Of a stretch of 64,000 bases of DNA, positions 1 through 64,000 are shown one piece after another. The position numbers and the translations under genes were made by a program. The notes below the pieces were generated by a model, which saw only the letters and a program-made list of their open reading frames with translations, ran no database searches and was not told the origin of the DNA. Source of the DNA: Marinobacter lipolyticus (lineage in GTDB: Bacteria > Pseudomonadota > Gammaproteobacteria > Pseudomonadales > Oleiphilaceae); the NCBI RefSeq assembly GCF_018424605.1, contig NZ_QTKT01000006.1, positions 124,001-188,000 of the forward strand. The letters are read 5' to 3'. Within the stretch, counting starts at the first letter, position 1. The number at the start of each line of letters is the position of its first letter.

Positions 1-682
1 CGACAAACGACGCCAAAGCCCGGGTGGTAGCCTCGGGATTTTGCACCAGCTGCTCGTAGCCCACCAGCAGAACCGCCGGGTTGTGGTGCAGTTCCAGGAA
101 ACGATAGGAATCGTTGTATAGAAGCCAGTAGAGGGCGGCGGCGTCGGGAATGCTCAGGTTGCTGGTGCATTTGCTTCTGATGAACGCCCTGAGCCCCTCG
201 GGGGCCGTCGACTGTTCGGCGAAATCGGTGGCAACCCAGGCCTTGACGGTGTCTACGTGCCGCTCGCCAAAGAACCGCGCCATGGAGTTGATGGCGTCGT
301 AGGGGTGGCGAACCAGAAAGATGGCTTTGCTACCGGGGAAGCGGTCAATGAACCTGCCGGCGTGCAGGGTTTCAACAATCGGTTTGAAGGCGATCACCGG
401 AGCGCGACTGGCGCGGATAACCTGTTCAACACTGTCGAGGTCCCGTAACCGCCAGTTTTCAAAGGCTTTCGGGTTGTCCTCGTTGATCATTTCCACCTCC
501 CAGCAGCGGCTCAGGCTGTGGGCGACAATGTCGGTGCCCGACCGCCCGCTGCCTACCAGGAACACCGGGTGTGTCTGCTCGGCGGGCCTGACCAGCAAAT
601 AGGCTTGCTTCCGCAGATGGCGCAGTTTGCGGTTGGCCCGGTAGGCAAATTCACTTCCGCGATATTCCACATGCAGAGTCAT
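1..682 (-). CDS. Sulfotransferase family protein (C-terminus cut by window edge)
   Basis: This reads as an open frame from an ATG at 680-682 to the left edge of the window, giving 227 residues without a stop. Residues about 41-51 (FLVGSGRSGTD) match the 5'-phosphosulfate-binding loop of PAPS-dependent sulfotransferases. Residues about 120-132 (AIFLVRHPYDAIN) match the 3'-phosphate-binding motif with its conserved Arg. Enzymes of this family transfer sulfate from PAPS to hydroxyl or amino groups; the acceptor cannot be told from sequence. There is no signal peptide, so it should be cytoplasmic. The next gene on the same strand ends at 766, so it may be co-transcribed. The family call is good, the substrate unknown. 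Confidence 0.8.
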   Translation of the reverse strand, partial: MTLHVEYRGSEFAYRANRKLRHLRKQAYLLVRPAEQTHPVFLVGSGRSGTDIVAHSLSRCWEVEMINEDNPKAFENWRLRDLDSVEQVIRASRAPVIAFKPIVETLHAGRFIDRFPGSKAIFLVRHPYDAINSMARFFGERHVDTVKAWVATDFAEQSTAPEGLRAFIRSKCTSNLSIPDAAALYWLLYNDSYRFLELHHNPAVLLVGYEQLVQNPEATTRALASFV

Positions 683-765
683 AAAGTTCCCTTTTACGCC
701 GGCTGTATGGGTGGTCCCAAGTAGATCCAGTTTAGGTCAGTTTTATTGCTTTTTGAAGACCATTT

Positions 766-1560
766 TCAAGCTCCGCACCTGGCCGGCTCCGCCGCCTCGT
801 ACAGGGTGCTGGCGGCGCTCATCTGCTGGCGGAGAGATTCAATTCGTGTGTCGTGACTGGGATGGGTGGAAAGAAACTCCAGGGGTTGGTTGCCCGAGGC
901 CTGGGCCATGTTCTGCCACAGGCGGACACTTTCGCCAGGCTCAAAGCCTGCCCGGGCCATAAGGCTCAGCCCCAGAAGATCGGCCTCTTCCTCATGAGCG
1001 CGGCTGAAGGGGAGGGTAATGCCCAGCTGTGCGCCAAGACCCAGCGCCTGCTGAATCTGGTCTTCGGCGATTTCACTCTCGGTGAACAGGCCGATCAGCA
1101 ACATCCCGGCTTTCAGGCCCAGTTGCTGGGTGAGCCGCTCGTTGCCGTGATCGGCGAGAACATGGGCAATCTCGTGACCAATGACCGCCGCCAGCTGGGC
1201 CGGGTTGTCCGCTACCCGGAGCAGTCCCGAGTGAACGCCGATCTTCCCGCCCGGCAGGGCGAACGCATTGGGGCTCGGATTGTCGAAGACCACCACCTCC
1301 CAGGAATCGGGCAGAGAGACGCCGTTGACGGGCGCTTCTTCCAGCGTCGCCACCAGTTCTCCGGTAATGCACTGGACCAGCCGGTTAATGTCCGGCCGGG
1401 TGATCACCGGGATCTGCTGTTTCATCTGTTCGAAACTCTGTTCACCCATGTCGGTCATGACCACATTGGGGACAAGCGCCAGCCGGTTCCGTCCGGTGGG
1501 TGATTCCTGGCATCCGGTCAGGAACAGCAACGCGGTCAGGGCGAGGATGAAAGTCTTCAC
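766..1560 (-). CDS. M48 family metalloprotease lipoprotein (LoiP/YggG-like)
   Basis: A zinc protease of 264 residues, probably anchored in the outer membrane and acting in the periplasm on envelope proteins. The GTG at 1558-1560 is chosen because it follows a GGAG and opens a lipoprotein signal: hydrophobic residues 5-14, then LTGC with the acylated Cys at 17. The longer open frame to 1797 adds a non-signal extension and overlaps the divergent gene. The HEIAH zinc motif lies at 129-133 and the third ligand region EEAD at about 190-193. Family members such as LoiP and BepA work in envelope quality control. A divergent promoter is shared with the HerA-like gene at 1729. Confidence 0.85.
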   Translation of the reverse strand: MKTFILALTALLFLTGCQESPTGRNRLALVPNVVMTDMGEQSFEQMKQQIPVITRPDINRLVQCITGELVATLEEAPVNGVSLPDSWEVVVFDNPSPNAFALPGGKIGVHSGLLRVADNPAQLAAVIGHEIAHVLADHGNERLTQQLGLKAGMLLIGLFTESEIAEDQIQQALGLGAQLGITLPFSRAHEEEADLLGLSLMARAGFEPGESVRLWQNMAQASGNQPLEFLSTHPSHDTRIESLRQQMSAASTLYEAAEPARCGA

Positions 1561-1728
1561 GGGACACTCCGTCGAAATGATCGTGGGCGGTTCTGGAGAT
1601 AGTATCCATGACTGGCCGCCCATCGGGTAGGGCAGATCGCAATGTGATAATTGGCGGCGCTGCAAGCGCGGGCAGGCTATGCTCAGGGGATGGTGCATTG
1701 GCCCCACCGGCTCAGGGAGGACACCCCA

Positions 1729-3213
1729 GTGAACGAGATACTGATTGGAAAGGGCGACCGGCAGGTACATTTGCTGGGCAGGTACGGAAACCGCCACGGG
1801 CTGATCGCTGGTGCGACCGGCACCGGCAAGACGGTCACCATGATGCTTCTTGCGGAGGGATTCTCGCGCATGGGCGTGCCGGTCTTCATGGCGGATGTGA
1901 AGGGCGACGTGGCTGGCCTGTCACAGGCCGGAACTGCCAGCGACAAGTTGCGAGCCAGGGCCGCGGAACTTGGCGTGGATGGGTACGCCAACGAGCCCAG
2001 CCCGGTGGTGTTGTGGGATCTGTACGGCAAGCTCGGGCACCCGGTGCGCACCACCATCAGTGAAATGGGGCCGAAACTGCTTGCCCGGGTGCTGGAGCTC
2101 AACGACACCCAGTCTGGCGTGCTGGAGGTGGTGTTCCGGGTAGCGGACGATCAGGGTCTGTTGCTGCTGGATCTTGAAGACCTGCGGGCGCTGCTCGCGC
2201 TGGTGACGGACACCCGCAAGGAAATCTCCAAGACCTACGGTCTGGTCAGTTCGCAATCCGTGGCCGCCATTCAGCGTTCCCTGCTGGGGCTGGAAAGCGA
2301 TGGCGGTGACCTGATGTTCGGGGAGCCGGCGCTGAATCTGAACGACTTCATGGGGACTGATCTTAGCGGCCGCGGCATCATCAACATTTTTGCCGCCGAG
2401 CAGCTCATCCTCAAACCCCGGCTTTATTCCACCTTTTTGCTGTGGCTGATGTCCGAGCTTTTCGAAAACCTCCCGGAAGTTGGCGATCTCGACCGACCCC
2501 GGTTGGTGTTCTTCTTCGACGAAGCCCATCTGCTGTTTGACGATGCGCCGGGCATACTGGTGCAGCGAATAGAGCAGGTGGTCAGACTGATTCGCTCGAA
2601 AGGGGTTGGTATTTACTTCTGCTCTCAATTTCCGGACGACCTGCCGGGGGAAGTCCTCGGTCAGCTTGGCAATCGTGTCCAGCACGCCTTGCGAGCCTTC
2701 ACGCCACGGGATCAGAAAGCGGTGAAAACCGCGGCGGAAACGTTCGTGGCGAACCGCGGGCTTGATGTGGCAACCGTGATTTCCGAGCTTGGTGTGGGGG
2801 AGGCGCTGGTCTCTACGCTGCAGGACAAAGGCGTGCCCATGCCGGTGGAGCGCACCCGCATTGCTCCGCCCCGCTGCCGCATGGGCGCTATTACCGCTGA
2901 GGAGCGCGCGGCGGTGCGAAGTCGCAGTCCGGTGGGTAGCAAATACGATACCGCGGTGAATCGCGAATCGGCCCACGAAATTCTGGCACAACGGGCGGAG
3001 GAGGCGATCAGCACAGCCGCTCAGGACAATGCTCCAGAACCGGAAGCGCCTCAGGACAACCCGTTGAGTGACGTGCTATGGGGCAAGGGGCGTCGGCAGG
3101 GCGTTGTGGAGGCAATGGCCAAGTCAGCGGCACGTTCGGTAGGGAGTCAGCTTGGAAGGCAGATTCTGCGGGGGTTGCTGGGTGGCATCCTGGGTGGCTC
3201 GCGCCGTCGTTGA
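1729..3213 (+). CDS. HerA-like helicase domain protein, DUF853 (YjgR family)
   Basis: A 494-residue RecA-fold ATPase of the HerA/FtsK type. The Walker A motif GATGTGKT is at residues 28-35 and the Walker B stretch LVFFFDEAH at about 258-266. Between them lies the DUF853 core found in E. coli YjgR. The GTG at 1729 is preferred because an AGGGAGG sits nine bases upstream; an upstream ATG at 1651 lacks a good site. The C-terminus is low-complexity and ends in a Gly/Arg-rich tail (GGILGGSRRR). HerA proteins pump DNA with NurA nucleases, but no nurA is next door and the cellular role of the YjgR branch is not settled. Its neighbours are envelope genes, so context gives no help. Confidence 0.9.
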   Translation: MNEILIGKGDRQVHLLGRYGNRHGLIAGATGTGKTVTMMLLAEGFSRMGVPVFMADVKGDVAGLSQAGTASDKLRARAAELGVDGYANEPSPVVLWDLYGKLGHPVRTTISEMGPKLLARVLELNDTQSGVLEVVFRVADDQGLLLLDLEDLRALLALVTDTRKEISKTYGLVSSQSVAAIQRSLLGLESDGGDLMFGEPALNLNDFMGTDLSGRGIINIFAAEQLILKPRLYSTFLLWLMSELFENLPEVGDLDRPRLVFFFDEAHLLFDDAPGILVQRIEQVVRLIRSKGVGIYFCSQFPDDLPGEVLGQLGNRVQHALRAFTPRDQKAVKTAAETFVANRGLDVATVISELGVGEALVSTLQDKGVPMPVERTRIAPPRCRMGAITAEERAAVRSRSPVGSKYDTAVNRESAHEILAQRAEEAISTAAQDNAPEPEAPQDNPLSDVLWGKGRRQGVVEAMAKSAARSVGSQLGRQILRGLLGGILGGSRRR

Positions 3214-3265
3214 GGGGAGAACGCCGGGACCGCCAGTACGCAAGGCACTGCCCGGATGTTGGTGA

Positions 3266-3832
3266 TCAGAAAGTATAGGCAGCGCCCAGGGAGTAGTAGT
3301 CAATATCGAAGTTGTCGAGCTCATAGCGCTCGTACTCCGCGCGGACCTGGAACGAGAACAGGGTAATTCGCGCCCCTACGCCGTACAACGGGTCGGTGCC
3401 GTCTTCGTCGCCGATGTTGTCAAGATCGCCATCCCAGCTGATAAAGCCTGCTTTGCCAAACAGACCAACGGGGCCCAGTTTTACGCCGGCCAGAGCGGCG
3501 CCGGTCCAGCCATCCACTTCGAAATCGGAATCGCCGAAGGCGCCGACACTGCCGTTGAACTTGCCGAAATCCACGTAGGCGCCTTCAACCGCCAAGTCGA
3601 TCAGCGGAATCAGGCCAAGGTTGTAGCCGGCAAAAATCTTATAGGCCGTGTCCTCGTCATCGAAGTCAATGTCGACGTCAACGTCGTTGACATCTGGTAG
3701 ATCGTCGTCGAAATCGAGTTCAGCCTGGCCGACTGAGGCGCCGAGGTATAAACCGCTGTCGCTGCCTGCGAGGGCGTTTCCGGATACTGCCAAAAGAGGG
3801 ACTGCAAGAATTAAGGGAATTACAGTTTTCAT
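3266..3832 (-). CDS. Outer membrane beta-barrel protein
   Basis: A 188-residue precursor with a Sec signal peptide (about residues 1-22, ending ALA-G) followed by alternating hydrophobic/aromatic strands and a terminal AAYTF, the C-terminal phenylalanine signature of an outer-membrane barrel. The first periplasmic or surface loop is very acidic, with repeated D-V-D-V-D-I-D-F-D residues at about 45-60, which could bind cations or suit a halophilic surface. The ATG at 3830-3832 is preferred over the longer frame because GGAGG lies eight bases upstream. It resembles small OmpW/OmpA-barrel-like proteins; the specific family and ligand are unknown. It converges with the HerA-like gene. Confidence 0.75.
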   Translation of the reverse strand: MKTVIPLILAVPLLAVSGNALAGSDSGLYLGASVGQAELDFDDDLPDVNDVDVDIDFDDEDTAYKIFAGYNLGLIPLIDLAVEGAYVDFGKFNGSVGAFGDSDFEVDGWTGAALAGVKLGPVGLFGKAGFISWDGDLDNIGDEDGTDPLYGVGARITLFSFQVRAEYERYELDNFDIDYYSLGAAYTF

Positions 3833-3924
3833 GGCCTTAGCCTCCATTGCTAAGAGAGCATCGGTTAAAAAGTAGGCGATTGTGCGATTATTGTCGAACA
3901 AATAGGCCTGAAAACTACGAATTG

Positions 3925-4827
3925 TTAATAAAGGCTCATGTCCAGACTGGCCAAAAGTTCGTTAACCGCCTGCGCAAAGGCCACCGGGGAGTCTTCCTGC
4001 AGAAAGTGACCGCCTTTGAGGGTGATGTGGCGCTGGTCTCTGGCACCGGGAATGCGCTTTTGCATGTACGCGTCGCCGCCGCGGGTGATCGGGTCGCCAT
4101 TGCTGAAGGTGGTCAGAAAGGGCTTCTCCCAGCGCTCGAGAACAGTCCACGCCTTGCGGTTGGCCTCGCTGGCCGGATCATCCGGGCGCATGGGGACGAG
4201 GCGCGGAAATGCCCTGGCTCCGGCCTTGTATTTCCTGTTGGGGAAGGGCGCATCGTAGGCTCGCCGTTCATCCGGCCCCAGTTTGCGGAACGACCCGGCA
4301 TTGATGATGCGGGCAATCGGAAACCAGGGGCTGTGCAGGGCGAAGTTCTTCCAGATCTTGAAGGCGGGCGGCGCTTTCTGATCGCCGGTGGGCAGCATTC
4401 CGTTCCCGACCACAATGGCCCGGAAGCGGTCAGGGTTTTCCGCCGCCAGCCGCAGCCCCAGCAATGAGCCCCAGTCCTGGCAGACCAGCGTTATATTTGT
4501 CAGCGACAGTTTATCGATAAACAGCTGCATCCAGTCCATGTGCTGCTGGTAACTGTAATCATCGCTGGACGTGGGTTTGTCCGATTTACCGAAACCGATC
4601 AGATCAGGCGCAATAACCCGATGACCAGCGGCTGAACATACCGGAATCATGTGGCGATAAAGATAGGACCACGACGGCTCCCCGTGCAGCATCAGAATAG
4701 GACTTGCCTCGCCCGGCCCTTCATCCACGAAATGCATCCTCAGGCCATTGAGATCCACATAGTGCGGGGCAAAGGGGTAATCCAGCAGGCGCTCAAAGCG
4801 TTTTTCCGGGGTTCTGACAAAGTCCAT
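3925..4827 (-). CDS. Haloalkane dehalogenase (HLD-I type alpha/beta hydrolase)
   Basis: This 300-residue alpha/beta hydrolase should cleave carbon-halogen bonds to give an alcohol and halide in the cytoplasm. HGEP at 48-51 forms the oxyanion region. The nucleophile is Asp118 in VCQDWG, followed by Trp119, a halide-stabilising residue. The catalytic acid is Asp245 in SNGDP and the base is His274 in GGHF. Placement of the acid after the cap and the DhlA-like LHGEPSWSYLYR string point to subfamily I. The second ATG at 4825-4827 is chosen over the one at 4848 because a GAGG lies upstream. It stands apart from the Old Yellow Enzyme gene by a hairpin. Natural substrates are unknown. Confidence 0.85.
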   Translation of the reverse strand: MDFVRTPEKRFERLLDYPFAPHYVDLNGLRMHFVDEGPGEASPILMLHGEPSWSYLYRHMIPVCSAAGHRVIAPDLIGFGKSDKPTSSDDYSYQQHMDWMQLFIDKLSLTNITLVCQDWGSLLGLRLAAENPDRFRAIVVGNGMLPTGDQKAPPAFKIWKNFALHSPWFPIARIINAGSFRKLGPDERRAYDAPFPNRKYKAGARAFPRLVPMRPDDPASEANRKAWTVLERWEKPFLTTFSNGDPITRGGDAYMQKRIPGARDQRHITLKGGHFLQEDSPVAFAQAVNELLASLDMSLY

Positions 4828-4956
4828 CGTGTGAGCCTCATTGTGCAAGGTGGAAGCGCATCATTTTAATTAGCGGCGCTTTAGAGGCTATGTTTAGCAG
4901 GGTAAGCGTCGGATGGAAACAGGCACGCGTCTCGTGCATCCTGGCGGAGGGGCTCA

Positions 4957-4982
4957 CTGCGGAGGCGCTCAGCCTTCCGCAG
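4957..4982 (-). terminator. Hairpin downstream of the Old Yellow Enzyme gene
   Basis: A 10-bp stem (CTGCGGAGGC against GCC-t-TCCGCAG, one bulged base) lies 12 bases after the stop of the gene ending at 4995. Three more outer pairs are possible. There is no U tract, so this could be a weak terminator or an mRNA 3' end stabiliser. Confidence 0.35.
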
Positions 4983-4994
4983 CGAGTGGGCACA

Positions 4995-6095
4995 TCAGGC
5001 GGCGTTTTTTTTGCGCCAGGCCAGTTCGTTTTCGATGGTGGCCTTCGGTTGCAACATCGCGAAATCCAGGTCCGCCACGGCTTTGCCGTCTTTAAGACGC
5101 TGGACGAAATCCGGGTTCGCCAGGGCTTTTTTGCCGACGGCGAGCAGCGATTCCGGATACTCCAGAGCCAGGTCCTGGCTGTTGGTTTCGTCCACGCCAC
5201 CGTTGATGATCAGTTCGACGCCTCCGATGTCCTGCACCACGCTCGCCAGACTGCGTTCACTGCCATCGAAAGCCGGCTGATTCACGCCGCCATCCGTGGT
5301 GTGGATGAAATCGGCGCCGGCACTGCGGACCGCTTCGACAATCTGGCGGAATCCGGCTTCACCCTCCGGCAGTCGGTATTCCGGGTCGGTGACGGTGCCC
5401 TGAGAGAGCCGGATTCCGACGGGAAAGTCCGGGCCTACCGCTTTGCGCACCGCCTCAACGGTCTCGACGATAATCCTCAGGCGGTTAGCGAGGTCGCCAC
5501 CGTATTCATCTGTGCGACGGTTAAAGTGGGTGCTGAGAAACTGATTGAGCAGGTAACCATTCGCTCCGTGCAGCTCAATGCCATCGAAGCCCGCGGCTTT
5601 GGCGTTGCTGGCCGCATCGACGAAGCCCCGGATGGCTGTCTGAATATCCTCATGGCTCATTTCTTCAGGCATTTGCCACGCAGCTTGGTCGCCATAGAGA
5701 CCGAGTGGCTGACCTTTGGGGCTGACAGCGCTGGGTGCCAAAGGCTGATCGGTAAAACGATTCGCCTGGAACTGCGCACCGGCGTGCATGAGCTGAATGA
5801 CTATTTTACTGCCGGCGTTGTGCACCCGGCTGATGATGTCCTGCCATCCGCTGACCTGACTATCATTGATGATACCCGGCTGGTTGGCGTAGCCCTGACT
5901 GGCGTGGCTGTCAGTGTATGTACCCTCGGTGATAATAAGTCCGAAGCCGCCCTTGGCGTAGGCTTCGTAGTGATCAGCCATCAGTTGGTTGGGGCTTCCG
6001 TCGGGATCTGCACTGGTGCGCGTCATCGGCGCCAGCGCAAAACGGTTCTTAAGAGCTAACCGGGTGAAGTTTGTGGAATCGGTCAGGTTGCTCAT
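4995..6095 (-). CDS. Alkene reductase, Old Yellow Enzyme family
   Basis: A 366-residue FMN-dependent ene-reductase with a TIM-barrel fold. It contains the family active-site string HGANGYLLNQFL (His/Asn pair that binds the carbonyl of the substrate), followed by the usual THFNRRTDEYGG motif. The N-terminus RLALKNRFALAPMTR and the phosphate-binding region near the C-terminus fit NemA/OYE-type enzymes. It reduces activated C=C bonds of enals, enones or nitro compounds with NAD(P)H. The start has a strong AGGGAGG five bases upstream. It is probably a single-gene unit; the neighbouring dehalogenase is 168 bases downstream behind a hairpin. The physiological substrate cannot be read from sequence. 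Confidence 0.9.
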   Translation of the reverse strand: MSNLTDSTNFTRLALKNRFALAPMTRTSADPDGSPNQLMADHYEAYAKGGFGLIITEGTYTDSHASQGYANQPGIINDSQVSGWQDIISRVHNAGSKIVIQLMHAGAQFQANRFTDQPLAPSAVSPKGQPLGLYGDQAAWQMPEEMSHEDIQTAIRGFVDAASNAKAAGFDGIELHGANGYLLNQFLSTHFNRRTDEYGGDLANRLRIIVETVEAVRKAVGPDFPVGIRLSQGTVTDPEYRLPEGEAGFRQIVEAVRSAGADFIHTTDGGVNQPAFDGSERSLASVVQDIGGVELIINGGVDETNSQDLALEYPESLLAVGKKALANPDFVQRLKDGKAVADLDFAMLQPKATIENELAWRKKNAA

Positions 6096-6302
6096 AGGTC
6101 CTCCCTTAAGAGGTCGCTGGATTGATAGCTAGGAATTATCTCTAACCCTTGCCGATTTCGAAAGCGGATAAAAGTGATGCAGACATTCAGTTTATTTGAA
6201 TAGAAAGGTTCTGTAGATAAATCAGTGTAGGTTGCTGACTATTTTGCATTTTTTGACTATTTCCCGCTCGCTGAATCAGGCAAATGTTGCTAGCTTCCAT
6301 GC

Positions 6303-6318
6303 CGCGAATTGATTCGCG
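6303..6318. promoter_or_regulatory. Palindrome upstream of small membrane-protein gene
   Basis: CGCGAAT-TG-ATTCGCG, with perfect 7-base arms, lies 21 bases before the start codon at 6340 and just upstream of its AGGAG. The position fits an operator or a 5'-leader hairpin. No regulator can be named. Confidence 0.4.
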
Positions 6319-6339
6319 TAAAACTAATTAGGAGAACAC

Positions 6340-6762
6340 ATGAACGAATTAAAGAGCGCCCTGGTTCCAGCCGTCTTGCAAGCATTAATCGTATGCGTAC
6401 TGCGAGTTTTCACAATTCCATGGGCGATCTGGAAAGGCGCAGCACTTCGCCTGGCGGAGATGCGAAACGTCAGTAAATCAACCAGTACGTCTACCGATAC
6501 AGAGTTTCCGGTATTTGAGTGGCTGAAGGTTTCCTGGGATGGCGTGATCTTTCTGTCCTGGTTTGTTGGCGTGGTGATGGCGGTAATTCTCGCATCAACC
6601 GCATACAGTGGTGGATTCGGTATATTTATTTCCACGCTGGTATCAACCTACTTCGGTGTGATCGGCCTCTCCCTGGCGAAGGAGTTCCTGATCCTCGCGC
6701 TGTCGATTGCATTGAATGTCGAGAAGATCTCGAAAAAGCCGGAAAGCTCATCCCAAGTGTAA
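6340..6762 (+). CDS. Hypothetical membrane protein, 140 residues
   Basis: I do not recognise the family. The protein has a short N-terminal region with a hydrophobic stretch (residues about 10-30), a Ser/Thr-rich linker around 45-55, and two clear membrane segments at about 68-90 and 95-125, ending in a charged lysine-rich tail. A good AGGAG precedes the ATG. It is alone between a divergent Old Yellow Enzyme gene and a strong terminator, so it is its own transcription unit. Its base composition is visibly less GC-rich than the flanking genes, which might mean transfer or weaker codon bias. The presence of a gene is well supported; function is unknown. Confidence 0.7.
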   Translation: MNELKSALVPAVLQALIVCVLRVFTIPWAIWKGAALRLAEMRNVSKSTSTSTDTEFPVFEWLKVSWDGVIFLSWFVGVVMAVILASTAYSGGFGIFISTLVSTYFGVIGLSLAKEFLILALSIALNVEKISKKPESSSQV

Positions 6763-6818
6763 AAGCTCTCGGAGCGCTTTAGCCCCGGGCTGCCACCCAG
6801 GGCGTTGGCATTTTCCAG

Positions 6819-6848
6819 AAAGGATCCATTCGGATCCTTTTTTGTTTG
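6819..6848 (+). terminator. Rho-independent terminator
   Basis: The perfect stem AAAGGATCC / GGATCCTTT with a four-base ATTC loop is followed by TTTTTTG. It ends the 140-residue membrane-protein gene and, read in reverse, may also help stop the convergent deaminase transcript. Confidence 0.85.
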
Positions 6849-6915
6849 TAATCCCACTGAAATTCGGTCCATCCCGGCGATAGATCCAGTAGTCAGGACA
6901 TGGCGGCGTCCAGGC

Positions 6916-7407
6916 TCAGGTGGTGGTTCTGGCTTCTGAATGGTAGCGCGCATGGAGCTCTCGCACCGCCTCGGCAAGCGCAGGAAACGGACCTTCTGTC
7001 GGAATACCAGGCACCACCTGGTTGATCCGCAAGGTGGCCACGGGTGGTGGTGGCACGTGCAATTTATCCAGCCAGGTTGAGAGTTGCTCTGAGGAGCTGG
7101 CATAGACGATCCGGCCGAGCCCGACCCATCCATGGGCCGCCGCGCACATGGGGCAATGCTCCCCGGAGGTGTAGACTGTTGAGGCAGCACGCTCGTCAGG
7201 TGTCATGTTGGCCGCGGCCCAGCGGGCTATTTCAAACTCCGGGTGGCGGGTGTCGTCACCCCCGGCGGTTTCATTGTGTCCCTCATACCTGACGGCACCG
7301 GTCTCATCCACCAGTACAGAGCCGAAAGGTGGGTTGCCGCTATCGACCGCCCTGGCGGCCAGATCAACACAGCGGCCGAGATGTTTCATATCGGTTTCGT
7401 AGATCAA
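6916..7407 (-). CDS. Nucleoside deaminase, zinc-binding (cytidine/guanine deaminase family)
   Basis: A 163-residue single-domain deaminase. The zinc ligands and proton shuttle appear as HPE (residues about 55-57) and PMCAAAHGW (about 86-94), where the usual motifs are HAE and PCxxC. The second usual cysteine of PCxxC is not present in standard spacing (CPMC is used instead), a common variation in this family. It should hydrolyse an amino group from a base or nucleoside such as guanine or cytosine. The frame opens at a TTG (7405-7407) with GGGG upstream; an ATG at 7389 is an alternative start that drops six residues. It is transcribed toward a terminator at 6819-6848. Confidence 0.8.
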   Translation of the reverse strand: MIYETDMKHLGRCVDLAARAVDSGNPPFGSVLVDETGAVRYEGHNETAGGDDTRHPEFEIARWAAANMTPDERAASTVYTSGEHCPMCAAAHGWVGLGRIVYASSSEQLSTWLDKLHVPPPPVATLRINQVVPGIPTEGPFPALAEAVRELHARYHSEARTTT

Positions 7408-7540
7408 GGTGCCCCCATCTATCGCATGTTAATGTTCTTCAGAGTCGTTATGAAGTGGCGCTTCGTCAAGCCGACATCGTTCAAACACTGTCAGTATGAT
7501 GCGGAATAGAGTAAGAAATAAGCGGGCAATGGAGAATGCT

Positions 7541-8218
7541 ATGAAAGTAATGGTGCTTGGTGCCACGGGGCTTACGGGCCATCTCGCCGTGGAGAAACAG
7601 CTGGCAAAACCGGAAGTCAGCGCCGTGGTAGTGCCCCTGCGTCGGCCACTCACTCTGGATCACCCGAAACTGGTGCAGCATGTGATCGATTTCGATGACA
7701 TGGACGCGTATGCCGGCATCTTCGCTGTGGATGCGCTGGTTTGCTGTATCGGAACAACCATTAGTAAGGCCGGCTCGAAAGAGGCCTTCCGCAAAGTGGA
7801 CTACGGTTACGCCCTGGCAGCCGCCAGGCTGGCGAAGATGGCGGGTGCGCGAGCCATGATCCTGATGTCGGCGGTCGGTGCGTCGGCCTCGTCCCGCGTG
7901 TTTTACAACAGGGTAAAGGGTGAGCTTGAAAACGCGGTCAAGGCGCTGAACTTCCGGTACCTGTCAATCTATCACCCCGGGTTGTTGCTGGGTGACCGGC
8001 AGGAGCAACGCACCGCGGAATCCATAGGCATGGCGGTGTTGCCGGTGGTCAATCATGGCCTGATCGGGCCGCTGAGAAAATACCGCGCCATTGAGGCCGC
8101 CAGGGTGGCTCAGGCCATGGCGAATGAAGTCGCCTTGCTCGACGAAAACGATTCGGCGGATGCTATCGTGGAGTATCGGGAATACCCGCACATTCAGTCT
8201 TTGGCGGGTAACAGTTAG
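7541..8218 (+). CDS. NAD(P)H-binding protein, atypical short-chain reductase (HTATIP2/YbjT-like)
   Basis: A 225-residue Rossmann-fold protein. The dinucleotide motif GATGLTG lies at residues 8-14. Later sequence (MILMSAVGASASSRVFYNRVKGELE) carries the S...Y-like N-R-V-K-G-E-L-E pattern of NAD(P)-binding PF13460 proteins. Such proteins act as reductases, nucleotide sensors or chaperone-like subunits; substrate unknown. The ATG at 7541 is preferred because GGAG lies seven bases before it, over in-frame ATGs at 7496 and 7529. It is followed 17 bases later by the TIGR02117 lipoprotein gene, so the two and perhaps the BCCT transporter form one operon. Confidence 0.8.
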   Translation: MKVMVLGATGLTGHLAVEKQLAKPEVSAVVVPLRRPLTLDHPKLVQHVIDFDDMDAYAGIFAVDALVCCIGTTISKAGSKEAFRKVDYGYALAAARLAKMAGARAMILMSAVGASASSRVFYNRVKGELENAVKALNFRYLSIYHPGLLLGDRQEQRTAESIGMAVLPVVNHGLIGPLRKYRAIEAARVAQAMANEVALLDENDSADAIVEYREYPHIQSLAGNS

Positions 8219-8235
8219 CCGCGTGGGAGCGGACG

Positions 8236-8946
8236 ATGAAAATAGCCGGTATGTTTCTCCTGTGGGTGGCACTGAGTGGCTGCTCGGCAAAGCCCGACGC
8301 CATTGAGACAGAAACCGAGGGCAGGGATGGCCCGGCCAGTGCGCTGTACGTTGTGGATCATGGCTGGCACGTGGGGCTGGTGATAAGCGCGAAACTTCTC
8401 GAGTCAGAGCTTCCACAGCTGAAAGACCGTTTCGGGAATGCCAGGTTTTACGAACTGGGCTGGGGAGATGAGGGGTATTATCAGGCCAGTGAGAAAACAG
8501 CCACTGTCGCTTTGAAGGCCATCTTCTGGTCACAGGGCGCGGTGATGCACGTTGCCGCCTTGCCGGTTTTACCAACGCAGTACTTCCCCGGGAGTGACGT
8601 GATCGCGACCTGCCTTGAAAGCGGAGAAGTCGCATCCCTGTTGGACTATCTGTCCGCCAGTTTCGCCCGGGATACGGCAGGCAACCTGATCCTCCTCCAG
8701 GCCGGCCTCTATGGTGACAGCCAGTTCTACGGCGGCGTGGGCCGCTATCATCTGCTCAATACCAGTAACAAGTGGACCGCGAAGGCACTGAAGAGCGCGG
8801 GCATGGACATTGCGCCGACGTTCAAGCTCACGGCCGGCAGTGTCATGGGCTGGATGAGGAACAACCGCAGCTCAGACGTGCATGGTGGCGGCAAATCCTG
8901 TAGCCTGCCCGGCCTTTTTTCTATGCGAGGCCAACGTTATGACTGA
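8236..8946 (+). CDS. TIGR02117/DUF2459 family lipoprotein
   Basis: A 236-residue envelope protein. It starts with a lipoprotein signal peptide (hydrophobic residues 5-13, then LSGC with Cys at 16). The body has the family strings DHGWHVGLV, ELGWGDEGYYQ and NTSNKWTAKAL, typical of the DUF2459 proteins first noticed near urease genes. No urease is present here. The catalytic-looking His/Trp pattern suggests a NlpC/P60- or urease-region-type hydrolase fold, but no activity is known. Its stop codon overlaps the start of the BCCT gene by eight bases, so translation of the two is probably coupled. Confidence 0.8.
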   Translation: MKIAGMFLLWVALSGCSAKPDAIETETEGRDGPASALYVVDHGWHVGLVISAKLLESELPQLKDRFGNARFYELGWGDEGYYQASEKTATVALKAIFWSQGAVMHVAALPVLPTQYFPGSDVIATCLESGEVASLLDYLSASFARDTAGNLILLQAGLYGDSQFYGGVGRYHLLNTSNKWTAKALKSAGMDIAPTFKLTAGSVMGWMRNNRSSDVHGGGKSCSLPGLFSMRGQRYD

Positions 8947-10495
8947 TCAAACCCGCCACGCCACGCCGACCAGCTCCGGTGCCCTGGCTGGCAGCGATCC
9001 CGTGGTGCTGGTGCTCACCATCGGTTTCATTCTGCTGTTCGTCGGCGCCTCTGTGGTCAACAGCGAGTATGTGGCTGAGCTGATCGGCAGTGGCTTTACC
9101 TGGACCGCCAGGTATCTCGGGTCCTTCTTCCAGATGCTGTTGTTACTGACGTTTCTCATTGCCATAGGTACCGCGTTGAGCCGCGCGGGAGCTGCGCGTA
9201 TTGGCGGCCTGGATCGCCCGGAGATCGGCCGTTTTCGCTGGCTGTCGATGATCATGTGCACATTGCTGGCCGGTGGTGGTGTGTTCTTTGCCGCAGGTGA
9301 GCCGGTCTACCATTTCGTGGTGACGCCGCCGGCGTTTGATATCGAGGCGGCGACCGCCGAAGCCGTGGCGCCCGCGATGGCGCAATCGTTCACCCACTGG
9401 GGCTTCCTGGCCTGGGCGGTGCTGGGGTCCCTCACGGCGCTGGTTCTGACCCGCGCTCACTACGGCCAGGGCAAACCGCTGCAGCCGAGAACGCTGCTAT
9501 ACCCGGTTTTTGGAGAAAAGGTGATTCGTGGTCGCCTTGGCGGTGTGATTGACGCGTTCTGCGTGATTGCGGTAGTGGCCGGAACCGTTGGCCCCATCGG
9601 CTTTTTAGCAACCCAGATGAGTTTCGGGTTGCATGAGTTGTTCGGCGTAACGGATGGCTATGGCACCCAACTGACCGTACTGGTCATCCTCGCCGGTGTT
9701 TACATGACCTCTGCCATGACCGGTCTGCACAAGGGCATCCAGCTGCTCAGCAGGTTCAACGTTCTGCTGGCGCTGGCGATTGCGGCGGTGATCTTCATTT
9801 TCGGGCCAACGCTGTTCCTCACCAATACCTATACCCAGTCTATGGGTGAATACGTCTCATCGTTTTTTGCCATGGCGACCATGACCGCCGAAACCGCGCC
9901 GGGCTGGTGGATGAAATGGTGGACGGTGTTCTTCTTCGCCTGGTTTATCGGGTATACCCCGCTGATGGCCGTATTTGTTGCGCGCATTTCCCGCGGTCGT
10001 ACCGTGCGGGAGATGATCCTGGCGGTGGCGGTGCTGGCTCCGATCGCCACCACCATCTGGTTCACTCTGCTGGGTGGTTCCGGCATTTACCATCAGTTGG
10101 CCGGCACCTTTGATCTCACCGAGGCGCTGAACGGATTCCGTTTTGACGTTGCCACGCTGACCGTCGCCCAGGCCTTGCCCGGCGGTACCTGGATGGCTGC
10201 TGCAATCCTGCTGCTCACCACCATTTTCGTGGCAACCACCGGAGACTCCATGAGCTATTCCATTGCCATGGTTGGCGCCGGTCATGACGAACCCAGCCCC
10301 TGGATCCGCGTATTCTGGGGCGGCGCCATGGCGCTGATGGCCGCTATACTTCTGTATATGGGGGCCGGCCAGATCGGTGTGTTGCAACAGTTCATTGTAC
10401 TGACAGCGATACCGGTGTCGTTGATTATTCTGCCGTCGCTGTGGACCGGTCCCAAGGCCGCGATGGCAATGGCAAGAGAGCAGGGGCTGGTTTAG
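8939..10495 (+). CDS. BCCT family betaine/carnitine/choline transporter
   Basis: A 518-residue inner-membrane protein with about 12 hydrophobic segments. The BCCT signature region around residues 320-355 is clear: WWMKWWTVFFFAWFIGYTPL followed by MAVFVARISRGRTVRE. These carriers import quaternary-ammonium osmolytes such as glycine betaine or choline by Na+ or H+ symport, or exchange them. The start at 8939 has GAGG upstream and avoids a longer frame inside the previous gene. The N- and C-terminal tails are short, so it lacks the long osmosensing tail of BetP. The tight overlap with the lipoprotein gene suggests an operon. It may feed the GMC oxidoreductase encoded at 30.9-32.4 kb. Confidence 0.9.
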   Translation: MTDQTRHATPTSSGALAGSDPVVLVLTIGFILLFVGASVVNSEYVAELIGSGFTWTARYLGSFFQMLLLLTFLIAIGTALSRAGAARIGGLDRPEIGRFRWLSMIMCTLLAGGGVFFAAGEPVYHFVVTPPAFDIEAATAEAVAPAMAQSFTHWGFLAWAVLGSLTALVLTRAHYGQGKPLQPRTLLYPVFGEKVIRGRLGGVIDAFCVIAVVAGTVGPIGFLATQMSFGLHELFGVTDGYGTQLTVLVILAGVYMTSAMTGLHKGIQLLSRFNVLLALAIAAVIFIFGPTLFLTNTYTQSMGEYVSSFFAMATMTAETAPGWWMKWWTVFFFAWFIGYTPLMAVFVARISRGRTVREMILAVAVLAPIATTIWFTLLGGSGIYHQLAGTFDLTEALNGFRFDVATLTVAQALPGGTWMAAAILLLTTIFVATTGDSMSYSIAMVGAGHDEPSPWIRVFWGGAMALMAAILLYMGAGQIGVLQQFIVLTAIPVSLIILPSLWTGPKAAMAMAREQGLV

Positions 10496-10499
10496 TCTT

Positions 10500-10523
10500 C
10501 AGGGGGCGGGGCTCCGCCCCCTG
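10500..10523. repeat. GC-rich hairpin between BCCT and 107-residue genes
   Basis: A perfect 10-bp inverted repeat (CAGGGGGCGG / CCGCCCCCTG) with loop GGCT sits five bases after the BCCT stop. It has no U tract. It could act as a 3' end stabiliser or partial terminator between the two genes. Confidence 0.5.
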
Positions 10524-10556
10524 AAAGCCCGATGCCCAACAGGAGAACGGTGACTG

Positions 10557-10880
10557 ATGTCTGAAGACCCCCTGAAAACGCTGTCTGACATGGCCAGTGA
10601 TGCGCATGCCCGCATCCAGGCCGCCCACCAGCACATTAATCCGGTGGTGGAAGTGCGCCGGGGGATGCGCGATGCTGGTATTCCCGCCGATGTGATGACC
10701 ATCGATTGCCTGCGTACCCGCCGCCGCATCACGCTGATCCTCCACGATGGCCAGCCGGGGCTGTTGCTGTACCAGTTCATCACCATCGAGGATGAAGTGG
10801 GTGACGAGTTCCGACAAATGCCGCTGTCTGACGTGGATGTCGCCATGCTGGTGGAGTGGATTCAGGATTACTTCGGGTAA
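10557..10880 (+). CDS. Conserved hypothetical protein, 107 residues
   Basis: I do not recognise a named family. It is a soluble, acidic protein with an N-terminal amphipathic helix (residues 5-30), a basic patch CLRTRRR at about 51-57, a beta-rich middle (ITLILHDGQPGLLLYQFITI) and an acidic C-terminal helix ending in VEWIQDYFG. There is no signal peptide or membrane segment. The gene follows the BCCT transporter after a GC-rich hairpin, with a plausible GGAGAA upstream. Codon usage matches neighbouring genes, so it looks like a real resident gene. Confidence 0.65.
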   Translation: MSEDPLKTLSDMASDAHARIQAAHQHINPVVEVRRGMRDAGIPADVMTIDCLRTRRRITLILHDGQPGLLLYQFITIEDEVGDEFRQMPLSDVDVAMLVEWIQDYFG

Positions 10881-11061
10881 CCGTGACGGCCTTACCCGGT
10901 CGGGGCATTACTCGGTGCGGAGCTTCTGTTGGCTACAGATCATACACATTTTGCTACACGAAAAGAGGCCCTGTTGACCTGAGTTCAGCGTTACGATTAG
11001 ACCAAAGGCTATACTGATAACAACATCAAAAACTCTTCATAACCGACGTTGGGTTACGCGC

Positions 11062-13671
11062 ATGGTATCTCTGATGCGGGCTTTTACGGGACTGTTGACG
11101 GTGCTTTTAATGAGCGCCCCGACTCTCGCCGGGGCCGCAGAGCAGGCTATTCTGGTTACGCCCTCCTCTGCCATCGAATCACAATTCAGCGTATGGGAAG
11201 ATCCGGAAGGGCAGGCGGAGCTCGGGCAGGTAAGGCGCCTGGACGATGACCGCTGGCAATCCGTACCTTCCGGGAGCGCGACCTTTGGAATTACACCGTC
11301 CGCTTATTGGTTGCGGTTTGCGGTGGCAAACCAGACCACGGAGCGTCTCAGCCTGATTGCTGAGCTGGCTTATTCGCAACTGGATGACGTGGTCTTTCAC
11401 GTCTTCGCGGATGGAAAGCAGATTCAGCACGTCGAAACCGGGGATACCCGCGCGTTCTACCCGCGGCAGGTGGATCATCCCAATATGCTGTTGCGGCTGG
11501 ACCTGCCCCCCGGCCAGCGGCACACCGTGTACGTGCGCGTTGAGACAGCGGGCTCGATGATTCTGCCCCTCAATGTGTGGCACGCCAACGAGTTCTTCAG
11601 TGCCGCGGGGGATGAGCAGAAGCTGCATTTCTTCTACTACGGCAGCCTGACCGTTATCATCCTGATAAATCTCGCCGTCTTTCTGACGTTGCGGGAAAAA
11701 CTCTATCTCTACTACGCGCTGGCAATCGCCGGCTATCTGCTGTTTTTTGCTTCCATCAAAGGGTACAGCTTCCAGCTGCTTTACCCCGATTCGCCCGCCA
11801 TCCATGCCCGGGCGTTACTGCTGTCCATGCCGATTCTGGCGCTGTTTTCGGTACTGTTTTGCCGGGAGCTGCTGAAAATACCGTCCCACAGCGCGAAACT
11901 GGATATTGCGATCCGAGTAATGATCGGTTTTGAGGTGCTTAATTTCATTGCTGCGCTGACGTTGAACTATAACGCGGCGGCCATGTTGTCGGCTGTATCA
12001 GCGTTGTTCTTTTTCTCGCTGCTGTTTGTTGCCGGCCCCATTACCTGGGCGGCAGGGGTGCGGGCCGGCGCGTTCTTCACCGTGGCCTGGACGCCTCTGA
12101 CCATCGGTGTGCTGGCCACGGCGGGCCGGGCGCTGGGGTTCTTTCCGGAGAACTTCATGACTGAGCACGCAATGCAGATTGGCTCGGGGCTGGAGGCCTT
12201 CATTCTCACGTTGGCGCTGGCGGATCGACTGTACCGCGAGCGCGAAGAAAAAATACGCGCGCAGGCCGACAGCCTTCGTGAGGCACAGGCACGCAGCGAC
12301 GCCCAGAAGCGACTGACCGACGTCATGACCCACGACCCGGTGACCGGCCTGCCCAACCGTAACCGCTTTGAGCGCATGGTCAACGAGCAGTTGCAGAGTG
12401 ACCCAGACGGACGCTACATCGTTGGGGTGGCAAGGATTGCCCGTCTCGAAGAGATTAACCGCACGCTGGGACTCAGTCGCAGTGACCGGTTGCTGAGGCG
12501 GCTGGCCCAGGAAATGACACTGCTGGCCGAGGAACTGCCGTTTCTGCAGCGGCGGACGGACTGCCGCGGGCGCCAGGAGCTGGTGTATCAGTTATCCGGC
12601 GACAGTTTCGGTATGCTGGTAAACGCCAATAAAGTCACCGACAACTTTGAACGTCTGAGCCGGGCCCTGAAGCAACTGGTTGAGCCGGTTGCCATGGACA
12701 ATCTGGCCATTGAGCTGCACCCGAAATTCGGCGCCGCCAGTTATCCGAACCACGGTGATAATGCGGCTTTGCTGATCCGCAATGCCCACGTCGGCATGGC
12801 GACGGCTCCCCGGGGGCTGCACGGCACCGGCTTTTATTCCCAGGAGCTGGATATCTACAGTGAAAGTCGCCTGACACTGATGTCTGACCTCAGGGAGGCG
12901 TTGCAGGCAAGCCACACAGAGCTGCATTACCAGCCGAAACTGTGTCTGGAAACGGGGGAAGTCATTGGCGTTGAAGGGCTGATGCGCTGGTATCATCCGG
13001 AACGTGGCTGGGTGTCGCCGGTGGACTTTATCCCGCTGGCCGAGGAAACCGGCGTCATCCGCCAGCTGACCCGCTGGGCGGTCGAGCGGGGCATTCGCGA
13101 TCTGGCGCGGCTGTCCGGCGACTACCCGGACCTGACCGTGTCCATCAATATTTCGGCGCGGGATCTGGGCTCGGGTGAACTCAGGCGGTCCATTGAATCG
13201 GCGCTCAAACGTCATGGTGTGGCGGCGCCACGCCTGACACTGGAGCTTACCGAAACCGCGGCCATGGAAGATCCGGAAAAGGGTCTGGTGGCGCTGGGCT
13301 CACTGGCAGAGACCGGGCTCGCACTCTCCATTGACGATTTCGGCAGTGGCTATTCTTCGCTTTCCTACCTGAAGCAATTGCCGGCCAGAGAGCTCAAGCT
13401 TGATCGCTCGCTGGTGGCGGACATTGCCACCAGTGGCAGCTCCCGGGTGATCCTGGAAACCGCTATCAATATGGCCCACAGCCTGGATTATCGGGTTGTC
13501 GCCGAGGGTGTTGAAAACGAGCAGGTCGCCCGGCTGCTGCGGGACCTGGGATGTGACCGGCTGCAGGGGTTCTGGCTTTGCCGCCCCTTGCCGCTCAACG
13601 ATCTGAAGCACTGGCTGGCACGCTACGCCGAATCCGCCAACCCTCTGTTTGAGGCCCCCACAGCCGGGTGA
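11062..13671 (+). CDS. 7TM-DISM signalling protein with GGDEF and EAL domains
   Basis: An 869-residue membrane receptor for cyclic-di-GMP control. After a signal peptide (1-26) comes a periplasmic 7TMR-DISM extracellular domain (about 35-175), seven membrane helices (about 190-390), a short coiled coil, a GGDEF domain starting at DPVTGLPNRNRF (about 425), and an EAL domain (about 610-860). The GGDEF active site reads SGDSF (about 512), so cyclase activity is doubtful. The EAL domain keeps the catalytic pattern: E-x-L in EGLMRW (about 638), NISARD, ELTETAAMED, DDFGSGYSS (about 758), KLD and AEGVEN. It is therefore predicted to be a phosphodiesterase, perhaps tuned by GTP binding. A NhaR-type gene follows after three bases. 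Confidence 0.9.
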   Translation: MVSLMRAFTGLLTVLLMSAPTLAGAAEQAILVTPSSAIESQFSVWEDPEGQAELGQVRRLDDDRWQSVPSGSATFGITPSAYWLRFAVANQTTERLSLIAELAYSQLDDVVFHVFADGKQIQHVETGDTRAFYPRQVDHPNMLLRLDLPPGQRHTVYVRVETAGSMILPLNVWHANEFFSAAGDEQKLHFFYYGSLTVIILINLAVFLTLREKLYLYYALAIAGYLLFFASIKGYSFQLLYPDSPAIHARALLLSMPILALFSVLFCRELLKIPSHSAKLDIAIRVMIGFEVLNFIAALTLNYNAAAMLSAVSALFFFSLLFVAGPITWAAGVRAGAFFTVAWTPLTIGVLATAGRALGFFPENFMTEHAMQIGSGLEAFILTLALADRLYREREEKIRAQADSLREAQARSDAQKRLTDVMTHDPVTGLPNRNRFERMVNEQLQSDPDGRYIVGVARIARLEEINRTLGLSRSDRLLRRLAQEMTLLAEELPFLQRRTDCRGRQELVYQLSGDSFGMLVNANKVTDNFERLSRALKQLVEPVAMDNLAIELHPKFGAASYPNHGDNAALLIRNAHVGMATAPRGLHGTGFYSQELDIYSESRLTLMSDLREALQASHTELHYQPKLCLETGEVIGVEGLMRWYHPERGWVSPVDFIPLAEETGVIRQLTRWAVERGIRDLARLSGDYPDLTVSINISARDLGSGELRRSIESALKRHGVAAPRLTLELTETAAMEDPEKGLVALGSLAETGLALSIDDFGSGYSSLSYLKQLPARELKLDRSLVADIATSGSSRVILETAINMAHSLDYRVVAEGVENEQVARLLRDLGCDRLQGFWLCRPLPLNDLKHWLARYAESANPLFEAPTAG

Positions 13672-13674
13672 ACA

Positions 13675-14580
13675 ATGGCCGATCTGGATAAACTCAATCT
13701 GCGCCACCTGTATTACTTCTGGGTGATTGCCCGCGAGGGCGCCATCGTCCGGGCGGCGGAGCATCTGGATCTGACGCCCCAGACCCTGAGCGGGCAGCTG
13801 GCGGCGTTCGAATCAGCATTGGGCAACGCACTGTTCCGTCGTGCCAACCGGTCACTGCAGCTGACGGACTTTGGTCAGACCGTGTTCAGCTACGCCGACG
13901 ATATGTTCCAGACCGCCCAGGCTCTGACTGACGTGTTGCGCCAGCCACCGGAGAACCGCCCCCTCAGTCTGTCGCTGGGGATTGCCGCCTCAATCCACAA
14001 ACTCATTGCCTTCAGTCTGACCGCGCCGGCGCTGGCGCTGAGCCGTGAGGTGCGCCTGAACTGCCGGACCGGGGATACCGCGGCCCTGCTGAAGCGGCTG
14101 GGTCAGCGGGAGCTGGATGTGGTGCTGACCGATTGCCTGCCGGATTCGCGCGAGGCCAGTCAGTTCCGCAGTTATCGATTGGCCAGCTCGTCCATGTCCC
14201 TGTTTGCGGCGCCTGAGCTGGCGAACCGACTGTCCGGTAACTTTCCGGCAAGCCTGGATGGCCAGCCGTTTCTGGCGACCTCGCTTGATGCACCCTACAT
14301 CCACGCCCTGATGAACTGGTTCTCCAGCCAGGGCATCCGCGTAAAACTGGTGGCGGAGGTGGACGACAGCGCGCTGATCAAGGTGTTCGGACGGGAAGGC
14401 CTTGGTTACTTTGCCGCGCCAACGTCCATTCGGGAGGAAGTGTGCCGGCAGTACCAGGTCATCCACGTTGCCAGCATCGGCGACGTCCGGGACACCCTAT
14501 ACGCCGTGACTCGCGCTCGCGGAGGTCACAACGAAGCCGTGGCGGAGCTATTAAAAGAGCGCCCGGACCTGACGGATTAG
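13675..14580 (+). CDS. nhaR: LysR-type regulator, NhaR-like
   Basis: A 301-residue LysR-family regulator. The N-terminus NLRHLYYFWVIAREG-A-VRAAEHL and LTPQTLSGQLAAFE closely follow NhaR, and the conserved C-terminal strings DVVLTDC and NWFSSQGI also match NhaR rather than generic LysR proteins. In E. coli NhaR activates the Na+/H+ antiporter gene nhaA and senses Na+. No antiporter gene is adjacent here. The gene starts three bases after the stop of the GGDEF/EAL gene, so the two are likely co-transcribed, which suggests a link between ionic signals and cyclic-di-GMP turnover. That link is inference from gene order only. Confidence 0.75.
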   Translation: MADLDKLNLRHLYYFWVIAREGAIVRAAEHLDLTPQTLSGQLAAFESALGNALFRRANRSLQLTDFGQTVFSYADDMFQTAQALTDVLRQPPENRPLSLSLGIAASIHKLIAFSLTAPALALSREVRLNCRTGDTAALLKRLGQRELDVVLTDCLPDSREASQFRSYRLASSSMSLFAAPELANRLSGNFPASLDGQPFLATSLDAPYIHALMNWFSSQGIRVKLVAEVDDSALIKVFGREGLGYFAAPTSIREEVCRQYQVIHVASIGDVRDTLYAVTRARGGHNEAVAELLKERPDLTD

Positions 14581-14676
14581 CTCGAGAAATTAGATGAATA
14601 GATAAGATAAAACTTTATTCTTTTCGATCTTTTGTTGGCGGATGATGGAATCGTGTCCATGACAGGAGAGTCGATC

Positions 14677-15036
14677 ATGAAAACGATTCACAAGTTCCGG
14701 CTGGAGTGCACAAAAGAACCCACAACCCTCAAGCTTCGTGAAGGTTGCCGGGTGGTGAGGTGCGAATACCTGGTACCGCAGAAGGGTGTGTATCTGTGGG
14801 TGGAGCAACCACTGAACATCGCGATTCCGACCATCGAGCGGCAGTTCCTGGTGGCCTTTTCCGGCGATCCGGTGCCGGACAGTTATGAGTACCTTGATAC
14901 CGCGTTGGATCCGTTTGGGCCGGAGGCCTATCACATCTACGAGGTCACCGAAGCGCAGCCGGGCGCGTCAAAGCCGACGCATCACCACTCAGGCGTGATG
15001 ATGGGCGCTGACTTCAAGCGGGCCGGCGCAGCCTGA
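14677..15036 (+). CDS. Hypothetical protein, 119 residues (DUF7352-like)
   Basis: A small soluble protein starting MKTIHKFRLE, with the ATG chosen because GGAGAG lies shortly upstream; an upstream in-frame ATG at 14632 is unsupported. The core (VVRCEYLVPQKGVYLWVEQ, then Y-H-I-Y-E-V) resembles small proteins grouped as DUF7352, of unknown function. The C-terminus contains a His run (THHHSG). The last 55 bases overlap the end of the convergent binding-protein gene, so one of the two 3' ends may not be ancestral. The family call is tentative. Confidence 0.55.
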   Translation: MKTIHKFRLECTKEPTTLKLREGCRVVRCEYLVPQKGVYLWVEQPLNIAIPTIERQFLVAFSGDPVPDSYEYLDTALDPFGPEAYHIYEVTEAQPGASKPTHHHSGVMMGADFKRAGAA

Positions 15037-15464
15037 TCCGCGGGCAGTAACGCCGCTGCATGTTCTTCCGTGTTGAAGTAGCGTTGGTAACGCCCACTGG
15101 CACGGAAGGCTTGCAGTCGCCTGTTGAATTTGCCGAGCAGTTCCCTGGATTCAAAATCGGTGGCGCGGGGAAACAGCAGGAAACTTTTGTTCTCCAGGAT
15201 GGCGCGGGGATGGTGAACAATCTCACGGGCGGCTGAGGGCGTCAGTTCCCGCCGCAGAATGTGGTAACCCACGTTGATTTCCTCCGGGAAGGCGTCGATC
15301 CGACCGCGCACCAGACGGGCGACCATGCCCTGGCCGTGGGCTTCCTGGTCAAAGTAGGGGGGCCAGTCCCCGACCGTGATACTCAGGTGATTATTATCGT
15401 CCGCGCGGGCCGCCTGAACTGACAGTAAAATAGCCGCCACTAACGGCATCAGGGTCAACTTCAT
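14982..15464 (-). CDS. Periplasmic solute-binding-like protein with a large internal deletion
   Basis: The 160-residue product starts with a Sec signal peptide (1-21) and the string ITVGDWPPYFDQ typical of the SBP_bac_3-like proteins that bind amino acids or related ligands. At residues 48-52 it jumps from GMVARLVR straight into GRIDAFPEEINVGYHIL, which in full-length relatives of about 250 residues lies much later. Roughly 100 residues, including most of lobe II and the ligand-contact regions, are missing, but the frame is kept. The remaining C-terminus looks normal up to about residue 135. It is probably non-functional, or a truncated scavenger. ATG at 15462-15464 follows the signal; the longer frame to 15947 is antisense to other genes. 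Confidence 0.6.
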   Translation of the reverse strand: MKLTLMPLVAAILLSVQAARADDNNHLSITVGDWPPYFDQEAHGQGMVARLVRGRIDAFPEEINVGYHILRRELTPSAAREIVHHPRAILENKSFLLFPRATDFESRELLGKFNRRLQAFRASGRYQRYFNTEEHAAALLPADQAAPARLKSAPIITPEW

Positions 15465-15566
15465 GGATACATCCGGAATTCTCTGAGGGGGCTGCTCTTC
15501 TGAGTCTAGAACATTTGGCGTATGCTGGCTCCGCCCGATGTCCCCATTATATGCGGAATCCTTTCG

Positions 15567-15923
15567 ATGAAATTCCCCAAAGCTACGGTCATACTGGTCT
15601 CGGCCGCCCTGATATTTATCGCCTGGGACCTTACCCGTGACAAGCGGGAGCCTGGCGATACCAGCCGATTTACCAATCTTGCCTCGCACCCGGCGGCCCG
15701 CAGCGAGGTGGTGGACTGGGTCATCTCCCGCATTCCGGAACTGTGTGTGGAGATCGCGGGGCAGCCCGCCGGCAGTCCGGCGCACGCCGAGTGTGTGGAT
15801 CGCAGTGAGTCCCGTCACTCGCTCTGCCGGCGCGCGATCTATGGCAGTTTCCCGGAGGTTATCCGCTCTGAGGCTGCCTTTCGGGATGTAACGCTTACCA
15901 TGATGGATTGCCTGGTCCAGTAG
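15567..15923 (+). CDS. Hypothetical secreted or membrane-anchored protein, 118 residues
   Basis: I do not recognise a family. The protein has an N-terminal hydrophobic helix (residues about 5-21, TVILVSAALIFIAWDL) that could be a signal anchor, followed by a polar domain with four cysteines (in ELCVE, AECVD, SLCRR and MDCLV), which could form two disulfides in the periplasm. The start at 15567 is chosen because the signal anchor follows directly. It is divergent from the truncated binding-protein gene and 27 bases upstream of the DUF2750 gene. Confidence 0.6.
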   Translation: MKFPKATVILVSAALIFIAWDLTRDKREPGDTSRFTNLASHPAARSEVVDWVISRIPELCVEIAGQPAGSPAHAECVDRSESRHSLCRRAIYGSFPEVIRSEAAFRDVTLTMMDCLVQ

Positions 15924-15950
15924 CGCAGGCCAACAACAGAGAGCCAAACC

Positions 15951-16334
15951 ATGACCAACGACGAACTGACCGCCGTACTTGAGCTTGATGGCGAGGAACG
16001 ATACGACTATTTCCTCAGCCGCGTGGGTGAGGAGCGGGAAATCTGGATTCTGGTAAACGCGGACAATCGTTTCCTGAAAATTGCCTCCGAAGATGGTGAC
16101 GTCGAATACCTGCCCGTGTGGCCGGATTCCGAGTTTGCCGCCGAGTACGCTAAAGACGCCGACGATCTGTCACCAAAGAGTATTTCGCTGCCGGACTTCT
16201 TCAAGAAATGGGTGCCGGGCCTGGCAAAGGACGGTCTGGATATCGGTGTATTCCCCGGGTTGGACAAAACCCTGTGGATCACCGAGCCGGATGAGCTGAA
16301 ACAGGATCTTCAGGACGAATTGGCGAGCTTTTGA
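15951..16334 (+). CDS. DUF2750 domain-containing protein
   Basis: A 127-residue cytoplasmic acidic protein. The strings RYDYFLSRVGEEREIWIL and LPVWPDSEFAAEYA are the hallmark of DUF2750, whose members often have a W-x-L ... VWPH/D-S-x-F-A pattern. Residues 75-115 hold the second conserved part (ISLPDFFKKWVPGLAKDGLD). No catalytic residues are evident and function is unknown. Some relatives sit near immunity-protein genes, but nothing toxin-like is adjacent here. It starts 27 bases after the preceding small gene, so co-transcription is likely. Confidence 0.8.
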   Translation: MTNDELTAVLELDGEERYDYFLSRVGEEREIWILVNADNRFLKIASEDGDVEYLPVWPDSEFAAEYAKDADDLSPKSISLPDFFKKWVPGLAKDGLDIGVFPGLDKTLWITEPDELKQDLQDELASF

Positions 16335-16431
16335 ACAGCGCAGCGGGGCTGTGACGGCCGGCCGTTCATTTTACGGTCATAATGCCGCACCCCGCATGGT
16401 TACAGGGTTTCAGAAGACTGTGCGCCCTGTT

Positions 16432-16460
16432 CCCACAAACTTATCCACAGTTTTTGTGGG
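16432..16460. promoter_or_regulatory. Inverted repeat enclosing a consensus DnaA box
   Basis: Arms CCCACAAA (16432-16439) and TTTGTGGG (16453-16460) flank TTATCCACA (16441-16449), an exact match to the high-affinity DnaA-box consensus. It lies 87 bases before the crotonase gene in a 212-base gap. It could be a hairpin with a chance match, or a DnaA titration or regulatory site. Only one box was seen, so it is not an origin. Confidence 0.4.
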
Positions 16461-16546
16461 CAACTTCAGCCCGGAGTGGCCAGCCGCGCCGGAAGCTGGC
16501 AAAGTTCACCCCTTAAAAAATTGAACATTAGCAAGAGGATTGGCCC

Positions 16547-17245
16547 GTGACGGACCTGGTAGAGTACACACTGAACGACGGCATCGCGACCGTCGTGATC
16601 AACAACGGTAAGGCGAACGCTCTCAGCCACGAAGTGTTTGAGGGCCTGAATGCGGCGCTGGATCAAGCTGAGCAGGATAAGGCGGTGGTCATTCTGAGCG
16701 GCCAGCCCGGCGTGTTTTCCGCCGGCTATGACCTCAAGGAAATGCAGAAGGGGCCGGACGAAGCCGCCGCACTGGTGACCGTAGGTTCCAAACTGACCCG
16801 CCGACTGGCTGCTTTCCCCCTGCCGGTGATTGCCGCCTGCAGCGGCCATGCCATCGCCAAGGGTGCTTTCATTCTGCTGTCGGTCGATCACCGCATCGGT
16901 ATCGAAGGCCCGTTCAAGCTTGGGCTGAACGAGGTGGCCATCGGCATGACCATGCACCACGCCGGCATCGAAATCGCCCGCCATCGGCTGGCGCCGGCGC
17001 ATTTCTACCGTTCGGTGGTGAATGCGGAAATCTACAGTCCGGAAGGGGCGGTGGAAGCCGGTTTTCTGGATGAGGTTGTGGCGCAGGACAAACTGATCGA
17101 GCGCGCCACCGAGCTGGCGAGCCATTTCAAGACCCTGAACATGCGCGCTCACCGGGAAACCAAGGTCAAAGCCAAGGCCGATTACCTGTCGCTGCTGGAC
17201 CGTTGCATCGTGAAAGACGCTGAAAACCTCGGTCTGCAGGGCTGA
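16547..17245 (+). CDS. Crotonase/enoyl-CoA hydratase family protein
   Basis: A 232-residue cytoplasmic enzyme of the crotonase superfamily, slightly shorter than typical enoyl-CoA hydratases (about 260). The oxyanion-hole strings are present: FSAGYDLKEM at about 63-72 and the Gly-rich GHAIAKGAFILLSVDHR at about 102-118. The usual hydratase glutamate pair is not clear: NEVAIGMTM provides one Glu at about 127, but the second conserved Glu region reads VVNAEIYSPEGAVEAGFLDEVV. It may be a hydratase, isomerase or hydrolase of an acyl-CoA. The GTG start has AGAGGA upstream. It is a single-gene unit convergent with pxpC. Confidence 0.85.
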   Translation: MTDLVEYTLNDGIATVVINNGKANALSHEVFEGLNAALDQAEQDKAVVILSGQPGVFSAGYDLKEMQKGPDEAAALVTVGSKLTRRLAAFPLPVIAACSGHAIAKGAFILLSVDHRIGIEGPFKLGLNEVAIGMTMHHAGIEIARHRLAPAHFYRSVVNAEIYSPEGAVEAGFLDEVVAQDKLIERATELASHFKTLNMRAHRETKVKAKADYLSLLDRCIVKDAENLGLQG

Positions 17246-17246
17246 T

Positions 17247-18185
17247 TCAGCGAAAACGGCTCAGGAAATCCCGGTGTTGGCGCAGCGCGCGATCAATGCC
17301 GGTGGCGCGGAACCGCACCGCCTGACCCGGCAGACACTGGGCCAGGCGGCTTGCCGCCAGCGGCGTCAGGTTGCCCAGGCGTGGGTAACCACCGATGGTT
17401 TGCCGGTCGTTCAGTAGCACGATGGGTTGACCGTCCGGCGGCACCTGCACCGCGCCCAGTGAAATTCCCTCCGATATCAGAGAGTCAACGGCACAGCGAA
17501 GCGCCGGCCCGATCAGGCGAACGCCCATGCGGTCCGCCCGCTGGTCTACCCGCCACAGGGCATTGAAGGCCTCGAACAGGCTGCTGCCGGTAAAAGCCGC
17601 TATCTGTGCCCCGGGCAGCAGATCCAGGGTGGCGGTGTGGCGGTAATCCGGTTGTTCCCACTCCGGCGCTTGCCGTTCATCCCCAGTGGCCTCCGACCGG
17701 GTGATCGCCAATCTGTCACCGCTGCGCAGGCTGCTGCCCTGACCGTCAAATCCGCCGAGCTGCTCCCTCGTAACGCTGGCTACACTGCCCAGCACCGCCG
17801 TGCCCCGAAACCCGCCGGAAACAGCAAGATAGGCCCGCAGGCCGCTGACCGGCGCGGAAAAGCTCAGGACATCGCCGGACCTGATGACAAGCGTCCGCCA
17901 CCTTGGGGCGGGTTGCTGGTTGTGGCGGATGCCGAGATCGGCGCCGGTCAGTGCGATGGTCATATCCCGTTCAGCGACCAGTTCCAGACCGCCAAAGGTC
18001 ACTTCCAGTACCGCCGCGCCCCAGTCGTTGCCCGTCAGCCGGTTGGCCCAGGCCCAGGCGTGTAAATCCGCCGGCCCGCCCTGGGTAATGCCGAGGTGTC
18101 GCACCCCGAAGCGCCCGGCGTCCTGCAGCAGGGCCAGGGGGCCGGCGCGGGCGACGCGGAAGCCGCTGATCATGGTGTTGCTCAT
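17247..18185 (-). CDS. pxpC: 5-oxoprolinase subunit PxpC (KipA family)
   Basis: A 312-residue subunit of the prokaryotic ATP-dependent 5-oxoprolinase, which opens 5-oxo-L-proline to glutamate. The N-terminus RAGPLALLQDAGRFGVRHLGITQGGPADLHAW is the conserved start of the biotin-dependent-carboxyltransferase-like (AHS2) domain, and GGYPRLGNLT near residue 265 is the second conserved element. It is the last gene of a pxpA-pxpB-pxpC operon; its start overlaps the pxpB stop by four bases (ATGA), so translation is coupled. 5-oxoproline forms spontaneously from glutamine and glutamate, so the complex is a housekeeping salvage enzyme. Confidence 0.93.
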   Translation of the reverse strand: MSNTMISGFRVARAGPLALLQDAGRFGVRHLGITQGGPADLHAWAWANRLTGNDWGAAVLEVTFGGLELVAERDMTIALTGADLGIRHNQQPAPRWRTLVIRSGDVLSFSAPVSGLRAYLAVSGGFRGTAVLGSVASVTREQLGGFDGQGSSLRSGDRLAITRSEATGDERQAPEWEQPDYRHTATLDLLPGAQIAAFTGSSLFEAFNALWRVDQRADRMGVRLIGPALRCAVDSLISEGISLGAVQVPPDGQPIVLLNDRQTIGGYPRLGNLTPLAASRLAQCLPGQAVRFRATGIDRALRQHRDFLSRFR

Positions 18186-18907
18186 GGGGCTGACGCCGGC
18201 GCGGTGGGCGTGGTGTCGCCACCCAACTGCTCGAATGTGGACTGATCCACCGCCACAAAGCGTACCCGGTCTCCGACCCGCAGCAGGCTGAGGCCGTCGC
18301 GATGGCGGTCAAACAGACGGGCCGGCGTGCGGCCAATCAGGTTCCAGCCACCGGGCGTAACCAGTGGGTAGGCGGCGGTTTGCCGGCCTGCAATCGCCAC
18401 GCTGCCGGCGGGCACCTGCTGACGCGGCGTGTCCAGGCGCGGGCAGACCAGCGCGTCATCCAATAAACCCATGAACGCGAAGCCGGGCGCGAACCCCAGC
18501 GCAAACACGCAGTAGTCGCGGTTGCTGTGCGCCTCGATGACGGCGGGCACAGAGAGCCCGGAAAGCTCGGCGACCCGTGGCAGGTCGGGGCCGGTTTGCA
18601 GGTCATACCAGGTGGGCAGCTCGTGTAGCGTTCCGCCGGCATCGGCCTCCACGGGTTCCAGCCGGCCCAGTAGTTCGATCAGTTGCTGCCTCGCCTCGCA
18701 TGGGCTGATCCGCAGCGGGTCGAACACCACCAGCAAGGTGGTGTAGGACGGCACGAGATCCACCAGCATGTCGCCGAAGGCCGTCTCGCAGTCCCTGGTC
18801 AGGGCGGCCAGCCACGCCAGGTTGCTTTCCTCAATGCGATCGAACAGCCGGATCATCCAGCTGTCCAGGCCGGCCCGCTCGAGGCAGGGCAAAGGCGCCG
18901 GTTTCAT
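18182..18907 (-). CDS. pxpB: 5-oxoprolinase subunit PxpB (KipI family)
   Basis: A 241-residue AHS1-domain protein, partner of PxpC. Recognisable parts are [12 protein letters not shown] (about 54-65), [19 protein letters not shown] (about 132-150) and [27 protein letters not shown] (about 165-190), the last being the most conserved KipI segment. In Bacillus the homologue KipI also inhibits the sporulation kinase KinA; here the adjacent pxpA and pxpC point to the metabolic role. It overlaps both neighbours by four bases, consistent with stoichiometric synthesis. Confidence 0.93.
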
Positions 18908-19659
18908 GCGGGCTGACTAAGCGCGTTCAGCATTTGGCGAATGGCGCGCACCGAGGCCACGGATTCGGCATTGTCCCCGTGCACGCACAGGGTGTCAGCC
19001 TCCAGTATCAGGTCACTACCGTCGCTTGTGGTCAGCGGTTGCCCGGTGGCGATGCGCCGGGCCTGGTCGAGGATGAGTTCCGGTTCATGGTGAACGGCGC
19101 CGGGCTGTGCGCGGGAAACAAGCCGCCCGGCGCCGTCGTAGGCGCGGTCAGCGAAGGCTTCAAACCAGAGGGTAATGCCCTGCTCGCGGGCCAGATCGCG
19201 CAGCGTGGTGGTGTCGCGGGTGGCCAGGGTCATCAGCGGCAGGTTCGCGTCGAACGCGCGGATAGCACGGGTAACGGCGATGAATACCTCCGGGTCGCGC
19301 ACCATATCGTTATACAGCGCCCCGTGGGGTTTGACGTAGCGAAGCTCGCTGCCTTCGGCGCGGCACATGGCCGCCAGTGCGCCCACCTGATACAGCACCA
19401 GGTTCTCGATTTCCGTCGGTGAGCAGGCCACAGAACGTCGGCCGAAGCCGACCAGGTCCGGATAGGCCGGGTGGGCGCCGATTCCGACCGCATGCTCAGC
19501 CGCCAGGCGAACGGTGCGCCGCATGACGTCGGGATCGGAGGCGTGAAAGCCGCAGGCAATGTTGGCAAGGTCAACGTGCGGCATCACCTCGTGATCCAGC
19601 CCCATCACCCAGGGCCCGAAGCTCTCGCCCATGTCGGCATTCAGCAGTAAAGATTTCAT
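18904..19659 (-). CDS. pxpA: 5-oxoprolinase subunit PxpA (LamB/YcsF family)
   Basis: A 251-residue subunit and first gene of the pxpABC operon. It shows the family start [13 protein letters not shown] (residues 4-16), the [13 protein letters not shown] block (about 34-46), [15 protein letters not shown] (about 62-76) and the C-terminal [10 protein letters not shown] (about 229-238). These conserved Asp/His residues form the TIM-barrel-like active site that carries out ATP-dependent ring opening with PxpBC. GAGGGAGC precedes the ATG. The operon is divergent from efpL, so the short gap 19660-19748 must hold both promoters. Confidence 0.93.
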
Positions 19660-19748
19660 GGTGCTCCCTCTGTCTCTCTCGATTCTCGCACGGCTTCATG
19701 ATATATCAGCAACCCTATTGTCCCATTTTTCGTTTGGAAGCTTCAGCT

Positions 19749-20315
19749 ATGCCCAAAGCCAGTGAAATCAAGAAGAATTCCGCCGTCGAATACGAAGGCC
19801 GCGCTTACTTTGTGAAGGATATCGAACGTTCGGTTCCCCAGGGCCGTGCCGGAGGCAGCCTTTACCGCATGCGGATGTACGACGTGGTCACCGGCGCCAA
19901 ACTGGACGAGACATTCAAGGACTCGGACATGCTGAACCTGGCGGATCTGGTGCGCCGCCCGGTTTCGTTTTCCTATTCCGACGGTGACGAATTCGTGTTC
20001 ATGGATACCGAGGATTTCACCCAGTACAGCCTTAACCGCGACGGCATTGCCGATGAGCTGCTGTTCATCAGTGAAGATACCCAGGGCCTGATGGTCGTTC
20101 TGGTCAGTGACGCGCCGGTCGCGCTGGACCTGCCCCCCACGGTGGATCTTGAGATCGAGGAAACCGATCCGTCGGTCAAGGGCGGTTCCGCTACCGCGCG
20201 CACCAAGCCTGCCAGGCTGACTACCGGGCTGGTGATCCAGGTGCCGGAGCATATTTCCACCGGTGACCGGATCAAGATCAACGTGGAAGAGCGCCGCTTT
20301 CTGGGTCGGGCCTGA
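19749..20315 (+). CDS. efpL: Elongation factor P-like protein EfpL (YeiP)
   Basis: A 188-residue three-domain EF-P paralogue that rescues ribosomes stalled on proline-rich or other difficult sequences. The KOW-like N-domain carries the [24 protein letters not shown] loop (about 24-47). An arginine sits at the tip where EF-P has a modified lysine, as known for EfpL, so no lysyl modification should be needed. The OB domains II and III follow, ending in [17 protein letters not shown]. The ATG at 19749 fits the family start; an upstream in-frame ATG at 19698 would add 17 unrelated residues. A thioesterase gene starts five bases after the stop. Confidence 0.92.
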
Positions 20316-20320
20316 GTGTT

Positions 20321-20836
20321 ATGAGTGATCGCGTTTCTCGACCTGTCTCCAGACCTGTCTCCAGACCCGTTTCCGCGTCCGCCATCGAGAAGCACGTCTA
20401 CAAGGTGTTTCCCAACGACATGAATGCCCACAACACCGTGTTCGGGGGCATGATCATGGCCAAGTGCGACCGCCTGGCATTGGTGGTGGCGGAGCGTCAT
20501 TCCGCCCACGTCTGTGTCACCGCGGCGGTGGACTCCATTCATTTCCGCGCCCCGGCCAAAGGCAACGATACCTTGCTGTTCAGTCTGTCGCTGAATCGCA
20601 GCTGGGGGTCTTCCATGGAAATTGGCGCGCGGGTGGAAGCGGAGAACAGTTACACCGGCGACGTTCGCCATATTCTCTCGGCGTTTTTCACCTTCGTGGC
20701 GCTTGATGAGAATGACAAGCCGGTGGACGTGCCCGCGGTGTTGCCGGAAACGGACGAGCAGAAGCGACGCTTCGACAACGCCGAGATCCGCCGTGAAGGT
20801 CGCCTGGAAACCCGCAAGAAGCTATCCGGCCGCTAG
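20321..20836 (+). CDS. Acyl-CoA thioesterase, hotdog fold (YciA-like)
   Basis: A 171-residue cytoplasmic thioesterase that hydrolyses acyl-CoAs. The hotdog core starts at about residue 24. NDMNAHNTVFGGMIMAKCD (about 32-50) carries the catalytic Asn/Asp and the helix-start FGG; VDSIHFRAPAKGNDTL and GSSMEIGARVEAENSYTG complete the pattern. Unusually, residues 7-18 are three perfect RPVS repeats, encoded by three near-identical 12-base units at 20339-20374 ahead of the folded domain. An alternative start after the repeats would be ATG-poor. It follows efpL closely and converges with the Lrp regulator. Confidence 0.85.
   Translation: MSDRVSRPVSRPVSRPVSASAIEKHVYKVFPNDMNAHNTVFGGMIMAKCDRLALVVAERHSAHVCVTAAVDSIHFRAPAKGNDTLLFSLSLNRSWGSSMEIGARVEAENSYTGDVRHILSAFFTFVALDENDKPVDVPAVLPETDEQKRRFDNAEIRREGRLETRKKLSGR
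20339..20374 (+). repeat. In-frame 12-bp tandem repeat, three copies
   Basis: Units at 20339-20350, 20351-20362 and 20363-20374 (consensus agacctgtctcc) each encode Arg-Pro-Val-Ser. The third copy has two transitions. They lie in the disordered N-terminus of the thioesterase gene, so copy-number changes would keep the frame. Confidence 0.8.
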
Positions 20837-20839
20837 ATC

Positions 20840-21292
20840 CTACAGCCCTGCATCCCGGACATTCTCCATGACCACGAAGGTGCTGGTCTGCAGAACGTGG
20901 GGCAGGGCGGATATCTCCTCACCGAGTACCTGGCGGTATTCCGCCATGTTGCCGGTCCGCACCTTCAGCAGGTAATCGAAATTCCCGGCAATCATATGGC
21001 ACTGCTCAACCGCTGAAATCTGCTTGACGGCGGTATTGAACGCCGCCAGCGCGTCACTGCTGGTGTCGTTGAGGGTGACCTGGGCAAAGGCGATATGGCT
21101 TTGCCCCAGCTTGGTCTGATTCACCAGCGCAGTGTATCCGGTCACATAGCCCTGCTCCTCCAGCCGCCGCATTCGAACCTGACACGGGGTTTTTGAAAGG
21201 CCCACCCGTGACGCCAGCTCGGTGATGGTGATGCGTGCGTTCTTCTGCAACTCACGAATGATGGAGTGATCGATGCGGTCAAGTTCGAACAT
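20840..21292 (-). CDS. putR: Lrp/AsnC family regulator, likely PutR
   Basis: A 150-residue regulator with an N-terminal winged helix-turn-helix (LDRIDHSIIRELQKNARITITELASRVGLSKTPCQVRMRRLE, summarised as residues 4-45) and a C-terminal RAM/ligand-binding domain with the GNFDYLLKV core at about 103-111. It is divergent from putA, 344 bases away. In many alpha- and gammaproteobacteria such a gene (PutR) activates putA in response to proline. Here PutA lacks the DNA-binding domain that self-regulates E. coli PutA, which makes a separate regulator expected. The assignment rests on family plus context; the domain itself does not reveal the effector. Confidence 0.85.
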   Translation of the reverse strand: MFELDRIDHSIIRELQKNARITITELASRVGLSKTPCQVRMRRLEEQGYVTGYTALVNQTKLGQSHIAFAQVTLNDTSSDALAAFNTAVKQISAVEQCHMIAGNFDYLLKVRTGNMAEYRQVLGEEISALPHVLQTSTFVVMENVRDAGL

Positions 21293-21635
21293 GGGCTCTG
21301 GTCCTGGGTACTGAAAGTCGGTTCCGCCATCCTGATCTTATGTCGCCCCGGGGTCGTAACTCCCCGAAAGCGCGCACTGTTTACGCAAGCGGGCAAGTCC
21401 TTGTCAGGGGCGCTATGCTTATCAGTGTGAGCTTAAGGTACCGTAAAGGTTTACAGGTTACCGGTATGCGCAGTTTAAGGTGTTTTTCCTGAAAGATTAA
21501 CTTTATCTGAGAAATAGATAAATTTTTATTCATTAAAAAAGCCGAATTGACGCGTCAAACCGGGTCTTACAGTGAAAACGTCTTTGTTGTAATCGGTAGA
21601 ATGCGGCAAAGACAAACAACTGAGAGGGTACATCT
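21293..21635. promoter_or_regulatory. putR-putA intergenic control region with two dyads
   Basis: This 343-base non-coding gap is AT-rich for the window. It holds TTTATCT-N7-AGATAAA at 21502-21522, a size and base content that fit an Lrp-type site, and the perfect 12-base palindrome TTGACGCGTCAA at 21547-21558. Both lie within 135 bases of the putA start. A TGTAAT hexamer at about 21588-21593 could be a -10. Nothing else coding was seen. Confidence 0.55.
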
Positions 21636-24600
21636 ATGAGACCGCAGCAATCAGTGACTCCCGAGCTTGCAGACAGCCGGCAGGCCCTTCGTGATTACTA
21701 CCTTGCGGATGAATACACGGTCATCCGCGAGATGATTGCTGGCGCTCAGTTGTCTCAGACCGAGCGAGACGCCATCTCCGCGCGCGCCGCGGACCTGGTT
21801 CGCAGTGTCCGCAGCAATGCGAAGTCCACCATCATGGAGAAGTTCCTGGCAGAGTACGGCCTCACCACCAAAGAGGGGGTGGCGCTAATGTGCCTCGCAG
21901 AAGCGCTTCTGCGTGTGCCGGATAACCTGACCATTCATGAGCTGATTGAAGACAAGATCACCTCCGGTGCCTGGGGCGCCCACGTGGGCAAGGCGTCGTC
22001 GCCACTGATCAACACCGCCACCGTTGCGCTGCTGATGACCAGTAACCTGCTCAAGGATTCCGAGCGCAACACGGTGGGCGACACCCTGCGCAAGCTGCTC
22101 AAACGGTTTGGCGAGCCGGTGATCCGCACCGTGGCCGGTCAGGCAATGAAGGAAATGGGCCGCCAGTTCGTGCTTGGTCGCGATATCGACGAAGCGCAGG
22201 ACGAAGCCAAAGAGTACATGGAGAAGGGCTACACCTATTCCTATGACATGCTCGGCGAAGCCGCACGCACCGATGACGATGCCCAGCGGTATTTCGACTC
22301 CTATTCCAATGCCATCGACAGTATTGCGAAAAGCTGCAAGGGCGATGTGCGCAAGAACCCGGGCATTTCCGTCAAGCTCTCGGCGCTGCTCGCGCGCTAC
22401 GAGTATGGCAACAAGGAACGGGTGATGAATGAGTTGCTGCCCCGGGCTAAAGAGCTGATGAAGAAAGCGGCGGCGGCAAACATGGGATTCAATATCGATG
22501 CCGAAGAGCAGGATCGTCTGGATCTGTCACTGGATGTGATCGAGGCGCTGGTGGCCGATCCTGAACTGGCCGGCTGGGATGGCTTCGGCGTTGTGGTCCA
22601 GGCGTACGGCAAGCGGGCGGCGTTTGCCCTCGACTGGCTCTATGGGCTGGCTGAAAAGCACGATCGGCGGTTCATGGTGCGTCTGGTCAAGGGTGCCTAT
22701 TGGGACGCGGAAATCAAGCGTGCCCAGGTGATGGGCCTCGATGGTTTCCCGGTGTTTACCCGCAAGGCCTGCAGCGATGTGTCGTTTCTGTCCTGCGCCA
22801 CCAAGCTGCTGAACATGACGGACCGCATCTATCCCCAGTTTGCCACTCACAATGCCCATTCGGTGTCGTCCATTCTTGAGATGGCGCAGATCAAGGGCGT
22901 GGACAACTACGAATTCCAGCGCCTGCACGGCATGGGCGAATCGCTGCATGACGAGGTGCTGAAAGTGAGCGGCGTGCCGTGCCGCATCTACGCGCCGGTT
23001 GGTCCCCACAAGGATCTGCTTGCCTATCTGGTACGACGCCTGCTGGAGAACGGCGCCAACAGCTCCTTCGTGAACCAGATTGTCGACACCAGTATCACCC
23101 CGGAAGAGATTGCCAAGGATCCGATTCTCAGCGTCGAGGAGATGGGCAGTAAAATCTCCAGCAAGGCAATCGTGCATCCGTTCAGCTTGTTCGGCGAACA
23201 GCGTCGAAACTCCAAAGGCTGGGACATTACCGATCCGGTGACGGTCGAAGAGATTGATGCCGGGCGTGATGCCTATCGGGATCATCGCTGGAAAGGCGGC
23301 CCGCTGATAGCCGGTGAGGCCAGCGGCGGCGAGGTTCAGGTGGTGCGTAACCCAGCCAACCCGGACGATCTGGTCGGTCACGTGACCCAGGCCTCCGAAG
23401 CCGATGTGGATACCGCCATCACGGCGGCAGCAGCCGGATTCCGGGCCTGGGCAGACACCCCGGTGGAAGAGCGTGCCGCCTGCGTTCGGAAAGTGGGTGA
23501 CCTCTACGAGGAACATGCCTACGAGCTGTTTGCACTGACCACCCGCGAGGCGGGCAAATCCCTGCTGGATGCCGTTGCCGAGATCCGCGAGGCAGTGGAC
23601 TTTTCCCAGTATTACGCCAACGAGGCGGTCCGCTACAAGAATAGTGGCGAAGCCCGCGGCGTGATGTGCTGCATCTCGCCGTGGAACTTTCCGCTGGCGA
23701 TCTTTACCGGCCAGATCCTGGCCAACCTTGCCGCTGGCAACACCGTGCTCGCCAAGCCCGCCGAGCAGACTTCGCTGCTGGCTGTTCGAGCGGTGGAGTT
23801 GATGTATGAGGCCGGCATCCCGCGGGACGCCATCCAGCTGTTGCCCGGCACCGGTGCCACCGTGGGCGCGGCGCTGACCTCCGATGCCAGGGTCAGCGGC
23901 GTGTGTTTCACCGGGTCCACGGCCACCGCCCAGCGCATCAACAAGGCGATGACCGAGAATATGGCGCCGGATGCACCGCTGGTGGCCGAAACGGGCGGCC
24001 TGAACGCCATGATTGTGGATTCCACCGCGTTGCCGGAACAGGTGGTGCGGGACGTCCTCGCGTCCTCCTTCCAGAGCGCCGGCCAGCGTTGCTCGGCACT
24101 GCGCATGCTTTATGTGCAGAAAGACATTGCCGATCACCTGCTGGAAATGCTCTATGGCGCCATGGAGGAACTGGGCATTGGTGACCCGTGGCAGCTGTCC
24201 ACCGACGTAGGCCCGGTGATTGATGAAAACGCCCGCAAGAAAATCGTTGATCATTGCGACGAGTTCGAGCGCAAAGGCCGCCTGCTGAAAAAGCTGGAGG
24301 TGCCGGAGAAAGGGTTGTTTGTCTCACCGGCGGTGCTGGGCGTCAGTGGCATTGAAGAACTTGAGGAGGAAATCTTCGGGCCGGTGCTGCACGTGGCCAC
24401 CTTCGAGGCCAAAAACATCGACAAGGTCGTTGATGACATCAACGCCAAGGGGTATGGCCTGACGTTTGGTATTCACAGCCGGGTGGATCGCCGTGTGGAG
24501 CGCATTGCCAGCCGCATCAGGGTGGGCAACACCTACGTCAACCGTAACCAGATCGGCGCCATCGTCGGCTCTCAGCCTTTTGGCGGCGAAGGGCTGTCCG

Positions 24601-25265
24601 GCACCGGCCCGAAGGCCGGTGGCCCGCAGTACGTGCGCCGGTTCCTGAAGGGCGACACCGTTGAGCGCCCGGCCGAGGCCGGCGCGAAAACGATCGATAT
24701 CAAAAAACTGGAAAGCCTGATTGGCAGCCTTCGGGATCAGCAGTCGCCGAAGCCGGAAGCGCGCATCGAAGCGCTGACGCCGGTGTTCGGCCAGGTGCCT
24801 GCGCCGCTGGATGCCGAGGCGGAGGAGTTGCCGGGCCCAACCGGCGAGCTTAACCGCCTGAGCAATCACGCCCGGGGCGTGGTGCTGTGCCTGGGGCCGG
24901 ATAAGCAGACTGCGCTGGAACAGGCGGCGACGGCGCTGTCCCAGGGTAACAAGGTGGTGGTGATCGCGCCGGAAGTGGAAGATACCGTCGCCGAGGCAGC
25001 AAAAGCCGGCCTGCCCGTGGTGGGCGTTAACGGTTTGCTGGAGCCCGCCGCGCTGGAACAGGCCCGGGGTTTCACCGCCGTGGTGAGCTGTGCCGAGCAG
25101 TCGCTGCTGCGCGCGTACCGTGAGGCGCTGGCGAAGCGTGACGGTGCGCTGTTGCCGCTGATCACCGAACACACCCTGGATCAGCGCTTCGTGATCGAGC
25201 GCCACCTGTGTGTGGATACTACCGCCGCCGGTGGTAACGCCAGCCTGATTGCTGCCTCGGAGTAA
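21636..25265 (+). CDS. putA: Bifunctional proline dehydrogenase / L-glutamate gamma-semialdehyde dehydrogenase PutA
   Basis: A 1209-residue enzyme that oxidises proline to glutamate at the inner face of the membrane, passing electrons from FAD to quinone and then reducing NAD+. The N-terminus has no ribbon-helix-helix DNA-binding domain. The PRODH barrel shows RLVKGAYWD (about 347-355) and the substrate-binding RRLLENGANSSF (about 466-477). The aldehyde dehydrogenase part spans about 560-1010, with general base Glu785 in AETGG and catalytic Cys819 in GQRCSA. Residues beyond about 1060 form the C-terminal ALDH-like domain of long PutAs, which seals the substrate tunnel. The divergent Lrp-type gene is the likely activator. 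Confidence 0.96.
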   Translation: MRPQQSVTPELADSRQALRDYYLADEYTVIREMIAGAQLSQTERDAISARAADLVRSVRSNAKSTIMEKFLAEYGLTTKEGVALMCLAEALLRVPDNLTIHELIEDKITSGAWGAHVGKASSPLINTATVALLMTSNLLKDSERNTVGDTLRKLLKRFGEPVIRTVAGQAMKEMGRQFVLGRDIDEAQDEAKEYMEKGYTYSYDMLGEAARTDDDAQRYFDSYSNAIDSIAKSCKGDVRKNPGISVKLSALLARYEYGNKERVMNELLPRAKELMKKAAAANMGFNIDAEEQDRLDLSLDVIEALVADPELAGWDGFGVVVQAYGKRAAFALDWLYGLAEKHDRRFMVRLVKGAYWDAEIKRAQVMGLDGFPVFTRKACSDVSFLSCATKLLNMTDRIYPQFATHNAHSVSSILEMAQIKGVDNYEFQRLHGMGESLHDEVLKVSGVPCRIYAPVGPHKDLLAYLVRRLLENGANSSFVNQIVDTSITPEEIAKDPILSVEEMGSKISSKAIVHPFSLFGEQRRNSKGWDITDPVTVEEIDAGRDAYRDHRWKGGPLIAGEASGGEVQVVRNPANPDDLVGHVTQASEADVDTAITAAAAGFRAWADTPVEERAACVRKVGDLYEEHAYELFALTTREAGKSLLDAVAEIREAVDFSQYYANEAVRYKNSGEARGVMCCISPWNFPLAIFTGQILANLAAGNTVLAKPAEQTSLLAVRAVELMYEAGIPRDAIQLLPGTGATVGAALTSDARVSGVCFTGSTATAQRINKAMTENMAPDAPLVAETGGLNAMIVDSTALPEQVVRDVLASSFQSAGQRCSALRMLYVQKDIADHLLEMLYGAMEELGIGDPWQLSTDVGPVIDENARKKIVDHCDEFERKGRLLKKLEVPEKGLFVSPAVLGVSGIEELEEEIFGPVLHVATFEAKNIDKVVDDINAKGYGLTFGIHSRVDRRVERIASRIRVGNTYVNRNQIGAIVGSQPFGGEGLSGTGPKAGGPQYVRRFLKGDTVERPAEAGAKTIDIKKLESLIGSLRDQQSPKPEARIEALTPVFGQVPAPLDAEAEELPGPTGELNRLSNHARGVVLCLGPDKQTALEQAATALSQGNKVVVIAPEVEDTVAEAAKAGLPVVGVNGLLEPAALEQARGFTAVVSCAEQSLLRAYREALAKRDGALLPLITEHTLDQRFVIERHLCVDTTAAGGNASLIAASE

Positions 25266-25280
25266 GCGGAGGAGGCGACG

Positions 25281-25646
25281 ATGGCAACCGCAGCCGGCAA
25301 ACTGGTGGTGTTCTACGATGGCTCCTGCCCGGCCTGCATCAAGGACCGGCGCTGGTACGAAAAGCTGGCGAGCAAGACCGGGGAGTCGGTTGAGTGGCTG
25401 GACATTACCGGGCGTGACGAACAATTGCGGCAGGAAGGCATTGACCCGGTCAAAGCGCTGCGCGAACTGCACGTCAAGGATGAGCAGGGCAGGGTGCACC
25501 GGGAAATGGACGCTTACATTCTGCTGATGTCCCGCGTATGGGTACTGAAACCGCTGGCATGGCTGATCGGCCTGCCAGTGATCCGGCCCACTCTCGCGTC
25601 GCTATACCACCGCTGGGTGGCGAAGCGCCTGGGTGACACTCCGTAG
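25281..25646 (+). CDS. DCC1-like thiol-disulfide oxidoreductase (DUF393)
   Basis: A 121-residue protein with the DUF393 signature VVFYDGSCPACIKDRRWY at residues 9-26. The motif here is CPAC, so both cysteines of a CxxC redox pair (17 and 20) are present. The conserved D-x-x-I and the C-terminal W-x-L-x-x-L-P helix pattern (WLIGLPVIRPTL) are also seen. The family is thought to act in thiol-disulfide exchange; partners are unknown. It starts 15 bases after the putA stop with GGAGG just upstream, so it is probably co-transcribed with putA. Confidence 0.85.
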   Translation: MATAAGKLVVFYDGSCPACIKDRRWYEKLASKTGESVEWLDITGRDEQLRQEGIDPVKALRELHVKDEQGRVHREMDAYILLMSRVWVLKPLAWLIGLPVIRPTLASLYHRWVAKRLGDTP

Positions 25647-25662
25647 CCGGGCAGGTCTTTTT

Positions 25663-26367
25663 TCAGTTGCTGGCGTAGCGTTCGTGAAGAATGCTGACTC
25701 TTTCCACGTAGGCTTTGGTCTCGGCGTAGGGGGGAATCCCGCCGTAGCGGCCGACGGCGCCGGGCCCGGCGTTGTAGGCGGCCGTGGCGAGCCGGGTGTC
25801 GCCGCCAAACCGTTCGAGCATGCGCGCCAGGTAATTGGCCCCGCCTCGTATATTTTCCGCTGCGTTCATGGCGTTGTTGACGGCCAGTTCCTGCGCCGTT
25901 GCAGGCATCAGCTGCATCAGCCCCTGGGCGCCTTTGGGGGAAATGGCGGCGGCATTGAAGGCGGATTCTGCGTGGATGACGGCGCGTACCAGGGCCGGGT
26001 CGACCCCGTACTGGCGGGCCGCGGCCTCGATTTCACTGCGGTAGGGTTTGACGAATAGCGGCGTCGTTCTCCAATCCACTTTGGAGTTGGGGTCACAGGC
26101 ATAGCAGTGGAAACGGATTACTTTGAACTCGGAGCCATCGGGTCGGCTACTGCTGTAGGCCATGACGCCGTTTTGATCGCGGTAGCTGTACACCACTTCG
26201 GTTTTGCTGGAGGCGCGAGGCCGGCTGCTGCTCTGGATGTTGGTGTATTCCACCGTGCCATCGGGATGCACCACACGCTTCACGTTATCGGCATTCGCCG
26301 GGGAGCTGGTCAGTGCCAGCCAAGCGGTCGCCAGAAGGACGGTGGGGAACAATCTACTGCTGGTCAT
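25663..26367 (-). CDS. Lytic transglycosylase with SLT domain and DUF4124 N-terminus
   Basis: A 234-residue periplasmic muramidase. A signal peptide (1-26) is followed by a DUF4124-like beta module ([16 protein letters not shown], about 29-44), a second similar strand pair, then an SLT (goose-lysozyme-like) domain from about 108. Catalytic Glu134 lies in [23 protein letters not shown] (about 147-158) and [10 protein letters not shown] (about 199-208) complete the family motifs. It cleaves the MurNAc-GlcNAc bond to leave anhydroMurNAc. It converges with the DUF393 gene. A CYAC pair at about 88-91 may form a disulfide. Confidence 0.9.
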
Positions 26368-26529
26368 TACGCTCTCACGTCTGCCCTGAATCGTGTGCTA
26401 CGGTCTCGTGCAAGTATACGCGCTTGTGAGGGCTGTGAAATGTAACGGTTAGTGTCGGAGCCCGCAAATGTGATGCGGTTGCCAGTCAAGGTGGATAGAA
26501 GTTTGAAACATGGCTGGGGGAGACGGGGG

Positions 26530-26567
26530 TGCCAACTGCTCTTGCCGGAATGCGTGAGCAGTTGGCA
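26530..26567 (-). terminator. Hairpin downstream of DUF1328 gene
   Basis: A perfect 12-bp inverted repeat, TGCCAACTGCTC (26530-26541) and GAGCAGTTGGCA (26556-26567), with a 14-base loop, lies 13 bases after the DUF1328 stop. No U tract follows on the minus strand, so it may protect the transcript 3' end or act as a repeat rather than a classic terminator. Confidence 0.5.
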
Positions 26568-26579
26568 GGGATAACTTAA

Positions 26580-26756
26580 CTAGACTTTGGGACCTTTACC
26601 TCGCATGGCGTTAACTACCAGCGATATCACCAGAAGCGCGAGAAAGATGAAGAACAGAATTTTCGCGATGCCGGCCGCGGTACCCGCGATCCCTCCAAAG
26701 CCTAATACGCCGGCAATGATGGCGATGATGAGACACACTACAGCCCAATAGAGCAT
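26580..26756 (-). CDS. DUF1328 small membrane protein (YtjA family)
   Basis: A 58-residue inner-membrane protein with two helices, [22 protein letters not shown] (described as residues 1-22) and about 28-48, and a short basic tail GKGPKV. The start MLYWAV and the [21 protein letters not shown] core are typical of DUF1328. E. coli YtjA is of unknown function. The ATG at 26754-26756 has an ideal AAAGGAGG upstream, so the longer frame to 26816 is not needed. Family members are often stress-induced; nothing here shows it. Confidence 0.9.
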
Positions 26757-26943
26757 ATCCTTTCCTCCTTTGATGGCTTCGCTTATCAACTTGGCACAGG
26801 TTTTGAGAAAGCACAAACTGGCCGCGCCCCAGGGCGCTGCCGCTGTCTGTCATAAAAATCTCAAGTTATTGTTTTAACAATATAAATTTATTTTTGACGC
26901 ATCATTACGCTTTGATAAGCAAACGTACCGACGGATGGACGGC

Positions 26944-27588
26944 TCAGGTTTCGGATGCAATGTCCTGCAGGGCGCTGATCAGGGAAGCCGGCTCCTGGGC
27001 ACCGGAAATGAGGTATTTATCATTAATGATGAAGGCCGGCACGGCGGAAACGCCGGCCTGCTGGTAGCGCGCTTCGTCTTCGCGCACCTGTGCGGCGTAA
27101 TCGTCCGAGGCGAGCACCGCACGGGCGGCGGCACCATCCAGTGAGACGGTTTCCGCGCAGCGGATCAGCACGTCGGGGTCTGATACGTTCTCTGCGCGGC
27201 CGAAATAACTTTCGAACAGCGCCTTTTTCATTTCCGTCTGTTTGCCCTGTTCGCCGGCCCATTTCACCAGGCGGTGGGCGTCAAAGGTGTTGCGGGTATG
27301 GCGCTCCTGCAATTTGTCGAAGTTCAGGCCCAGGCTGTTGGCTATGGCCATCATCTGGCTCTGGTTGGCGCGCATCTCTTCTTCACTGCGGCCGTACTTG
27401 CGGCTGAGGGCGGGCAGTATTGGTTCGCCGTCGCCGGAAGGGTCGGGGTTAAGCTCGAAGGCATGCCATGCAACCGTGAACAGCATGTCGTTGCTCAGCC
27501 GCGCCATGGCCTGTTCAAGTCGGGCGTAGCCGATGGCGCACCAGGGGCACGCAATGTCGGAAACAATGTCGATCTTGATGTGGGTCAT
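26944..27588 (-). CDS. DsbA family oxidoreductase (FrnE-like)
   Basis: A 214-residue cytoplasmic thioredoxin-fold protein. The start IDIVSDIACPWCAIGYARLE shows the FrnE/2-hydroxychromene-isomerase-like DsbA branch with active-site CPWC at residues 14-17. NTFDAHRLVKWA (about 97-108) and the cis-Pro segment VSAVPAFIINDKYLISGAQ (about 180-198) are conserved. There is no signal peptide, so unlike DsbA it acts in the cytoplasm as a disulfide isomerase or glutathione-linked enzyme. It ends downstream of the rsuA gene with a 40-base gap, so both may share a transcript. Confidence 0.87.
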   Translation of the reverse strand: MTHIKIDIVSDIACPWCAIGYARLEQAMARLSNDMLFTVAWHAFELNPDPSGDGEPILPALSRKYGRSEEEMRANQSQMMAIANSLGLNFDKLQERHTRNTFDAHRLVKWAGEQGKQTEMKKALFESYFGRAENVSDPDVLIRCAETVSLDGAAARAVLASDDYAAQVREDEARYQQAGVSAVPAFIINDKYLISGAQEPASLISALQDIASET

Positions 27589-27628
27589 GACGGCTCCGCA
27601 ATGGCATGTTGAGTGAGCGTTCAGAATA

Positions 27629-28327
27629 TCACTCTGATACGCCGGCTGTCTCCTGACGGCTCAGTGGCCGGTAGGCCCCCGGCGGCAGAGTGGCATCCAG
27701 CCGGATGGCCCCCATCTGCTCACGGTGCAGCGCCGTCACGCGGTTACCAACGGCATGGAACATGCGTTTGACCTGGTGGTAGCGGCCCTCGTAGATGGTC
27801 AGCCGGGCCTCAGTGGCCGCGAGGCTCTCAAGCCGGGCCGGAGAGGTGCGCAGCTGTTCATAATTGAACCAGATACCTTCGGCAAAGCGCTGTGCGGTTT
27901 CCGGTGAGATCGGATAGGCGGTGGACACGCGGTAGATCTTGGGCAGTTTGATGCGGGGTTCGGTCAGGCGGCGCGACCAGAGGCCGTCATTGGTGAGGAT
28001 CAGCAGGCCGGTAGACGCCCGGTCGAGCCTGCCGGCGATGTGCAGGCCCGGGCGCAGGTCCGGGGCCAACAGCTCCATGACCGTGGGATGCTCGTCGTCC
28101 TCCGTGGCGCTGAGGTAGCCCGCGGGTTTGTGCAGCATCAGGTAAATTGCGGGCTCGCCCGCCTGCAGAGTCTTTCCTTCCACCACAACGCTGGCGAACC
28201 GGTCCACCTCCGTCGCCGCGTCGGTACACACCTGGCCGTTTACGGTCGCGAGGCCGGCGGCAATCAGTCTGTTGGCCTGCTTGCGGCTGACCCCGTTCTG
28301 GTTGCTGAGTATGCGTGAAAGTTTCAT
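27629..28327 (-). CDS. rsuA: 16S rRNA pseudouridine 516 synthase RsuA-like
   Basis: A 232-residue RNA-modifying enzyme. The N-terminal S4 RNA-binding domain spans about 1-50 (KLSRILSNQNGVSRKQANRLI). The catalytic domain has the invariant Asp102 in GRLDRASTGLLILTNDG. KIYRV (about 130) and GRYHQVKRMF (about 181-190) are the other family blocks. RsuA makes pseudouridine 516 in 16S rRNA; the closely related RluE and RluF cannot be fully excluded, but length and order of motifs favour RsuA. The ATG start is the first residue of the S4 domain. Confidence 0.85.
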   Translation of the reverse strand: MKLSRILSNQNGVSRKQANRLIAAGLATVNGQVCTDAATEVDRFASVVVEGKTLQAGEPAIYLMLHKPAGYLSATEDDEHPTVMELLAPDLRPGLHIAGRLDRASTGLLILTNDGLWSRRLTEPRIKLPKIYRVSTAYPISPETAQRFAEGIWFNYEQLRTSPARLESLAATEARLTIYEGRYHQVKRMFHAVGNRVTALHREQMGAIRLDATLPPGAYRPLSRQETAGVSE

Positions 28328-28478
28328 TGTGCTGATGATAGCGGTTCCGCCGGAACGCGCACAGTGAAAGTGATTGACCGTCTGTGCCGGCAGCGAAAGC
28401 GTTCCTCTGTACCTGTATTGTTTGCCTGCTAACTACTAAAGTTGGCGGTTGTCTCTTTGTTTTTTGTTGGTGGATGTT

Positions 28479-29381
28479 ATGCGGTCACTTTTCTTCACCT
28501 ACCTGGTTCCGGCCCTGTTCGTCTGGCTCTGGAGTACGGGGTTCATCGGTGCCAAGTACGGCCTGCCGTACGCTGAACCCTTTACCCTGCTGCTGATCCG
28601 CATGCTGATAACCCTGGTGCTGTTGGCGGGGCTGGCCCGGTTGCTGAAAACCCGCTGGCCGGGCTGGCGGGGCGCCGGGCATCTGGCGGTCACCGGCCTG
28701 CTGGTTCATGGCTGCTATCTGGGCGGGGTCTACTATGCTATTCAGGGTGGCATGCCTTCCGGCATTGTATCGCTCATTGTGGGGCTGCAGCCACTGGTGA
28801 CTGCAGCGGCGGCCGTGGTGTTTCTGCGCGAAGGGGTATCCGGGCGCCAGTGGCTGGGGTTGTTGCTGGGGCTGGTGGGCGTGACTCTGGTGTTGATGGA
28901 GAAATTCACCGGTGACCCGGGCGATACCTCCGGTTTTCCCTTGTGGACGCTGGTCTGGGCCTTTTTTTCGCTGGCCGGCATCTCGCTGGGTACCGTCTAT
29001 CAGAAGCGCCATGGCACCCAGGCGGATCTGGTGGCCGGAACGTTGATCCAGTACAGCGCGGCGTCGGTGCTTTTTGCCATCGGTGCGTTTGCGTTGGAAT
29101 CCCGGGAAGTGGACTGGACACTTCAGTTACAGCTGTCCATGGCCTGGCTGGTTCTGGGTGTGTCCATTGGTGCCATCCTGTTGCTGATGTGGCTGATCCG
29201 CCGGGGTGCCGCGTCCCAGGTGGCCAGCCTGTTTTATCTGGTGCCGCCGGTCACCGCGCTGGAAGCGTTCTGGCTGTTCGACGAGCGTCTGGGCGTGCTG
29301 GCCATGGCCGGTGGTTTGGTTTCGATCACCGGGGTTGCACTGGTGGTCACTCGCAAGGCCGTCCATGGCGGCCGGCAATAG
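28479..29381 (+). CDS. EamA/DMT superfamily transporter
   Basis: A 300-residue inner-membrane protein with ten hydrophobic segments in two EamA repeats. The first repeat starts LVPALFVWLWSTGFIGAKYGLPYAEP (about 6-31); the second starts near residue 150 (LVWAFFSLAGISLGTVYQKR). The junction GVTLVLMEKF is typical of RhtA/YdcZ-like exporters. Likely substrates are amino acids or other small metabolites exported with the proton gradient, but none can be assigned. The ATG at 28479 follows TGGATGTT; an upstream alternative start at 28449 would add ten residues. It is followed by a lipid-kinase gene. Confidence 0.85.
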   Translation: MRSLFFTYLVPALFVWLWSTGFIGAKYGLPYAEPFTLLLIRMLITLVLLAGLARLLKTRWPGWRGAGHLAVTGLLVHGCYLGGVYYAIQGGMPSGIVSLIVGLQPLVTAAAAVVFLREGVSGRQWLGLLLGLVGVTLVLMEKFTGDPGDTSGFPLWTLVWAFFSLAGISLGTVYQKRHGTQADLVAGTLIQYSAASVLFAIGAFALESREVDWTLQLQLSMAWLVLGVSIGAILLLMWLIRRGAASQVASLFYLVPPVTALEAFWLFDERLGVLAMAGGLVSITGVALVVTRKAVHGGRQ

Positions 29382-29477
29382 CCGTTTTTATCCGAACGGT
29401 AATCCCTCCCGACAGGACGCGACACCGGCTTTGGGGTAAGGTTGCTAGCAACTGCGATACAGAAGGAAACACAGGGA

Positions 29478-30365
29478 ATGAGCTATTGGCTGGTGGCGAA
29501 CCCCAAGGCCGGTGACGGGCAGCGAGGTCGGGAATTCTGGCTGGAACAGCTTGCCGCAGCGGGTATTCACGATCCGCAGTGTCAGGACTTCGATCAGCAG
29601 GACTGGGCCGGGCAGGTGCAGCCGGATGATGTAGTGATGGTGGCCGGCGGTGATGGTTCCGTGAACATGGGCGCGCGCCTGTGCCTGGCGCGGAAGGCGG
29701 TTCTGGCCGTGTTGCCCTCGGGCACCGCCAATGATTTTGCCCGCAATCTGGACCTGCCCGAGCAGCCAGAGGCCCTGTGCGAGCTGATCCACGAAGGCCC
29801 GGTACAGACCGTGGATGTTGCGGAATTCGAGCAGCGGCTGTTTCTCAATGTGGCCCACATCGGATTGGGTACTGCGCCGGTGTGCGAAGCGGACGACACC
29901 AGCAAGAAGTGGTTCGGCCGCTTCAGTTATGGGCTGGGACTGTTGCGCAAACTCAGTGAGAAGCGGGGATTTCACGCCGAGATACGCTGTGACAAGGGCC
30001 GGGTGAGCGGGCGGTGGCTGTCTATCGCCATTGCCAACGGCGCCTTTTTCGGCGGCGGCAATGAGATACCGGAAGCCTGTGCCACCGATGGACAGCTTGA
30101 AGTTGTGGCGGTGCGCCCCAGGCCGCTGTTCCAGTTGTTGCTGACGGCATTGATGCTACGCTTCACGCGGAAATCGCCCCGCCGCACCAGTACGGTGGTG
30201 CACCTTAAAGGCAGCCGCTGCAGCGTGATTACCCGCAAGCCGAAAACGGTGACCGCCGATGGCGATGTGGCGACCAGGACGCCGCTCGAGGTGGTGTGCC
30301 GGCAACAGGTTCTGCGGGTTATCGGGCGCCAGGTGGTGGCCGCCGACGGCTCAGCCCAGCAGTAG
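29478..30365 (+). CDS. Diacylglycerol kinase-family lipid kinase (YegS/DagK-like)
   Basis: A 295-residue enzyme of the DAGK catalytic family. It contains NPKAGDGQRG (about 8-17), the nucleotide-binding MVAGGDGSVN (about 55-64) and the LPSGTANDFARNL block (about 80-92). The conserved C-terminal G-x-x-x-x-G-G-N-E motif appears as NGAFFGGGNEIPEAC (about 185-199). These kinases phosphorylate diacylglycerol, phosphatidylglycerol or related lipids at the inner membrane. The ATG at 29478 follows GGGA. Its last 15 bases overlap the end of the convergent DUF4112 gene. Confidence 0.88.
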   Translation: MSYWLVANPKAGDGQRGREFWLEQLAAAGIHDPQCQDFDQQDWAGQVQPDDVVMVAGGDGSVNMGARLCLARKAVLAVLPSGTANDFARNLDLPEQPEALCELIHEGPVQTVDVAEFEQRLFLNVAHIGLGTAPVCEADDTSKKWFGRFSYGLGLLRKLSEKRGFHAEIRCDKGRVSGRWLSIAIANGAFFGGGNEIPEACATDGQLEVVAVRPRPLFQLLLTALMLRFTRKSPRRTSTVVHLKGSRCSVITRKPKTVTADGDVATRTPLEVVCRQQVLRVIGRQVVAADGSAQQ

Positions 30366-30833
30366 CGGAATCACCAGCCCGGTGACCACCGCAAGCACAA
30401 TAATCAGGAAAATCAGCTGCTTCCACGGGAAGCGTGGTTTTTCTTCGATTTGCAGTTCTTTCTCCAGATGCTCCCTCAGCAGGCGGGTGTTACGGGTGTT
30501 GGCCTTGTAGACGATGTCAAAGGCATCGCCGACGACCGGCACCATGCCCCCGAAGGTTTCCACCAGCATATTCTTGACCATGTGGGTTTGGACGCTGGTG
30601 CTGGCGCCGGCACGGTGAGCTTCCAGCAGCACGTACAGTGACAGCAGCAGCCCGATGACATCGCCCACCACCGGCAGCAGCCCGATAATCGGGTCGAGAC
30701 CGAGACGGATTCTGGTGAACGGGATGCGGATGGCGGTATCCGTCAGGCGCGAGAATCGGTCCAGGCGTGCAAGCGTTGCCCGTTGACGCGCTCTCAGGTC
30801 GGTGGTCTGTGCCGCGCTGTCGCCATTGCTCAT
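30351..30833 (-). CDS. DUF4112 domain membrane protein
   Basis: A 160-residue protein with the DUF4112 pattern: a basic amphipathic N-terminus, then PFTRIRLGLDPIIGLLPVVGDVIGLLL (about 40-65), GGMVPVVGDAFDIVYKAN (about 95-112) and a final membrane helix (about 135-158). The paired G-x-x-P-V-V-G-D motifs are diagnostic. Function is unknown. The ATG at 30833 with AGGA upstream is chosen; a GTG at 30896 overlaps the GMC stop as GTGA and could give a 21-residue longer, translationally coupled form. It is the downstream partner of the GMC oxidoreductase gene. Confidence 0.8.
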   Translation of the reverse strand: MSNGDSAAQTTDLRARQRATLARLDRFSRLTDTAIRIPFTRIRLGLDPIIGLLPVVGDVIGLLLSLYVLLEAHRAGASTSVQTHMVKNMLVETFGGMVPVVGDAFDIVYKANTRNTRLLREHLEKELQIEEKPRFPWKQLIFLIIVLAVVTGLVIPLLLG

Positions 30834-30892
30834 GGTGCTGTCTTCCTGCAGTAAAGTCCCCGTGTCGGGCCAGGTCATACTAACCCGCCGGC

Positions 30893-32392
30893 TCACTCGC
30901 CAGCCAGTATCCAGGCCGCTGCTTTTTCCGCAATCATCAACGTGGGTGAGTTGGTGTTGCCACTGGTGATGGTCGGCATGACCCCGGCATCCACCACACG
31001 CAGGCCGGATACTCCCCGTACCCTGAGGTGGGGATCGACCACTGCCATGGGGTCATCGGCCCGACCCATGCGGGTGGTGCCCACAGGGTGGAAGATGGTG
31101 GTGCCAATATCTCCGGCCAGACGAGCCAGCTCGTCGTCGCTCTGGAATTGGACGCCGGGCTTGTACTCCTCGGGTTGGTAGCAGGCAAAGGCAGGTTGCC
31201 CGGCGATGCGGCGGGTAACCCGCAGCGAGTCTGCGGCCACTTTGCGATCTTCCGCGGTGCTCAGGTAATTAGGCGCAATAGCGGGCGCGTCCTCGGGGTT
31301 GGCGCTGCGAATGCGTACGGTGCCGCGACTGGTCGGGTTGAGGTTGCATACGCTGGCGGTGATCGCCGGGAAGTCGTGCAGCGGCTGGCCAAAGGCGTCG
31401 AGGCTCAACGGTTGGACGTGGTACTGGATGTTGGCGTAGCGGTATTCGGCAAGGTTTTCCCCCACCCCGGGGAGGTCCTGCACCACGGGGATTCCATGCT
31501 GCTCCAGCAGCTCCGAGGGGCCGATCCCGGAAAGCTGCAGCAGTTGTGGCGAGCCGATGGCCCCTGCGCTCAGCAGCACCTCCCGGCTGGCGTGCACCAC
31601 GACCTCACTCTGGCCCTGACGGGCCACCCGCACACCGGTGCAGCGGGCGCCACCGGTTGTTCCGGCATCCATGACCAGCCCAAGCACCCGGGTTGAATGC
31701 CAGACGGTGAGGTTGGGACGCTTCGCGGCTTTGCGGAGAAACGCTTTGGAGGTATTCCAGCGCCACCCCGACCGTTGGTTGACCTCGAAATAGTCGACGC
31801 CCTCATTGTCGCCGCGGTTGAAATCCCGGGTGCGGGGGACGCCCGCCTGCACCGCCGCGGCGGCGAAATCCTCAAGCACCTGCCAGCTCAGGCGCTGATG
31901 CTCCACCCGCCATTCCCCGCCGTGCCCGTGGAACCGGTGATGATCCGGATCCGCATCACCACCTTCGTCCATCCGGTAATGGTCTTCATGGCGCATGAAG
32001 TCGGGCAGACAGTTGTCCCAGCGCCAGGCGTCCTCTCCGGTGACCTCTGCCCAGTGATCGTAATCGCGGCGCTGGCCGCGGATATAGAGCATGCCATTGA
32101 TACTGGAGCACCCGCCCAGGGTCTTGCCACGGGGGTAGATCAGCGAGCGACCGTTGAGCCCCGGCACAGGTTCGGTGCGAAATCGCCAGTCAGTGCGCGG
32201 ATTGTCGATGCAGTACAGATACCCCACGGGAATGTGGATCCAGTGGTAATTGTCGCGACCGCCTGCTTCGATCAGCAGTACCCGATGGTTCGGGTTGATG
32301 CTGAGGCGGTCGGCCAGCAGGCAGCCAGCGGTTCCGGCACCCACGATGATGAAATCGAACGGCCCGGTCGTCGGGCTTGGGCTGTCAGTCAT
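30893..32392 (-). CDS. GMC family oxidoreductase (choline dehydrogenase-like)
   Basis: A 499-residue FAD enzyme. The Rossmann motif GAGTAGCLLADRLS starts at residue 18, and the second FAD motif PRGKTLGGCSSINGMLYIRGQ lies at about 86-106. The catalytic-site block FHPVGTTRMG is near 433-442 and the C-terminal Asn in TSGNTNSPTLMIAEKAA is conserved. It matches BetA and AlkJ-like alcohol dehydrogenases about equally; there is no BetB aldehyde dehydrogenase or BetI next to it, so a broad alcohol or polyol substrate is possible. It feeds electrons to the respiratory chain. The start codon lies within the palindrome-rich leader at 32395-32404. Confidence 0.88.
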   Translation of the reverse strand: MTDSPSPTTGPFDFIIVGAGTAGCLLADRLSINPNHRVLLIEAGGRDNYHWIHIPVGYLYCIDNPRTDWRFRTEPVPGLNGRSLIYPRGKTLGGCSSINGMLYIRGQRRDYDHWAEVTGEDAWRWDNCLPDFMRHEDHYRMDEGGDADPDHHRFHGHGGEWRVEHQRLSWQVLEDFAAAAVQAGVPRTRDFNRGDNEGVDYFEVNQRSGWRWNTSKAFLRKAAKRPNLTVWHSTRVLGLVMDAGTTGGARCTGVRVARQGQSEVVVHASREVLLSAGAIGSPQLLQLSGIGPSELLEQHGIPVVQDLPGVGENLAEYRYANIQYHVQPLSLDAFGQPLHDFPAITASVCNLNPTSRGTVRIRSANPEDAPAIAPNYLSTAEDRKVAADSLRVTRRIAGQPAFACYQPEEYKPGVQFQSDDELARLAGDIGTTIFHPVGTTRMGRADDPMAVVDPHLRVRGVSGLRVVDAGVMPTITSGNTNSPTLMIAEKAAAWILAGE

Positions 32393-32644
32393 GTTGGTTA
32401 ACCAGGTTGTTTTTGTTCTGTTGGTACAAACGTTTTAACTGAAATTACGCTCCAGCGCATCCCGGCGCTGACAATTTATGCCTCCGCCCGTGGGATACGT
32501 TTTGTCACTGAAATTTCTCCGCGAACCGGTAATCTGATGACTGGCATAAACGACCAGTTTCAGTGGCAATTTGTGACAGAGTGTCGCTTTCACAACTACC
32601 TGCTGAGTTCAACCAACGAATTCTGGACAAGGACACGAACAATA

Positions 32645-33439
32645 ATGGTTACCCTGATGAAATCACTCGTTGCCGGGGCGCTGAGAAACGCAGCCCTGGG
32701 CTCTCTTCTCGTTCTGCTTTCCGGTGGCGGGGCGCTGGTGAACGCGTCGGAACGGCTGTACATCTTTACCGAGAACTATCCCCCCTACAACCAGTCCGCC
32801 ACCGGCAAGGGCTTTGCCCACAACGAGGACGACATCACCGGCATTTGCAGTGAGATGGTGAAGGCCATGCTGGCGCGGGTCGACTACGACTACGTGATGA
32901 AAATGCGTGACTGGAGTTACGCTTATGACTGGGTCCAGGGTCGTGAGAACCACGGCCTGTTCTGCACCGCCCGTACCGAGCAGCGGGAGTCCCAGTTTCA
33001 GTGGGTGGGACCGCTGGCGCCCATCCAGTGGACATTGTTTGCGGCACCGGGCTCCGATATCACGCTGGACTCACTGGAAGACGCCAAGGGGTATCGCATC
33101 GCCGGTTACAAGGGCGATGTCATGTCCGATTATCTGGTTCGCCAGGGGTTTGATGTGGTGATGAGCATCTCCGGAGACGTTAACCCTCGGCGTCTCACTC
33201 TGGGTGAGGCCGATCTGTGGGTAACGGACGGGCTCGTCGGGCCACTGGTCGCCGAGCAGGAACACGGCATTTCCGGCCTGGTGCCGGTGCTGGTCTTCCG
33301 CGAAACCCCCATGTATCTCGCGCTGAGCAATGAGACCAATCCGGCAATCGTGACCGCCCTGCAAGGAGCACTCGATGAAGCCCGACGCTCGGGAGAGCTG
33401 GATGGGCTGGTCAGCCGCTCGGCACCGCCGGGGGAATGA
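32645..33439 (+). CDS. Periplasmic solute-binding-like protein (SBP_bac_3 family)
   Basis: A 264-residue secreted protein. A signal peptide (about 1-35, ending ALVNASE) precedes RLYIFTENYPPYNQS, the standard start of an extracellular solute-binding domain. GICSEMVKAMLARVDYDY and the hinge segment GYRIAGYKGDVMSDYLVRQGF (about 154-174) follow the type-3 pattern. The expected arginine that binds an amino-acid carboxylate is not obvious, and no ABC permease or ATPase is adjacent. It may be an orphan sensor or feed a distant transporter. The ATG at 32645 follows AGGA; the upstream frame from 32537 is unsupported. Confidence 0.8.
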   Translation: MVTLMKSLVAGALRNAALGSLLVLLSGGGALVNASERLYIFTENYPPYNQSATGKGFAHNEDDITGICSEMVKAMLARVDYDYVMKMRDWSYAYDWVQGRENHGLFCTARTEQRESQFQWVGPLAPIQWTLFAAPGSDITLDSLEDAKGYRIAGYKGDVMSDYLVRQGFDVVMSISGDVNPRRLTLGEADLWVTDGLVGPLVAEQEHGISGLVPVLVFRETPMYLALSNETNPAIVTALQGALDEARRSGELDGLVSRSAPPGE

Positions 33440-33457
33440 AATACGTTGTGAAATTGC

Positions 33458-33508
33458 CGATCCTCGTATAGAACTTACAGGGTAGCTCCAACTTTCTTAC
33501 GAGGATCG
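33458..33508 (+). promoter_or_regulatory. Inverted repeat that can mask the ribosome-binding site of the next gene
   Basis: CGATCCTCGTA (33458-33468) pairs perfectly over 11 bp with TACGAGGATCG (33498-33508), across a 29-base spacer. The right arm contains the GAGG Shine-Dalgarno of the gene starting at 33512, so the stem would block initiation. No T tract follows, which argues against a terminator. Confidence 0.55.
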
Positions 33509-33511
33509 CCA

Positions 33512-33751
33512 ATGGCTTTTTCACCCGAGTATCTTGCTGAACTGAACCTGCTGGCCCAGTTCCAGTCCACCTCGGCACAGGAGGGCATCAAGGTGCACCA
33601 GCATTCCGCCCCGGAGGCGTCTGTGAAGGCTGCGGAGCGCCTGCATCAGAAAGGGTTGATCACCCAGAAAGACGGTGGCTACCTGACAGCACTCGGCAGT
33701 GAGGCGGTGGAGCTCACCCAGAAGCTGCAGTCCATCCTGGCAAGCCGCTGA
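33512..33751 (+). CDS. TIGR02647 family protein
   Basis: A 79-residue protein with the start FSPEYLAELNLLAQFQ and the winged-helix-like pattern HSAPEASVKAAERLHQKGLITQKDGGYLT-ALGSEA typical of TIGR02647, found in gammaproteobacteria and of unknown function. The last part (GYLTALGSEAVE) looks like a wing of a small DNA-binding winged helix, so a transcriptional or nucleoid role is possible. It has a GAGG Shine-Dalgarno that lies in a perfect 11-bp hairpin. It converges with the DUF2244 gene. Confidence 0.85.
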   Translation: MAFSPEYLAELNLLAQFQSTSAQEGIKVHQHSAPEASVKAAERLHQKGLITQKDGGYLTALGSEAVELTQKLQSILASR

Positions 33752-33769
33752 GTGGTTCAGGCCCTGGGG

Positions 33770-34282
33770 TCAGTACCACAAACCATGGTCGGAAGCCGGC
33801 CTCTGCCGTTCCAGCATAACGCCTTTGCCCTCCAGAATACGTAACAGGATCTGGGTGTCTTCCACGTTCAGGAAGCTACCCAGGGCCACGTCCTCCCCCC
33901 GATGGCTGATGAACAGTTTCGGTGGGGTAAAGCCGTGGCGTGGCAACTTGACCTGGACCCGGGTATAGGCACGGGGGAACCGCCACTCCCGTTGCTTGGT
34001 TCTGCGTCCTTTCTCCAGGGTGACCGACTCCGCCGTGACGATCAGAACCTCCTGGGCCTGGCAGGCCCGGGAGGTCAGGTAGATACCGGCTGCGAGCGCC
34101 AACAGTTCCAGCCCGGCGAAGGGCACGATTACCCAGGCACCGGCCAGTGCCATGCCGACCGATATCACCAATGACACCGCAAACAGTGCCATCCAGATAC
34201 GCAGGTTGCCGGCCCAGCTCAGTGAGCGGTTGGGGGTGAGCAGCAGGCGCATGCCTTGCTCACAGTGCAGGTGCTCTACCAT
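33770..34282 (-). CDS. DUF2244 domain membrane protein
   Basis: A 170-residue inner-membrane protein. The start MRLLLTPNRSLSWAGN matches DUF2244, followed by two helices at about 28-45 and 47-70 and a cytoplasmic domain rich in basic residues with GRRTKQREWRFPRAYTRV (about 92-109) and ISHRGEDVALGSFLNVED (about 124-141). Some alphaproteobacterial relatives are encoded near cytochrome oxidase assembly genes, but here context is unhelpful. Divergent from mtgA. Confidence 0.82.
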   Translation of the reverse strand: MVEHLHCEQGMRLLLTPNRSLSWAGNLRIWMALFAVSLVISVGMALAGAWVIVPFAGLELLALAAGIYLTSRACQAQEVLIVTAESVTLEKGRRTKQREWRFPRAYTRVQVKLPRHGFTPPKLFISHRGEDVALGSFLNVEDTQILLRILEGKGVMLERQRPASDHGLWY

Positions 34283-34438
34283 TCGCCTGACCCCGATGCG
34301 GGTATGATGTGACTATACGACGACGGCCCCGGTGCCGATGAGTGAACCTTATCTGACGAAGCCGTAATTCAAACGGGGCGCGGTAAACGACATACTTGTC
34401 TCTTCCAAGCATAGTTGCAGGTGCAGGGGAGTTCCCGT

Positions 34439-35134
34439 TTGGCCAAGAAATCGTTTCCATGCCGCCTTGGTGGTTATATTGCGTGGTCTGTTGCAGGATT
34501 GCTGGCGCTGGTCGTGGCAACGTTGTTGCTCATGAGATTCGTGAATCCCCCCACCTCCGCGTTCATGCTGGCGCACTGCCTGAGCTCGGAAGATGCCAGG
34601 GTGCATTACCAGTGGGTCGACTACCGGCGAATTTCCAAATGGATGCCACTGGCGGTGGTTGCCAGTGAAGATCAGCGTTTTCCGACCCATTGGGGCGTCG
34701 ATTTCGCCGCCATCGGCAAGGCGTTGGAGGAATACCGGGCGGGCGAAGGGCTGCGGGGCGCCAGTACCATTACCCAGCAGACCGCAAAAAACCTGTTTCT
34801 CTGGAATGACCGCAGTTTCGTACGCAAAACCCTGGAAGCCGGGCTGGCTCTGGGGCTTGAGACCTTCTGGTCAAAGCAGCGCATCCTTGAGGTCTACCTC
34901 AACATCGCCGAGTTCGGCCCCGGCATCTATGGCGTGGAGGCGGCCAGCCGCGCCTATTTCGGTGTCAGCGCCCGCGATCTTTCCCGCTCCCAGGCAGCGC
35001 GACTGGCGGCGGTGCTGCCGAATCCGAAGGTACTCCGCGCCGGCGATCCGTCGCCGTATGTCTGGGAGCGGGCGGCCTGGGTTCAGCGGCAGATGCAGCA
35101 GCTGAACGGGCCGGGTTATCTGCAGGGGCTGTAG
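34439..35134 (+). CDS. mtgA: Monofunctional biosynthetic peptidoglycan transglycosylase
   Basis: A 231-residue inner-membrane glycosyltransferase (GT51) that polymerises lipid II. One N-terminal helix (about 12-32) anchors it. Catalytic Glu77 lies in [33 protein letters not shown] (about 103-119) and the second Glu in [15 protein letters not shown] (about 144-158) match MtgA and the PBP1 GT domains. There is no transpeptidase domain. The TTG at 34439 is preferred because it gives the usual MAKK start with GGGGAG upstream; other in-frame starts lie at 34415 (TTG) and 34421 (GTG). It is a single unit divergent from the DUF2244 gene. Confidence 0.92.
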
Positions 35135-35305
35135 CGGAACCCCACGCACAGGTAACGAAATCGATACAGTGATTTTCTGGCACTGTGGCACTCTGAGCGA
35201 ACGGGAGTCGCACCACCGGATGCGTAGTGTACGGATACCTGTCCGTGGATCGGCTCTGCTAGAGTAACTCGGTATCCCGTCTCTGCTAAAGGATCTGCGT
35301 TCGTT

Positions 35306-36187
35306 ATGTCCAGACAGTCCACCCATTCCCAGAAGCTGCTGTTGTTCAGGCTCACCGGACAGAAGCTGTTTGCCATCGGGACCCTGAAAATCCGTGAAAT
35401 TCTGCCATTTGCCCGGCTGACCAAACTCCCCCAAAGTCATTCCGCCGTGCTCGGCACCATGTCGTTCAGGGGCTCGGCAGTGCCGGTCATCGATATGGCG
35501 GCGGCGGTGGGCGGACGCCCACTGACCGCGGAAGAGCAGCAGGCCGGCTCGATCATTGTGACGGATATTCAGCGCCAGGAAATCGGTTTTGTGGTGCGCA
35601 GCGTCAACCGGATCATCGAGGCCGACTGGAAAAAGGTGCAGTCACCGCCTGCGGCATTGGGAGACCAGGCCTTTATCACCGGCCTGATCGATATGGACGG
35701 CGACCTGATTCAGCTGCTGGATGTGGAACTGCTGCTGTCCAAGGTATACCCCAGCGCCGTCGACACCCAGGCAGCGGCGTTGACCGACGTGGAAAGCGAG
35801 TCACTCAGGGCACAGCGGATTCTGCTGGTGGATGACTCGCAGGTGGCCCGCAAGCAGCTGTCCGATGTGCTCGACAGCAAAGGCATTTCCTATGAAGTCA
35901 CCACCAATGGGCAGAATGCCCTGGACCGGCTGCTGGAGGCGCACCGTGGTGGCAATCCGGTGGATATTCTGGTCAGTGATATTGAAATGCCGGGGCTCGA
36001 TGGCTACGAACTGGCGTTCAATATCCGCGACAACACCTCGCTGAGGCAGCCGTACATCATTCTGCACACCTCGCTGAACAGCGAGATGAGCCTGAGCTAC
36101 GCTAATCAGGTCGGGGCCAACGAGGCTCTGACAAAGTTTGATGCCAACGAGCTGATGCAGGCCATGCTGCGGGGCGCGGCGAACTAG
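35306..36187 (+). CDS. cheV: Chemotaxis protein CheV (CheW-receiver fusion)
   Basis: A 293-residue cytoplasmic coupling protein. The N-terminal CheW domain runs from about 8 to 150 (LLLFRLTGQKLFAIGTLKIREILPF as residues about 11-35, and ITGLIDMDGDLIQLLDVE). A receiver domain spans about 172-290 with phospho-acceptor Asp at about 224 in VSDIEMPGLDGYE and acidic DD pair in LLVDDSQ. CheV links chemoreceptors to CheA and is adjusted by phosphorylation. No other chemotaxis gene is near, as is usual for cheV. The ATG lies about 14 bases after AAAGGA, so the site is weak. Confidence 0.92.
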   Translation: MSRQSTHSQKLLLFRLTGQKLFAIGTLKIREILPFARLTKLPQSHSAVLGTMSFRGSAVPVIDMAAAVGGRPLTAEEQQAGSIIVTDIQRQEIGFVVRSVNRIIEADWKKVQSPPAALGDQAFITGLIDMDGDLIQLLDVELLLSKVYPSAVDTQAAALTDVESESLRAQRILLVDDSQVARKQLSDVLDSKGISYEVTTNGQNALDRLLEAHRGGNPVDILVSDIEMPGLDGYELAFNIRDNTSLRQPYIILHTSLNSEMSLSYANQVGANEALTKFDANELMQAMLRGAAN

Positions 36188-36204
36188 GCCGGCGTGAGGT
36201 TGGT

Positions 36205-37878
36205 TTACTGGCTGGCGCTGGCATGATGGATCTGGATGCCGGCACCCGCGTCAATTGAGGTTGCCAGCGCTGCAATCAATTCGCCGTTGTGCTGATAGAT
36301 ATCATCCCGCCAGTGCAGGGCGCCGTTTTCGTCGACCCAACTGGTCCAGTATTCAAGGCGGACCGGCACGGGATCCTCAAGGTAGACCTTGGTTAACTCC
36401 CTCGAGCTGAGCACGCTGTTCACCCGTTCCGCAGACCAGCCACGCTGGTTCGCCAACAGCCTCTGGGCCAGCTCCAGGGAGTCTTCCACGCGAATGCACC
36501 CGGAACTGAAGGAGCGCTGGCTGCGGCTGAACAGGTGGCGAGCGGGGGTGTCGTGCAGGTAGACGTCGAACTCGTTGGGAAACATGAACTTTACCTGCCC
36601 CAGGGCGTTTCCCGGCCCGGGTTCCTGGATCAGTTGAAACGGAAAATAGTCTTCGGAAAGTGCCCACCAATCGACATTGTCCGGATTGACCGGTTCGCGG
36701 TCCGGCCCCCATCCGCGGTAGAGCGAAAAACCGGAGTTGCGTAAATAATCGGGGTTCTGCCGAATCACCGGTAGCTGATCTTCAATCATGATGCTTCGTG
36801 GTACAGTCCAGCTGGGATTGAAAACCAGCTGGCGGATGCTGTCGTGGAACAGAGGCGTGGGCCGGAAGGGCCGCCCGACGATCACGCGACTGCGGAAAAC
36901 CACTTCGCCCTGCTGAACCATGCGAAGCTCGAAGCCGGCAACATTAACAACGACCTGGGTGCCAGTGCTTTCCTCCGGAAGCCAGCGCCATCGTTCCAGG
37001 TTGGCGTCGATCTGTGCCAGGCGTTCGGCCGGCGTGAGGTTCAGCGCGGCCACCGTGGACGTGCCAATCAGGCCGTCTGTATCCAACCCGTGGCGGGCCT
37101 GAAAGCGTTTAACCGCCGACACCAGTGTGCTGTCGTACTCCGAGCCGGCACTGCTGTGGCTGACCGGCAGCGGGTGATCGCCGAGCAGGGTCAGGCGCTG
37201 GCGGATAAGCGGTAGCCGGGTATCCCCGGCACCTGGTCGTATGGTGGTGCCGTCGGCAATTGCTGGCCAGGTGGCATCCTGCAGCGCGTCGACGCTGTCT
37301 CTGGCGAGCAGCAGCCGTTGATAACCCGGCCCGGACGGAGCCAGCCGTTGCAGCGCCGCTTCAACCTCCTGTTGTTCCAGGCCCTGCGCCAGACGCTGTC
37401 CGGCCATATGCCCGCGTGCCCCGGTTACCCTCGCCGGTGTCAGGCTGTCGGGATTCACTTTGCCGTGCAGAAGGTGGGACGCCAGCAGCAGTGCGCTATC
37501 GGTCAGCAGCATGTCCAGCTCGGCGAGGGTTTCGCCGTCCAGCGCGCCGGCGCCGTTGGCAGCCAGGCCAACCATGCGCTGCAGACGGCTGAAGTGGTAA
37601 TCCGAGGGCGTCAGGCCGTGGCGCTCGGATGCCGCGATGACATTGAGAAGGGCAGCCCGATCCGCTGGTCGGGTCCAGGCCAGCGTATAGTCGCGTTGAC
37701 GATAGAAGTGGGACAGGGCGTTTTCGGTGGAGAGCATGCGGCCAAGTGCGCTGACGGGGAAATCCAGGTCGATGGCGCCCATGCGGCTGCGAATCACATC
37801 GTTGGTATGGCCACACAGGGACCACAGGCACATCACAGTCAGAAAAATCCCTCTCACTGCCATCGAACCAGAGATCAT
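36205..37878 (-). CDS. L,D-transpeptidase of the YcbB/LdtD type
   Basis: A 557-residue periplasmic enzyme that makes 3-3 crosslinks in peptidoglycan. After a signal peptide (about 1-25) come a scaffold domain, a peptidoglycan-binding domain (around 260-300: YDSTLVSAVKRFQARHGLDTDGLIGTSTVAALN) and the YkuD catalytic domain from about 320. The active site HDTPARHLFSRS...SSGCIRVED has its catalytic Cys at about 459, with the His upstream, as in LdtD. The size and order fit YcbB. GGAG lies seven bases before the ATG. It converges with cheV. Confidence 0.92.
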   Translation of the reverse strand: MISGSMAVRGIFLTVMCLWSLCGHTNDVIRSRMGAIDLDFPVSALGRMLSTENALSHFYRQRDYTLAWTRPADRAALLNVIAASERHGLTPSDYHFSRLQRMVGLAANGAGALDGETLAELDMLLTDSALLLASHLLHGKVNPDSLTPARVTGARGHMAGQRLAQGLEQQEVEAALQRLAPSGPGYQRLLLARDSVDALQDATWPAIADGTTIRPGAGDTRLPLIRQRLTLLGDHPLPVSHSSAGSEYDSTLVSAVKRFQARHGLDTDGLIGTSTVAALNLTPAERLAQIDANLERWRWLPEESTGTQVVVNVAGFELRMVQQGEVVFRSRVIVGRPFRPTPLFHDSIRQLVFNPSWTVPRSIMIEDQLPVIRQNPDYLRNSGFSLYRGWGPDREPVNPDNVDWWALSEDYFPFQLIQEPGPGNALGQVKFMFPNEFDVYLHDTPARHLFSRSQRSFSSGCIRVEDSLELAQRLLANQRGWSAERVNSVLSSRELTKVYLEDPVPVRLEYWTSWVDENGALHWRDDIYQHNGELIAALATSIDAGAGIQIHHASASQ

Positions 37879-37941
37879 CCTTCCTCTCCAACTTTAAAAC
37901 GTTAGTTCCTCATCACCATCCTAGACCTTTCTCGCGACATA

Positions 37942-37971
37942 CAAAAGCGGAGCCTGACGCGCAGGCCCCGC
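37942..37971 (-). terminator. Rho-independent terminator after the AbiTii gene
   Basis: On the minus strand a 10-bp stem (one G-U pair; plus-strand arms 37947-37956 and 37962-37971) with a five-base loop is followed by TTTTG. It lies 25 bases beyond the stop at 37996 and separates the gene from the L,D-transpeptidase gene downstream. Confidence 0.75.
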
Positions 37972-37995
37972 GTGACATGTGTTTTGTATTTCCCG

Positions 37996-38661
37996 TCAGC
38001 CGGCGCGGCCGAACACTTTCTCGAAGAAGCCGATTTCCCGGGTGTCGGGGATGGGCAACTGGTCAAGCTCGACCATGGCCCGACGCCAGAACTGGTCGGG
38101 CTCATCCAGTGCGCTCGCGAGCTTGCGTTCCTGCTCACTAAAGGAGTTGTGCTCGCCGCCAAGGCCTGCGGCTATGAGTTCACGCGTCCACAGGTAGATG
38201 GCAGCGCGGATGGTCTTCAGCACGCCGCCGTAGGTGTCGCGGCTGACATTGATGGCGAGTTCGGCACTGAGGTTGATCTGGGCCTGCAGTTCTGACATCT
38301 GCTCCTGGGGAAGCGCAATGCGGTTGCCATTGCCTTTCTTGCAGTTAGCGCAGGTTTTCTCAAGCGATCGGATGCCCTCAAGCAGGTCCAGCCGGCCGTG
38401 TTCGGCTTTCTGAACCTCGTCCACCGGTGCCGGAATCCAGCCATACTGGGGTGAGCGCGCCACAATGTGGCCGGGAAGGTCACGGCGATACGGCGGAGCC
38501 TTGGCCGGCTCGCTGTAGCCTTCAAACTCTGCTCGTAGCCAGGCCGCCATTTTCCGGTGCCTGAGCATCATGGCCAGCGTAATGGCCGAAGGCATTAACT
38601 CCTCCAGCATGTCGGTGGCGTCTTTGATCCGTTCCTCCAGATGGTTAACCGGTGCGGACAT
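37996..38661 (-). CDS. AbiTii-domain protein
   Basis: A 221-residue cytoplasmic protein. Residues about 20-75 (LMPSAITLAMMLRHRKMAAWLRAEFEGYSEP then PPYRRDLPGHIVARSPQYGW) match the AbiTii domain pattern: a helix, a W-x-x-x-E-x-x-GY turn and a P-x-YR strand. A later block TYGGVLKTIRAAIYLWTRELIAAGL-GGEHNSFSEQE (about 140-176) is also typical. AbiTii proteins are linked by name and context to abortive phage infection, though few have been tested. The gene is solitary with its own terminator. A CANC pair at about 103-106 might bind a metal. Predicted function is inference. Confidence 0.7.
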   Translation of the reverse strand: MSAPVNHLEERIKDATDMLEELMPSAITLAMMLRHRKMAAWLRAEFEGYSEPAKAPPYRRDLPGHIVARSPQYGWIPAPVDEVQKAEHGRLDLLEGIRSLEKTCANCKKGNGNRIALPQEQMSELQAQINLSAELAINVSRDTYGGVLKTIRAAIYLWTRELIAAGLGGEHNSFSEQERKLASALDEPDQFWRRAMVELDQLPIPDTREIGFFEKVFGRAG

Positions 38662-38915
38662 GCCTGTTCTCCATTTTTTCCGGCAGCTCCGGGAGCCGCC
38701 TTGTTGTTATTGTGAATGATGGGGGCAGGCTGTGGTCCTTGCCCTGGCTAAAAAGTAGTCAGAGAGTGGTCGCGCATCCGTTGTAAAATGTAAGCGATTT
38801 GTTACCGAAGGTAAGGTGTGCTCATTGAAGGAATCGCTGATATTGACTGAAATCAACACGCACCCGGCCATACCGGCGTAGTCTGAGATGTCATACTCGG
38901 TAGCAGGGCCTCAGG

Positions 38916-39584
38916 ATGGACACCGCACCTGACTTTACCGCCCGCCGTCTCGCCATGGTGGAGCACCAGATTCACGCCCGCGGTATTTCATCGCCGCTCG
39001 TTCTGGACGCCATGGGCCGGGTGCGGAGAGAAAAATTCGTACCTGCCGCCAACCGCGAACAGGCCTATGATGACGGCCCGCTGTCGATCGGACTGGGGCA
39101 AACCATTTCCCAGCCCTACGTGGTGGCGTTGATGGTCGAGGCGCTGGGACTGCAGGGTGGAGAGAAAGTGCTGGATGTTGGCACCGGCTCTGGCTACGGC
39201 GCGGCGGTTCTGGCCTGCATCGCCAGCGAGGTCTTTGGTATCGAACGACTGTCGACGCTGGCGCAACGGGCGCGCCGGGTGTTGCTCGCCGAAGGTTTCC
39301 TGAATGTGCATGTGCAGTGCGGTGACGGCACGGTGGGCTGGCCCGGTGCAGCACCATTCGATGGCATCATTGTCGCCGCCGGCGGTCCTGACGTTCCGGA
39401 AACACTCAAGGTTCAGTTGGCGACGGGGGGGCGGCTGGTGATGCCGGTTGGCTCGGAGTTTGGCGGGCAGGAGCTGGTGCGTATCACTCGCCAAACGCCG
39501 TCCCGGTTCCGGCGCGAGACCCTCGGCGGAGTACGTTTCGTTCCCCTGGTCGGTGCCGAGGGCTGGCCGGAGGGAAACCGCTGA
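38916..39584 (+). CDS. pcm: Protein-L-isoaspartate O-methyltransferase
   Basis: A 222-residue SAM-dependent repair enzyme that methylates isoaspartyl residues in damaged proteins. The N-terminal R-x-x-MV-x-x-Q-I-x-A-R-G-I motif (about 10-25), VPAANREQAYDDGPLSIGLGQTISQPYVVA (about 42-70) and the SAM site VLDVGTGSGYGAAVL (about 83-97) are diagnostic. The final part DGIIVAAGGPDVP gives the post-II motif. In many gammaproteobacteria pcm sits with surE and nlpD; here it stands alone, convergent with the DUF1338 gene. The start is the first ATG, five bases after GCCTCAGG. Confidence 0.93.
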   Translation: MDTAPDFTARRLAMVEHQIHARGISSPLVLDAMGRVRREKFVPAANREQAYDDGPLSIGLGQTISQPYVVALMVEALGLQGGEKVLDVGTGSGYGAAVLACIASEVFGIERLSTLAQRARRVLLAEGFLNVHVQCGDGTVGWPGAAPFDGIIVAAGGPDVPETLKVQLATGGRLVMPVGSEFGGQELVRITRQTPSRFRRETLGGVRFVPLVGAEGWPEGNR

Positions 39585-39588
39585 CCGG

Positions 39589-40392
39589 TCAGCCGGAATG
39601 AGTGCTTTCGAAAATTTTGTCCGCCGACGCGGCCACAAAGCCCGGATACAGCTTGCCGGAGGCGTCGGTGTAGCGCAGGGCAAACTCGTAGAAACAGCTG
39701 GGGATGGTTGCCGTGCGGTCGGTGAACCTTACGGGCATCCTGTCTGCCATGGTGGAAGACTGCTCCAGCAACTCCTCTGGCGAGCCTTTCACTTCACCAC
39801 CGGAGTCGTTCACCCGATAGCCATTGGCTTTCAGCAGTTGATTGATGGCTTCGACACTGTGGTACTGCCCCAACTGATTGATGCTGACGGTGAAATGGTT
39901 GGCACGGAATCCCCAGGCGGCGAGCCAGGCGGCGTACTCGCTTTCGGCCAGCAGGGCCTGGTAGGTCGCGTAGTCCAGATGCCAGTGGCGGCCGGAATAA
40001 AGAAAGTTGTCGGCCTTGACGCTCTCGGGTTTGACCTCGTCCACCAGTGTCCGGGCAATGCTCTGCAGCTCGGGTGAGCACTGTTCCGTCAACAGTTCCG
40101 AGATGAAAACCTTGGGAGCCAGCGGGTCCGGGTGTTCGTAGTGCCGGGCATAGAGTTTCTTGGCTTCAAAATGATAGTCACCGCCGCAGTAGTAACCCAG
40201 CGAAGTAAAGTGCGCCGCCAGGGCCTCGAGTCCGACCGGGTCGAGATTGAAGGTGCGCAGTGCGATGTGGTCATTGACAATTCGCTGGCCCTCTTCCGCG
40301 CCCAGTATCCGGTGGATGGCCTCGGCGGAAGGTGTCACGGTGCGGTAGTCCTCCCACAGGTGATCAAACAACAGAGTGCGGTCAGTGTGCAT
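39589..40392 (-). CDS. DUF1338 family protein, 2-oxoadipate dioxygenase/decarboxylase (HglS)-like
   Basis: A 267-residue iron enzyme of the DUF1338 family. Characterised members (HglS) turn 2-oxoadipate, a lysine catabolite, into D-2-hydroxyglutarate with O2. The metal ligands fit: His42 in NDHIALRTF, His166 in RANHFTVS and Glu236 in FYEFALRY; Arg46 matches the substrate-binding arginine. The start at 40392 has GGAGG upstream and overlaps the astA stop by 11 bases, so the two are translationally coupled. The pairing suggests a role in basic amino-acid catabolism. Confidence 0.82.
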   Translation of the reverse strand: MHTDRTLLFDHLWEDYRTVTPSAEAIHRILGAEEGQRIVNDHIALRTFNLDPVGLEALAAHFTSLGYYCGGDYHFEAKKLYARHYEHPDPLAPKVFISELLTEQCSPELQSIARTLVDEVKPESVKADNFLYSGRHWHLDYATYQALLAESEYAAWLAAWGFRANHFTVSINQLGQYHSVEAINQLLKANGYRVNDSGGEVKGSPEELLEQSSTMADRMPVRFTDRTATIPSCFYEFALRYTDASGKLYPGFVAASADKIFESTHSG

Positions 40393-41488
40393 AGTGAGCC
40401 TCCGTGTTGGGCGATTCAGGGTCGTACGCTGCCCGGTTTGCGGCCTGAGCCAGGGGTAAAAAGCGGGCCGCGGCACCGGTCTCCAGGTTGAGTCTGTCGG
40501 CCAGCGAGCGCGGCACGGTCAGCATCTGACGGTGAGGGAGCCAGTCGGCAGCCTCGGTGACCGAGGCGCGGAAACCGAGGGTGTCTGTATTGGCCAGCAG
40601 CATGGGCCGGTGTCGGTTACCGGGCTGATTTCGGGTGATCGCGGGGATGTCGTCGTCCACCACCTGAACCCGGCAGTGCCTCGAATGCTGGACGCTGGCA
40701 ATACGCCCCAGCGGGGCCTCCACGGTGGGCCCGGCGTCGAGAAGATCCACGTAGCCGTGGTGGCGGAAGCCTTCTTCCAGCAGCATTTTCAAGGCCGGTC
40801 GGGTGTGCTGATGGACCTGGCCGATCGTGCGCCGTGCCTCGTCACTCATGTTGGCGGTAAACAGTGGGTTTTCCGGCAGCAGGCTATCCAGCAGGCGGGT
40901 ATTGCCCGTGGCAACCAGCTGGGTAACGGTGGCAAATTCCAGGTTGCCGGCCTGGGTTTTGAGCCAGTTCCAGAACGGTGGCTGACCGCGATCATTGGCA
41001 ACCCCCCGCATCTCAGCAATCACGGTCGATGCGAACCGCTGAGGGTGCTGGGCCATGAACAGAAAACGCACTTTCGACAGCAGTTTGCCCGCGTGGGCCT
41101 TGCGAAACGCCGCGCCGCGATAGGCCGGCCGCAGGTACAGGCTGCAGATCTCGGAGTATCCGGTGTAGTGATTGCACCGGGTTAGCCGTTCGTGCGTGGT
41201 GCCCGCCACCGCACCACGCCGGAAGTGCTCCAGCGGGCGCTCGTGCCCGGCGTAGGCTTCAATGCCGGTGGTCCCCATGATCTCGCCGGTGTCAGTATCC
41301 ACAAGAACGAACAGGTATTGCTCGTCTTTCGGTTGTGTCACCGCCCGTCCAAAACTGTCCATGCTGCGCGCAATCTTGCGCTCGAGAAACGCCGGGTCAT
41401 CGGTCAGCGAGGTGAACCCCGGGCCGGATTCCCGGGCGATGGTGAGCAGGGCTGGCAGATCCTGTGGCTGGATCGGACGAATGATCAT
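40382..41488 (-). CDS. astA: Arginine N-succinyltransferase AstA
   Basis: A 368-residue acyltransferase, first enzyme of the ammonia-producing arginine succinyltransferase pathway. The start MIIRPIQPQDLPALLTIARESGPGFTSL and GYSEICSLYLRPAYRG (about 115-130), then ASTVIAEMRGVANDRGQPPFWNW, are typical AstA blocks. No astB, astC, astD or astE is in this window; instead a DUF1338 gene follows, so either the other genes lie elsewhere or AstA serves another amine. GGGGA precedes the ATG. A divergent Lrp-type gene, 133 bases away, is the likely regulator. Confidence 0.92.
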   Translation of the reverse strand: MIIRPIQPQDLPALLTIARESGPGFTSLTDDPAFLERKIARSMDSFGRAVTQPKDEQYLFVLVDTDTGEIMGTTGIEAYAGHERPLEHFRRGAVAGTTHERLTRCNHYTGYSEICSLYLRPAYRGAAFRKAHAGKLLSKVRFLFMAQHPQRFASTVIAEMRGVANDRGQPPFWNWLKTQAGNLEFATVTQLVATGNTRLLDSLLPENPLFTANMSDEARRTIGQVHQHTRPALKMLLEEGFRHHGYVDLLDAGPTVEAPLGRIASVQHSRHCRVQVVDDDIPAITRNQPGNRHRPMLLANTDTLGFRASVTEAADWLPHRQMLTVPRSLADRLNLETGAAARFLPLAQAANRAAYDPESPNTEAHYAH

Positions 41489-41621
41489 GGGCGTGTCCCC
41501 GGACGACTGAATCAGGATTCTTGTATTGCGGTCAGTATGAAAGGGGTTGGTGTCGGTTTGTAGTGGCAGAATAACCGGAATAATGAAAAGATCAGTCAAA
41601 ATGACGGAGTAAAGTGGCGTT
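41489..41621. promoter_or_regulatory. Divergent promoter region between astA and an Lrp-type gene
   Basis: The 133-base gap holds GAATC-AG-GATTC at 41510-41521 and GTCA-AAA-TGAC at 41595-41605, two small dyads suitable for an Lrp-type octamer. The second lies close to the regulator start, which fits autoregulation. Nothing coding was seen. Confidence 0.4.
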
Positions 41622-42050
41622 ATGCTCGGAAAGCAGGATCAGAAGCTGTTATTGCTGTTGCGGCAAAATGCGCGAACCAGCGTGTCCGACCTCGCGCGGG
41701 CACTTAATTTGTCCCGGTCAACGGTGCAGAACCGCCTGGCCCGCCTCGAAAGCGGTGGGGTTATCAAAGGGTACTCGGTGCAGTTGGGCGACGCCTTTGC
41801 GGCGAATCAGGTCGAAGCGCATGTGTCCATCAAGGTGGTACAGAAGCTGACGTCGAGAACCAACGCGGCGCTGGAGAACATCAGCCAGGTGGCGCAATTG
41901 TTTTCGGTCAGTGGTGAGTACGACCTGATCGCCATTGTGCAGGCGCAGTCACTGGAAGAGCTCAGTGCGGTGCTGGACGAGATCGGCAATCTGGAGGGTG
42001 TCGAGCGCACCAATTCGGCGGTGGTATTGGAAACACGGTTTCGTCGCTGA
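41622..42050 (+). CDS. Lrp/AsnC family transcriptional regulator
   Basis: A 142-residue regulator with a helix-turn-helix at about 6-45 (LLLLLRQNARTSVSDLARALNLSRSTVQNRLARL) and an RAM domain whose GEYDLIAIVQA core lies at about 98-108. It is divergent from the astA-DUF1338 operon, so arginine, lysine or a product may be its effector. It is distinct from the putative PutR at 20840-21292: the N-terminus lacks the C-Q-V insertion and the two share only family-level similarity. The effector is unknown. Confidence 0.87.
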   Translation: MLGKQDQKLLLLLRQNARTSVSDLARALNLSRSTVQNRLARLESGGVIKGYSVQLGDAFAANQVEAHVSIKVVQKLTSRTNAALENISQVAQLFSVSGEYDLIAIVQAQSLEELSAVLDEIGNLEGVERTNSAVVLETRFRR

Positions 42051-42080
42051 AACGTTGCGCCCGATCCCTGGGCGCGGTCA

Positions 42081-42365
42081 TCACGATTGGTCGGTCAGCG
42101 TCGTCTGGTTCAGCAACGACGGCTTCTTCAGCGCTTTGCCGAACAGTTCTTTTTCTTCGGCGATCGCCAGCGCCGCTTTTTCCGCCAGCGCCTCATCCAT
42201 GCCCTCTACCCGTGCCTGCAGGAACTGGGTAATCTCTTCAGCCAGTTCCAGCACCTTGTCTCGGGCATCAGCGTCGGCTTTGGATGAAAAGAGCAGGGTA
42301 TCCGGGTTCTTCAGCGCCATCTCCAGTCCATCCCTTTCCGAGTAATACAGTGCCTGTACAGCCAT
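42081..42365 (-). CDS. yebG: YebG family DNA damage-inducible protein
   Basis: A 94-residue cytoplasmic protein. MAVQALYYSERDGLEMALKNPDTLLFSSKADADARDKVLELAEEI (summarised as residues 1-45) follows YebG, including the SKxDADAxDK core near 31-40. E. coli yebG is SOS-controlled and its product is of unknown biochemical role. Here a textbook LexA box lies 76 bases upstream, which supports the assignment. The ATG at 42363-42365 has GGAGAG upstream, so the 102-residue longer frame is not used. Confidence 0.9.
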   Translation of the reverse strand: MAVQALYYSERDGLEMALKNPDTLLFSSKADADARDKVLELAEEITQFLQARVEGMDEALAEKAALAIAEEKELFGKALKKPSLLNQTTLTDQS

Positions 42366-42440
42366 GAATCTCTCCAATGGGGCCCACACCAGTATGTCGG
42401 TGCGGGGCAGTTGTTACGTACGAGGCAGTGTATCGCGTAA

Positions 42441-42460
42441 AACTGTATATGTATACAGTT
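42441..42460 (-). promoter_or_regulatory. LexA (SOS) box upstream of yebG
   Basis: AACTGTATATGTATACAGTT is a near-perfect match to the gammaproteobacterial CTGT-N8-ACAG operator with an AT core. It is placed where it would overlap the -35 region of a promoter with TACACT as -10 downstream (minus strand). Confidence 0.9.
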
Positions 42461-42485
42461 GTCGGGCTGGTGTGCGTGCAGTTGA

Positions 42486-43400
42486 TCACGCCGGGGTGAT
42501 GACAAAACCCTGTGCCGGAAAATGCACATGGACGGTGCCGGTTCGGGCGTGTTCCCGTTTCAGGATGGTGGTCTGGTCATCGCTGAACAGCAGCAGGCCG
42601 CGGACCGGATCGCGGCCGTAATCGTCCGGTGCCACGTCCACGTTCTGCCCGGTCAGCGGATGTTCCGAGGCGGACGCCAGCATCCGGGGATCGGAATTTC
42701 TGGCGATATCCAGCGCCTGGTCGCCGGTAATATCCGCCGGCTGGCCGTGCCCGAACGCTTTCATACGCTGCATCCAGCTTGCGACCCGGGGGTAATCCCT
42801 GAGCCAGGGTTTACCGGCCAGATCGCACACAAACCAGAGGCTGTGATAGGCCGAAAAATCCGCGATGCAGGGCGAGGGCCCGAACAGAAAATCCTGATCC
42901 AGCATGCTTTCCATCTGGGCCATGTGCGCAAGCACCCGGGCTTTGGCCTGGGGGCCTTTCAGGGCTTTGACCCGGGACCCGCGTCCCATGGCAATGCGAT
43001 CCTTCAGAAACCGGAAGGCATTAATCAACGAGGTTTCCCGGATCAGCTTTTTAAGCATGCGGCCGTCACTGGCGGCAATCACACAGGCGAGAAAGACCTT
43101 GAGGTCGGTTTCACGTACAAATGCCTGAACCTCCTCCGGCTGCTGGTCAAGGATCAGTTCGGACTTTCCGCTGAGACGGGCAATTTCCCGGGCCACCGTG
43201 CGGGTGTCGCAGAACACGTCGGCGCCGATCTGGGCAACCGGAATCTTGCGGTAGCCGCCGGCCAGCACGTCCAGAACCGGGCGAGGCGGCATTTCCTTCA
43301 CAGTAACTGACTGCCAGGGCAGGCCGGCATAGCCAAGCATTGCCCGGGCTTTTTCGCCAAACGGTGACATGGGGTAGTGATAGAGGATCAGTTCATGCAT
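42486..43400 (-). CDS. Glutathione S-transferase family protein with C-terminal extension
   Basis: A 304-residue protein. The thioredoxin-like N-domain (ILYHYPMSPFGEKARAMLGYAGLPW, residues about 5-29) has the SPFGEK motif of Omega- or Zeta-like GSTs; IPVAQIG and DTRTVAREIARL complete it. The helical C-domain spans about 90-225. Residues beyond about 230 (HPLTGQNVDVAPDDYGRDPVRG...) form an extra domain absent from ordinary GSTs of about 220 residues. It may bind a protein partner. Glutathione-linked detoxification is the family role, but this extended form is uncharacterised to my knowledge. Confidence 0.82.
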   Translation of the reverse strand: MHELILYHYPMSPFGEKARAMLGYAGLPWQSVTVKEMPPRPVLDVLAGGYRKIPVAQIGADVFCDTRTVAREIARLSGKSELILDQQPEEVQAFVRETDLKVFLACVIAASDGRMLKKLIRETSLINAFRFLKDRIAMGRGSRVKALKGPQAKARVLAHMAQMESMLDQDFLFGPSPCIADFSAYHSLWFVCDLAGKPWLRDYPRVASWMQRMKAFGHGQPADITGDQALDIARNSDPRMLASASEHPLTGQNVDVAPDDYGRDPVRGLLLFSDDQTTILKREHARTGTVHVHFPAQGFVITPA

Positions 43401-43481
43401 GGCTATTGGTCCGTCGCTGTAAGGAAGTGCCGAGCATACACGGACCGCAGCGCAATGTGTGAAGGCCGGGGTGAATCTGGC

Positions 43482-43589
43482 CTAAGAGGTCAGTAAACCC
43501 GCAGAGGCACAATAAAGAAAAGCGGCGGAGCCGATGAGGATGAGCCCCCAGGCAGGAAAGATCAGGTACGAGCGACTTGTTGTTTTCAT
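43482..43589 (-). CDS. Small hypothetical membrane protein, 35 residues
   Basis: The frame from ATG at 43587-43589 to TAG at 43482-43484 encodes a basic start (MKTTSRSY) and one hydrophobic helix, LIFPAWGLILIGSAAFLYC (about residues 9-27). GGAGG lies seven bases before the ATG, an unusually good site for chance. It sits in a 408-base gap between the GST gene and the divergent synthetase gene. It has no known family. The case rests on the ribosome-binding site and the membrane-like sequence. Confidence 0.5.
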   Translation of the reverse strand: MKTTSRSYLIFPAWGLILIGSAAFLYCASAGLLTS

Positions 43590-43808
43590 AGGCACCTCCA
43601 TCAGTGGCCCTGTTTATTACGCTACGTAGCTAACTGTAGACCATCCCGCGCACCTGTCACGACAGGATTGCGCAGCAGGTCGCAATAGAGTAAGAAACTG
43701 TCAGTGGCCGCGGTAATCGTGGCTATTGAGGAAAGCTGGAATACCGGTAGTATGCGGATAACACAATAAAAATCCGATGACGGACAGAATAACAACAAGG
43801 AGCCTGAC

Positions 43809-45491
43809 ATGGCCGTAGAACTAGAGAAGCAGACTTCCCTGCATTGCCTGTATTACTGGGCGAAACAAACCCCGGATAACGTGTACCTGACCCAGCCATT
43901 TCCGGATGGGCGGGTTGAGGACATCACCTGGCAGCAGGCCGCGGATCAGGTTTCCCGCATGGCGGCTCATCTCATCAGTCTTGATTTACCCGAGCGCAGC
44001 AATATTGCCATTCTGGGCAAGAACAGCGCCCACTGGATTCTCTCAGATCTGGCCATCTGGGCGGCAGGGCATGTCTCGGTGCCGTTGTACCCAACCCTCA
44101 ATGGCGATACCGCGGCTTACGTTCTGGAACACAGTGAAGCCCGTTTGCTGTTTCTGGGCAAGCTGGACGGCACCGCCGATGGCTGGAATGACATCAAGGG
44201 CCACATTCCGGCGGAACTGCCGATCATCTCCCTGCCGCTGTCGCCGCGGGACGACACCCCAAAATGGCAGCAGATCGTTGGCCAGTGTGAGCCGGCAGAA
44301 CCGAAACTGCCCGATCCCGATGCGCTGGCGACCATCGTGTACACGTCCGGTAGCACCGGCCGCCCGAAAGGCGTGATGCACAGTTTCCGCACCATGATTT
44401 CGGTGGCCGACGGTCTGCAGCAGCTGTTCCCGGTTTCCTCCGACGAACGCATGTTGTCGTACCTGCCCCTGGCCCACGTTGCCGAGCGGGCGGCGGTGGA
44501 AACCCAGTCGCTGTATTACGGCTTCCACCTGTATTTCGCCAACTCGCTGGATACCTTCCAGGAGGATCTGCAACGGGCACGGCCGACGCTGTTTTTCTCG
44601 GTGCCGCGGTTGTGGATGAAGTTCTATCTGGGGGTTAACGCCAAATTGCCGCCGAAGAAACAGAAGCTGCTGTTCAGCATTCCGTTGCTGAATTCGCTGG
44701 TGAAGAAGAAGGTGTTGAAGCAATTGGGGCTCGATCATTGCCGCGCCGCATTGACCGGGGCGGCGCCCCTGTCGGCGGAAATCATTGGCTGGTATCGCAA
44801 CCTTGACCTGGAATTGCTGGAAGTGTATGGCATGTCCGAGAACTTCGGATATTCCCACGCGAACCGTCCCGGTCAGGCCAAAGTGGGCACCGTTGGTATG
44901 GCCAACCCGGGGGTTGAGCACCGCCTCGGCGAGGGCGGAGAGGTTGAGGTTAAAAGCCCGGGCCAGATGCTCGGTTATTACAAGAACGAAGAGAAAACCC
45001 GGGAAGATGTTACCGACGACGGCTTCCTGAAAACCGGCGACATGGGCGAGATCGACGCGGACGGGTGCCTGCGCATTACCGGCCGGGTCAAGGATCTGTT
45101 CAAGACCTCCAAAGGCAAGTACGTGGTGCCGGTGCCAATCGAAAACCGTTTCAACCACCCCAAGGCGGAAGTGGTGTGTGTGGCTGGCGCCAATCAGCCG
45201 CAGCCGTGCCTGATGGTGCTGCTGTCGGAAGAGGCGCGGGAAGAGCTGGATACTGGTGGTAGCCGTGAGGCGCTTGAACAGGAGCTGGCGCGGGAACTGG
45301 ATGCGGTGAACGCCGCGTGCGAGGCTCATGAGAAACTGGCGTTCGTGGTGGTGGTCAAGGAACCCTGGACCATGGAGAACGGCATGTTGACGCCCACCAT
45401 GAAAATCAAGCGCAATGTGATCGAGAACTACTATACCCGCAAGATGGACGAGTGGTTCGGGCAGAAGGCAAAGGTGGTCTGGGAATTCTGA
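43809..45491 (+). CDS. AMP-binding long-chain acyl-CoA synthetase family protein
   Basis: A 560-residue adenylate-forming enzyme that activates a fatty acid to its acyl-CoA through an acyl-AMP. The P-loop-like IVYTSGSTGRPKGVMHSF is at about 176-193. The A5 block YGMSENFGYSHANR (about 338-350) and A7/A8 region LKTGDMGEIDADGCLRITGRVKDLFKTSKGKYV (about 400-433) fit long-chain ligases. It lacks a signal peptide and should act on the cytoplasmic side of the membrane. AAGGAGCC precedes the ATG. It is a single-gene unit with its own terminator and might supply the crotonase and thioesterase elsewhere in the window. Confidence 0.9.
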   Translation: MAVELEKQTSLHCLYYWAKQTPDNVYLTQPFPDGRVEDITWQQAADQVSRMAAHLISLDLPERSNIAILGKNSAHWILSDLAIWAAGHVSVPLYPTLNGDTAAYVLEHSEARLLFLGKLDGTADGWNDIKGHIPAELPIISLPLSPRDDTPKWQQIVGQCEPAEPKLPDPDALATIVYTSGSTGRPKGVMHSFRTMISVADGLQQLFPVSSDERMLSYLPLAHVAERAAVETQSLYYGFHLYFANSLDTFQEDLQRARPTLFFSVPRLWMKFYLGVNAKLPPKKQKLLFSIPLLNSLVKKKVLKQLGLDHCRAALTGAAPLSAEIIGWYRNLDLELLEVYGMSENFGYSHANRPGQAKVGTVGMANPGVEHRLGEGGEVEVKSPGQMLGYYKNEEKTREDVTDDGFLKTGDMGEIDADGCLRITGRVKDLFKTSKGKYVVPVPIENRFNHPKAEVVCVAGANQPQPCLMVLLSEEAREELDTGGSREALEQELARELDAVNAACEAHEKLAFVVVVKEPWTMENGMLTPTMKIKRNVIENYYTRKMDEWFGQKAKVVWEF

Positions 45492-45502
45492 GTTCCCAAC
45501 GC

Positions 45503-45543
45503 AAAACGCCGGCGGTCCGTGTGTGCGGGCCTGCCGGCGTTTT
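45503..45543 (+). terminator. Rho-independent terminator after the acyl-CoA synthetase gene
   Basis: Perfect 11-bp arms AAAACGCCGGC (45503-45513) and GCCGGCGTTTT (45533-45543) bracket a loop with extra internal pairing. The T run ends the stem, and the symmetric A/T flanks let it serve the convergent small gene too. Confidence 0.8.
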
Positions 45544-45601
45544 CAAATTCCCTTTTCACATCCCTGCGTTGTCAGCCCCGACCGGGGCGTTCAAACGGTC
45601 C

Positions 45602-45799
45602 TCAGTGACCGCCCTGCATTGCCTGGGGCATGTCCGGCGTGGCCGCCTGGGCCTTGCGGCCGGCAATGCGCAGTTTCCTGCCAATAAACTGAACCGCCTG
45701 CCTGCTGGCAGCACGGGTATACTGGCGCCTGACCTCAGCACTGTTGTGGAGGATACTGGACGGCAGCGGGTGAACGGTTGCGATATGCTTCTGAGTCAT
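45602..45799 (-). CDS. Small hypothetical protein, 65 residues
   Basis: A 65-residue basic protein (several Arg/Lys/Gln, no membrane segment or signal) that I do not recognise. It starts at an ATG with AAGGAGG about eight bases upstream, one of the best sites in the window, which supports a real gene despite its size. It contains a basic helix (EVRRQYTRAASRQAVQFIGRKLRIAGRK, about 22-49). It is divergent from the LysR-type gene and shares that promoter region; the inverted repeat at 45885-45928 may regulate both. Confidence 0.6.
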   Translation of the reverse strand: MTQKHIATVHPLPSSILHNSAEVRRQYTRAASRQAVQFIGRKLRIAGRKAQAATPDMPQAMQGGH

Positions 45800-45884
45800 A
45801 GCGCCTTCCTCCTTGGTTGGATGGATGGTTGGGTGGATTGATTAGGGATCTATCTTTAATTTACAAACAATTTTAGGGGTTCTT

Positions 45885-45928
45885 ATTTGCAACGTGAATA
45901 CGTTAAAATCCGTACCCGCGTTGCAAAT
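45885..45928. promoter_or_regulatory. 10-bp inverted repeat upstream of LysR-type gene
   Basis: ATTTGCAACG (45885-45894) and CGTTGCAAAT (45919-45928) are perfect arms 24 bases apart, 11 bases before the LysR-type start. The spacing fits two operator half-sites on nearby helical turns used by LysR dimers, so autoregulation and control of the divergent small gene are plausible. Confidence 0.55.
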
Positions 45929-45939
45929 ATGCAGTAACT

Positions 45940-46848
45940 ATGGACTGGGATTATCTACGATATATTCATGCGCTCGCAATAGGCGGGACCCTCGCCAAGG
46001 CGGGTGAATTACTGGGTGTGCACCAAACCACGGTGTTGCGCCGGCTAGACCAGATGGAAGAGGCGCTGGGGGTTCAGTTTTTTGAGCGCTCCCGCGATGG
46101 TTTGCAGCTGACGCCGGTCGGCGAAACCGCGTTCCGGGAGGCCGAACGCCTGACCGTGGCGATGGAGAATCTGGAGCGCAAACTGGTGGGGCAGGACTCG
46201 GCGCCGGTGGGCAAGGTCCGCCTGGCCGCCGAAGATGCGATGATGAACCAGCTGCTGAGCCCGATCCTCGCTGAACTGGTGCGGGAGTTTCCCGACATTG
46301 AGCTGGAAGTGCTGACCGATAACGACGTGGCCAACCTCAGCCACCGGGAAGCCGACCTGACCCTGCGACCGGAAAACAAGCCCCAGGCCACGCTGGAAGG
46401 TGAGCGCATCGCTGCCATCGAATCGGCGGTGTACGCGTCGGCACAGTACTGCCGGCGCAACCGCGGCATGGACATCGACAATCACCCCGAGCAGTGCGTC
46501 TGGATCATTCCGGATGAAACCTTCAGTCACCTGGCGACCGGCCGCTGGTACCGCCGGCATCTGAAGCAGGTACCCTCGGCGATTCGCTGCAACAGTCTGC
46601 AATCCATGTATGCGCTGGCCAGCAGCGGTGCCGGACTGGCGGTGTTGCCGTGCTACCTGGGGGAGAGCACGAAAGAACTGCGGCGCCTGTCGGAGCCGCT
46701 GGAAGGTGAGAGTGTCGATCTCTGGTTACACGTCAATCAGGACACTCAGCAGATGGCCCGGGTCCGCATCGTGATGGAGTATCTGGTGGAGCGGTTGCAG
46801 AGCCTGCATTCACTGATCGAACCTGGCCCGACCTTTTCGGCGACCTAA
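45940..46848 (+). CDS. LysR family transcriptional regulator
   Basis: A 302-residue regulator. The N-terminal helix-turn-helix has IHALAIGGTLAKAGELLGVHQTTVLRRLDQMEEALGVQFFERS (about 9-51), with VHQTTVLRR in the recognition helix. The effector domain spans about 90-295, with a periplasmic-binding-like fold. The effector cannot be told. It is divergent from the 65-residue gene and overlaps the end of the convergent transglycosylase-like gene by four bases. A short motif DWDYLRYIHALA at the start is common in this LysR subgroup, as in regulators of aromatic or small-acid metabolism. Confidence 0.85.
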   Translation: MDWDYLRYIHALAIGGTLAKAGELLGVHQTTVLRRLDQMEEALGVQFFERSRDGLQLTPVGETAFREAERLTVAMENLERKLVGQDSAPVGKVRLAAEDAMMNQLLSPILAELVREFPDIELEVLTDNDVANLSHREADLTLRPENKPQATLEGERIAAIESAVYASAQYCRRNRGMDIDNHPEQCVWIIPDETFSHLATGRWYRRHLKQVPSAIRCNSLQSMYALASSGAGLAVLPCYLGESTKELRRLSEPLEGESVDLWLHVNQDTQQMARVRIVMEYLVERLQSLHSLIEPGPTFSAT

Positions 46849-47528
46849 CCGCAGAACGGCCAGAACTGATACCAGCGCCAGCACTGGAATTCCTGCTCAC
46901 AGGTTTGCAGTTGATTGTCGTAGCGGAAGGCGCGGTTCTGCACGCGCTGTGCCAGCGCCACCACCTGGGGTTTGGCGTTGTAGCTGCGGCGGGCGTAACC
47001 GGCGCGGCCTTCGTGGTACGCCAGGTACAGTTTGCGGGGGCTGTGAAACGGAATGCCCAGCTGTCGGTTGGTGAGATGGTTGTACCAGCCGACAAAGTCC
47101 AGCGCGTGGGCCATGTGGGTGCGCACCACAAACGGCCCGTCGCCATTGGCCTCCAGATACTCGCCCCACGCCGGGTCCAGTGCCTGGGCGTAGCCGTAGG
47201 CCGAGGTCGGACGCGTCCACGGAATCACCCCCCACAGGGTGGTGCGCGGTGGCCGCGCGTGGCTGCGAAACGAGGATTCGTAATACACGAAGGCCATCTG
47301 GGTGGCGATAGGCGTGCCCCATTTTCGCTGGGATTCTTTGGCGTAGTCGTACCAGACCGGCTGTTCCCGGAAGATCTCGCAGACATTTTCCTGCTGCAAT
47401 GGGGGATCGGGCTCCAGCAGGCTGAACCTCAGCGTCGCCCAGGTGGCGATCACCAGCCCCAGCACCGGCAGCCCGTACCATTTCAGCCGTGCCTTCCAGA
47501 CATTAAGACGTTTACTGAGCTTACTCAT
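46845..47528 (-). CDS. Transglycosylase SLT domain-like protein
   Basis: A 227-residue protein with one N-terminal membrane helix (about 18-35), so the domain faces the periplasm. The probable catalytic Glu84 lies in AFVYYESSFRSHARPP, followed by TSAYGYAQALDPAW (the G-x-x-Q motif of SLT domains, here GYAQA), DFVGWYNHLTNRQLGI and AYHEGRAGYARRSYNAKP. It is shorter than typical membrane-bound Slt proteins and may be an EtgA/Slt-like muramidase. The C-terminus is rich in Trp, Cys and Phe (CWRWYQFWPFCG). Convergent with the LysR gene. Confidence 0.78.
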   Translation of the reverse strand: MSKLSKRLNVWKARLKWYGLPVLGLVIATWATLRFSLLEPDPPLQQENVCEIFREQPVWYDYAKESQRKWGTPIATQMAFVYYESSFRSHARPPRTTLWGVIPWTRPTSAYGYAQALDPAWGEYLEANGDGPFVVRTHMAHALDFVGWYNHLTNRQLGIPFHSPRKLYLAYHEGRAGYARRSYNAKPQVVALAQRVQNRAFRYDNQLQTCEQEFQCWRWYQFWPFCG

Positions 47529-47652
47529 GGGCTGGAAAACCAGAACCCTCCGTTACCCTACCAATTTGTCATCCAATTGCGCCCCTGGTCGCTTGCAGGG
47601 TGGGCTTTCGCCATGGCATAAACCGCCCATCGACCTCTGCGGATGATAGGCC

Positions 47653-48474
47653 ATGAAAGCATTTTCCCAAATTAAACCGGTTTTAGTATCTGTTGCCCTG
47701 CTGTGGGGAACCGCCCAGGCGGCGCCATCGGCCGATGCCGTGCTGGATGCGTCGCCCATTGATGACATTGTTGCCCAGTACCCCGCGATGATGAGCCAGG
47801 GCATCCGCGACGGACTGAAGCGCAGTGGCCGGGTGCCGCCGTTTGCCGCCGACACCATCGGCCATATGGTCAGTAGCAGCTTCAACGCTCGGGACATCCA
47901 GGCGCAGATTGTCGCGGACCTTGAGTCGAATCTCAGTGAAGCGCAGTTGCAGTCGGTCATGGATTGGTATGACACCCCGCTGGCACAGAAAATCGCCGAG
48001 GCGGAAATCGCCGCCTCGCGCCCCGAGGCCTGGGCGGAGATCCAGGCACAGGCGCCGGCGCTGAACAAGCGCTTCCGCGGCAGTGAGCGCGTGGAGATGT
48101 TTGATCGTTTCGATAACGCTTCGCGGGCCACCGAGAGCGCGGTGGACACCTCTATCGCCGTCCAGTCAGGCCTGGCGACCGCGTTATCGGCCCTCAAAGG
48201 CGCAGATGCCGCCTCTTTCGAGCAGATCCAGGCGCAGATTGAAAATCAGCGCGGTATGCTCGAGGGCATGGTGAACCAGCAGGTGTTCGACAGTTATCTG
48301 TTCACCTACCGTGACATCAGTGCCTCCGAGCTGGATCTGTACATCCGCTTCCTGGAGAGCGACGCCGGTGCGCGTTTCTCCGGCGTAGTGACGAACAGCA
48401 TCCAGCGGGCCATCACCGCTCCGATCGAGTCCATCGGCAACCAGATGGTGCGGTTTCTCAACCCCGCGAGCTGA
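47653..48474 (+). CDS. DUF2059 domain-containing exported protein
   Basis: A 273-residue secreted protein. A signal peptide (1-24) precedes two halves, each a helical DUF2059-like unit: VMDWYDTPLAQKIAEAEI (about 98-115) carries the conserved W-Y-x-S/T-P-L-x-x-K-I-x-x-x-E signature; the second half (FRYRDISASELDLYIRFLESDAGARF-like, about 216-241) resembles it. Function is unknown; the family often occurs near envelope genes. It is flanked by a divergent SLT-like gene and followed by the M24-type gene, 76 bases away. Confidence 0.8.
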   Translation: MKAFSQIKPVLVSVALLWGTAQAAPSADAVLDASPIDDIVAQYPAMMSQGIRDGLKRSGRVPPFAADTIGHMVSSSFNARDIQAQIVADLESNLSEAQLQSVMDWYDTPLAQKIAEAEIAASRPEAWAEIQAQAPALNKRFRGSERVEMFDRFDNASRATESAVDTSIAVQSGLATALSALKGADAASFEQIQAQIENQRGMLEGMVNQQVFDSYLFTYRDISASELDLYIRFLESDAGARFSGVVTNSIQRAITAPIESIGNQMVRFLNPAS

Positions 48475-48550
48475 AGATCGGGCCGATAGTTGAACAACTG
48501 AAGTTTTGGGTCCACGCTCTTTAGAAGGATGCTTGCCGGGAGGAAGCCCA

Positions 48551-49729
48551 GTGGACTTCAACGCCTACCAGACCGCACTGACCACTGCCGCACGGGGTGC
48601 GGAGTGTCCGTTCCCCCCGGCAGAATTCGAGCAGAGGCTGGCCAGGGTGCGCGCCGGCATGGCCGGAGACGATATCAGCGCCCTGCTGTTAACGGACCCC
48701 TCCGATATTTTCTACCTGACCGGTTACAGCACCTTTGAGGTATCGGTGCACGTGGCGCTGGTGGTAACGCCCGCCGCTCTGCTGCTGCAGGTGCCATCCA
48801 TCGAGGTGGGGCCGGCCATGGTCACTACCCGCGTCGAACGGGTTGCGGGCTATCGCTGGGAGGGGATCGGCGAAGTGCTGGAACCGCTGGTCGAGGCGCT
48901 GTCCGGCTACGAGGAACGGGTTGGCATCGATTTCTGGCACGGTTCCCTGCGCCATGGCGTAATCGAAGGTATCCGCACCCGGCTACCGGACATCCGCTTC
49001 GTCGACAGTGCCTTGCTGCTCAAGCGCGTTCGCATCGTGAAGTCCGCCGCGGAGCTGGCCTGCCTGCGCCGCAGTGCTCACGTCACCGGGCTTGCTCTGA
49101 AGACCGCAGCGGCAGCGGTGCGCCATGGGGTCAGTGACAATGAAATTGCAGCAGTCGGCGCCCAGGCCCTGTTGGCAGCGGGCAGCGAGTTCATGAGCAT
49201 GCAACCGATCGTCACCGTCGGTGCACGCAGCAGCATCATCCACACCAATCACAAGCGCTTTGCCATCGAACCGGGCGATCCGGTTTTTCTGGAGTTCGGC
49301 GCGGCCTGGAAACGTTACACCGCTCCGATGATGCAGACCGTGGTCGCCGGTAAGCCGACCCGGGACATGCAACGGGTATTCGATGGCTGCCGCCGCGTGG
49401 TGGATGCGTTGCTTGGTGCGATCAGGCCGGACGCCAGTTTCGACGCCGCCGCACGAGGTGCGGAAGATGCCCTGTCGCCCCTGGCAGGCGAGGTGTTTTT
49501 CTCCGGCGTTTTCGGCTATACCGTCGGGGCTCAGTTCCCCCCGTCCTGGGTTGAGGGCTCCGGATTTATCGCCCGTGGTCAGTCTCTGTGCTTTCAGCCG
49601 GGGATGGTGTTTCACCTGCCCATCTGCCTGCGCATTCCCGGCCTCTGGGGTATCGGGTGCAGTGAAACCATTGTGGTGACAGACACCGGGGCAGACACCC
49701 TCACCAGCAACCCCTGGTCGCTGACCTAG
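48551..49729 (+). CDS. M24 family protein, creatinase/ectoine hydrolase (DoeA)-like
   Basis: A 392-residue pita-bread-fold protein with the N-terminal creatinase domain (about 25-160, including TDPSDIFYLTGYSTFE) and the M24 domain. The metal sites of metallo-members are mostly absent: LEFGAAWKRYTAPMMQTV replaces the usual D-x-G ... D-x-T-R-T, GYTVGAQFPPSW replaces the GHGxG His, and only the last Glu in GIGCSETIVVTD is kept. This metal-free look is typical of creatinase and DoeA, which hydrolyse ectoine to N-acetyl-diaminobutyrate. No other doe gene is adjacent, so ectoine is only a suggestion. GTG start at 48551 with GGGAGG upstream. Confidence 0.7.
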   Translation: MDFNAYQTALTTAARGAECPFPPAEFEQRLARVRAGMAGDDISALLLTDPSDIFYLTGYSTFEVSVHVALVVTPAALLLQVPSIEVGPAMVTTRVERVAGYRWEGIGEVLEPLVEALSGYEERVGIDFWHGSLRHGVIEGIRTRLPDIRFVDSALLLKRVRIVKSAAELACLRRSAHVTGLALKTAAAAVRHGVSDNEIAAVGAQALLAAGSEFMSMQPIVTVGARSSIIHTNHKRFAIEPGDPVFLEFGAAWKRYTAPMMQTVVAGKPTRDMQRVFDGCRRVVDALLGAIRPDASFDAAARGAEDALSPLAGEVFFSGVFGYTVGAQFPPSWVEGSGFIARGQSLCFQPGMVFHLPICLRIPGLWGIGCSETIVVTDTGADTLTSNPWSLT

Positions 49730-50688
49730 TCCAGCTGCAGTTCGGTCAGGTAGACGGTGCGAGGTTGCGGCAGCCGGATCACGAAAATCCCCAGCCGGCG
49801 GATGTCGGACATGTCCATGGGCCGTGTGTGCGGCGCGTCTCTGACGGCGTCGAGGCTGAGGGTGAAACGGTTCAGACCGGGCTCCAGTTGCAGTTGCGTG
49901 TTGAAACGGTCGTTGTAGGTATTGGCATTGCGCTCGTGGGCAACGTCGTTGATGCGCAGCGTCATGGTGAAGCGGTCATCGTGGGGGTTGAACAACGATA
50001 TCCGGAGCTGGTCATAATCGCGCCAGTCTGCCGGCAGGTTGTCCAGGGATGCGCCGGAATAGAGTTTGGTGTTCAGCGAAATTTCCAGACTCCTGCCGCC
50101 CGCCGGATTGCCACCCTGGCTGTGCAGGGGGGAGGGCGACACCGGCCCGCGCCAGAACAGGGTTGGCTCTTCGTGGGCAAAATTGTAGAGCTGCGGTAGC
50201 TGGCGATTGATCTCGAATTGCCTGGCCGCCACCACCCCGGCAGCACCCAGCTCGAACGTCACCAGTGCCAGCGATATCAGCGCCAGCAGGGGATTCATAC
50301 CGGGCGCCGGCTGGCGGGCGGTGATCAGCGGGTGCCAGGCCAGCACCAGCCACAACCCTATCTGGTTGCGCAGTACGTCTCGCCAGTCTTCCTGTCGTGC
50401 CAGCCCGGATTGCAGCAATTCGATGGCAACACCGATCACCAGCACCACAAGCGTGGTGACCACCCACAGCCGCCGGCCGTGCAGCCAGCGCCAGGGCTGC
50501 ACCGCGAAGGTGGCCAGGGCAAAGAAAATGAGGTGGCCCAGATCCCACAGCGCCCTGTCGAGGGGTGTGGATGACCAGTCCGGCCCGCCGACAAAAAACA
50601 GCGGGACGATGAGTACGACACTCGCGGCGGCCAATGCCTGCAGGAGCTGGCCGCCGCGAAGGTTGGGCAGGATGAAGCCGTTACCCAT
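49726..50688 (-). CDS. VanZ-like membrane protein
   Basis: A 320-residue protein. Four to five membrane segments at about 15-35, 48-65, 74-92, 110-130 and 138-160 follow the VanZ layout (LWDLGHLIFFALATFAV, ELLQSG). The C-terminal 160 residues form a beta-rich extracytoplasmic domain (e.g. LEISLNTKLYSGASLDNLPADWRDY, LRISLFNPHDD, LTELQLD) reminiscent of carbohydrate-binding folds, unusual for plain VanZ. Members of VanZ affect teicoplanin resistance in Gram-positives, but in Gram-negatives the role is unknown. Its start overlaps the parvulin stop by one base (TGATG), so expression is coupled. Confidence 0.75.
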   Translation of the reverse strand: MGNGFILPNLRGGQLLQALAAASVVLIVPLFFVGGPDWSSTPLDRALWDLGHLIFFALATFAVQPWRWLHGRRLWVVTTLVVLVIGVAIELLQSGLARQEDWRDVLRNQIGLWLVLAWHPLITARQPAPGMNPLLALISLALVTFELGAAGVVAARQFEINRQLPQLYNFAHEEPTLFWRGPVSPSPLHSQGGNPAGGRSLEISLNTKLYSGASLDNLPADWRDYDQLRISLFNPHDDRFTMTLRINDVAHERNANTYNDRFNTQLQLEPGLNRFTLSLDAVRDAPHTRPMDMSDIRRLGIFVIRLPQPRTVYLTELQLD

Positions 50689-50966
50689 CAGCCTCGGCTG
50701 GTTACTTCCAGCAGGTGGTAGCCAAACTGGGTCTTGATCGGGCCGATGACGGTGTTCAGGTCACTGCTGAACACGGCCTTGTCGAATTCCGGCACCATCT
50801 GGCCCGGGCCGAAGGAGCCCAGATCACCGCCGTTGCGACCGGAAGGGCAGGAGGAGTGCTGCTTTGCCACTTCAGCGAAGTCCTGACCACCTTCGATGGC
50901 CTGCTTGAGCTCTTCGCATTTTGCTTCGCTGTCGACCAGGATGTGGCGTGCGGTTGCCTGTGTCAT
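50688..50966 (-). CDS. ppiC: Peptidyl-prolyl cis-trans isomerase, parvulin (PpiC-like)
   Basis: A 92-residue stand-alone parvulin. The chain ARHILVDSEAKCEELKQAIEGGQDFAEVAKQHSSCPSGRNGGDLGSFGPGQMVPEFDKAVFSS is typical, with the active-site His at residue about 8 (RHIL), Cys/Ser near 38-41 (SSCPS) and Met/Phe in QMVPEF. There is no signal peptide, so it acts in the cytoplasm like E. coli PpiC. The ATG at 50964-50966 follows AGGA; a longer frame to 51041 has no support. It is co-transcribed with the VanZ-like gene. Confidence 0.92.
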   Translation of the reverse strand: MTQATARHILVDSEAKCEELKQAIEGGQDFAEVAKQHSSCPSGRNGGDLGSFGPGQMVPEFDKAVFSSDLNTVIGPIKTQFGYHLLEVTSRG

Positions 50967-51148
50967 GGATTGTGTCCTGTTGGTTTCAATGAATGGGTAC
51001 GTCCGGGTAAGAATGCTGCCCGCCCCGCCCGCCGGAGGCAAGTGGTTTTTATCCGTGTTTCTGCGGCCTCACGGTTGTCGCCGTAAATCTGTACAATGCC
51101 GCCTTTTCTCTGCCGGCGTGTCCGGCCCTTACCAGACAGGTCAGTTTC

Positions 51149-52735
51149 TTGATTTCCACCGCCAATATCACCATGCAGTTCGGGGCCAAGCCTCTGTTTG
51201 AAAACGTATCCGTAAAGTTCGGCCATGGCAACCGCTACGGTCTGATCGGCGCCAACGGCTGCGGCAAGTCCACGTTCATGAAAATCCTCGGTGGCGATCT
51301 GGAACCGTCGGCGGGGCAGGTCATGCTCGAGCCCAATGTCCGCCTGGGTAAACTGCGGCAGGACCAGTTCGCCTATGAGACCTGCTCAGTCATGGACACC
51401 GTGATCATGGGCCATGAAGAACTGTGGAACGTCAAGAAAGAGCGTGACCGCATCTATTCGCTGGCGGAGATGAGCGAGGAAGACGGCATGGCCGTGGCGG
51501 ACCTGGAAGTGCAGTTCGCCGAGATGGACGGCTACACCGCCGAATCCCGCGCCGGTGAACTGTTGCTGGGACTGGATATTCCGCTGGAACAACATGATGG
51601 CCCTATGAGTGCCCTGGCGCCGGGCTGGAAGCTGCGAGTGCTGCTGGCTCAGGCGCTGTTTTCCGACCCGGACGTGCTGCTGCTGGACGAGCCCACCAAC
51701 CACCTGGACATCAACACCATCCGCTGGCTGGAAAACATTCTGGTGGCCCGCAACAGCACCATGATTATCATCTCCCACGACCGCCATTTCCTGAACAGCG
51801 TGTGCACCCACATGGCGGATCTGGACTATGGCGAGTTGCGGCTGTTCCCGGGCAACTACGACGAATACATGACCGCCGCTACTCAGGCCCGCGAGCGCAT
51901 GTTGTCGGACAACGCCAAGAAAAAGGCCCAGATTGCCGAACTGCAGCAATTCGTCAGCCGCTTCTCGGCCAACGCCTCCAAGGCCAAGCAGGCCACCTCC
52001 CGCGCCCGCCAGATAGACAAGATCCAGCTGGAGGAGGTCAAGCCCTCAAGCCGGGTCAGCCCGTTTATCCGTTTCGAGCAGGCCAAGAAACTGCACCGCC
52101 AGGCCGTGACCCTCGACAAGATGACCAAGGGGTTTGATGACAAGCCGCTGTTCAAAAACCTCAGTCTGCAGGTTGAAGCGGGGGAGCGAGTGGCGATCAT
52201 TGGCCCTAACGGCATCGGTAAAACCACGCTGCTGCAGTGTATGGCCGGCGCCTATACGCCGGACAGCGGTGAGGTGAAGTGGACCGACAGTGCGGAAGTG
52301 GGCTACTTCGCCCAGGACCACACCGCGGACTTTGCTGACGACGCCACCCTGACCGACTGGATGGCGCAGTGGACCAAGGGTGGCGAGCAGCTGGTGCGGG
52401 GAACCCTGGGCCGTATGCTGTTCTCCGGCGACGACATCGGCAAATCGGTGCGGGTGATCTCCGGGGGAGAGCAGGGGCGGATGCTGTTCGGCAAGCTGAT
52501 TCTGCAGAAGCCCAACGTGATGCTGATGGACGAGCCGACCAACCACCTGGATATGGAGTCCATCGAGGCGCTGAACCTGGCGCTGGAGAACTACCCGGGG
52601 ACGCTGATTTTCGTCAGCCACGATCGGGAGTTTGTTTCTTCGTTGGCTACGCGGATTATTGAGCTCAAGGCCGACGGTATTACCGATTTTAGCGGGTCTT
52701 ATGATGATTATCTTCGGAGTCAGGGGTACGTTTAA
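51149..52735 (+). CDS. ybiT: ABC-F family ATPase YbiT
   Basis: A 528-residue soluble protein with two ABC domains and no membrane part, a ribosome-binding ABC-F factor. The first Walker A GANGCGKS lies at 34-41 and first Walker [12 protein letters not shown] at about 181-191; the first signature is degenerate (ALAPGWKLR), as in E. coli YbiT. The second half has GPNGIGKT (about 352-359), ISGGEQGR and [17 protein letters not shown]. The linker [31 protein letters not shown] is near-identical to YbiT. A TTG (51149) is the start, matching the family N-terminus. Possible role in restarting stalled ribosomes. Confidence 0.93.
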
Positions 52736-52768
52736 GGCCCCCGGGACTCTGATTTCGGTGGTTGTGGA

Positions 52769-52873
52769 CGGGCGGGGCGGCCTGTCCAAAAACCGCTCCT
52801 TCGGCACATCCTTGTGGCGCTTCTGCTCCGCCATCCATGGCTGCGCAAATTTTTGGACAGGCCGCCCCGCCCG
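52769..52873. repeat. Hairpin-rich repeat element A (24-bp perfect inverted-repeat ends)
   Basis: The ends 52769-52792 and 52850-52873 are perfect 24-base inverted repeats, built from a GC-rich block, CCTGTCC and AAAAA. The 57-base inside, read on the minus strand, holds smaller stems: GCCAT-GG-ATGGC, GGCG...CGCC and CACA...TGTG. It lies between ybiT and the DUF1415 gene. Element B at 53511-53675 shares its core pattern. It is too long for an ordinary terminator. Confidence 0.75.
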
Positions 52874-52920
52874 CCCACTCACGCCTCTCAGTGGGCCTCA
52901 AACTTAAAAGAGATTACGGC

Positions 52921-53490
52921 ATGGATGAAATCGAGATTATAAGCGCGACTCGTAAGTGGGTCGAAGACGTGGTTGTCGGCTATAACCTGTGTCCATTCGC
53001 CAAACGGGAACTGGTCCGTAACCGGGTTCGGTTTGTGGTATCGGAGGCAGTGACGGAAGATGAGTTACTGCAGGCGCTGCATGCCGAGCTCCAACGGCTG
53101 GACGACGAACCCGAGATCGAAACCACGCTGTTGATCCATCCGGGTGTTTTACAGAACTTTGGACTCTACAATGAGTTTCTGGATGCGGCAGACGGTTTGC
53201 TCGCGTATCTGGATATGGAGGGTGTCTATCAGATAGCCAGCTTCCACCCGGACTATCAGTTTGCCGAGACGGAACCGGGCGCTGCGGAAAACTACACCAA
53301 CCGCTCGCCGTTCCCGATGCTTCATCTGTTAAGAGAAGCCAGCCTGGAGGCAGCGATTGACAGCTATCCGGACGTAAACGAGATCCCCCAACGAAATATC
53401 GAGCTGATGGAAAAGCTGGGCGCAGAGAAAGTGCGTAACACGCTCGCAGCATGTTTCGTTCACAATGTCCCGGAGCGGACAGGGGAGTAG
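52921..53490 (+). CDS. DUF1415 family protein
   Basis: A 189-residue cytoplasmic protein. The start MDEIEIISATRKWVEDVVVGYNLCPFAKRE shows the DUF1415 signature N-LCPFA around residues 21-27, with a conserved Cys. IETTLLIHP and YQIASFHPDYQFAET (about 99-113) and NRSPFPMLHLLREAS (about 120-135) complete the pattern. Function is unknown. The ATG at 52921 is the family start; the longer frame runs back through repeat element A. It lies between elements A and B, both of which are non-coding. Confidence 0.85.
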   Translation: MDEIEIISATRKWVEDVVVGYNLCPFAKRELVRNRVRFVVSEAVTEDELLQALHAELQRLDDEPEIETTLLIHPGVLQNFGLYNEFLDAADGLLAYLDMEGVYQIASFHPDYQFAETEPGAAENYTNRSPFPMLHLLREASLEAAIDSYPDVNEIPQRNIELMEKLGAEKVRNTLAACFVHNVPERTGE

Positions 53491-53510
53491 ACCAAAGAGC
53501 CGGTGGGTAG

Positions 53511-53675
53511 GGCCGTCCAAAACTGTGCGGAGCCATGGGTGAAGAGCGGAAAGCTCTTCACGGGCAGGCCATGGACGGCCTGCCCAGGACCCTCAGTGCG
53601 ACGCAGGAGCAATAAGCACTGAGGGGCGGAGCCCAAGCGCCCCATGGATGGGCTTGAGCGTGTTTTGAACGTGCC
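53511..53675. repeat. Hairpin-rich repeat element B (tandem stem-loops)
   Basis: Imperfect ends GGCCGTCCAAAA (53511) and TTTTGAACGTGCC (ending 53675) enclose consecutive perfect stems: 53539-53547/53553-53561, 53562-53570/53577-53585, 53591-53599/53616-53624 and 53623-53628/53638-53643. Its first and last parts match element A's core (GTCCAAAA, AGCCATGG, GGCGGAGC..AAGCGCC). The middle stems are extra. It sits between the DUF1415 gene and the spermidine-synthase-like gene. Confidence 0.75.
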
Positions 53676-53771
53676 ATCCCAACCGTGACTGCACTGAGTA
53701 TCAGGCTGGGGACGGCAAACTCTATAAAAGAAATGTTCCCGCAAACTGGACCAAACCACGGAGCCTAGTTC

Positions 53772-54503
53772 ATGGGCCTGCTTTTCGAACAAATAGACAG
53801 CCAACCCTCGGTTATCGGTGAGATCACCCTGCGCCGGCGTCGTATTCCGGCCATCGGTGACCGGGATATCTTTGAGGTGAAACTGGGCGAGGAATTCCTC
53901 ATGTCCAGCATGTTTGTGGACGCCGAGGTAGCCCTGTCCGATATCGGCCTGGGTGAAACCGAAGGCGACAACCTCCGCGTGGTGGTGGGTGGTCTCGGGC
54001 TGGGCTACACCGCCGTAGCGGCGCTCAAGCATGAGCGGGTGGCCGAGCTGCTGGTGGTTGAATACCTGGAACCGGTCATCGGCTGGCACCAGCGGGAACT
54101 GGTGCCTCTGGGGAAGGATCTGAACGCCGACCCGCGGAACCGTTACGTTCATGGCAGCTTCTTCGACCTTGCGATTGCCGACCTCAATGATGGTGGTTTT
54201 GACTCCCAGGACCCCGGCAAACCCTTCGATGCCATTCTCCTTGATATCGACCACTCGCCGCGGGCACTGCTGCACGACTCCAGCGCCAGTTTCTACACCG
54301 CCAACAATCTGCGCCTGATGGCCCGGCAGCTCGCCCCCCGCGGCGTATTTGCCATGTGGTCAAATGAGGGGGAGGATGAGGAGTTCATGGCGGTGCTGCG
54401 CCAGGTGTTCACCGATGTGGCCTGCCATGTCGTATCCTTCTTCAATCCGTTTCAGAACAGGGAATCGTTCAACACCGTGTACGTGGCCCGCAAGCCGGGC
54501 TGA
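53772..54503 (+). CDS. Spermidine synthase-like methyltransferase-fold protein
   Basis: A 243-residue protein with a Rossmann-type SAM-binding fold. VVVGGLGLGYTAVAAL (about 69-84) is the glycine-rich motif and VVEYLEPVIGWHQ (about 95-107) holds the acidic residue after strand 2. FDAILLDIDHSPRALL (about 150-165) replaces the polyamine-synthase D-x-x-D catalytic pattern, and the conserved Tyr/Gln of SpeE are not evident, so polyamine synthesis is doubtful. It may be a methyltransferase or an orphan. The ATG follows GAGCC weakly. The sirtuin gene starts 14 bases after its stop. Confidence 0.78.
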   Translation: MGLLFEQIDSQPSVIGEITLRRRRIPAIGDRDIFEVKLGEEFLMSSMFVDAEVALSDIGLGETEGDNLRVVVGGLGLGYTAVAALKHERVAELLVVEYLEPVIGWHQRELVPLGKDLNADPRNRYVHGSFFDLAIADLNDGGFDSQDPGKPFDAILLDIDHSPRALLHDSSASFYTANNLRLMARQLAPRGVFAMWSNEGEDEEFMAVLRQVFTDVACHVVSFFNPFQNRESFNTVYVARKPG

Positions 54504-54517
54504 GAGCCGGAGTAAGC

Positions 54518-55420
54518 ATGCCCGTGACTACCCATCGTAGCCGCCCGTTCAGCACCAGCCAGCGTCTGCCCGAGCCGGATCAGCCGCCAGTGTTGCATCA
54601 ACCGGACGAGGCGGGGGCCTTGCTGGCGGAGTTTATTCAGCGCCATCCGAACTTGCTTATTCTCACCGGAGCCGGTGTCAGTACCGATTCCGGCATACCG
54701 GATTACCGTGACGGTGACGGTGCCTGGAAGCGCAAGCAGCCCGTCCAGCATCAGGCTTTCATGGAAGACGTTCACACCCGGCAGCGTTACTGGGGGCGTA
54801 GCCTGATTGGCTGGCCGGTAATGCGCAACGCTGCGCCGAATCCGTCCCACCATTACATTTGTGAGCTGGAACTGCTCAACCACAGCAATCTGGTAGTGAC
54901 CCAGAACGTGGATCGGCTGCATCAGAAAGCCGGCACCCACGCGGTGACCGATCTTCACGGCCGCGCCGATGAGGTGGTGTGCATGAGTTGCGGCTACCGC
55001 TGTCCACGGGACGAAGTGCACGACCGCTGTGCGGATCTGAACCCGGGGTTCGGGCATTACACGGCGTCGGTGGCGCCGGACGGCGATGCGGATCTGGAGG
55101 TGGATTTTGCGGATTTCCGGCTCGCCGATTGCCCGAAGTGTGCGGGCATTCTGAAACCGGATGTGGTGTTCTTCGGCGACTTCGTGCCCAAAGATCGCGT
55201 TTATTCCGCTCTGGATACGCTGAAAGCGAGCGACGGCCTGCTGGTTATCGGCTCTTCGCTGATGGTGTATTCGGGGTTCCGTTTCTGCCGCTACGCCAGC
55301 GAGTGGCAAAAGCCCATCGCGACACTGAATCTCGGGCGCACCCGCGCTGACGAGCTGGTTTCACTGAAACTGAACGCCCGCATCGGCGAGACCCTCAAGG
55401 CCTCGCTCGAGCGGTTATAA
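54518..55420 (+). CDS. NAD-dependent protein deacetylase of the SIR2 family
   Basis: A 300-residue sirtuin that removes acyl groups from lysine using NAD+. GAGVSTDSGIPDYR (51-64) is the NAD motif; QNVDRLH and LHGRADEVVCMSC (about 130-162) contain the catalytic His and the first zinc pair, and CPKC (about 206-209) the second. LVIGSSLMVYSG is the C-terminal Rossmann strand. The N-terminal 35 residues are an extension rich in Pro and Arg. The structure fits class II/SIRT4-like enzymes. It overlaps no neighbour but follows a methyltransferase-fold gene closely, so both are likely in one operon. Confidence 0.9.
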   Translation: MPVTTHRSRPFSTSQRLPEPDQPPVLHQPDEAGALLAEFIQRHPNLLILTGAGVSTDSGIPDYRDGDGAWKRKQPVQHQAFMEDVHTRQRYWGRSLIGWPVMRNAAPNPSHHYICELELLNHSNLVVTQNVDRLHQKAGTHAVTDLHGRADEVVCMSCGYRCPRDEVHDRCADLNPGFGHYTASVAPDGDADLEVDFADFRLADCPKCAGILKPDVVFFGDFVPKDRVYSALDTLKASDGLLVIGSSLMVYSGFRFCRYASEWQKPIATLNLGRTRADELVSLKLNARIGETLKASLERL

Positions 55421-55431
55421 ACCGGAACGGC

Positions 55432-56259
55432 TCAGGCAAACCCCAGCTGCTTGCGCCACTTGCGTAGCAGGAACTCGGTGTCGTGCTGCCAGGGGTGGAA
55501 GTCCGGCTTGAAGTAGTCCAGGTACTCGGGAATGATCGCGGTGAACATGCCTTTCGGCCCCCACACCCGGTTCAGGCCTTTGGCCCATGAGCGCAGGTTC
55601 AGCAGTTGCTTGTCTTCCCGCATCAGCTCCACGATAAACGCATGGATGGCCACCATGATCAGGGCGGTAATGAGCGCCATGGTGCCCATGCGAATGGTGT
55701 AATCGACCACGCTCTTGTCGTAGAGCGTTTCGTATGTGTCGAAGGCGACCGCCTTGTGTTCGTTCTCTTCAATGCAATGCCAGGCCCACAGGGTGCGCAT
55801 GGAAGGATCAATGGCGTTGACCAGATCCTCCCGCTTGAGCAACTGGGCGGACAAAATGCCGGTGAAATGCTCCAGGGCCACCGTGCCAGCCAGGTGAACG
55901 CGTTTGTTGTTCAGCAGCGGCAGGTTTTTCACCGACAGGAAGCCCCGGGTCCAGCCTTCCAGCTTCTTGATGTCGAACCCCTGCTTGATGGCGCCTTCGT
56001 TGAAATGACCGTGCTCTTTGGCGTGCATGGCCTCCTGGCCGATGAAAGCGCCGATATCTTTCTGCAACTGCGGATCGTTGATCTGTTCGCGCACCGCGCG
56101 GACGCTGTCCACGAAAAAGCGCTCGCCATCGGGAAACAGTGCAGACAGGGCGTTGAACAGATGCGTCATGAACGGGTCACTGTCGACCCAGTGCCGGGGC
56201 ACTTCGTCAAAACCGAAGTCCTGGCGGCGTACGGGAAATGATGCGGTTACTGCTGACAT
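55432..56259 (-). CDS. Metal-dependent hydrolase family protein (PF10118)
   Basis: A 275-residue, mostly helical protein of the family named Metal_hydrol (PF10118). Likely metal ligands appear in GQEAMHAKEHGHFNE (about 80-94) and in WAWHCIEENEHKAVAFD (about 157-173), each with an E-x-x-H pattern resembling ferritin-like di-iron sites rather than a hydrolase. A membrane helix at about 190-213 is predicted. The ATG at 56257-56259 is preferred over the upstream frame. Family members may be lipid- or fatty-acid-related, but no substrate is known. It converges with the sirtuin gene. Confidence 0.82.
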   Translation of the reverse strand: MSAVTASFPVRRQDFGFDEVPRHWVDSDPFMTHLFNALSALFPDGERFFVDSVRAVREQINDPQLQKDIGAFIGQEAMHAKEHGHFNEGAIKQGFDIKKLEGWTRGFLSVKNLPLLNNKRVHLAGTVALEHFTGILSAQLLKREDLVNAIDPSMRTLWAWHCIEENEHKAVAFDTYETLYDKSVVDYTIRMGTMALITALIMVAIHAFIVELMREDKQLLNLRSWAKGLNRVWGPKGMFTAIIPEYLDYFKPDFHPWQHDTEFLLRKWRKQLGFA

Positions 56260-56388
56260 GGTGTGGCCTCGCTGATTCATTGTTCTACAAGGCTTACCAT
56301 ACGGGGTGGCCCCGTGTTGCGTCCGGTTAGAAAGGGACAGAATCTGGTCACTGTTGTAAAACCGCGTGAAACAGCGCTAAACGGAGAG

Positions 56389-56418
56389 CGGGGGAGGCGG
56401 CCATGACCGCCTCCCCCG
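56389..56418 (-). terminator. Hairpin downstream of the NSS transporter gene
   Basis: Perfect 12-bp arms (CGGGGGAGGCGG and CCGCCTCCCCCG) with a six-base loop lie five bases after the transporter stop on the minus strand. Only short T runs follow, so this is a moderate terminator candidate. Confidence 0.6.
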
Positions 56419-56422
56419 GGGA

Positions 56423-57835
56423 TTACAGCAGGTTGTAGATAAACACCACGGCGACGGCTATGGGAGTGATGAAACGCACGGTCACAAACCACAGCTTGAA
56501 CATGGCCGGCGACAGCGCCAGTTCGTTCTCCATGGCCTGGCGCGACATCACCCAACCCGCAAACACGGCAACCAGCAGGCCGCCCAGCGGCAGCAGGATG
56601 TTGGCGGTGAAGAAGTCGAGCAGGTCGAAGATGGTTTTGCCTTCGAGCATCGGAACGAAACTCAGCGGCGCGAAATCCGCCCACAGGTTCAGTGACAGAA
56701 TCGATGCAATGCCCAGGGCCCAGCAAACCACACCAGCGGCCACGGTGCTCACGGTGCGGTTCATGCCTTTTTGCTCTTCCAGCCACTCCACAATGGGTTC
56801 CAGCAGGGAGATGCCGGACGTCCAGGCGGCGAAGATCAGCAGCACAAAGAACAGGGTGCCAAACAGGGTGCCCATGGGCATCTGGCCGAAGGCCAGGGGC
56901 AGGGTCTGGAAAATCAGGCCGGGGCCTGCACCGGGCTCAAGGCCGTTGGCAAACACAATCGGGAAGATGGCCAGCCCGGCGAGCAGCGCAACGCCGGTGT
57001 CGATGACAGAAACCGTGATCGAGGTTTTGGCGATGGAAATGTTCTTTGGCAGATAGGAACCGTAGGCCATCATCACCGCCATGCCGAGGCTCAGGGTGAA
57101 AAAGGCGTGGCCGAGGGCGACCAGGATGCCGGAGGTGGTGAGTTTGGAGAAGTCCGGCTGGAACAGGAAGGCGACCGCCTGACCGAAGTGGCCAGTGGTC
57201 ATGGCATAGCCCACCACGATCAGCAGCAAGACGAACAGCGCCGGCATCAGGATGCTCACCGCCCGCTCCAGGCCCGAGCGTACGCCGCGTGCAACGACCA
57301 CCATCACCATGACCATGAACAGGGTATGCCAGGCCAGCAGGGTGCCGGGGTTACTGAGCAGCCCCGAGAAAATGGCGCCCACCGCATCGGCGGACTGGCC
57401 CGCAAGTTGGCCGCTGGCGGTCGTGCCAACGTAGGAGATCGCCCAGCCGCCGATCACCGAATAGAACGAGAGAATCAGGAATCCCGCCAGTACACCCACA
57501 GCGCCCACCAGTTTCCACGCCGGTTTCAAACGGTCCCGCTCGGCAATCAGGCGCAGGCTGTTGACCGGGCTGCGGCCGCCGCGACGGCCAATCATCACCT
57601 CCGCCATCATGATGGGGATGCCAACAATGGCGATGCAGAGCAGATACACCAGTACAAAGGCGCCACCGCCGTTTTCGCCGGTTACGTAGGGGAATTTCCA
57701 GATGTTCCCCAGACCCACGGCGGAGCCGGTGGCGGCAAGGACAAAGGCAAGGCGCGAGGACCAGAGGCCGCGTTTGGCGTTAGACCCTTCTAGCGCCTCC
57801 GAGTAGGTGGCAGAACCTGATGACGTGACAGACAT
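56423..57835 (-). CDS. Sodium-dependent neurotransmitter symporter (NSS/SNF) family transporter
   Basis: A 470-residue inner-membrane transporter with about 11-12 helices. GLWSSRLAFVLAATGSAVGLGNIWKFPYVTGENGGGAFV (about 23-60) contains the unwound TM1 with Na+/substrate contacts; GHAFFTLSLGMAVMMAYGSYL (about 246-266) is TM6. It resembles bacterial TnaT/MhsT carriers for amino acids with Na+. Substrate could be tryptophan, branched-chain or other neutral amino acids. GGAG lies five bases before the ATG. A strong terminator (57872-57907) separates it from the leucine dehydrogenase gene upstream, so co-regulation would have to be by separate promoters. Confidence 0.92.
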   Translation of the reverse strand: MSVTSSGSATYSEALEGSNAKRGLWSSRLAFVLAATGSAVGLGNIWKFPYVTGENGGGAFVLVYLLCIAIVGIPIMMAEVMIGRRGGRSPVNSLRLIAERDRLKPAWKLVGAVGVLAGFLILSFYSVIGGWAISYVGTTASGQLAGQSADAVGAIFSGLLSNPGTLLAWHTLFMVMVMVVVARGVRSGLERAVSILMPALFVLLLIVVGYAMTTGHFGQAVAFLFQPDFSKLTTSGILVALGHAFFTLSLGMAVMMAYGSYLPKNISIAKTSITVSVIDTGVALLAGLAIFPIVFANGLEPGAGPGLIFQTLPLAFGQMPMGTLFGTLFFVLLIFAAWTSGISLLEPIVEWLEEQKGMNRTVSTVAAGVVCWALGIASILSLNLWADFAPLSFVPMLEGKTIFDLLDFFTANILLPLGGLLVAVFAGWVMSRQAMENELALSPAMFKLWFVTVRFITPIAVAVVFIYNLL

Positions 57836-57871
57836 GATGATCTCCTGCGGTATTTGTTGTTGTCAGGTAGT

Positions 57872-57907
57872 AAAAAAGGGGGAGCGGCAGAAGCCCGCAG
57901 CTCCCCC
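57872..57907 (-). terminator. Rho-independent terminator after the leucine dehydrogenase gene
   Basis: On the minus strand the stem GGGGGAGC / GCTCCCCC (arms 57900-57907 and 57878-57885), with extra inner pairing, runs into TTTTTT. It lies 21 bases after the dehydrogenase stop at 57929. Confidence 0.85.
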
Positions 57908-57928
57908 GGGGGATGCGCCGGTGTCAGG

Positions 57929-59029
57929 TTACCCGGCGCAAGCCAGCCGCTCAGGCGCCAGCCCGGCACCCGCGGTGTGCTTGCGGAACCGCTCCTCCGC
58001 CAGTTCATTGGCGATGGCCCCGGTGGGGCGATCCGAACGGTCGGAACGGTTGAATATTTCGGTCAGGGTGTCGCCGATGGTGTCCACATGGGCGCGCACG
58101 GTCTCCGGGGCGGCGCCGGTGCGCTCGTAGAATACATCGATGATGCCCCCGGCATTGATGGCGAAGTCCGGGGCATAAAGAATGCCCCGATCCCGCAGCA
58201 TGCCGTCATGCTGTGGCTGGGCCAGCTGGTTATTGGCGGCGCCGGCCACAATGTTGGCTTTGAGCTGGGGAATGCTGTCGTCGTTCAGCACTGCACCCAT
58301 GGCGCAGGGCGCTACCACATCCACCGGCAGGAACAGGATATCGTCGGCTGTTGCCACGCGGGCGCCCAACTGGTCCACCGCCCGCTGGATGTTGTCCTCG
58401 TGAATGTCGTATACCCACAGCTCGGCGCCGGCTTCCTTCAGGTGTCTGGCGAGCCGGAACCCGACGTTGCCAATGCCCTGAATGGCGACTTTCAGGCCGG
58501 TGAGATCGTTTCGCCCCAGCTTGTGTTTTACCGCCGCCTTCAGGCCGATGAAGGTGCCGTATGCGGTGGCCGGAGACGGGTCGCCGTTGCTGGGATTGCC
58601 GTCAAAGCCGGTGCGGGCGGCGATGCCGGCCACATGACTGGTTCGGCGGCCCATGATCTTGAGGTCGGGTACGCTGGTGCCGGAGTCCTCGGCGGCGATG
58701 TACTGGCCTCCCAGGCTCTCCAGGTGGCGCCCCATGGCTTCCATCAACGCTTCGGTCTTGTGCTTGCGCGGATCGCCGATGATCACTGATTTGCCGCCGC
58801 CGAGATCCAGGTTGGCGAGGGCGGATTTGTAGGTCATGCCGCGGGACAGTCTCAGTACGTCACGCAGGGCTTCCTCGTCCGTGGCGTAGGGAAACATCCG
58901 GCAACCGCCCAGGGCCGGGCCGCGGGAGGTGTTGTGAATGGCAGTGATGGCTTTCAGGCCGGTTTCGGCGTCACAGAAAAACGACAGGTGTTCGTGGTTG
59001 TCGAACTCGGGATGGCTGAATACGTTCAT
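57929..59029 (-). CDS. Leucine/branched-chain amino-acid dehydrogenase (Glu/Leu/Phe/Val family)
   Basis: A 366-residue enzyme that reversibly deaminates Leu/Val/Ile to the 2-oxo acids with NAD+. [43 protein letters not shown] (about 41-83) contains Lys68 (MTYK) and catalytic Lys80 (GGGKS); PDF-A-I-N-A-G-G (about 300) and the GIGNVG NAD loop at about 185 are also conserved. The start ATG at 59027-59029 has AGAGG upstream; the longer frame to 59056 lacks support. It may supply the Leu-to-isovaleryl-CoA pathway, but liu genes are not in this window. A long leader with a LiuR-like box lies upstream. Confidence 0.9.
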
Positions 59030-59139
59030 GGCGTTTTGCCTCTCTTCCGGGGCCACCGCTACCCTTGTGGGGCCTGCAGCAGCAAATCGATTGAGCGGGC
59101 AGTCGGGATGGATGATCGCCGCCAGCCCTTGTAAAAAGT

Positions 59140-59229
59140 TTAGACCGTGGCAGTGGCGATTGGTTGACGTTCCCGGGCAATCAGGTAGGCGGGGCGGAGT
59201 CCGCCTGTGGAAGGTGCGCTTCGGGGCAT
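59140..59229 (-). CDS. Possible small leader peptide, 29 residues
   Basis: ATG at 59227-59229 to TAA at 59140-59142, with GGGAGAGG eight bases before the start. The 29-residue product starts [17 protein letters not shown] and ends PIATATV; it has no Leu/Ile/Val run such as attenuator peptides of branched-chain operons carry. It lies 110 bases upstream of the dehydrogenase start in a 511-base gap. It could be a regulatory leader, a small protein or a chance frame. Confidence 0.35.
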
Positions 59230-59378
59230 GATGAAATCCTCTCCCACCTGGCCGGATCTCGGCTTGAGCGGGTATCTTGTTGTTGTCCGGCTTGTGGCCG
59301 GTGTTCTGATTTCAGGCGTCCATTTTTCCGGCTCGGGAATGCCCTTTTGGGGCTGGACGGAAAACAAACTAGCTTCAT

Positions 59379-59394
59379 TTTACGTTAACGTCAA
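59379..59394. promoter_or_regulatory. LiuR-like binding site
   Basis: TTTACGTTAACGTCAA matches the TT-n-ACGT-nn-ACGT-n-AA consensus reported for LiuR, the MerR-type regulator of branched-chain amino-acid catabolism in gammaproteobacteria. It lies 350 bases upstream of the leucine dehydrogenase start and 147 bases before the gene at 59541. The palindrome is exact apart from T/G at one arm. Confidence 0.6.
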
Positions 59395-59540
59395 CGATGA
59401 ATTCGGAATCTTTAGACCGGAGTGCGATATCCCGAATCGGCTTATCGTAAAACGGTTTGAGCAAGCGGCCGGCCACCGGTCTGGCTGTTTTATAATCAAT
59501 TGTCACAGTCTGGCTCAGAGTCTCTGAGTGGAGGAAGGTT

Positions 59541-60083
59541 ATGAAACGGCTCTTCTATCTGGTGGACACCATCGACAGTGTTGAAAGCATCTCTGAAGAT
59601 TTGCACGAGCGCGGCATCACCGATTGGCGGTTTCACATTTTCAGCAAGGATGAGGCGGGTCTCTATACCCACCGGCTGCACTCGGCCAGTGTGCTCGACA
59701 AAACCGACCTGCCACGGTTTGTTGAACGGGGCATGATCATTGGCGGCCTGTTCGCCCTGTTTTTCGTGCTGCCCATGGCCGTGTGGGGCGGGTTCGGCTG
59801 GCCGCTGTCGGCCTATGTGGCAATGGGCGCTTTTGCCATTATTGCCGGTGGCTGGCTCGGCGGTTTTGGCGGCATTGGCACCGAGAACTACCGCATTCGC
59901 AAATACCACGGCGATATCGAAGCCGGGCGGCACCTGGTGATGGTGGACGTGCCCAAGGCGGACGTGGCACAAATGAAGGAGTTGATGAAACTGAACCATC
60001 CGGAAGCGGAACTTCAGGGTGAGAGCAGCAGCTTCAACAACCCGTTTGCCGCGGCGGATGGTCGGGTGCATATCGTGCACTGA
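59541..60083 (+). CDS. Hypothetical inner-membrane protein, 180 residues
   Basis: A protein with a cytoplasmic alpha/beta N-domain (MKRLFYLVDTIDSVESISEDLHERGI, about 1-26, like a small nucleotide- or ligand-binding fold), then LHSASVLDKTDLPRFVERG, two Gly/Ala-rich membrane helices (about 65-85 and 90-112) and an extended tail. Similar proteins of this length and layout are common in Pseudomonas and Marinobacter, often described simply as membrane proteins, but I cannot name a Pfam family. It starts after TGGAGGAAGGTT, a strong site. The LiuR-like box lies upstream. Confidence 0.75.
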   Translation: MKRLFYLVDTIDSVESISEDLHERGITDWRFHIFSKDEAGLYTHRLHSASVLDKTDLPRFVERGMIIGGLFALFFVLPMAVWGGFGWPLSAYVAMGAFAIIAGGWLGGFGGIGTENYRIRKYHGDIEAGRHLVMVDVPKADVAQMKELMKLNHPEAELQGESSSFNNPFAAADGRVHIVH

Positions 60084-60199
60084 GAGCACATGGACTGAGC
60101 GCTCATGGATAGTGACTGGCTAGTGCATTAGTCGAAGGGCGTGCCGTTATGCGGTAACTACCTATACGCGGCCCGGGGAATCTGACTTAACTTCGGTTA

Positions 60200-60910
60200 A
60201 TGTCTGTCGCTTCCTATTCTTATCAGCTACAGCCGGCCAGGGTGCGCCTTGAGTTTGTCCGGCTGCTTCCCATCTCGTTGTTTGTGGTGGCGTTTGGTGC
60301 TGCCTTCGGCCTGGCCGCCACCCAGAAAGGACTTGAGCCCCTGCAGGCACTGCTGATGAGCGCCGCGGTGTTTGCCGGCGCCTCGCAGTTCGCCGCTGTC
60401 GACATGTGGGGAGCCGAAGTCTCGGTGCTGCCGATGATCGCTGTGGTGTTCGCCATCAATTCCCGTCATCTGCTGATGGGCGCGTCACTTTACCCCATGC
60501 TCAAAGACCTGCCGCCGCGCCAGCGTTATGGGGTGCTGCTGTTGCTCACCGACGCCAACTGGGCGGTCTCTGCCCAGGAATACCAGAGTGGACGACGCAA
60601 CCTGGAGGTGATCCTTGGCGGTGGGCTGGCGCTGTGGCTGGCGTGGATTCTGGGCACGTTGATGGGGGTATACTTCGGCGGTCTGCTGCAAGACCCGCAA
60701 AGCCTGGGGCTGGATATGGTACTGGGATGCTTTCTGCTTGCCATGGCTCTGGGCGGCAGCAAGTCGCCGCGGGTACTGACCGCGTGGTCTGTGGCCGCTG
60801 CCGCCTCGCTGGCGGCCTACTGGTACTTGCCGCCACACACGCACGTGGTGGTGGGCGCGCTGGCCGGCGGAGTGGTCGGGCTGTTCTGGCTGGAGAGGAA
60901 GCCGGCATGA
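60200..60910 (+). CDS. azlC: Branched-chain amino acid exporter large subunit AzlC
   Basis: A 236-residue inner-membrane protein with about six helices. LPISLFVVAFGAAFGLAATQKGL (about 23-45), SAAVFAGASQFAAVDMWGA (about 54-72) and INSRHLLMGASLYP (about 86-99) are hallmarks of AzlC. Together with AzlD it exports leucine, isoleucine, valine or their analogues, giving azaleucine resistance in Bacillus. The ATG at 60200 has only a weak site upstream; the start is set by the family length. Its end overlaps azlD by four bases (ATGA). Confidence 0.9.
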   Translation: MSVASYSYQLQPARVRLEFVRLLPISLFVVAFGAAFGLAATQKGLEPLQALLMSAAVFAGASQFAAVDMWGAEVSVLPMIAVVFAINSRHLLMGASLYPMLKDLPPRQRYGVLLLLTDANWAVSAQEYQSGRRNLEVILGGGLALWLAWILGTLMGVYFGGLLQDPQSLGLDMVLGCFLLAMALGGSKSPRVLTAWSVAAAASLAAYWYLPPHTHVVVGALAGGVVGLFWLERKPA

Positions 60911-61218
60911 CCATCGAAACCACAACCTCCGGCATCCTGCTGCTCATCGCCATCATGACGGTGGTGACGCTGGCCACCCGCTATGGCGGCGTGCTTGCCA
61001 TGTCGTTCGTGCGGATCAGCCCGCGCGTTGAGAGCTTTATCAACACCATGGCCAGCTCCGTGCTGATTGCCATTGTGGTTCCCATGGCGTTCGAGGGTGA
61101 CGCCGGAGCCCGTGCGGCGCTGGGCACCACCGCCCTGGCCATGCTGGTGTTGCGTAAACCGTTGCCGTCCATTGCTGCGGGTATTGCTGCGGCGGCAGCC
61201 GTGCGCTACCTCGCCTGA
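60907..61218 (+). CDS. azlD: Branched-chain amino acid exporter small subunit AzlD
   Basis: A 103-residue membrane protein with about four helices. ILLLIAIMTVVTLATRYGGVLAM (about 10-32) and SPRVESFINTMASSVLIAIVVP (about 38-59) fit AzlD. It is the partner of AzlC; the ATGA overlap with azlC indicates coupled translation and equal dosage. The last 13 bases overlap the end of the convergent DUF3750 gene. Leucine dehydrogenase 2 kb upstream and a LiuR-like box suggest a local branched-chain amino-acid theme. Confidence 0.92.
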   Translation: MTIETTTSGILLLIAIMTVVTLATRYGGVLAMSFVRISPRVESFINTMASSVLIAIVVPMAFEGDAGARAALGTTALAMLVLRKPLPSIAAGIAAAAAVRYLA

Positions 61219-62027
61219 TCCGTTGCGGAACCGACACTGGCCGGGTCGGTGCCCGGTTTCCGCTCCAGGTCCGGCATCGGGTTGGTATTGCGCAAGGCCA
61301 GCTCACCGATGCCGGGCAATTTGATGCCCAGGCCCAACGGGTTCACGCCCAGCGACAGTCCCAGCACATTGACCTCCAGCCCCTCGCGAACGCCGGCCAG
61401 CACGCCGAAATAGCCCCCCAGGGAGATCTGATAACCGGAACCTCCGGGAACCGGAGCGGCTACCTTGTCCCCCAGATAATCCTTACCGATGGCGTGGTTT
61501 GGCAGTGCCACATTCAGGCCCTCGGTTTCACGAATGACCCAGGCCACAAAGGTATTGCTGTTGGGCCCTGGCCAGGCTTCGTATTCGGTGGGGTAGGGGT
61601 AGCTTTCCACGGCCTGGTAGATCTCAGGGATCAGGCGTTCCGCGTCTGGTCCACGAATGTCGGCATACAGCACGGGCTCGGCGCCGTACCAGCGGCGATC
61701 AGGATCACCAGGGCGTGAGTTGACCACGTAGCGTCGCCAGCCGGTGACTTCGTGAACACGGTAGTGGTCCGCCCCTTGCTCCTTGGTGCTGATCCAGGTG
61801 TGGACAGCAAAGTAGCCGCGCCAGCTCCATGCCCGCGCGCCGTAGACCTGAATAATGGCTTCCTGGGCGTCACCGGGCAGGGGCGCGATGCCTGCGCTGT
61901 CACGGGAAGCGGTCTGCCAGCTTTCAGCGCTTTGCAGGGAACTGCTGGTGGCGAGCAGCAGCGGGCCGGTCAGCAGCAGAAACAGGCCACTGAAAAACCA
62001 GGCCGTGACTTTGAAGAAACGTCTCAT
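61206..62027 (-). CDS. DUF3750 domain-containing protein
   Basis: A 273-residue protein with an N-terminal signal or anchor (about 1-35: FFKVTAWFFSGLFLLLTGPLLL). The DUF3750 part shows FAVHTWISTKEQGADHYRVHEVTGW (about 74-98), DRRWYGAEPVLYADIRG and YEAWPGPNSNTFVAWVIRE (about 148-166), the last with the Asn-Thr-Phe that resembles an NlpC-like active-site region. Function unknown. Its start directly follows the stop of the 222-residue gene (TGAATG), so the pair is coupled. Confidence 0.82.
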   Translation of the reverse strand: MRRFFKVTAWFFSGLFLLLTGPLLLATSSSLQSAESWQTASRDSAGIAPLPGDAQEAIIQVYGARAWSWRGYFAVHTWISTKEQGADHYRVHEVTGWRRYVVNSRPGDPDRRWYGAEPVLYADIRGPDAERLIPEIYQAVESYPYPTEYEAWPGPNSNTFVAWVIRETEGLNVALPNHAIGKDYLGDKVAAPVPGGSGYQISLGGYFGVLAGVREGLEVNVLGLSLGVNPLGLGIKLPGIGELALRNTNPMPDLERKPGTDPASVGSATDQAR

Positions 62028-62696
62028 TCAGTGGGTCCTGAGGGTGCGGCGGCGAATAACGGCGACCACCTGATTCATTAGTTCCCGGGCTTCGCCGTCG
62101 TAGTGCAAACGGAACTTTTCGCGCTGGATATTGCGGTCGTGGGTGGTGTCGGAACTGGTGGCGGTGTCTTTCAGCAAATCCATGTACTGGCAGGCGGCGA
62201 GATGTGCCTTGATCTCGGTGTCGATCATCTTGGTGACCAGCGAATCCACCTCTTCATGGCAGAACGGCCGATGGCGGTTCAGCGCGTTGCGGGCTTCCAG
62301 TGCCGCATTACGCGCCTCCAGCCGGAGTTCCCCGGCGGACTCGCCAGCCTCTACCGAGCGCAGGAATATGCCGAGCCGGTCGTGCAGAACCCACAGCTGG
62401 GGCCAGATGGCCTCGTAGGCCGCTTTCTCGGAAGCGAACTGATCGGCGTCGGCCGACGCGGCCCCCGGGGCAAGCACGGGCGGAGTGGCGCCGTTGAACT
62501 GGTTGATGCGAAGCTCGTCCATATCCCGCCAGAGGGTTTCGGTGCGGTGTTTGAGCTGATCATCCCGGTCCGCCTGGGTACGCCTGGCGTTGACCGAGTA
62601 AATAAGCGTCGCCAGGGCCACAATAATGGCGATGACGGATAATACGACGGCGCCGCCGTCATTCCCGATGAGACTGAGTAGCTGATCCGTATCCAT
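62028..62696 (-). CDS. Hypothetical protein with one membrane helix and coiled coil, 222 residues
   Basis: I do not recognise a family. One N-terminal helix (about 15-35, GAVVLSVIAIIVALATLIYSV) anchors a long, mostly helical cytoplasmic part with many Arg/Glu and Ala residues (QADRDDQLKHRTETLWRDMDEL, ARNAALEARNALNRHR) that could form a coiled coil, with a conserved-looking CHEEVDSL near 145. The gene abuts the DUF3750 gene without a gap, so the two proteins probably work together. It might serve as a membrane-bound scaffold. Confidence 0.7.
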   Translation of the reverse strand: MDTDQLLSLIGNDGGAVVLSVIAIIVALATLIYSVNARRTQADRDDQLKHRTETLWRDMDELRINQFNGATPPVLAPGAASADADQFASEKAAYEAIWPQLWVLHDRLGIFLRSVEAGESAGELRLEARNAALEARNALNRHRPFCHEEVDSLVTKMIDTEIKAHLAACQYMDLLKDTATSSDTTHDRNIQREKFRLHYDGEARELMNQVVAVIRRRTLRTH

Positions 62697-62784
62697 GGTG
62701 TATCGCTCTGGTCCGTTGCCTGAATCTGGAGTGGCGAAAGTATCAGGTAATCCCCGATCAGGTTATTACAAGACAGTATAGATA

Positions 62785-63951
62785 TTAACCGGTTTTCGTC
62801 TGCCGGAAGGGCAGTGCGTCTTTTGCGTCTTCGAAATAGTCCCGCACATGGCTGGCCTCCTCCCGGGTAAATCGTTCAATCGCCGCGCGGAATCCCGGAT
62901 GACGAACACCATGCCAGGAATGGGTGAGCACTGGCTCAAAGCCGCGTATCAGCTTGTGTTCGCCCTGGGCTCCGGCGTCGAAGGTGGCCAGGCCCAGATC
63001 GATGGCCAGTTCTATGCCCTGGTAGTAACAGGTTTCAAAGTGCAGGAAATCGTACTCCTCCAGACAGCCCCAATAGCGACCGTAAAGCGTGTCATCACTG
63101 GCCAGGAAGAGCGCCCCGGCAATCATGGTGTCGCCCCTGATCGCCATCACCAGGTGCAGTTGTTCCGGCATGTCCCTGCAAAGCTGGCGGAAAAAACGTT
63201 CGTTGAGGTACGGGCGCTGCCCTCGCTTCAGATAGGTGGCCTGGTAGAACACGTAGAACGCGGACAACACCGAATCGGGCATACCTGTGCCGTTGAATCG
63301 CAGGAAGGCCACGCCGGATTCGGCGACCTGCCGCCGCTCCTTGCGAATGGATTTGCGTTTGCGGGAGGTGAGCTCCGCGAGGAAGTCATCGAACGCCCGG
63401 TACCCCCGGTTGTGCCAGTGGAACTGGCAACCGAGCCGGTGCAGTGCACGAGTGTGATCGAGCAGTTGCTGGTCGTCACCATTGGGGAACAGCAAATGCC
63501 AGGTGTGGGCGCCAAGGGTTTCACAGGCAGTGTCCAGCAGGTTCTCGAGCATTGCTGGCGTCAGCGCGTGGCGCAGGGTGTCGCTCAACAGCAGTCGCGG
63601 CCCCTGGCAGGGAGTGAACGGCACGGCGATCAACAGCTTGGGATAATAGTCTTCGCCGTAGCGCTGATAGGCGTCCGCCCAGCTCCAGTCGAACACGTAT
63701 TCGCCCATGGAATGGCTTTTCAGCCACGCGGGCGCGACCCCCGCCAGCTTGCCGTTCAGCCAGAACGTCAGGTGCGCAGGAGTCCATCCGGTCTCGGCGC
63801 TGGTACAGCCGCTGGCTTCCAGTGCACGCAGAAACCGGTGCTTCAGAAACGGGTAAGAGCCGGGGCAGAATGCGTCCCAGTCCGCCTCCGCGACCTCATT
63901 GATTGATGCACAGAAGCGGACGGAGGGAATCGGGGAGCCGGGTTCGGCCAT
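62785..63951 (-). CDS. FemAB-like/GNAT acyltransferase (PF04339, COG3146)
   Basis: A 388-residue cytoplasmic protein of two tandem GNAT-fold halves. [16 protein letters not shown] (about 33-48) and [16 protein letters not shown] (about 193-208, a basic helix) match the PF04339 peptidogalycan biosynthesis/recognition family. [61 protein letters not shown]-like residues (about 295-350) form the conserved C-terminal core, where [12 protein letters not shown] and HSWH are most recognisable. Members are linked to hydrocarbon- or envelope-related functions in Marinobacter relatives but none is biochemically clear. The ATG has AGGAG twelve bases upstream. Confidence 0.87.
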   Translation of the reverse strand: [388 protein letters not shown]

Positions 63952-64000
63952 GGTCGGTCAGTCTCCTGGAGGTTTCCCGATACCATACGCCAGAACCCGG

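Follow-up and report, generated by a model that had tools for sequence, protein, structure and literature searches.

Control by CsrA is commonly portrayed as resting on a small number of sponge RNAs. Repeats of the ERIC, Correia and REPIN types are palindromes of about 110 bp scattered between genes, and some of them carry insertions at fixed places. In the RNA family TwoAYGGAY (Rfam RF01731, clan CL00106), an outer stem encloses two hairpin loops of the A-Y-G-G-A-Y type. The table entry in PMC2864571 (2010) gives this family as probably RNA and probably not cis-regulatory, with occurrences in the human gut, gamma-Proteobacteria and Clostridiales; Rfam, unlike that table, types it as cis-regulatory. 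A 2014 motif study (PMC4333381) predicts CsrA binding for the family, and describes a badly conserved external stem and a tandem-GA-like element within one of the stems. For CsrA sites, PMC7652899 gives RUACARGGAUGU as the SELEX consensus, loops of six bases with AC/GU closure, and a spacing between sites that is optimal above 18 nt.

The window analysed, a stretch of 64,000 nucleotides of Marinobacter lipolyticus DNA, contains two elements, A and B, that flank a DUF1415 gene (52921-53490, + strand; PF07209, E 4.6e-70). Element A (52765-52877, - strand) is a plain element of the TwoAYGGAY type, as determined from its pairing table and from a match (52763-52879, - strand, 111.9 bits) to a model of 50 sibling copies that include A. 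Its outer helix of 28 bp, formed on the sense strand by a 5′ arm at 52850-52877 and a 3′ arm at 52765-52792, encloses a core of 57 nt. The perfect 24-base inverted-repeat ends reported in the initial annotation (52769-52792 and 52850-52873) are present, and the repeat reaches 29 nt at 97%. Within the core, hairpin H1, GCC-AUGGAU-GGC (52830-52841, - strand), presents the first CsrA-like loop and is evident from the sequence, the inverted repeat and the alignment; hairpin H2, CAC-AAGGAU-GUG (52805-52816, - strand), presents the second, and is evident from the sequence and from covariation of the H2 helix across the family. These correspond to the two loops of TwoAYGGAY, except that the second base of AAGGAU is not Y. 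Further points of likeness to the family as PMC4333381 describes it are a tandem-GA-like element within one of the stems and an outer stem that is poorly conserved.

Element B (53502-53680, + strand, outer ends approximate) is a long form, with a degenerate outer helix around the core and a three-hairpin module, M1, in the loop of H1. It was assigned on the basis of query parts 1-47 and 131-186, which match sibling copies in its own genome, and of its position, which is orthologous in relatives. The H1 loop (53535-53624, + strand) measures 90 nt, compared with 6 in plain copies, M1 being a net addition of 84 nt. The M1 hairpins occupy 53539-53561, 53562-53585 and 53590-53625 on the + strand, the last stem reaching one base beyond the H1 loop, and H2, CCC-AUGGAU-GGG (53641-53652, + strand), was identified from the sequence and a partial model match (53614-53665). 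Because of the insert, B matched the 50-copy model in its second half alone (23.5 bits). The imperfect ends, the core strings common with A and the four stem-loops previously noticed in B are all present in the sequence. The opposite orientation of the two elements was also borne out, A (- strand) aligning with B (+ strand) over 43 nt at 77% and 29 nt at 83%; both are directed away from the DUF1415 gene. None of 200 shuffled sequences folded equally well in either case (z = -10.0 for A and -6.2 for B), which indicates that the folds are not due to chance. An ABC-type ATPase gene (PF00005, two stretches) lies upstream of A. The gene downstream of B (window 53772-54503, + strand) is without a Pfam match at E 0.001.

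With the Rfam model RF01731, A scored 33.1 bits against a cut-off of 43, B was not among the Rfam matches, and the best copy in the host genome, that which carries the window, reached 42.7 bits, short of the cut-off. Matches at E 0.001 were obtained in 24 of 38 genomes, host included (22 of the 25 in the genus); the cut-off was passed in seven of the 38, five of them of the genus, and none of 14 control genomes matched. When long-form loci were compared with Rfam at E 0.5 or better, the sole match was the A copy beside B. Relative to TwoAYGGAY as described, the badly conserved external stem takes the form of a helix of fixed length (28 bp) in the Marinobacter copies, and these add tens of copies per genome, inserted modules (M1 and a second type, M2) and divergent pairs. 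The family is real, modular and under constraint on one strand, and is a much expanded form of an RNA family already known but of unproven function; that family thereby gains a marine host in which it is abundant and tractable. The scale, the strand test, the modules and the pairing rule are new, as far as limited searches show; no description of TwoAYGGAY in Marinobacter was found in a limited search of the open-access literature, which is weak evidence of novelty.

Searches of the host genome returned 31 matches with B and 45 with A; in these totals certain copies appear as two separate matches, and one hit is to the opposite strand of A itself. Loci fetched around these matches yielded 54 copies by the core pattern, of which four, B among them, were dropped before alignment. 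The model from the other 50 gave 91 rows in the host genome, comprising 77 copies that scored at least 50.5 bits, the reverse strands of 12 of them, and two long forms, B at 31.6 bits and C22:273216 at 31.2 bits. Adding a long form found by pattern only (C22:139322), the host genome contains at least 80 copies, and the initial annotation's proviso that the family idea would fail if there were two copies only does not apply. The tests below used the 50 aligned copies or 75 of the 77 model hits, the other two being without 200-nt flanks.

At E 1e-10, copies were found in 40 of 58 genomes; this census and that of the host used a model with H1 one column off, and scored the best 150 or 64 candidates per genome. 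A search of Marinobacter genomes with the core had been proposed, and all 37 genus genomes examined had copies: 24 had 55 to at least 64, four had 28-46 and nine had 2-11, two of these nine being less than 85% complete. Copy number in the genus is two-peaked, with the low group (2-11) made up of G004, G011, G012, G016, G020, G038, G039, G042 and G046. In other families of the order, three of 21 genomes carried 20-30 copies each; loci viewed in two of the three had the same anatomy and diverged letters. A scan with the exact core pattern found at least 119 stretches, and all 119 of the matches listed were from Marinobacter. A 64-nt core query had no match at E 1e-5 in plasmid and phage records, and there was none at E 1e-5 in E. 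coli records.

From the outside in, the 50 aligned copies consist of a 28-bp helix and a core of 51-58 nt holding H1 (GCC-ANGGAY-GGC) and H2 (a variable 3-bp stem with an ANGGAY-type loop). The sequence of the outer helix is copy-specific, the arms being on average 44% identical between copies at helix positions 6-28. Pairing was found in 97.8% of its cells, and 27 of the 28 pairs change on both sides. Pairing drops beyond position 28, with Watson-Crick pairs present in 41 of 50 copies at position 28, 22 at position 29 and 14 at position 30. The covariation score for the whole structure was 0.806, compared with 0.177 for shuffled alignments (0/500) and at most 0.160 for slid ones. Covariation is strong and the boundaries are common to copies, the opposite of the outcome that the initial annotation had named as fatal to a family. 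At H2, pairs exchange while GGA is kept. H1 is without variation in the alignment because the copies were picked by a pattern that fixes it. In eight of the 75 copies, which only the model detected, H1 has a different stem, with four sets of innermost pairs among them; the four innermost pairs are Watson-Crick in all eight, around A-N-G-G-A, and the loops read AGGGAU, AUGGAU, AAGGAC or AGGGAA.

Helix defects were then compared by type. Positions 1-26 of the 50 copies contained 35 G.U, no A.C and 20 other defects in 1300 cells, while positions 29-30, just outside the helix, contained 12 G.U and 12 A.C in 100. The 75 flanked host copies, in the cruder register of the model, gave 66 G.U and 11 A.C in 1950. 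For 196 distinct elements of relatives, the G.U and A.C counts were 122 and 11 at positions 1-26 (of 5096), an intermediate 25 and 16 at positions 27-28, and 61 and 61 at positions 29-30 (of 392). These were drawn from 178 loci, including 80 of the 119 exact-core-pattern stretches, and an element qualified if it had the H1 pattern and 18 Watson-Crick pairs among 26 in the helix; orthologues are included, so the 196 are not independent. The large excess of G.U over A.C inside the helix, and their equality outside it, indicate that one strand is under constraint, with RNA as the simplest reading. Helices that are nearly perfect yet differ in sequence might also be expected of DNA palindromes that are kept perfect by template-switch correction and have no RNA role. 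Such a process is strand-symmetric and, as with any acting on double-stranded DNA, would give equal G.U and A.C, so that the inequality observed inside the helix (35:0, 122:11) leaves this explanation strongly disfavoured and scarcely credible. A single-stranded DNA hairpin could also yield the asymmetry. In two complete genomes, element orientation showed no bias with respect to the replication strand (28:25 and 44:53, with the strand judged from sampled GC skew and the orientation of 53 of 80 and 97 of 118 matches used), and a hairpin of lagging-strand single-stranded DNA is therefore not favoured. In any repeat family, the strand of helix defects offers a simple means of separating one-strand (RNA-level) constraint from double-strand DNA constraint.

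The 75 copies were located in 42 tandem, 22 convergent and 11 divergent gene gaps, compared with 33, 14 and 14 among the window's 61 gaps; gene calls were from a codon-usage script with rough starts. In tandem gaps, 20 copies were sense and 22 antisense to the genes, which argues against a fixed cis-regulatory role, and the host copies have no fixed orientation to genes. In 57 of the 75 copies, no more than 60 nt separate the element's 3′ end from a neighbouring gene; for the 5′ end this holds in 31. This proximity, together with a helix of fixed length and free sequence, would suit 3′-end elements, whose 28-bp helix would serve the ends of neighbouring transcripts as a stem for stabilisation or for processing by RNase III. 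The even split of sense and antisense, the C- and A-rich trailer with no U-tract, and the conserved loops, which a processing stem leaves unaccounted for, make that role improbable. In the flanks of the 75 host copies, the 3′ arm is followed directly by a weak common trailer, CnnCCCCAAAG, and the 5′ arm is preceded by letters resembling AAAGTCnGGG; CCCAAG was found within 40 nt of 12 copies and TGCACC within 40 nt of 10.

Where two elements lie close together, they are almost always divergent (32 of 33 pairs). The host has 13 of 14, the remaining one being tandem, G095 has 13 of 13 and G131 has 6 of 6; a pair present in several species enters these counts repeatedly. The host's A and B are a further divergent pair, and the G095 set includes that genome's own A/B pair. 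The rule could possibly be explained by an upstream region in common, or by the elements having once formed a compound mobile unit. Neither a conserved pair spacer nor an outer palindrome was found when looked for, and spacers differ in sequence from pair to pair. The spacers of L037 (C42:45376-45580) and L043 (C46:73269-73359) contain a different palindromic repeat, GTCGGATTA or its complement.

The host genome yielded a single M1 long form, B. M1 was matched in 62 of 120 genus genomes, one to at least seven times each with up to seven candidates scored per genome, and sat at the same site in the 32 copies viewed, whose outer helices are mostly unrelated. The stems covary in 31 distinct M1 sequences, where the predicted pairs comprised 987 Watson-Crick, 23 G.U, 3 A.C and 10 other cells. 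GGA was present in the second and third loops of all 31 and in the linker of 30 (the exception being L072). The first hairpin has mostly GAAA-like loops without GGA, and the notion that every M1 loop contains GGA was dropped, as this hairpin does so in only two of 31 (B and L111). The possibility that the M1 insert is a small gene was likewise rejected: in relatives the length of the 100-nt stretch varies between 98, 99 and 100 nt, which breaks the frame. M2 was seen in the H2 loop of ten sequences, two from the host genome, and inspection of these modules by eye showed no further A-N-G-G-A-Y loop. The modular, structured-RNA family first proposed from A and B thus stands, with a conserved core, compensated stems and stem modules inserted at two fixed places.

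Single sites differ between species in the presence and form of the element. Among 28 relatives' loci at the B site, 17 had the plain form, four a long form (L072 and L073 with M1, L071 and L097 with M2) and seven no element; at the A site, 27 of 29 had the element, L085 a shortened remnant and L072 nothing. The outer-helix sequence of L072 is common to the plain L077 and L085, so that M1 was gained or lost within an existing element. Comparison of L096 with L097 looks like element loss, with the outer part of the 3′ arm remaining. At site s163563 (host C42:163563; L151-L179), the element is on the + strand in some species and the - strand in others, consistent with either inversion in place or separate arrivals.

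Presence and absence of this kind raise the question of mobility, as had been suggested for A and B. The family could be a mobile repeat, MITE- or REPIN-like, in which the folded strand is needed for the element's own spread and the likeness to CsrA sites is incidental or serves the element. It would account for a copy number that runs from 2 to at least 64 within the genus and for the patchiness beyond it, where 3 of the order's 21 genomes have copies; modules that keep to fixed places across copies that are mostly unrelated, together with the nearly constant divergent pairing, would likewise be expected of it. In size, dispersal and fixed-place insertions the elements resemble ERIC, Correia and REPIN repeats. 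They differ from these in having arms without conserved sequence (some 44% alike between copies) and a constraint on one strand. No target-site duplication was apparent in the 75 copies, flank matches being 4.29 within copies and 4.27 across copies. The absence of plasmid or phage matches to the core query at E 1e-5 and of replication-strand bias also speaks against a mobile repeat, as does the conserved GGA, which it leaves unaccounted for. The mobility first suggested therefore finds partial support, in a copy number and presence that differ between species, and we regard a mobile repeat of this kind as unlikely, though the most serious competitor to a CsrA-binding role.

CsrA binding is predicted from the sequences, and is the best-supported role of the elements. 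Two A-N-G-G-A-Y motifs occur in 72 of the 75 copies, with 20-22 nt from GGA to GGA; the other three lack two motifs. ACANGGAYGU is found in 61 of 75 cores, RUACANGGAYGU in 19 and the exact consensus RUACARGGAUGU in three. The gap, the six-base loops and ACANGGAYGU fit the site features given in PMC7652899. In 40 copies, the predicted unpaired probability of GGA was 0.89 in H1 and 0.69 in H2, compared with 0.46 for core triplets. We consider it probable, with some reserve, that A and B are candidate CsrA-binding RNA elements of the TwoAYGGAY type that have proliferated throughout the genome. The sense strand (- for A, + for B) would be transcribed, and the RNA would form the 28-bp helix and present the conserved core, where the two short hairpins are so spaced that one CsrA dimer could clamp both. 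Many intergenic copies together would act as decoys or anchors for a single CsrA, damping or buffering its regulation, and, as most copies display two CsrA-like loops, the genome may carry a built-in decoy set. Against this reading, the even split of sense and antisense elements in tandem gaps means that readthrough from host genes would not account for every copy. With its further GGA sites in M1, B would resemble a small sponge of the CsrB/RsmZ type.

The CsrB/CsrC and RsmX/Y/Z/W sponges likewise have several GGA hairpin loops; plain copies differ in providing two sites each at many loci, and no GacA box was found, by one pattern, in 75 upstream regions. A promoter score for the same set, which is without B's upstream region, was 5.45 compared with 5.46 for shuffled sequence. 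The RsmZ and CsrB models (RF00166, RF00018) had no matches in the host genome, and the second M1 hairpin of B weakly resembles the RsmW hairpin (18.4 bits, E 1.8, cut-off 52). More tentatively, and with less than even confidence, we suggest that in Marinobacter genomes the dispersed RNA elements, some 80 or more and for the most part with two spaced CsrA-docking loops, form an array that buffers the single CsrA throughout the genome; that the elements spread, diverge by compensation, swap modules and settle as divergent pairs; and that the family is selected at least partly as protein-binding RNA and not as DNA. Tens of two-site elements per genome would alter the arithmetic of CsrA titration, and would provide a natural system for asking whether repeats scattered through a genome can be kept there as decoys for a protein.

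Predicted folds count in part against CsrA binding. Of 72 copies (L102 and L104 left out), 26 formed both hairpins in the minimum-energy fold, 30 formed a single one and 16 formed neither, and for element A another core fold was preferred. The median cost of forcing both H1 and H2 was 1.9 kcal/mol. For B the region 53502-53670 was folded, and its most accessible loop, 53571-53576, had an unpaired probability of only 0.32. Further points on this side are B's degenerate outer helix, the first M1 hairpins that for the most part lack GGA, M2 modules in which no additional A-N-G-G-A-Y loop was seen, and upstream regions of 75 copies that gave neither a promoter score above that of shuffled sequence nor, by one pattern, a GacA box. 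The nine genus genomes with 2-11 copies, eight of which have a csrA match, also count against CsrA binding. The host genome has one csrA match, and matches were found in 57 of the 58 genomes searched, the exception being 62% complete. G134, from another family of the order, had 30 model hits and nine CsrA family matches. A 6S RNA gene (L022:359-538, + strand; RF00013, 95 bits) lies about 1 kb from the element at C41:53340.
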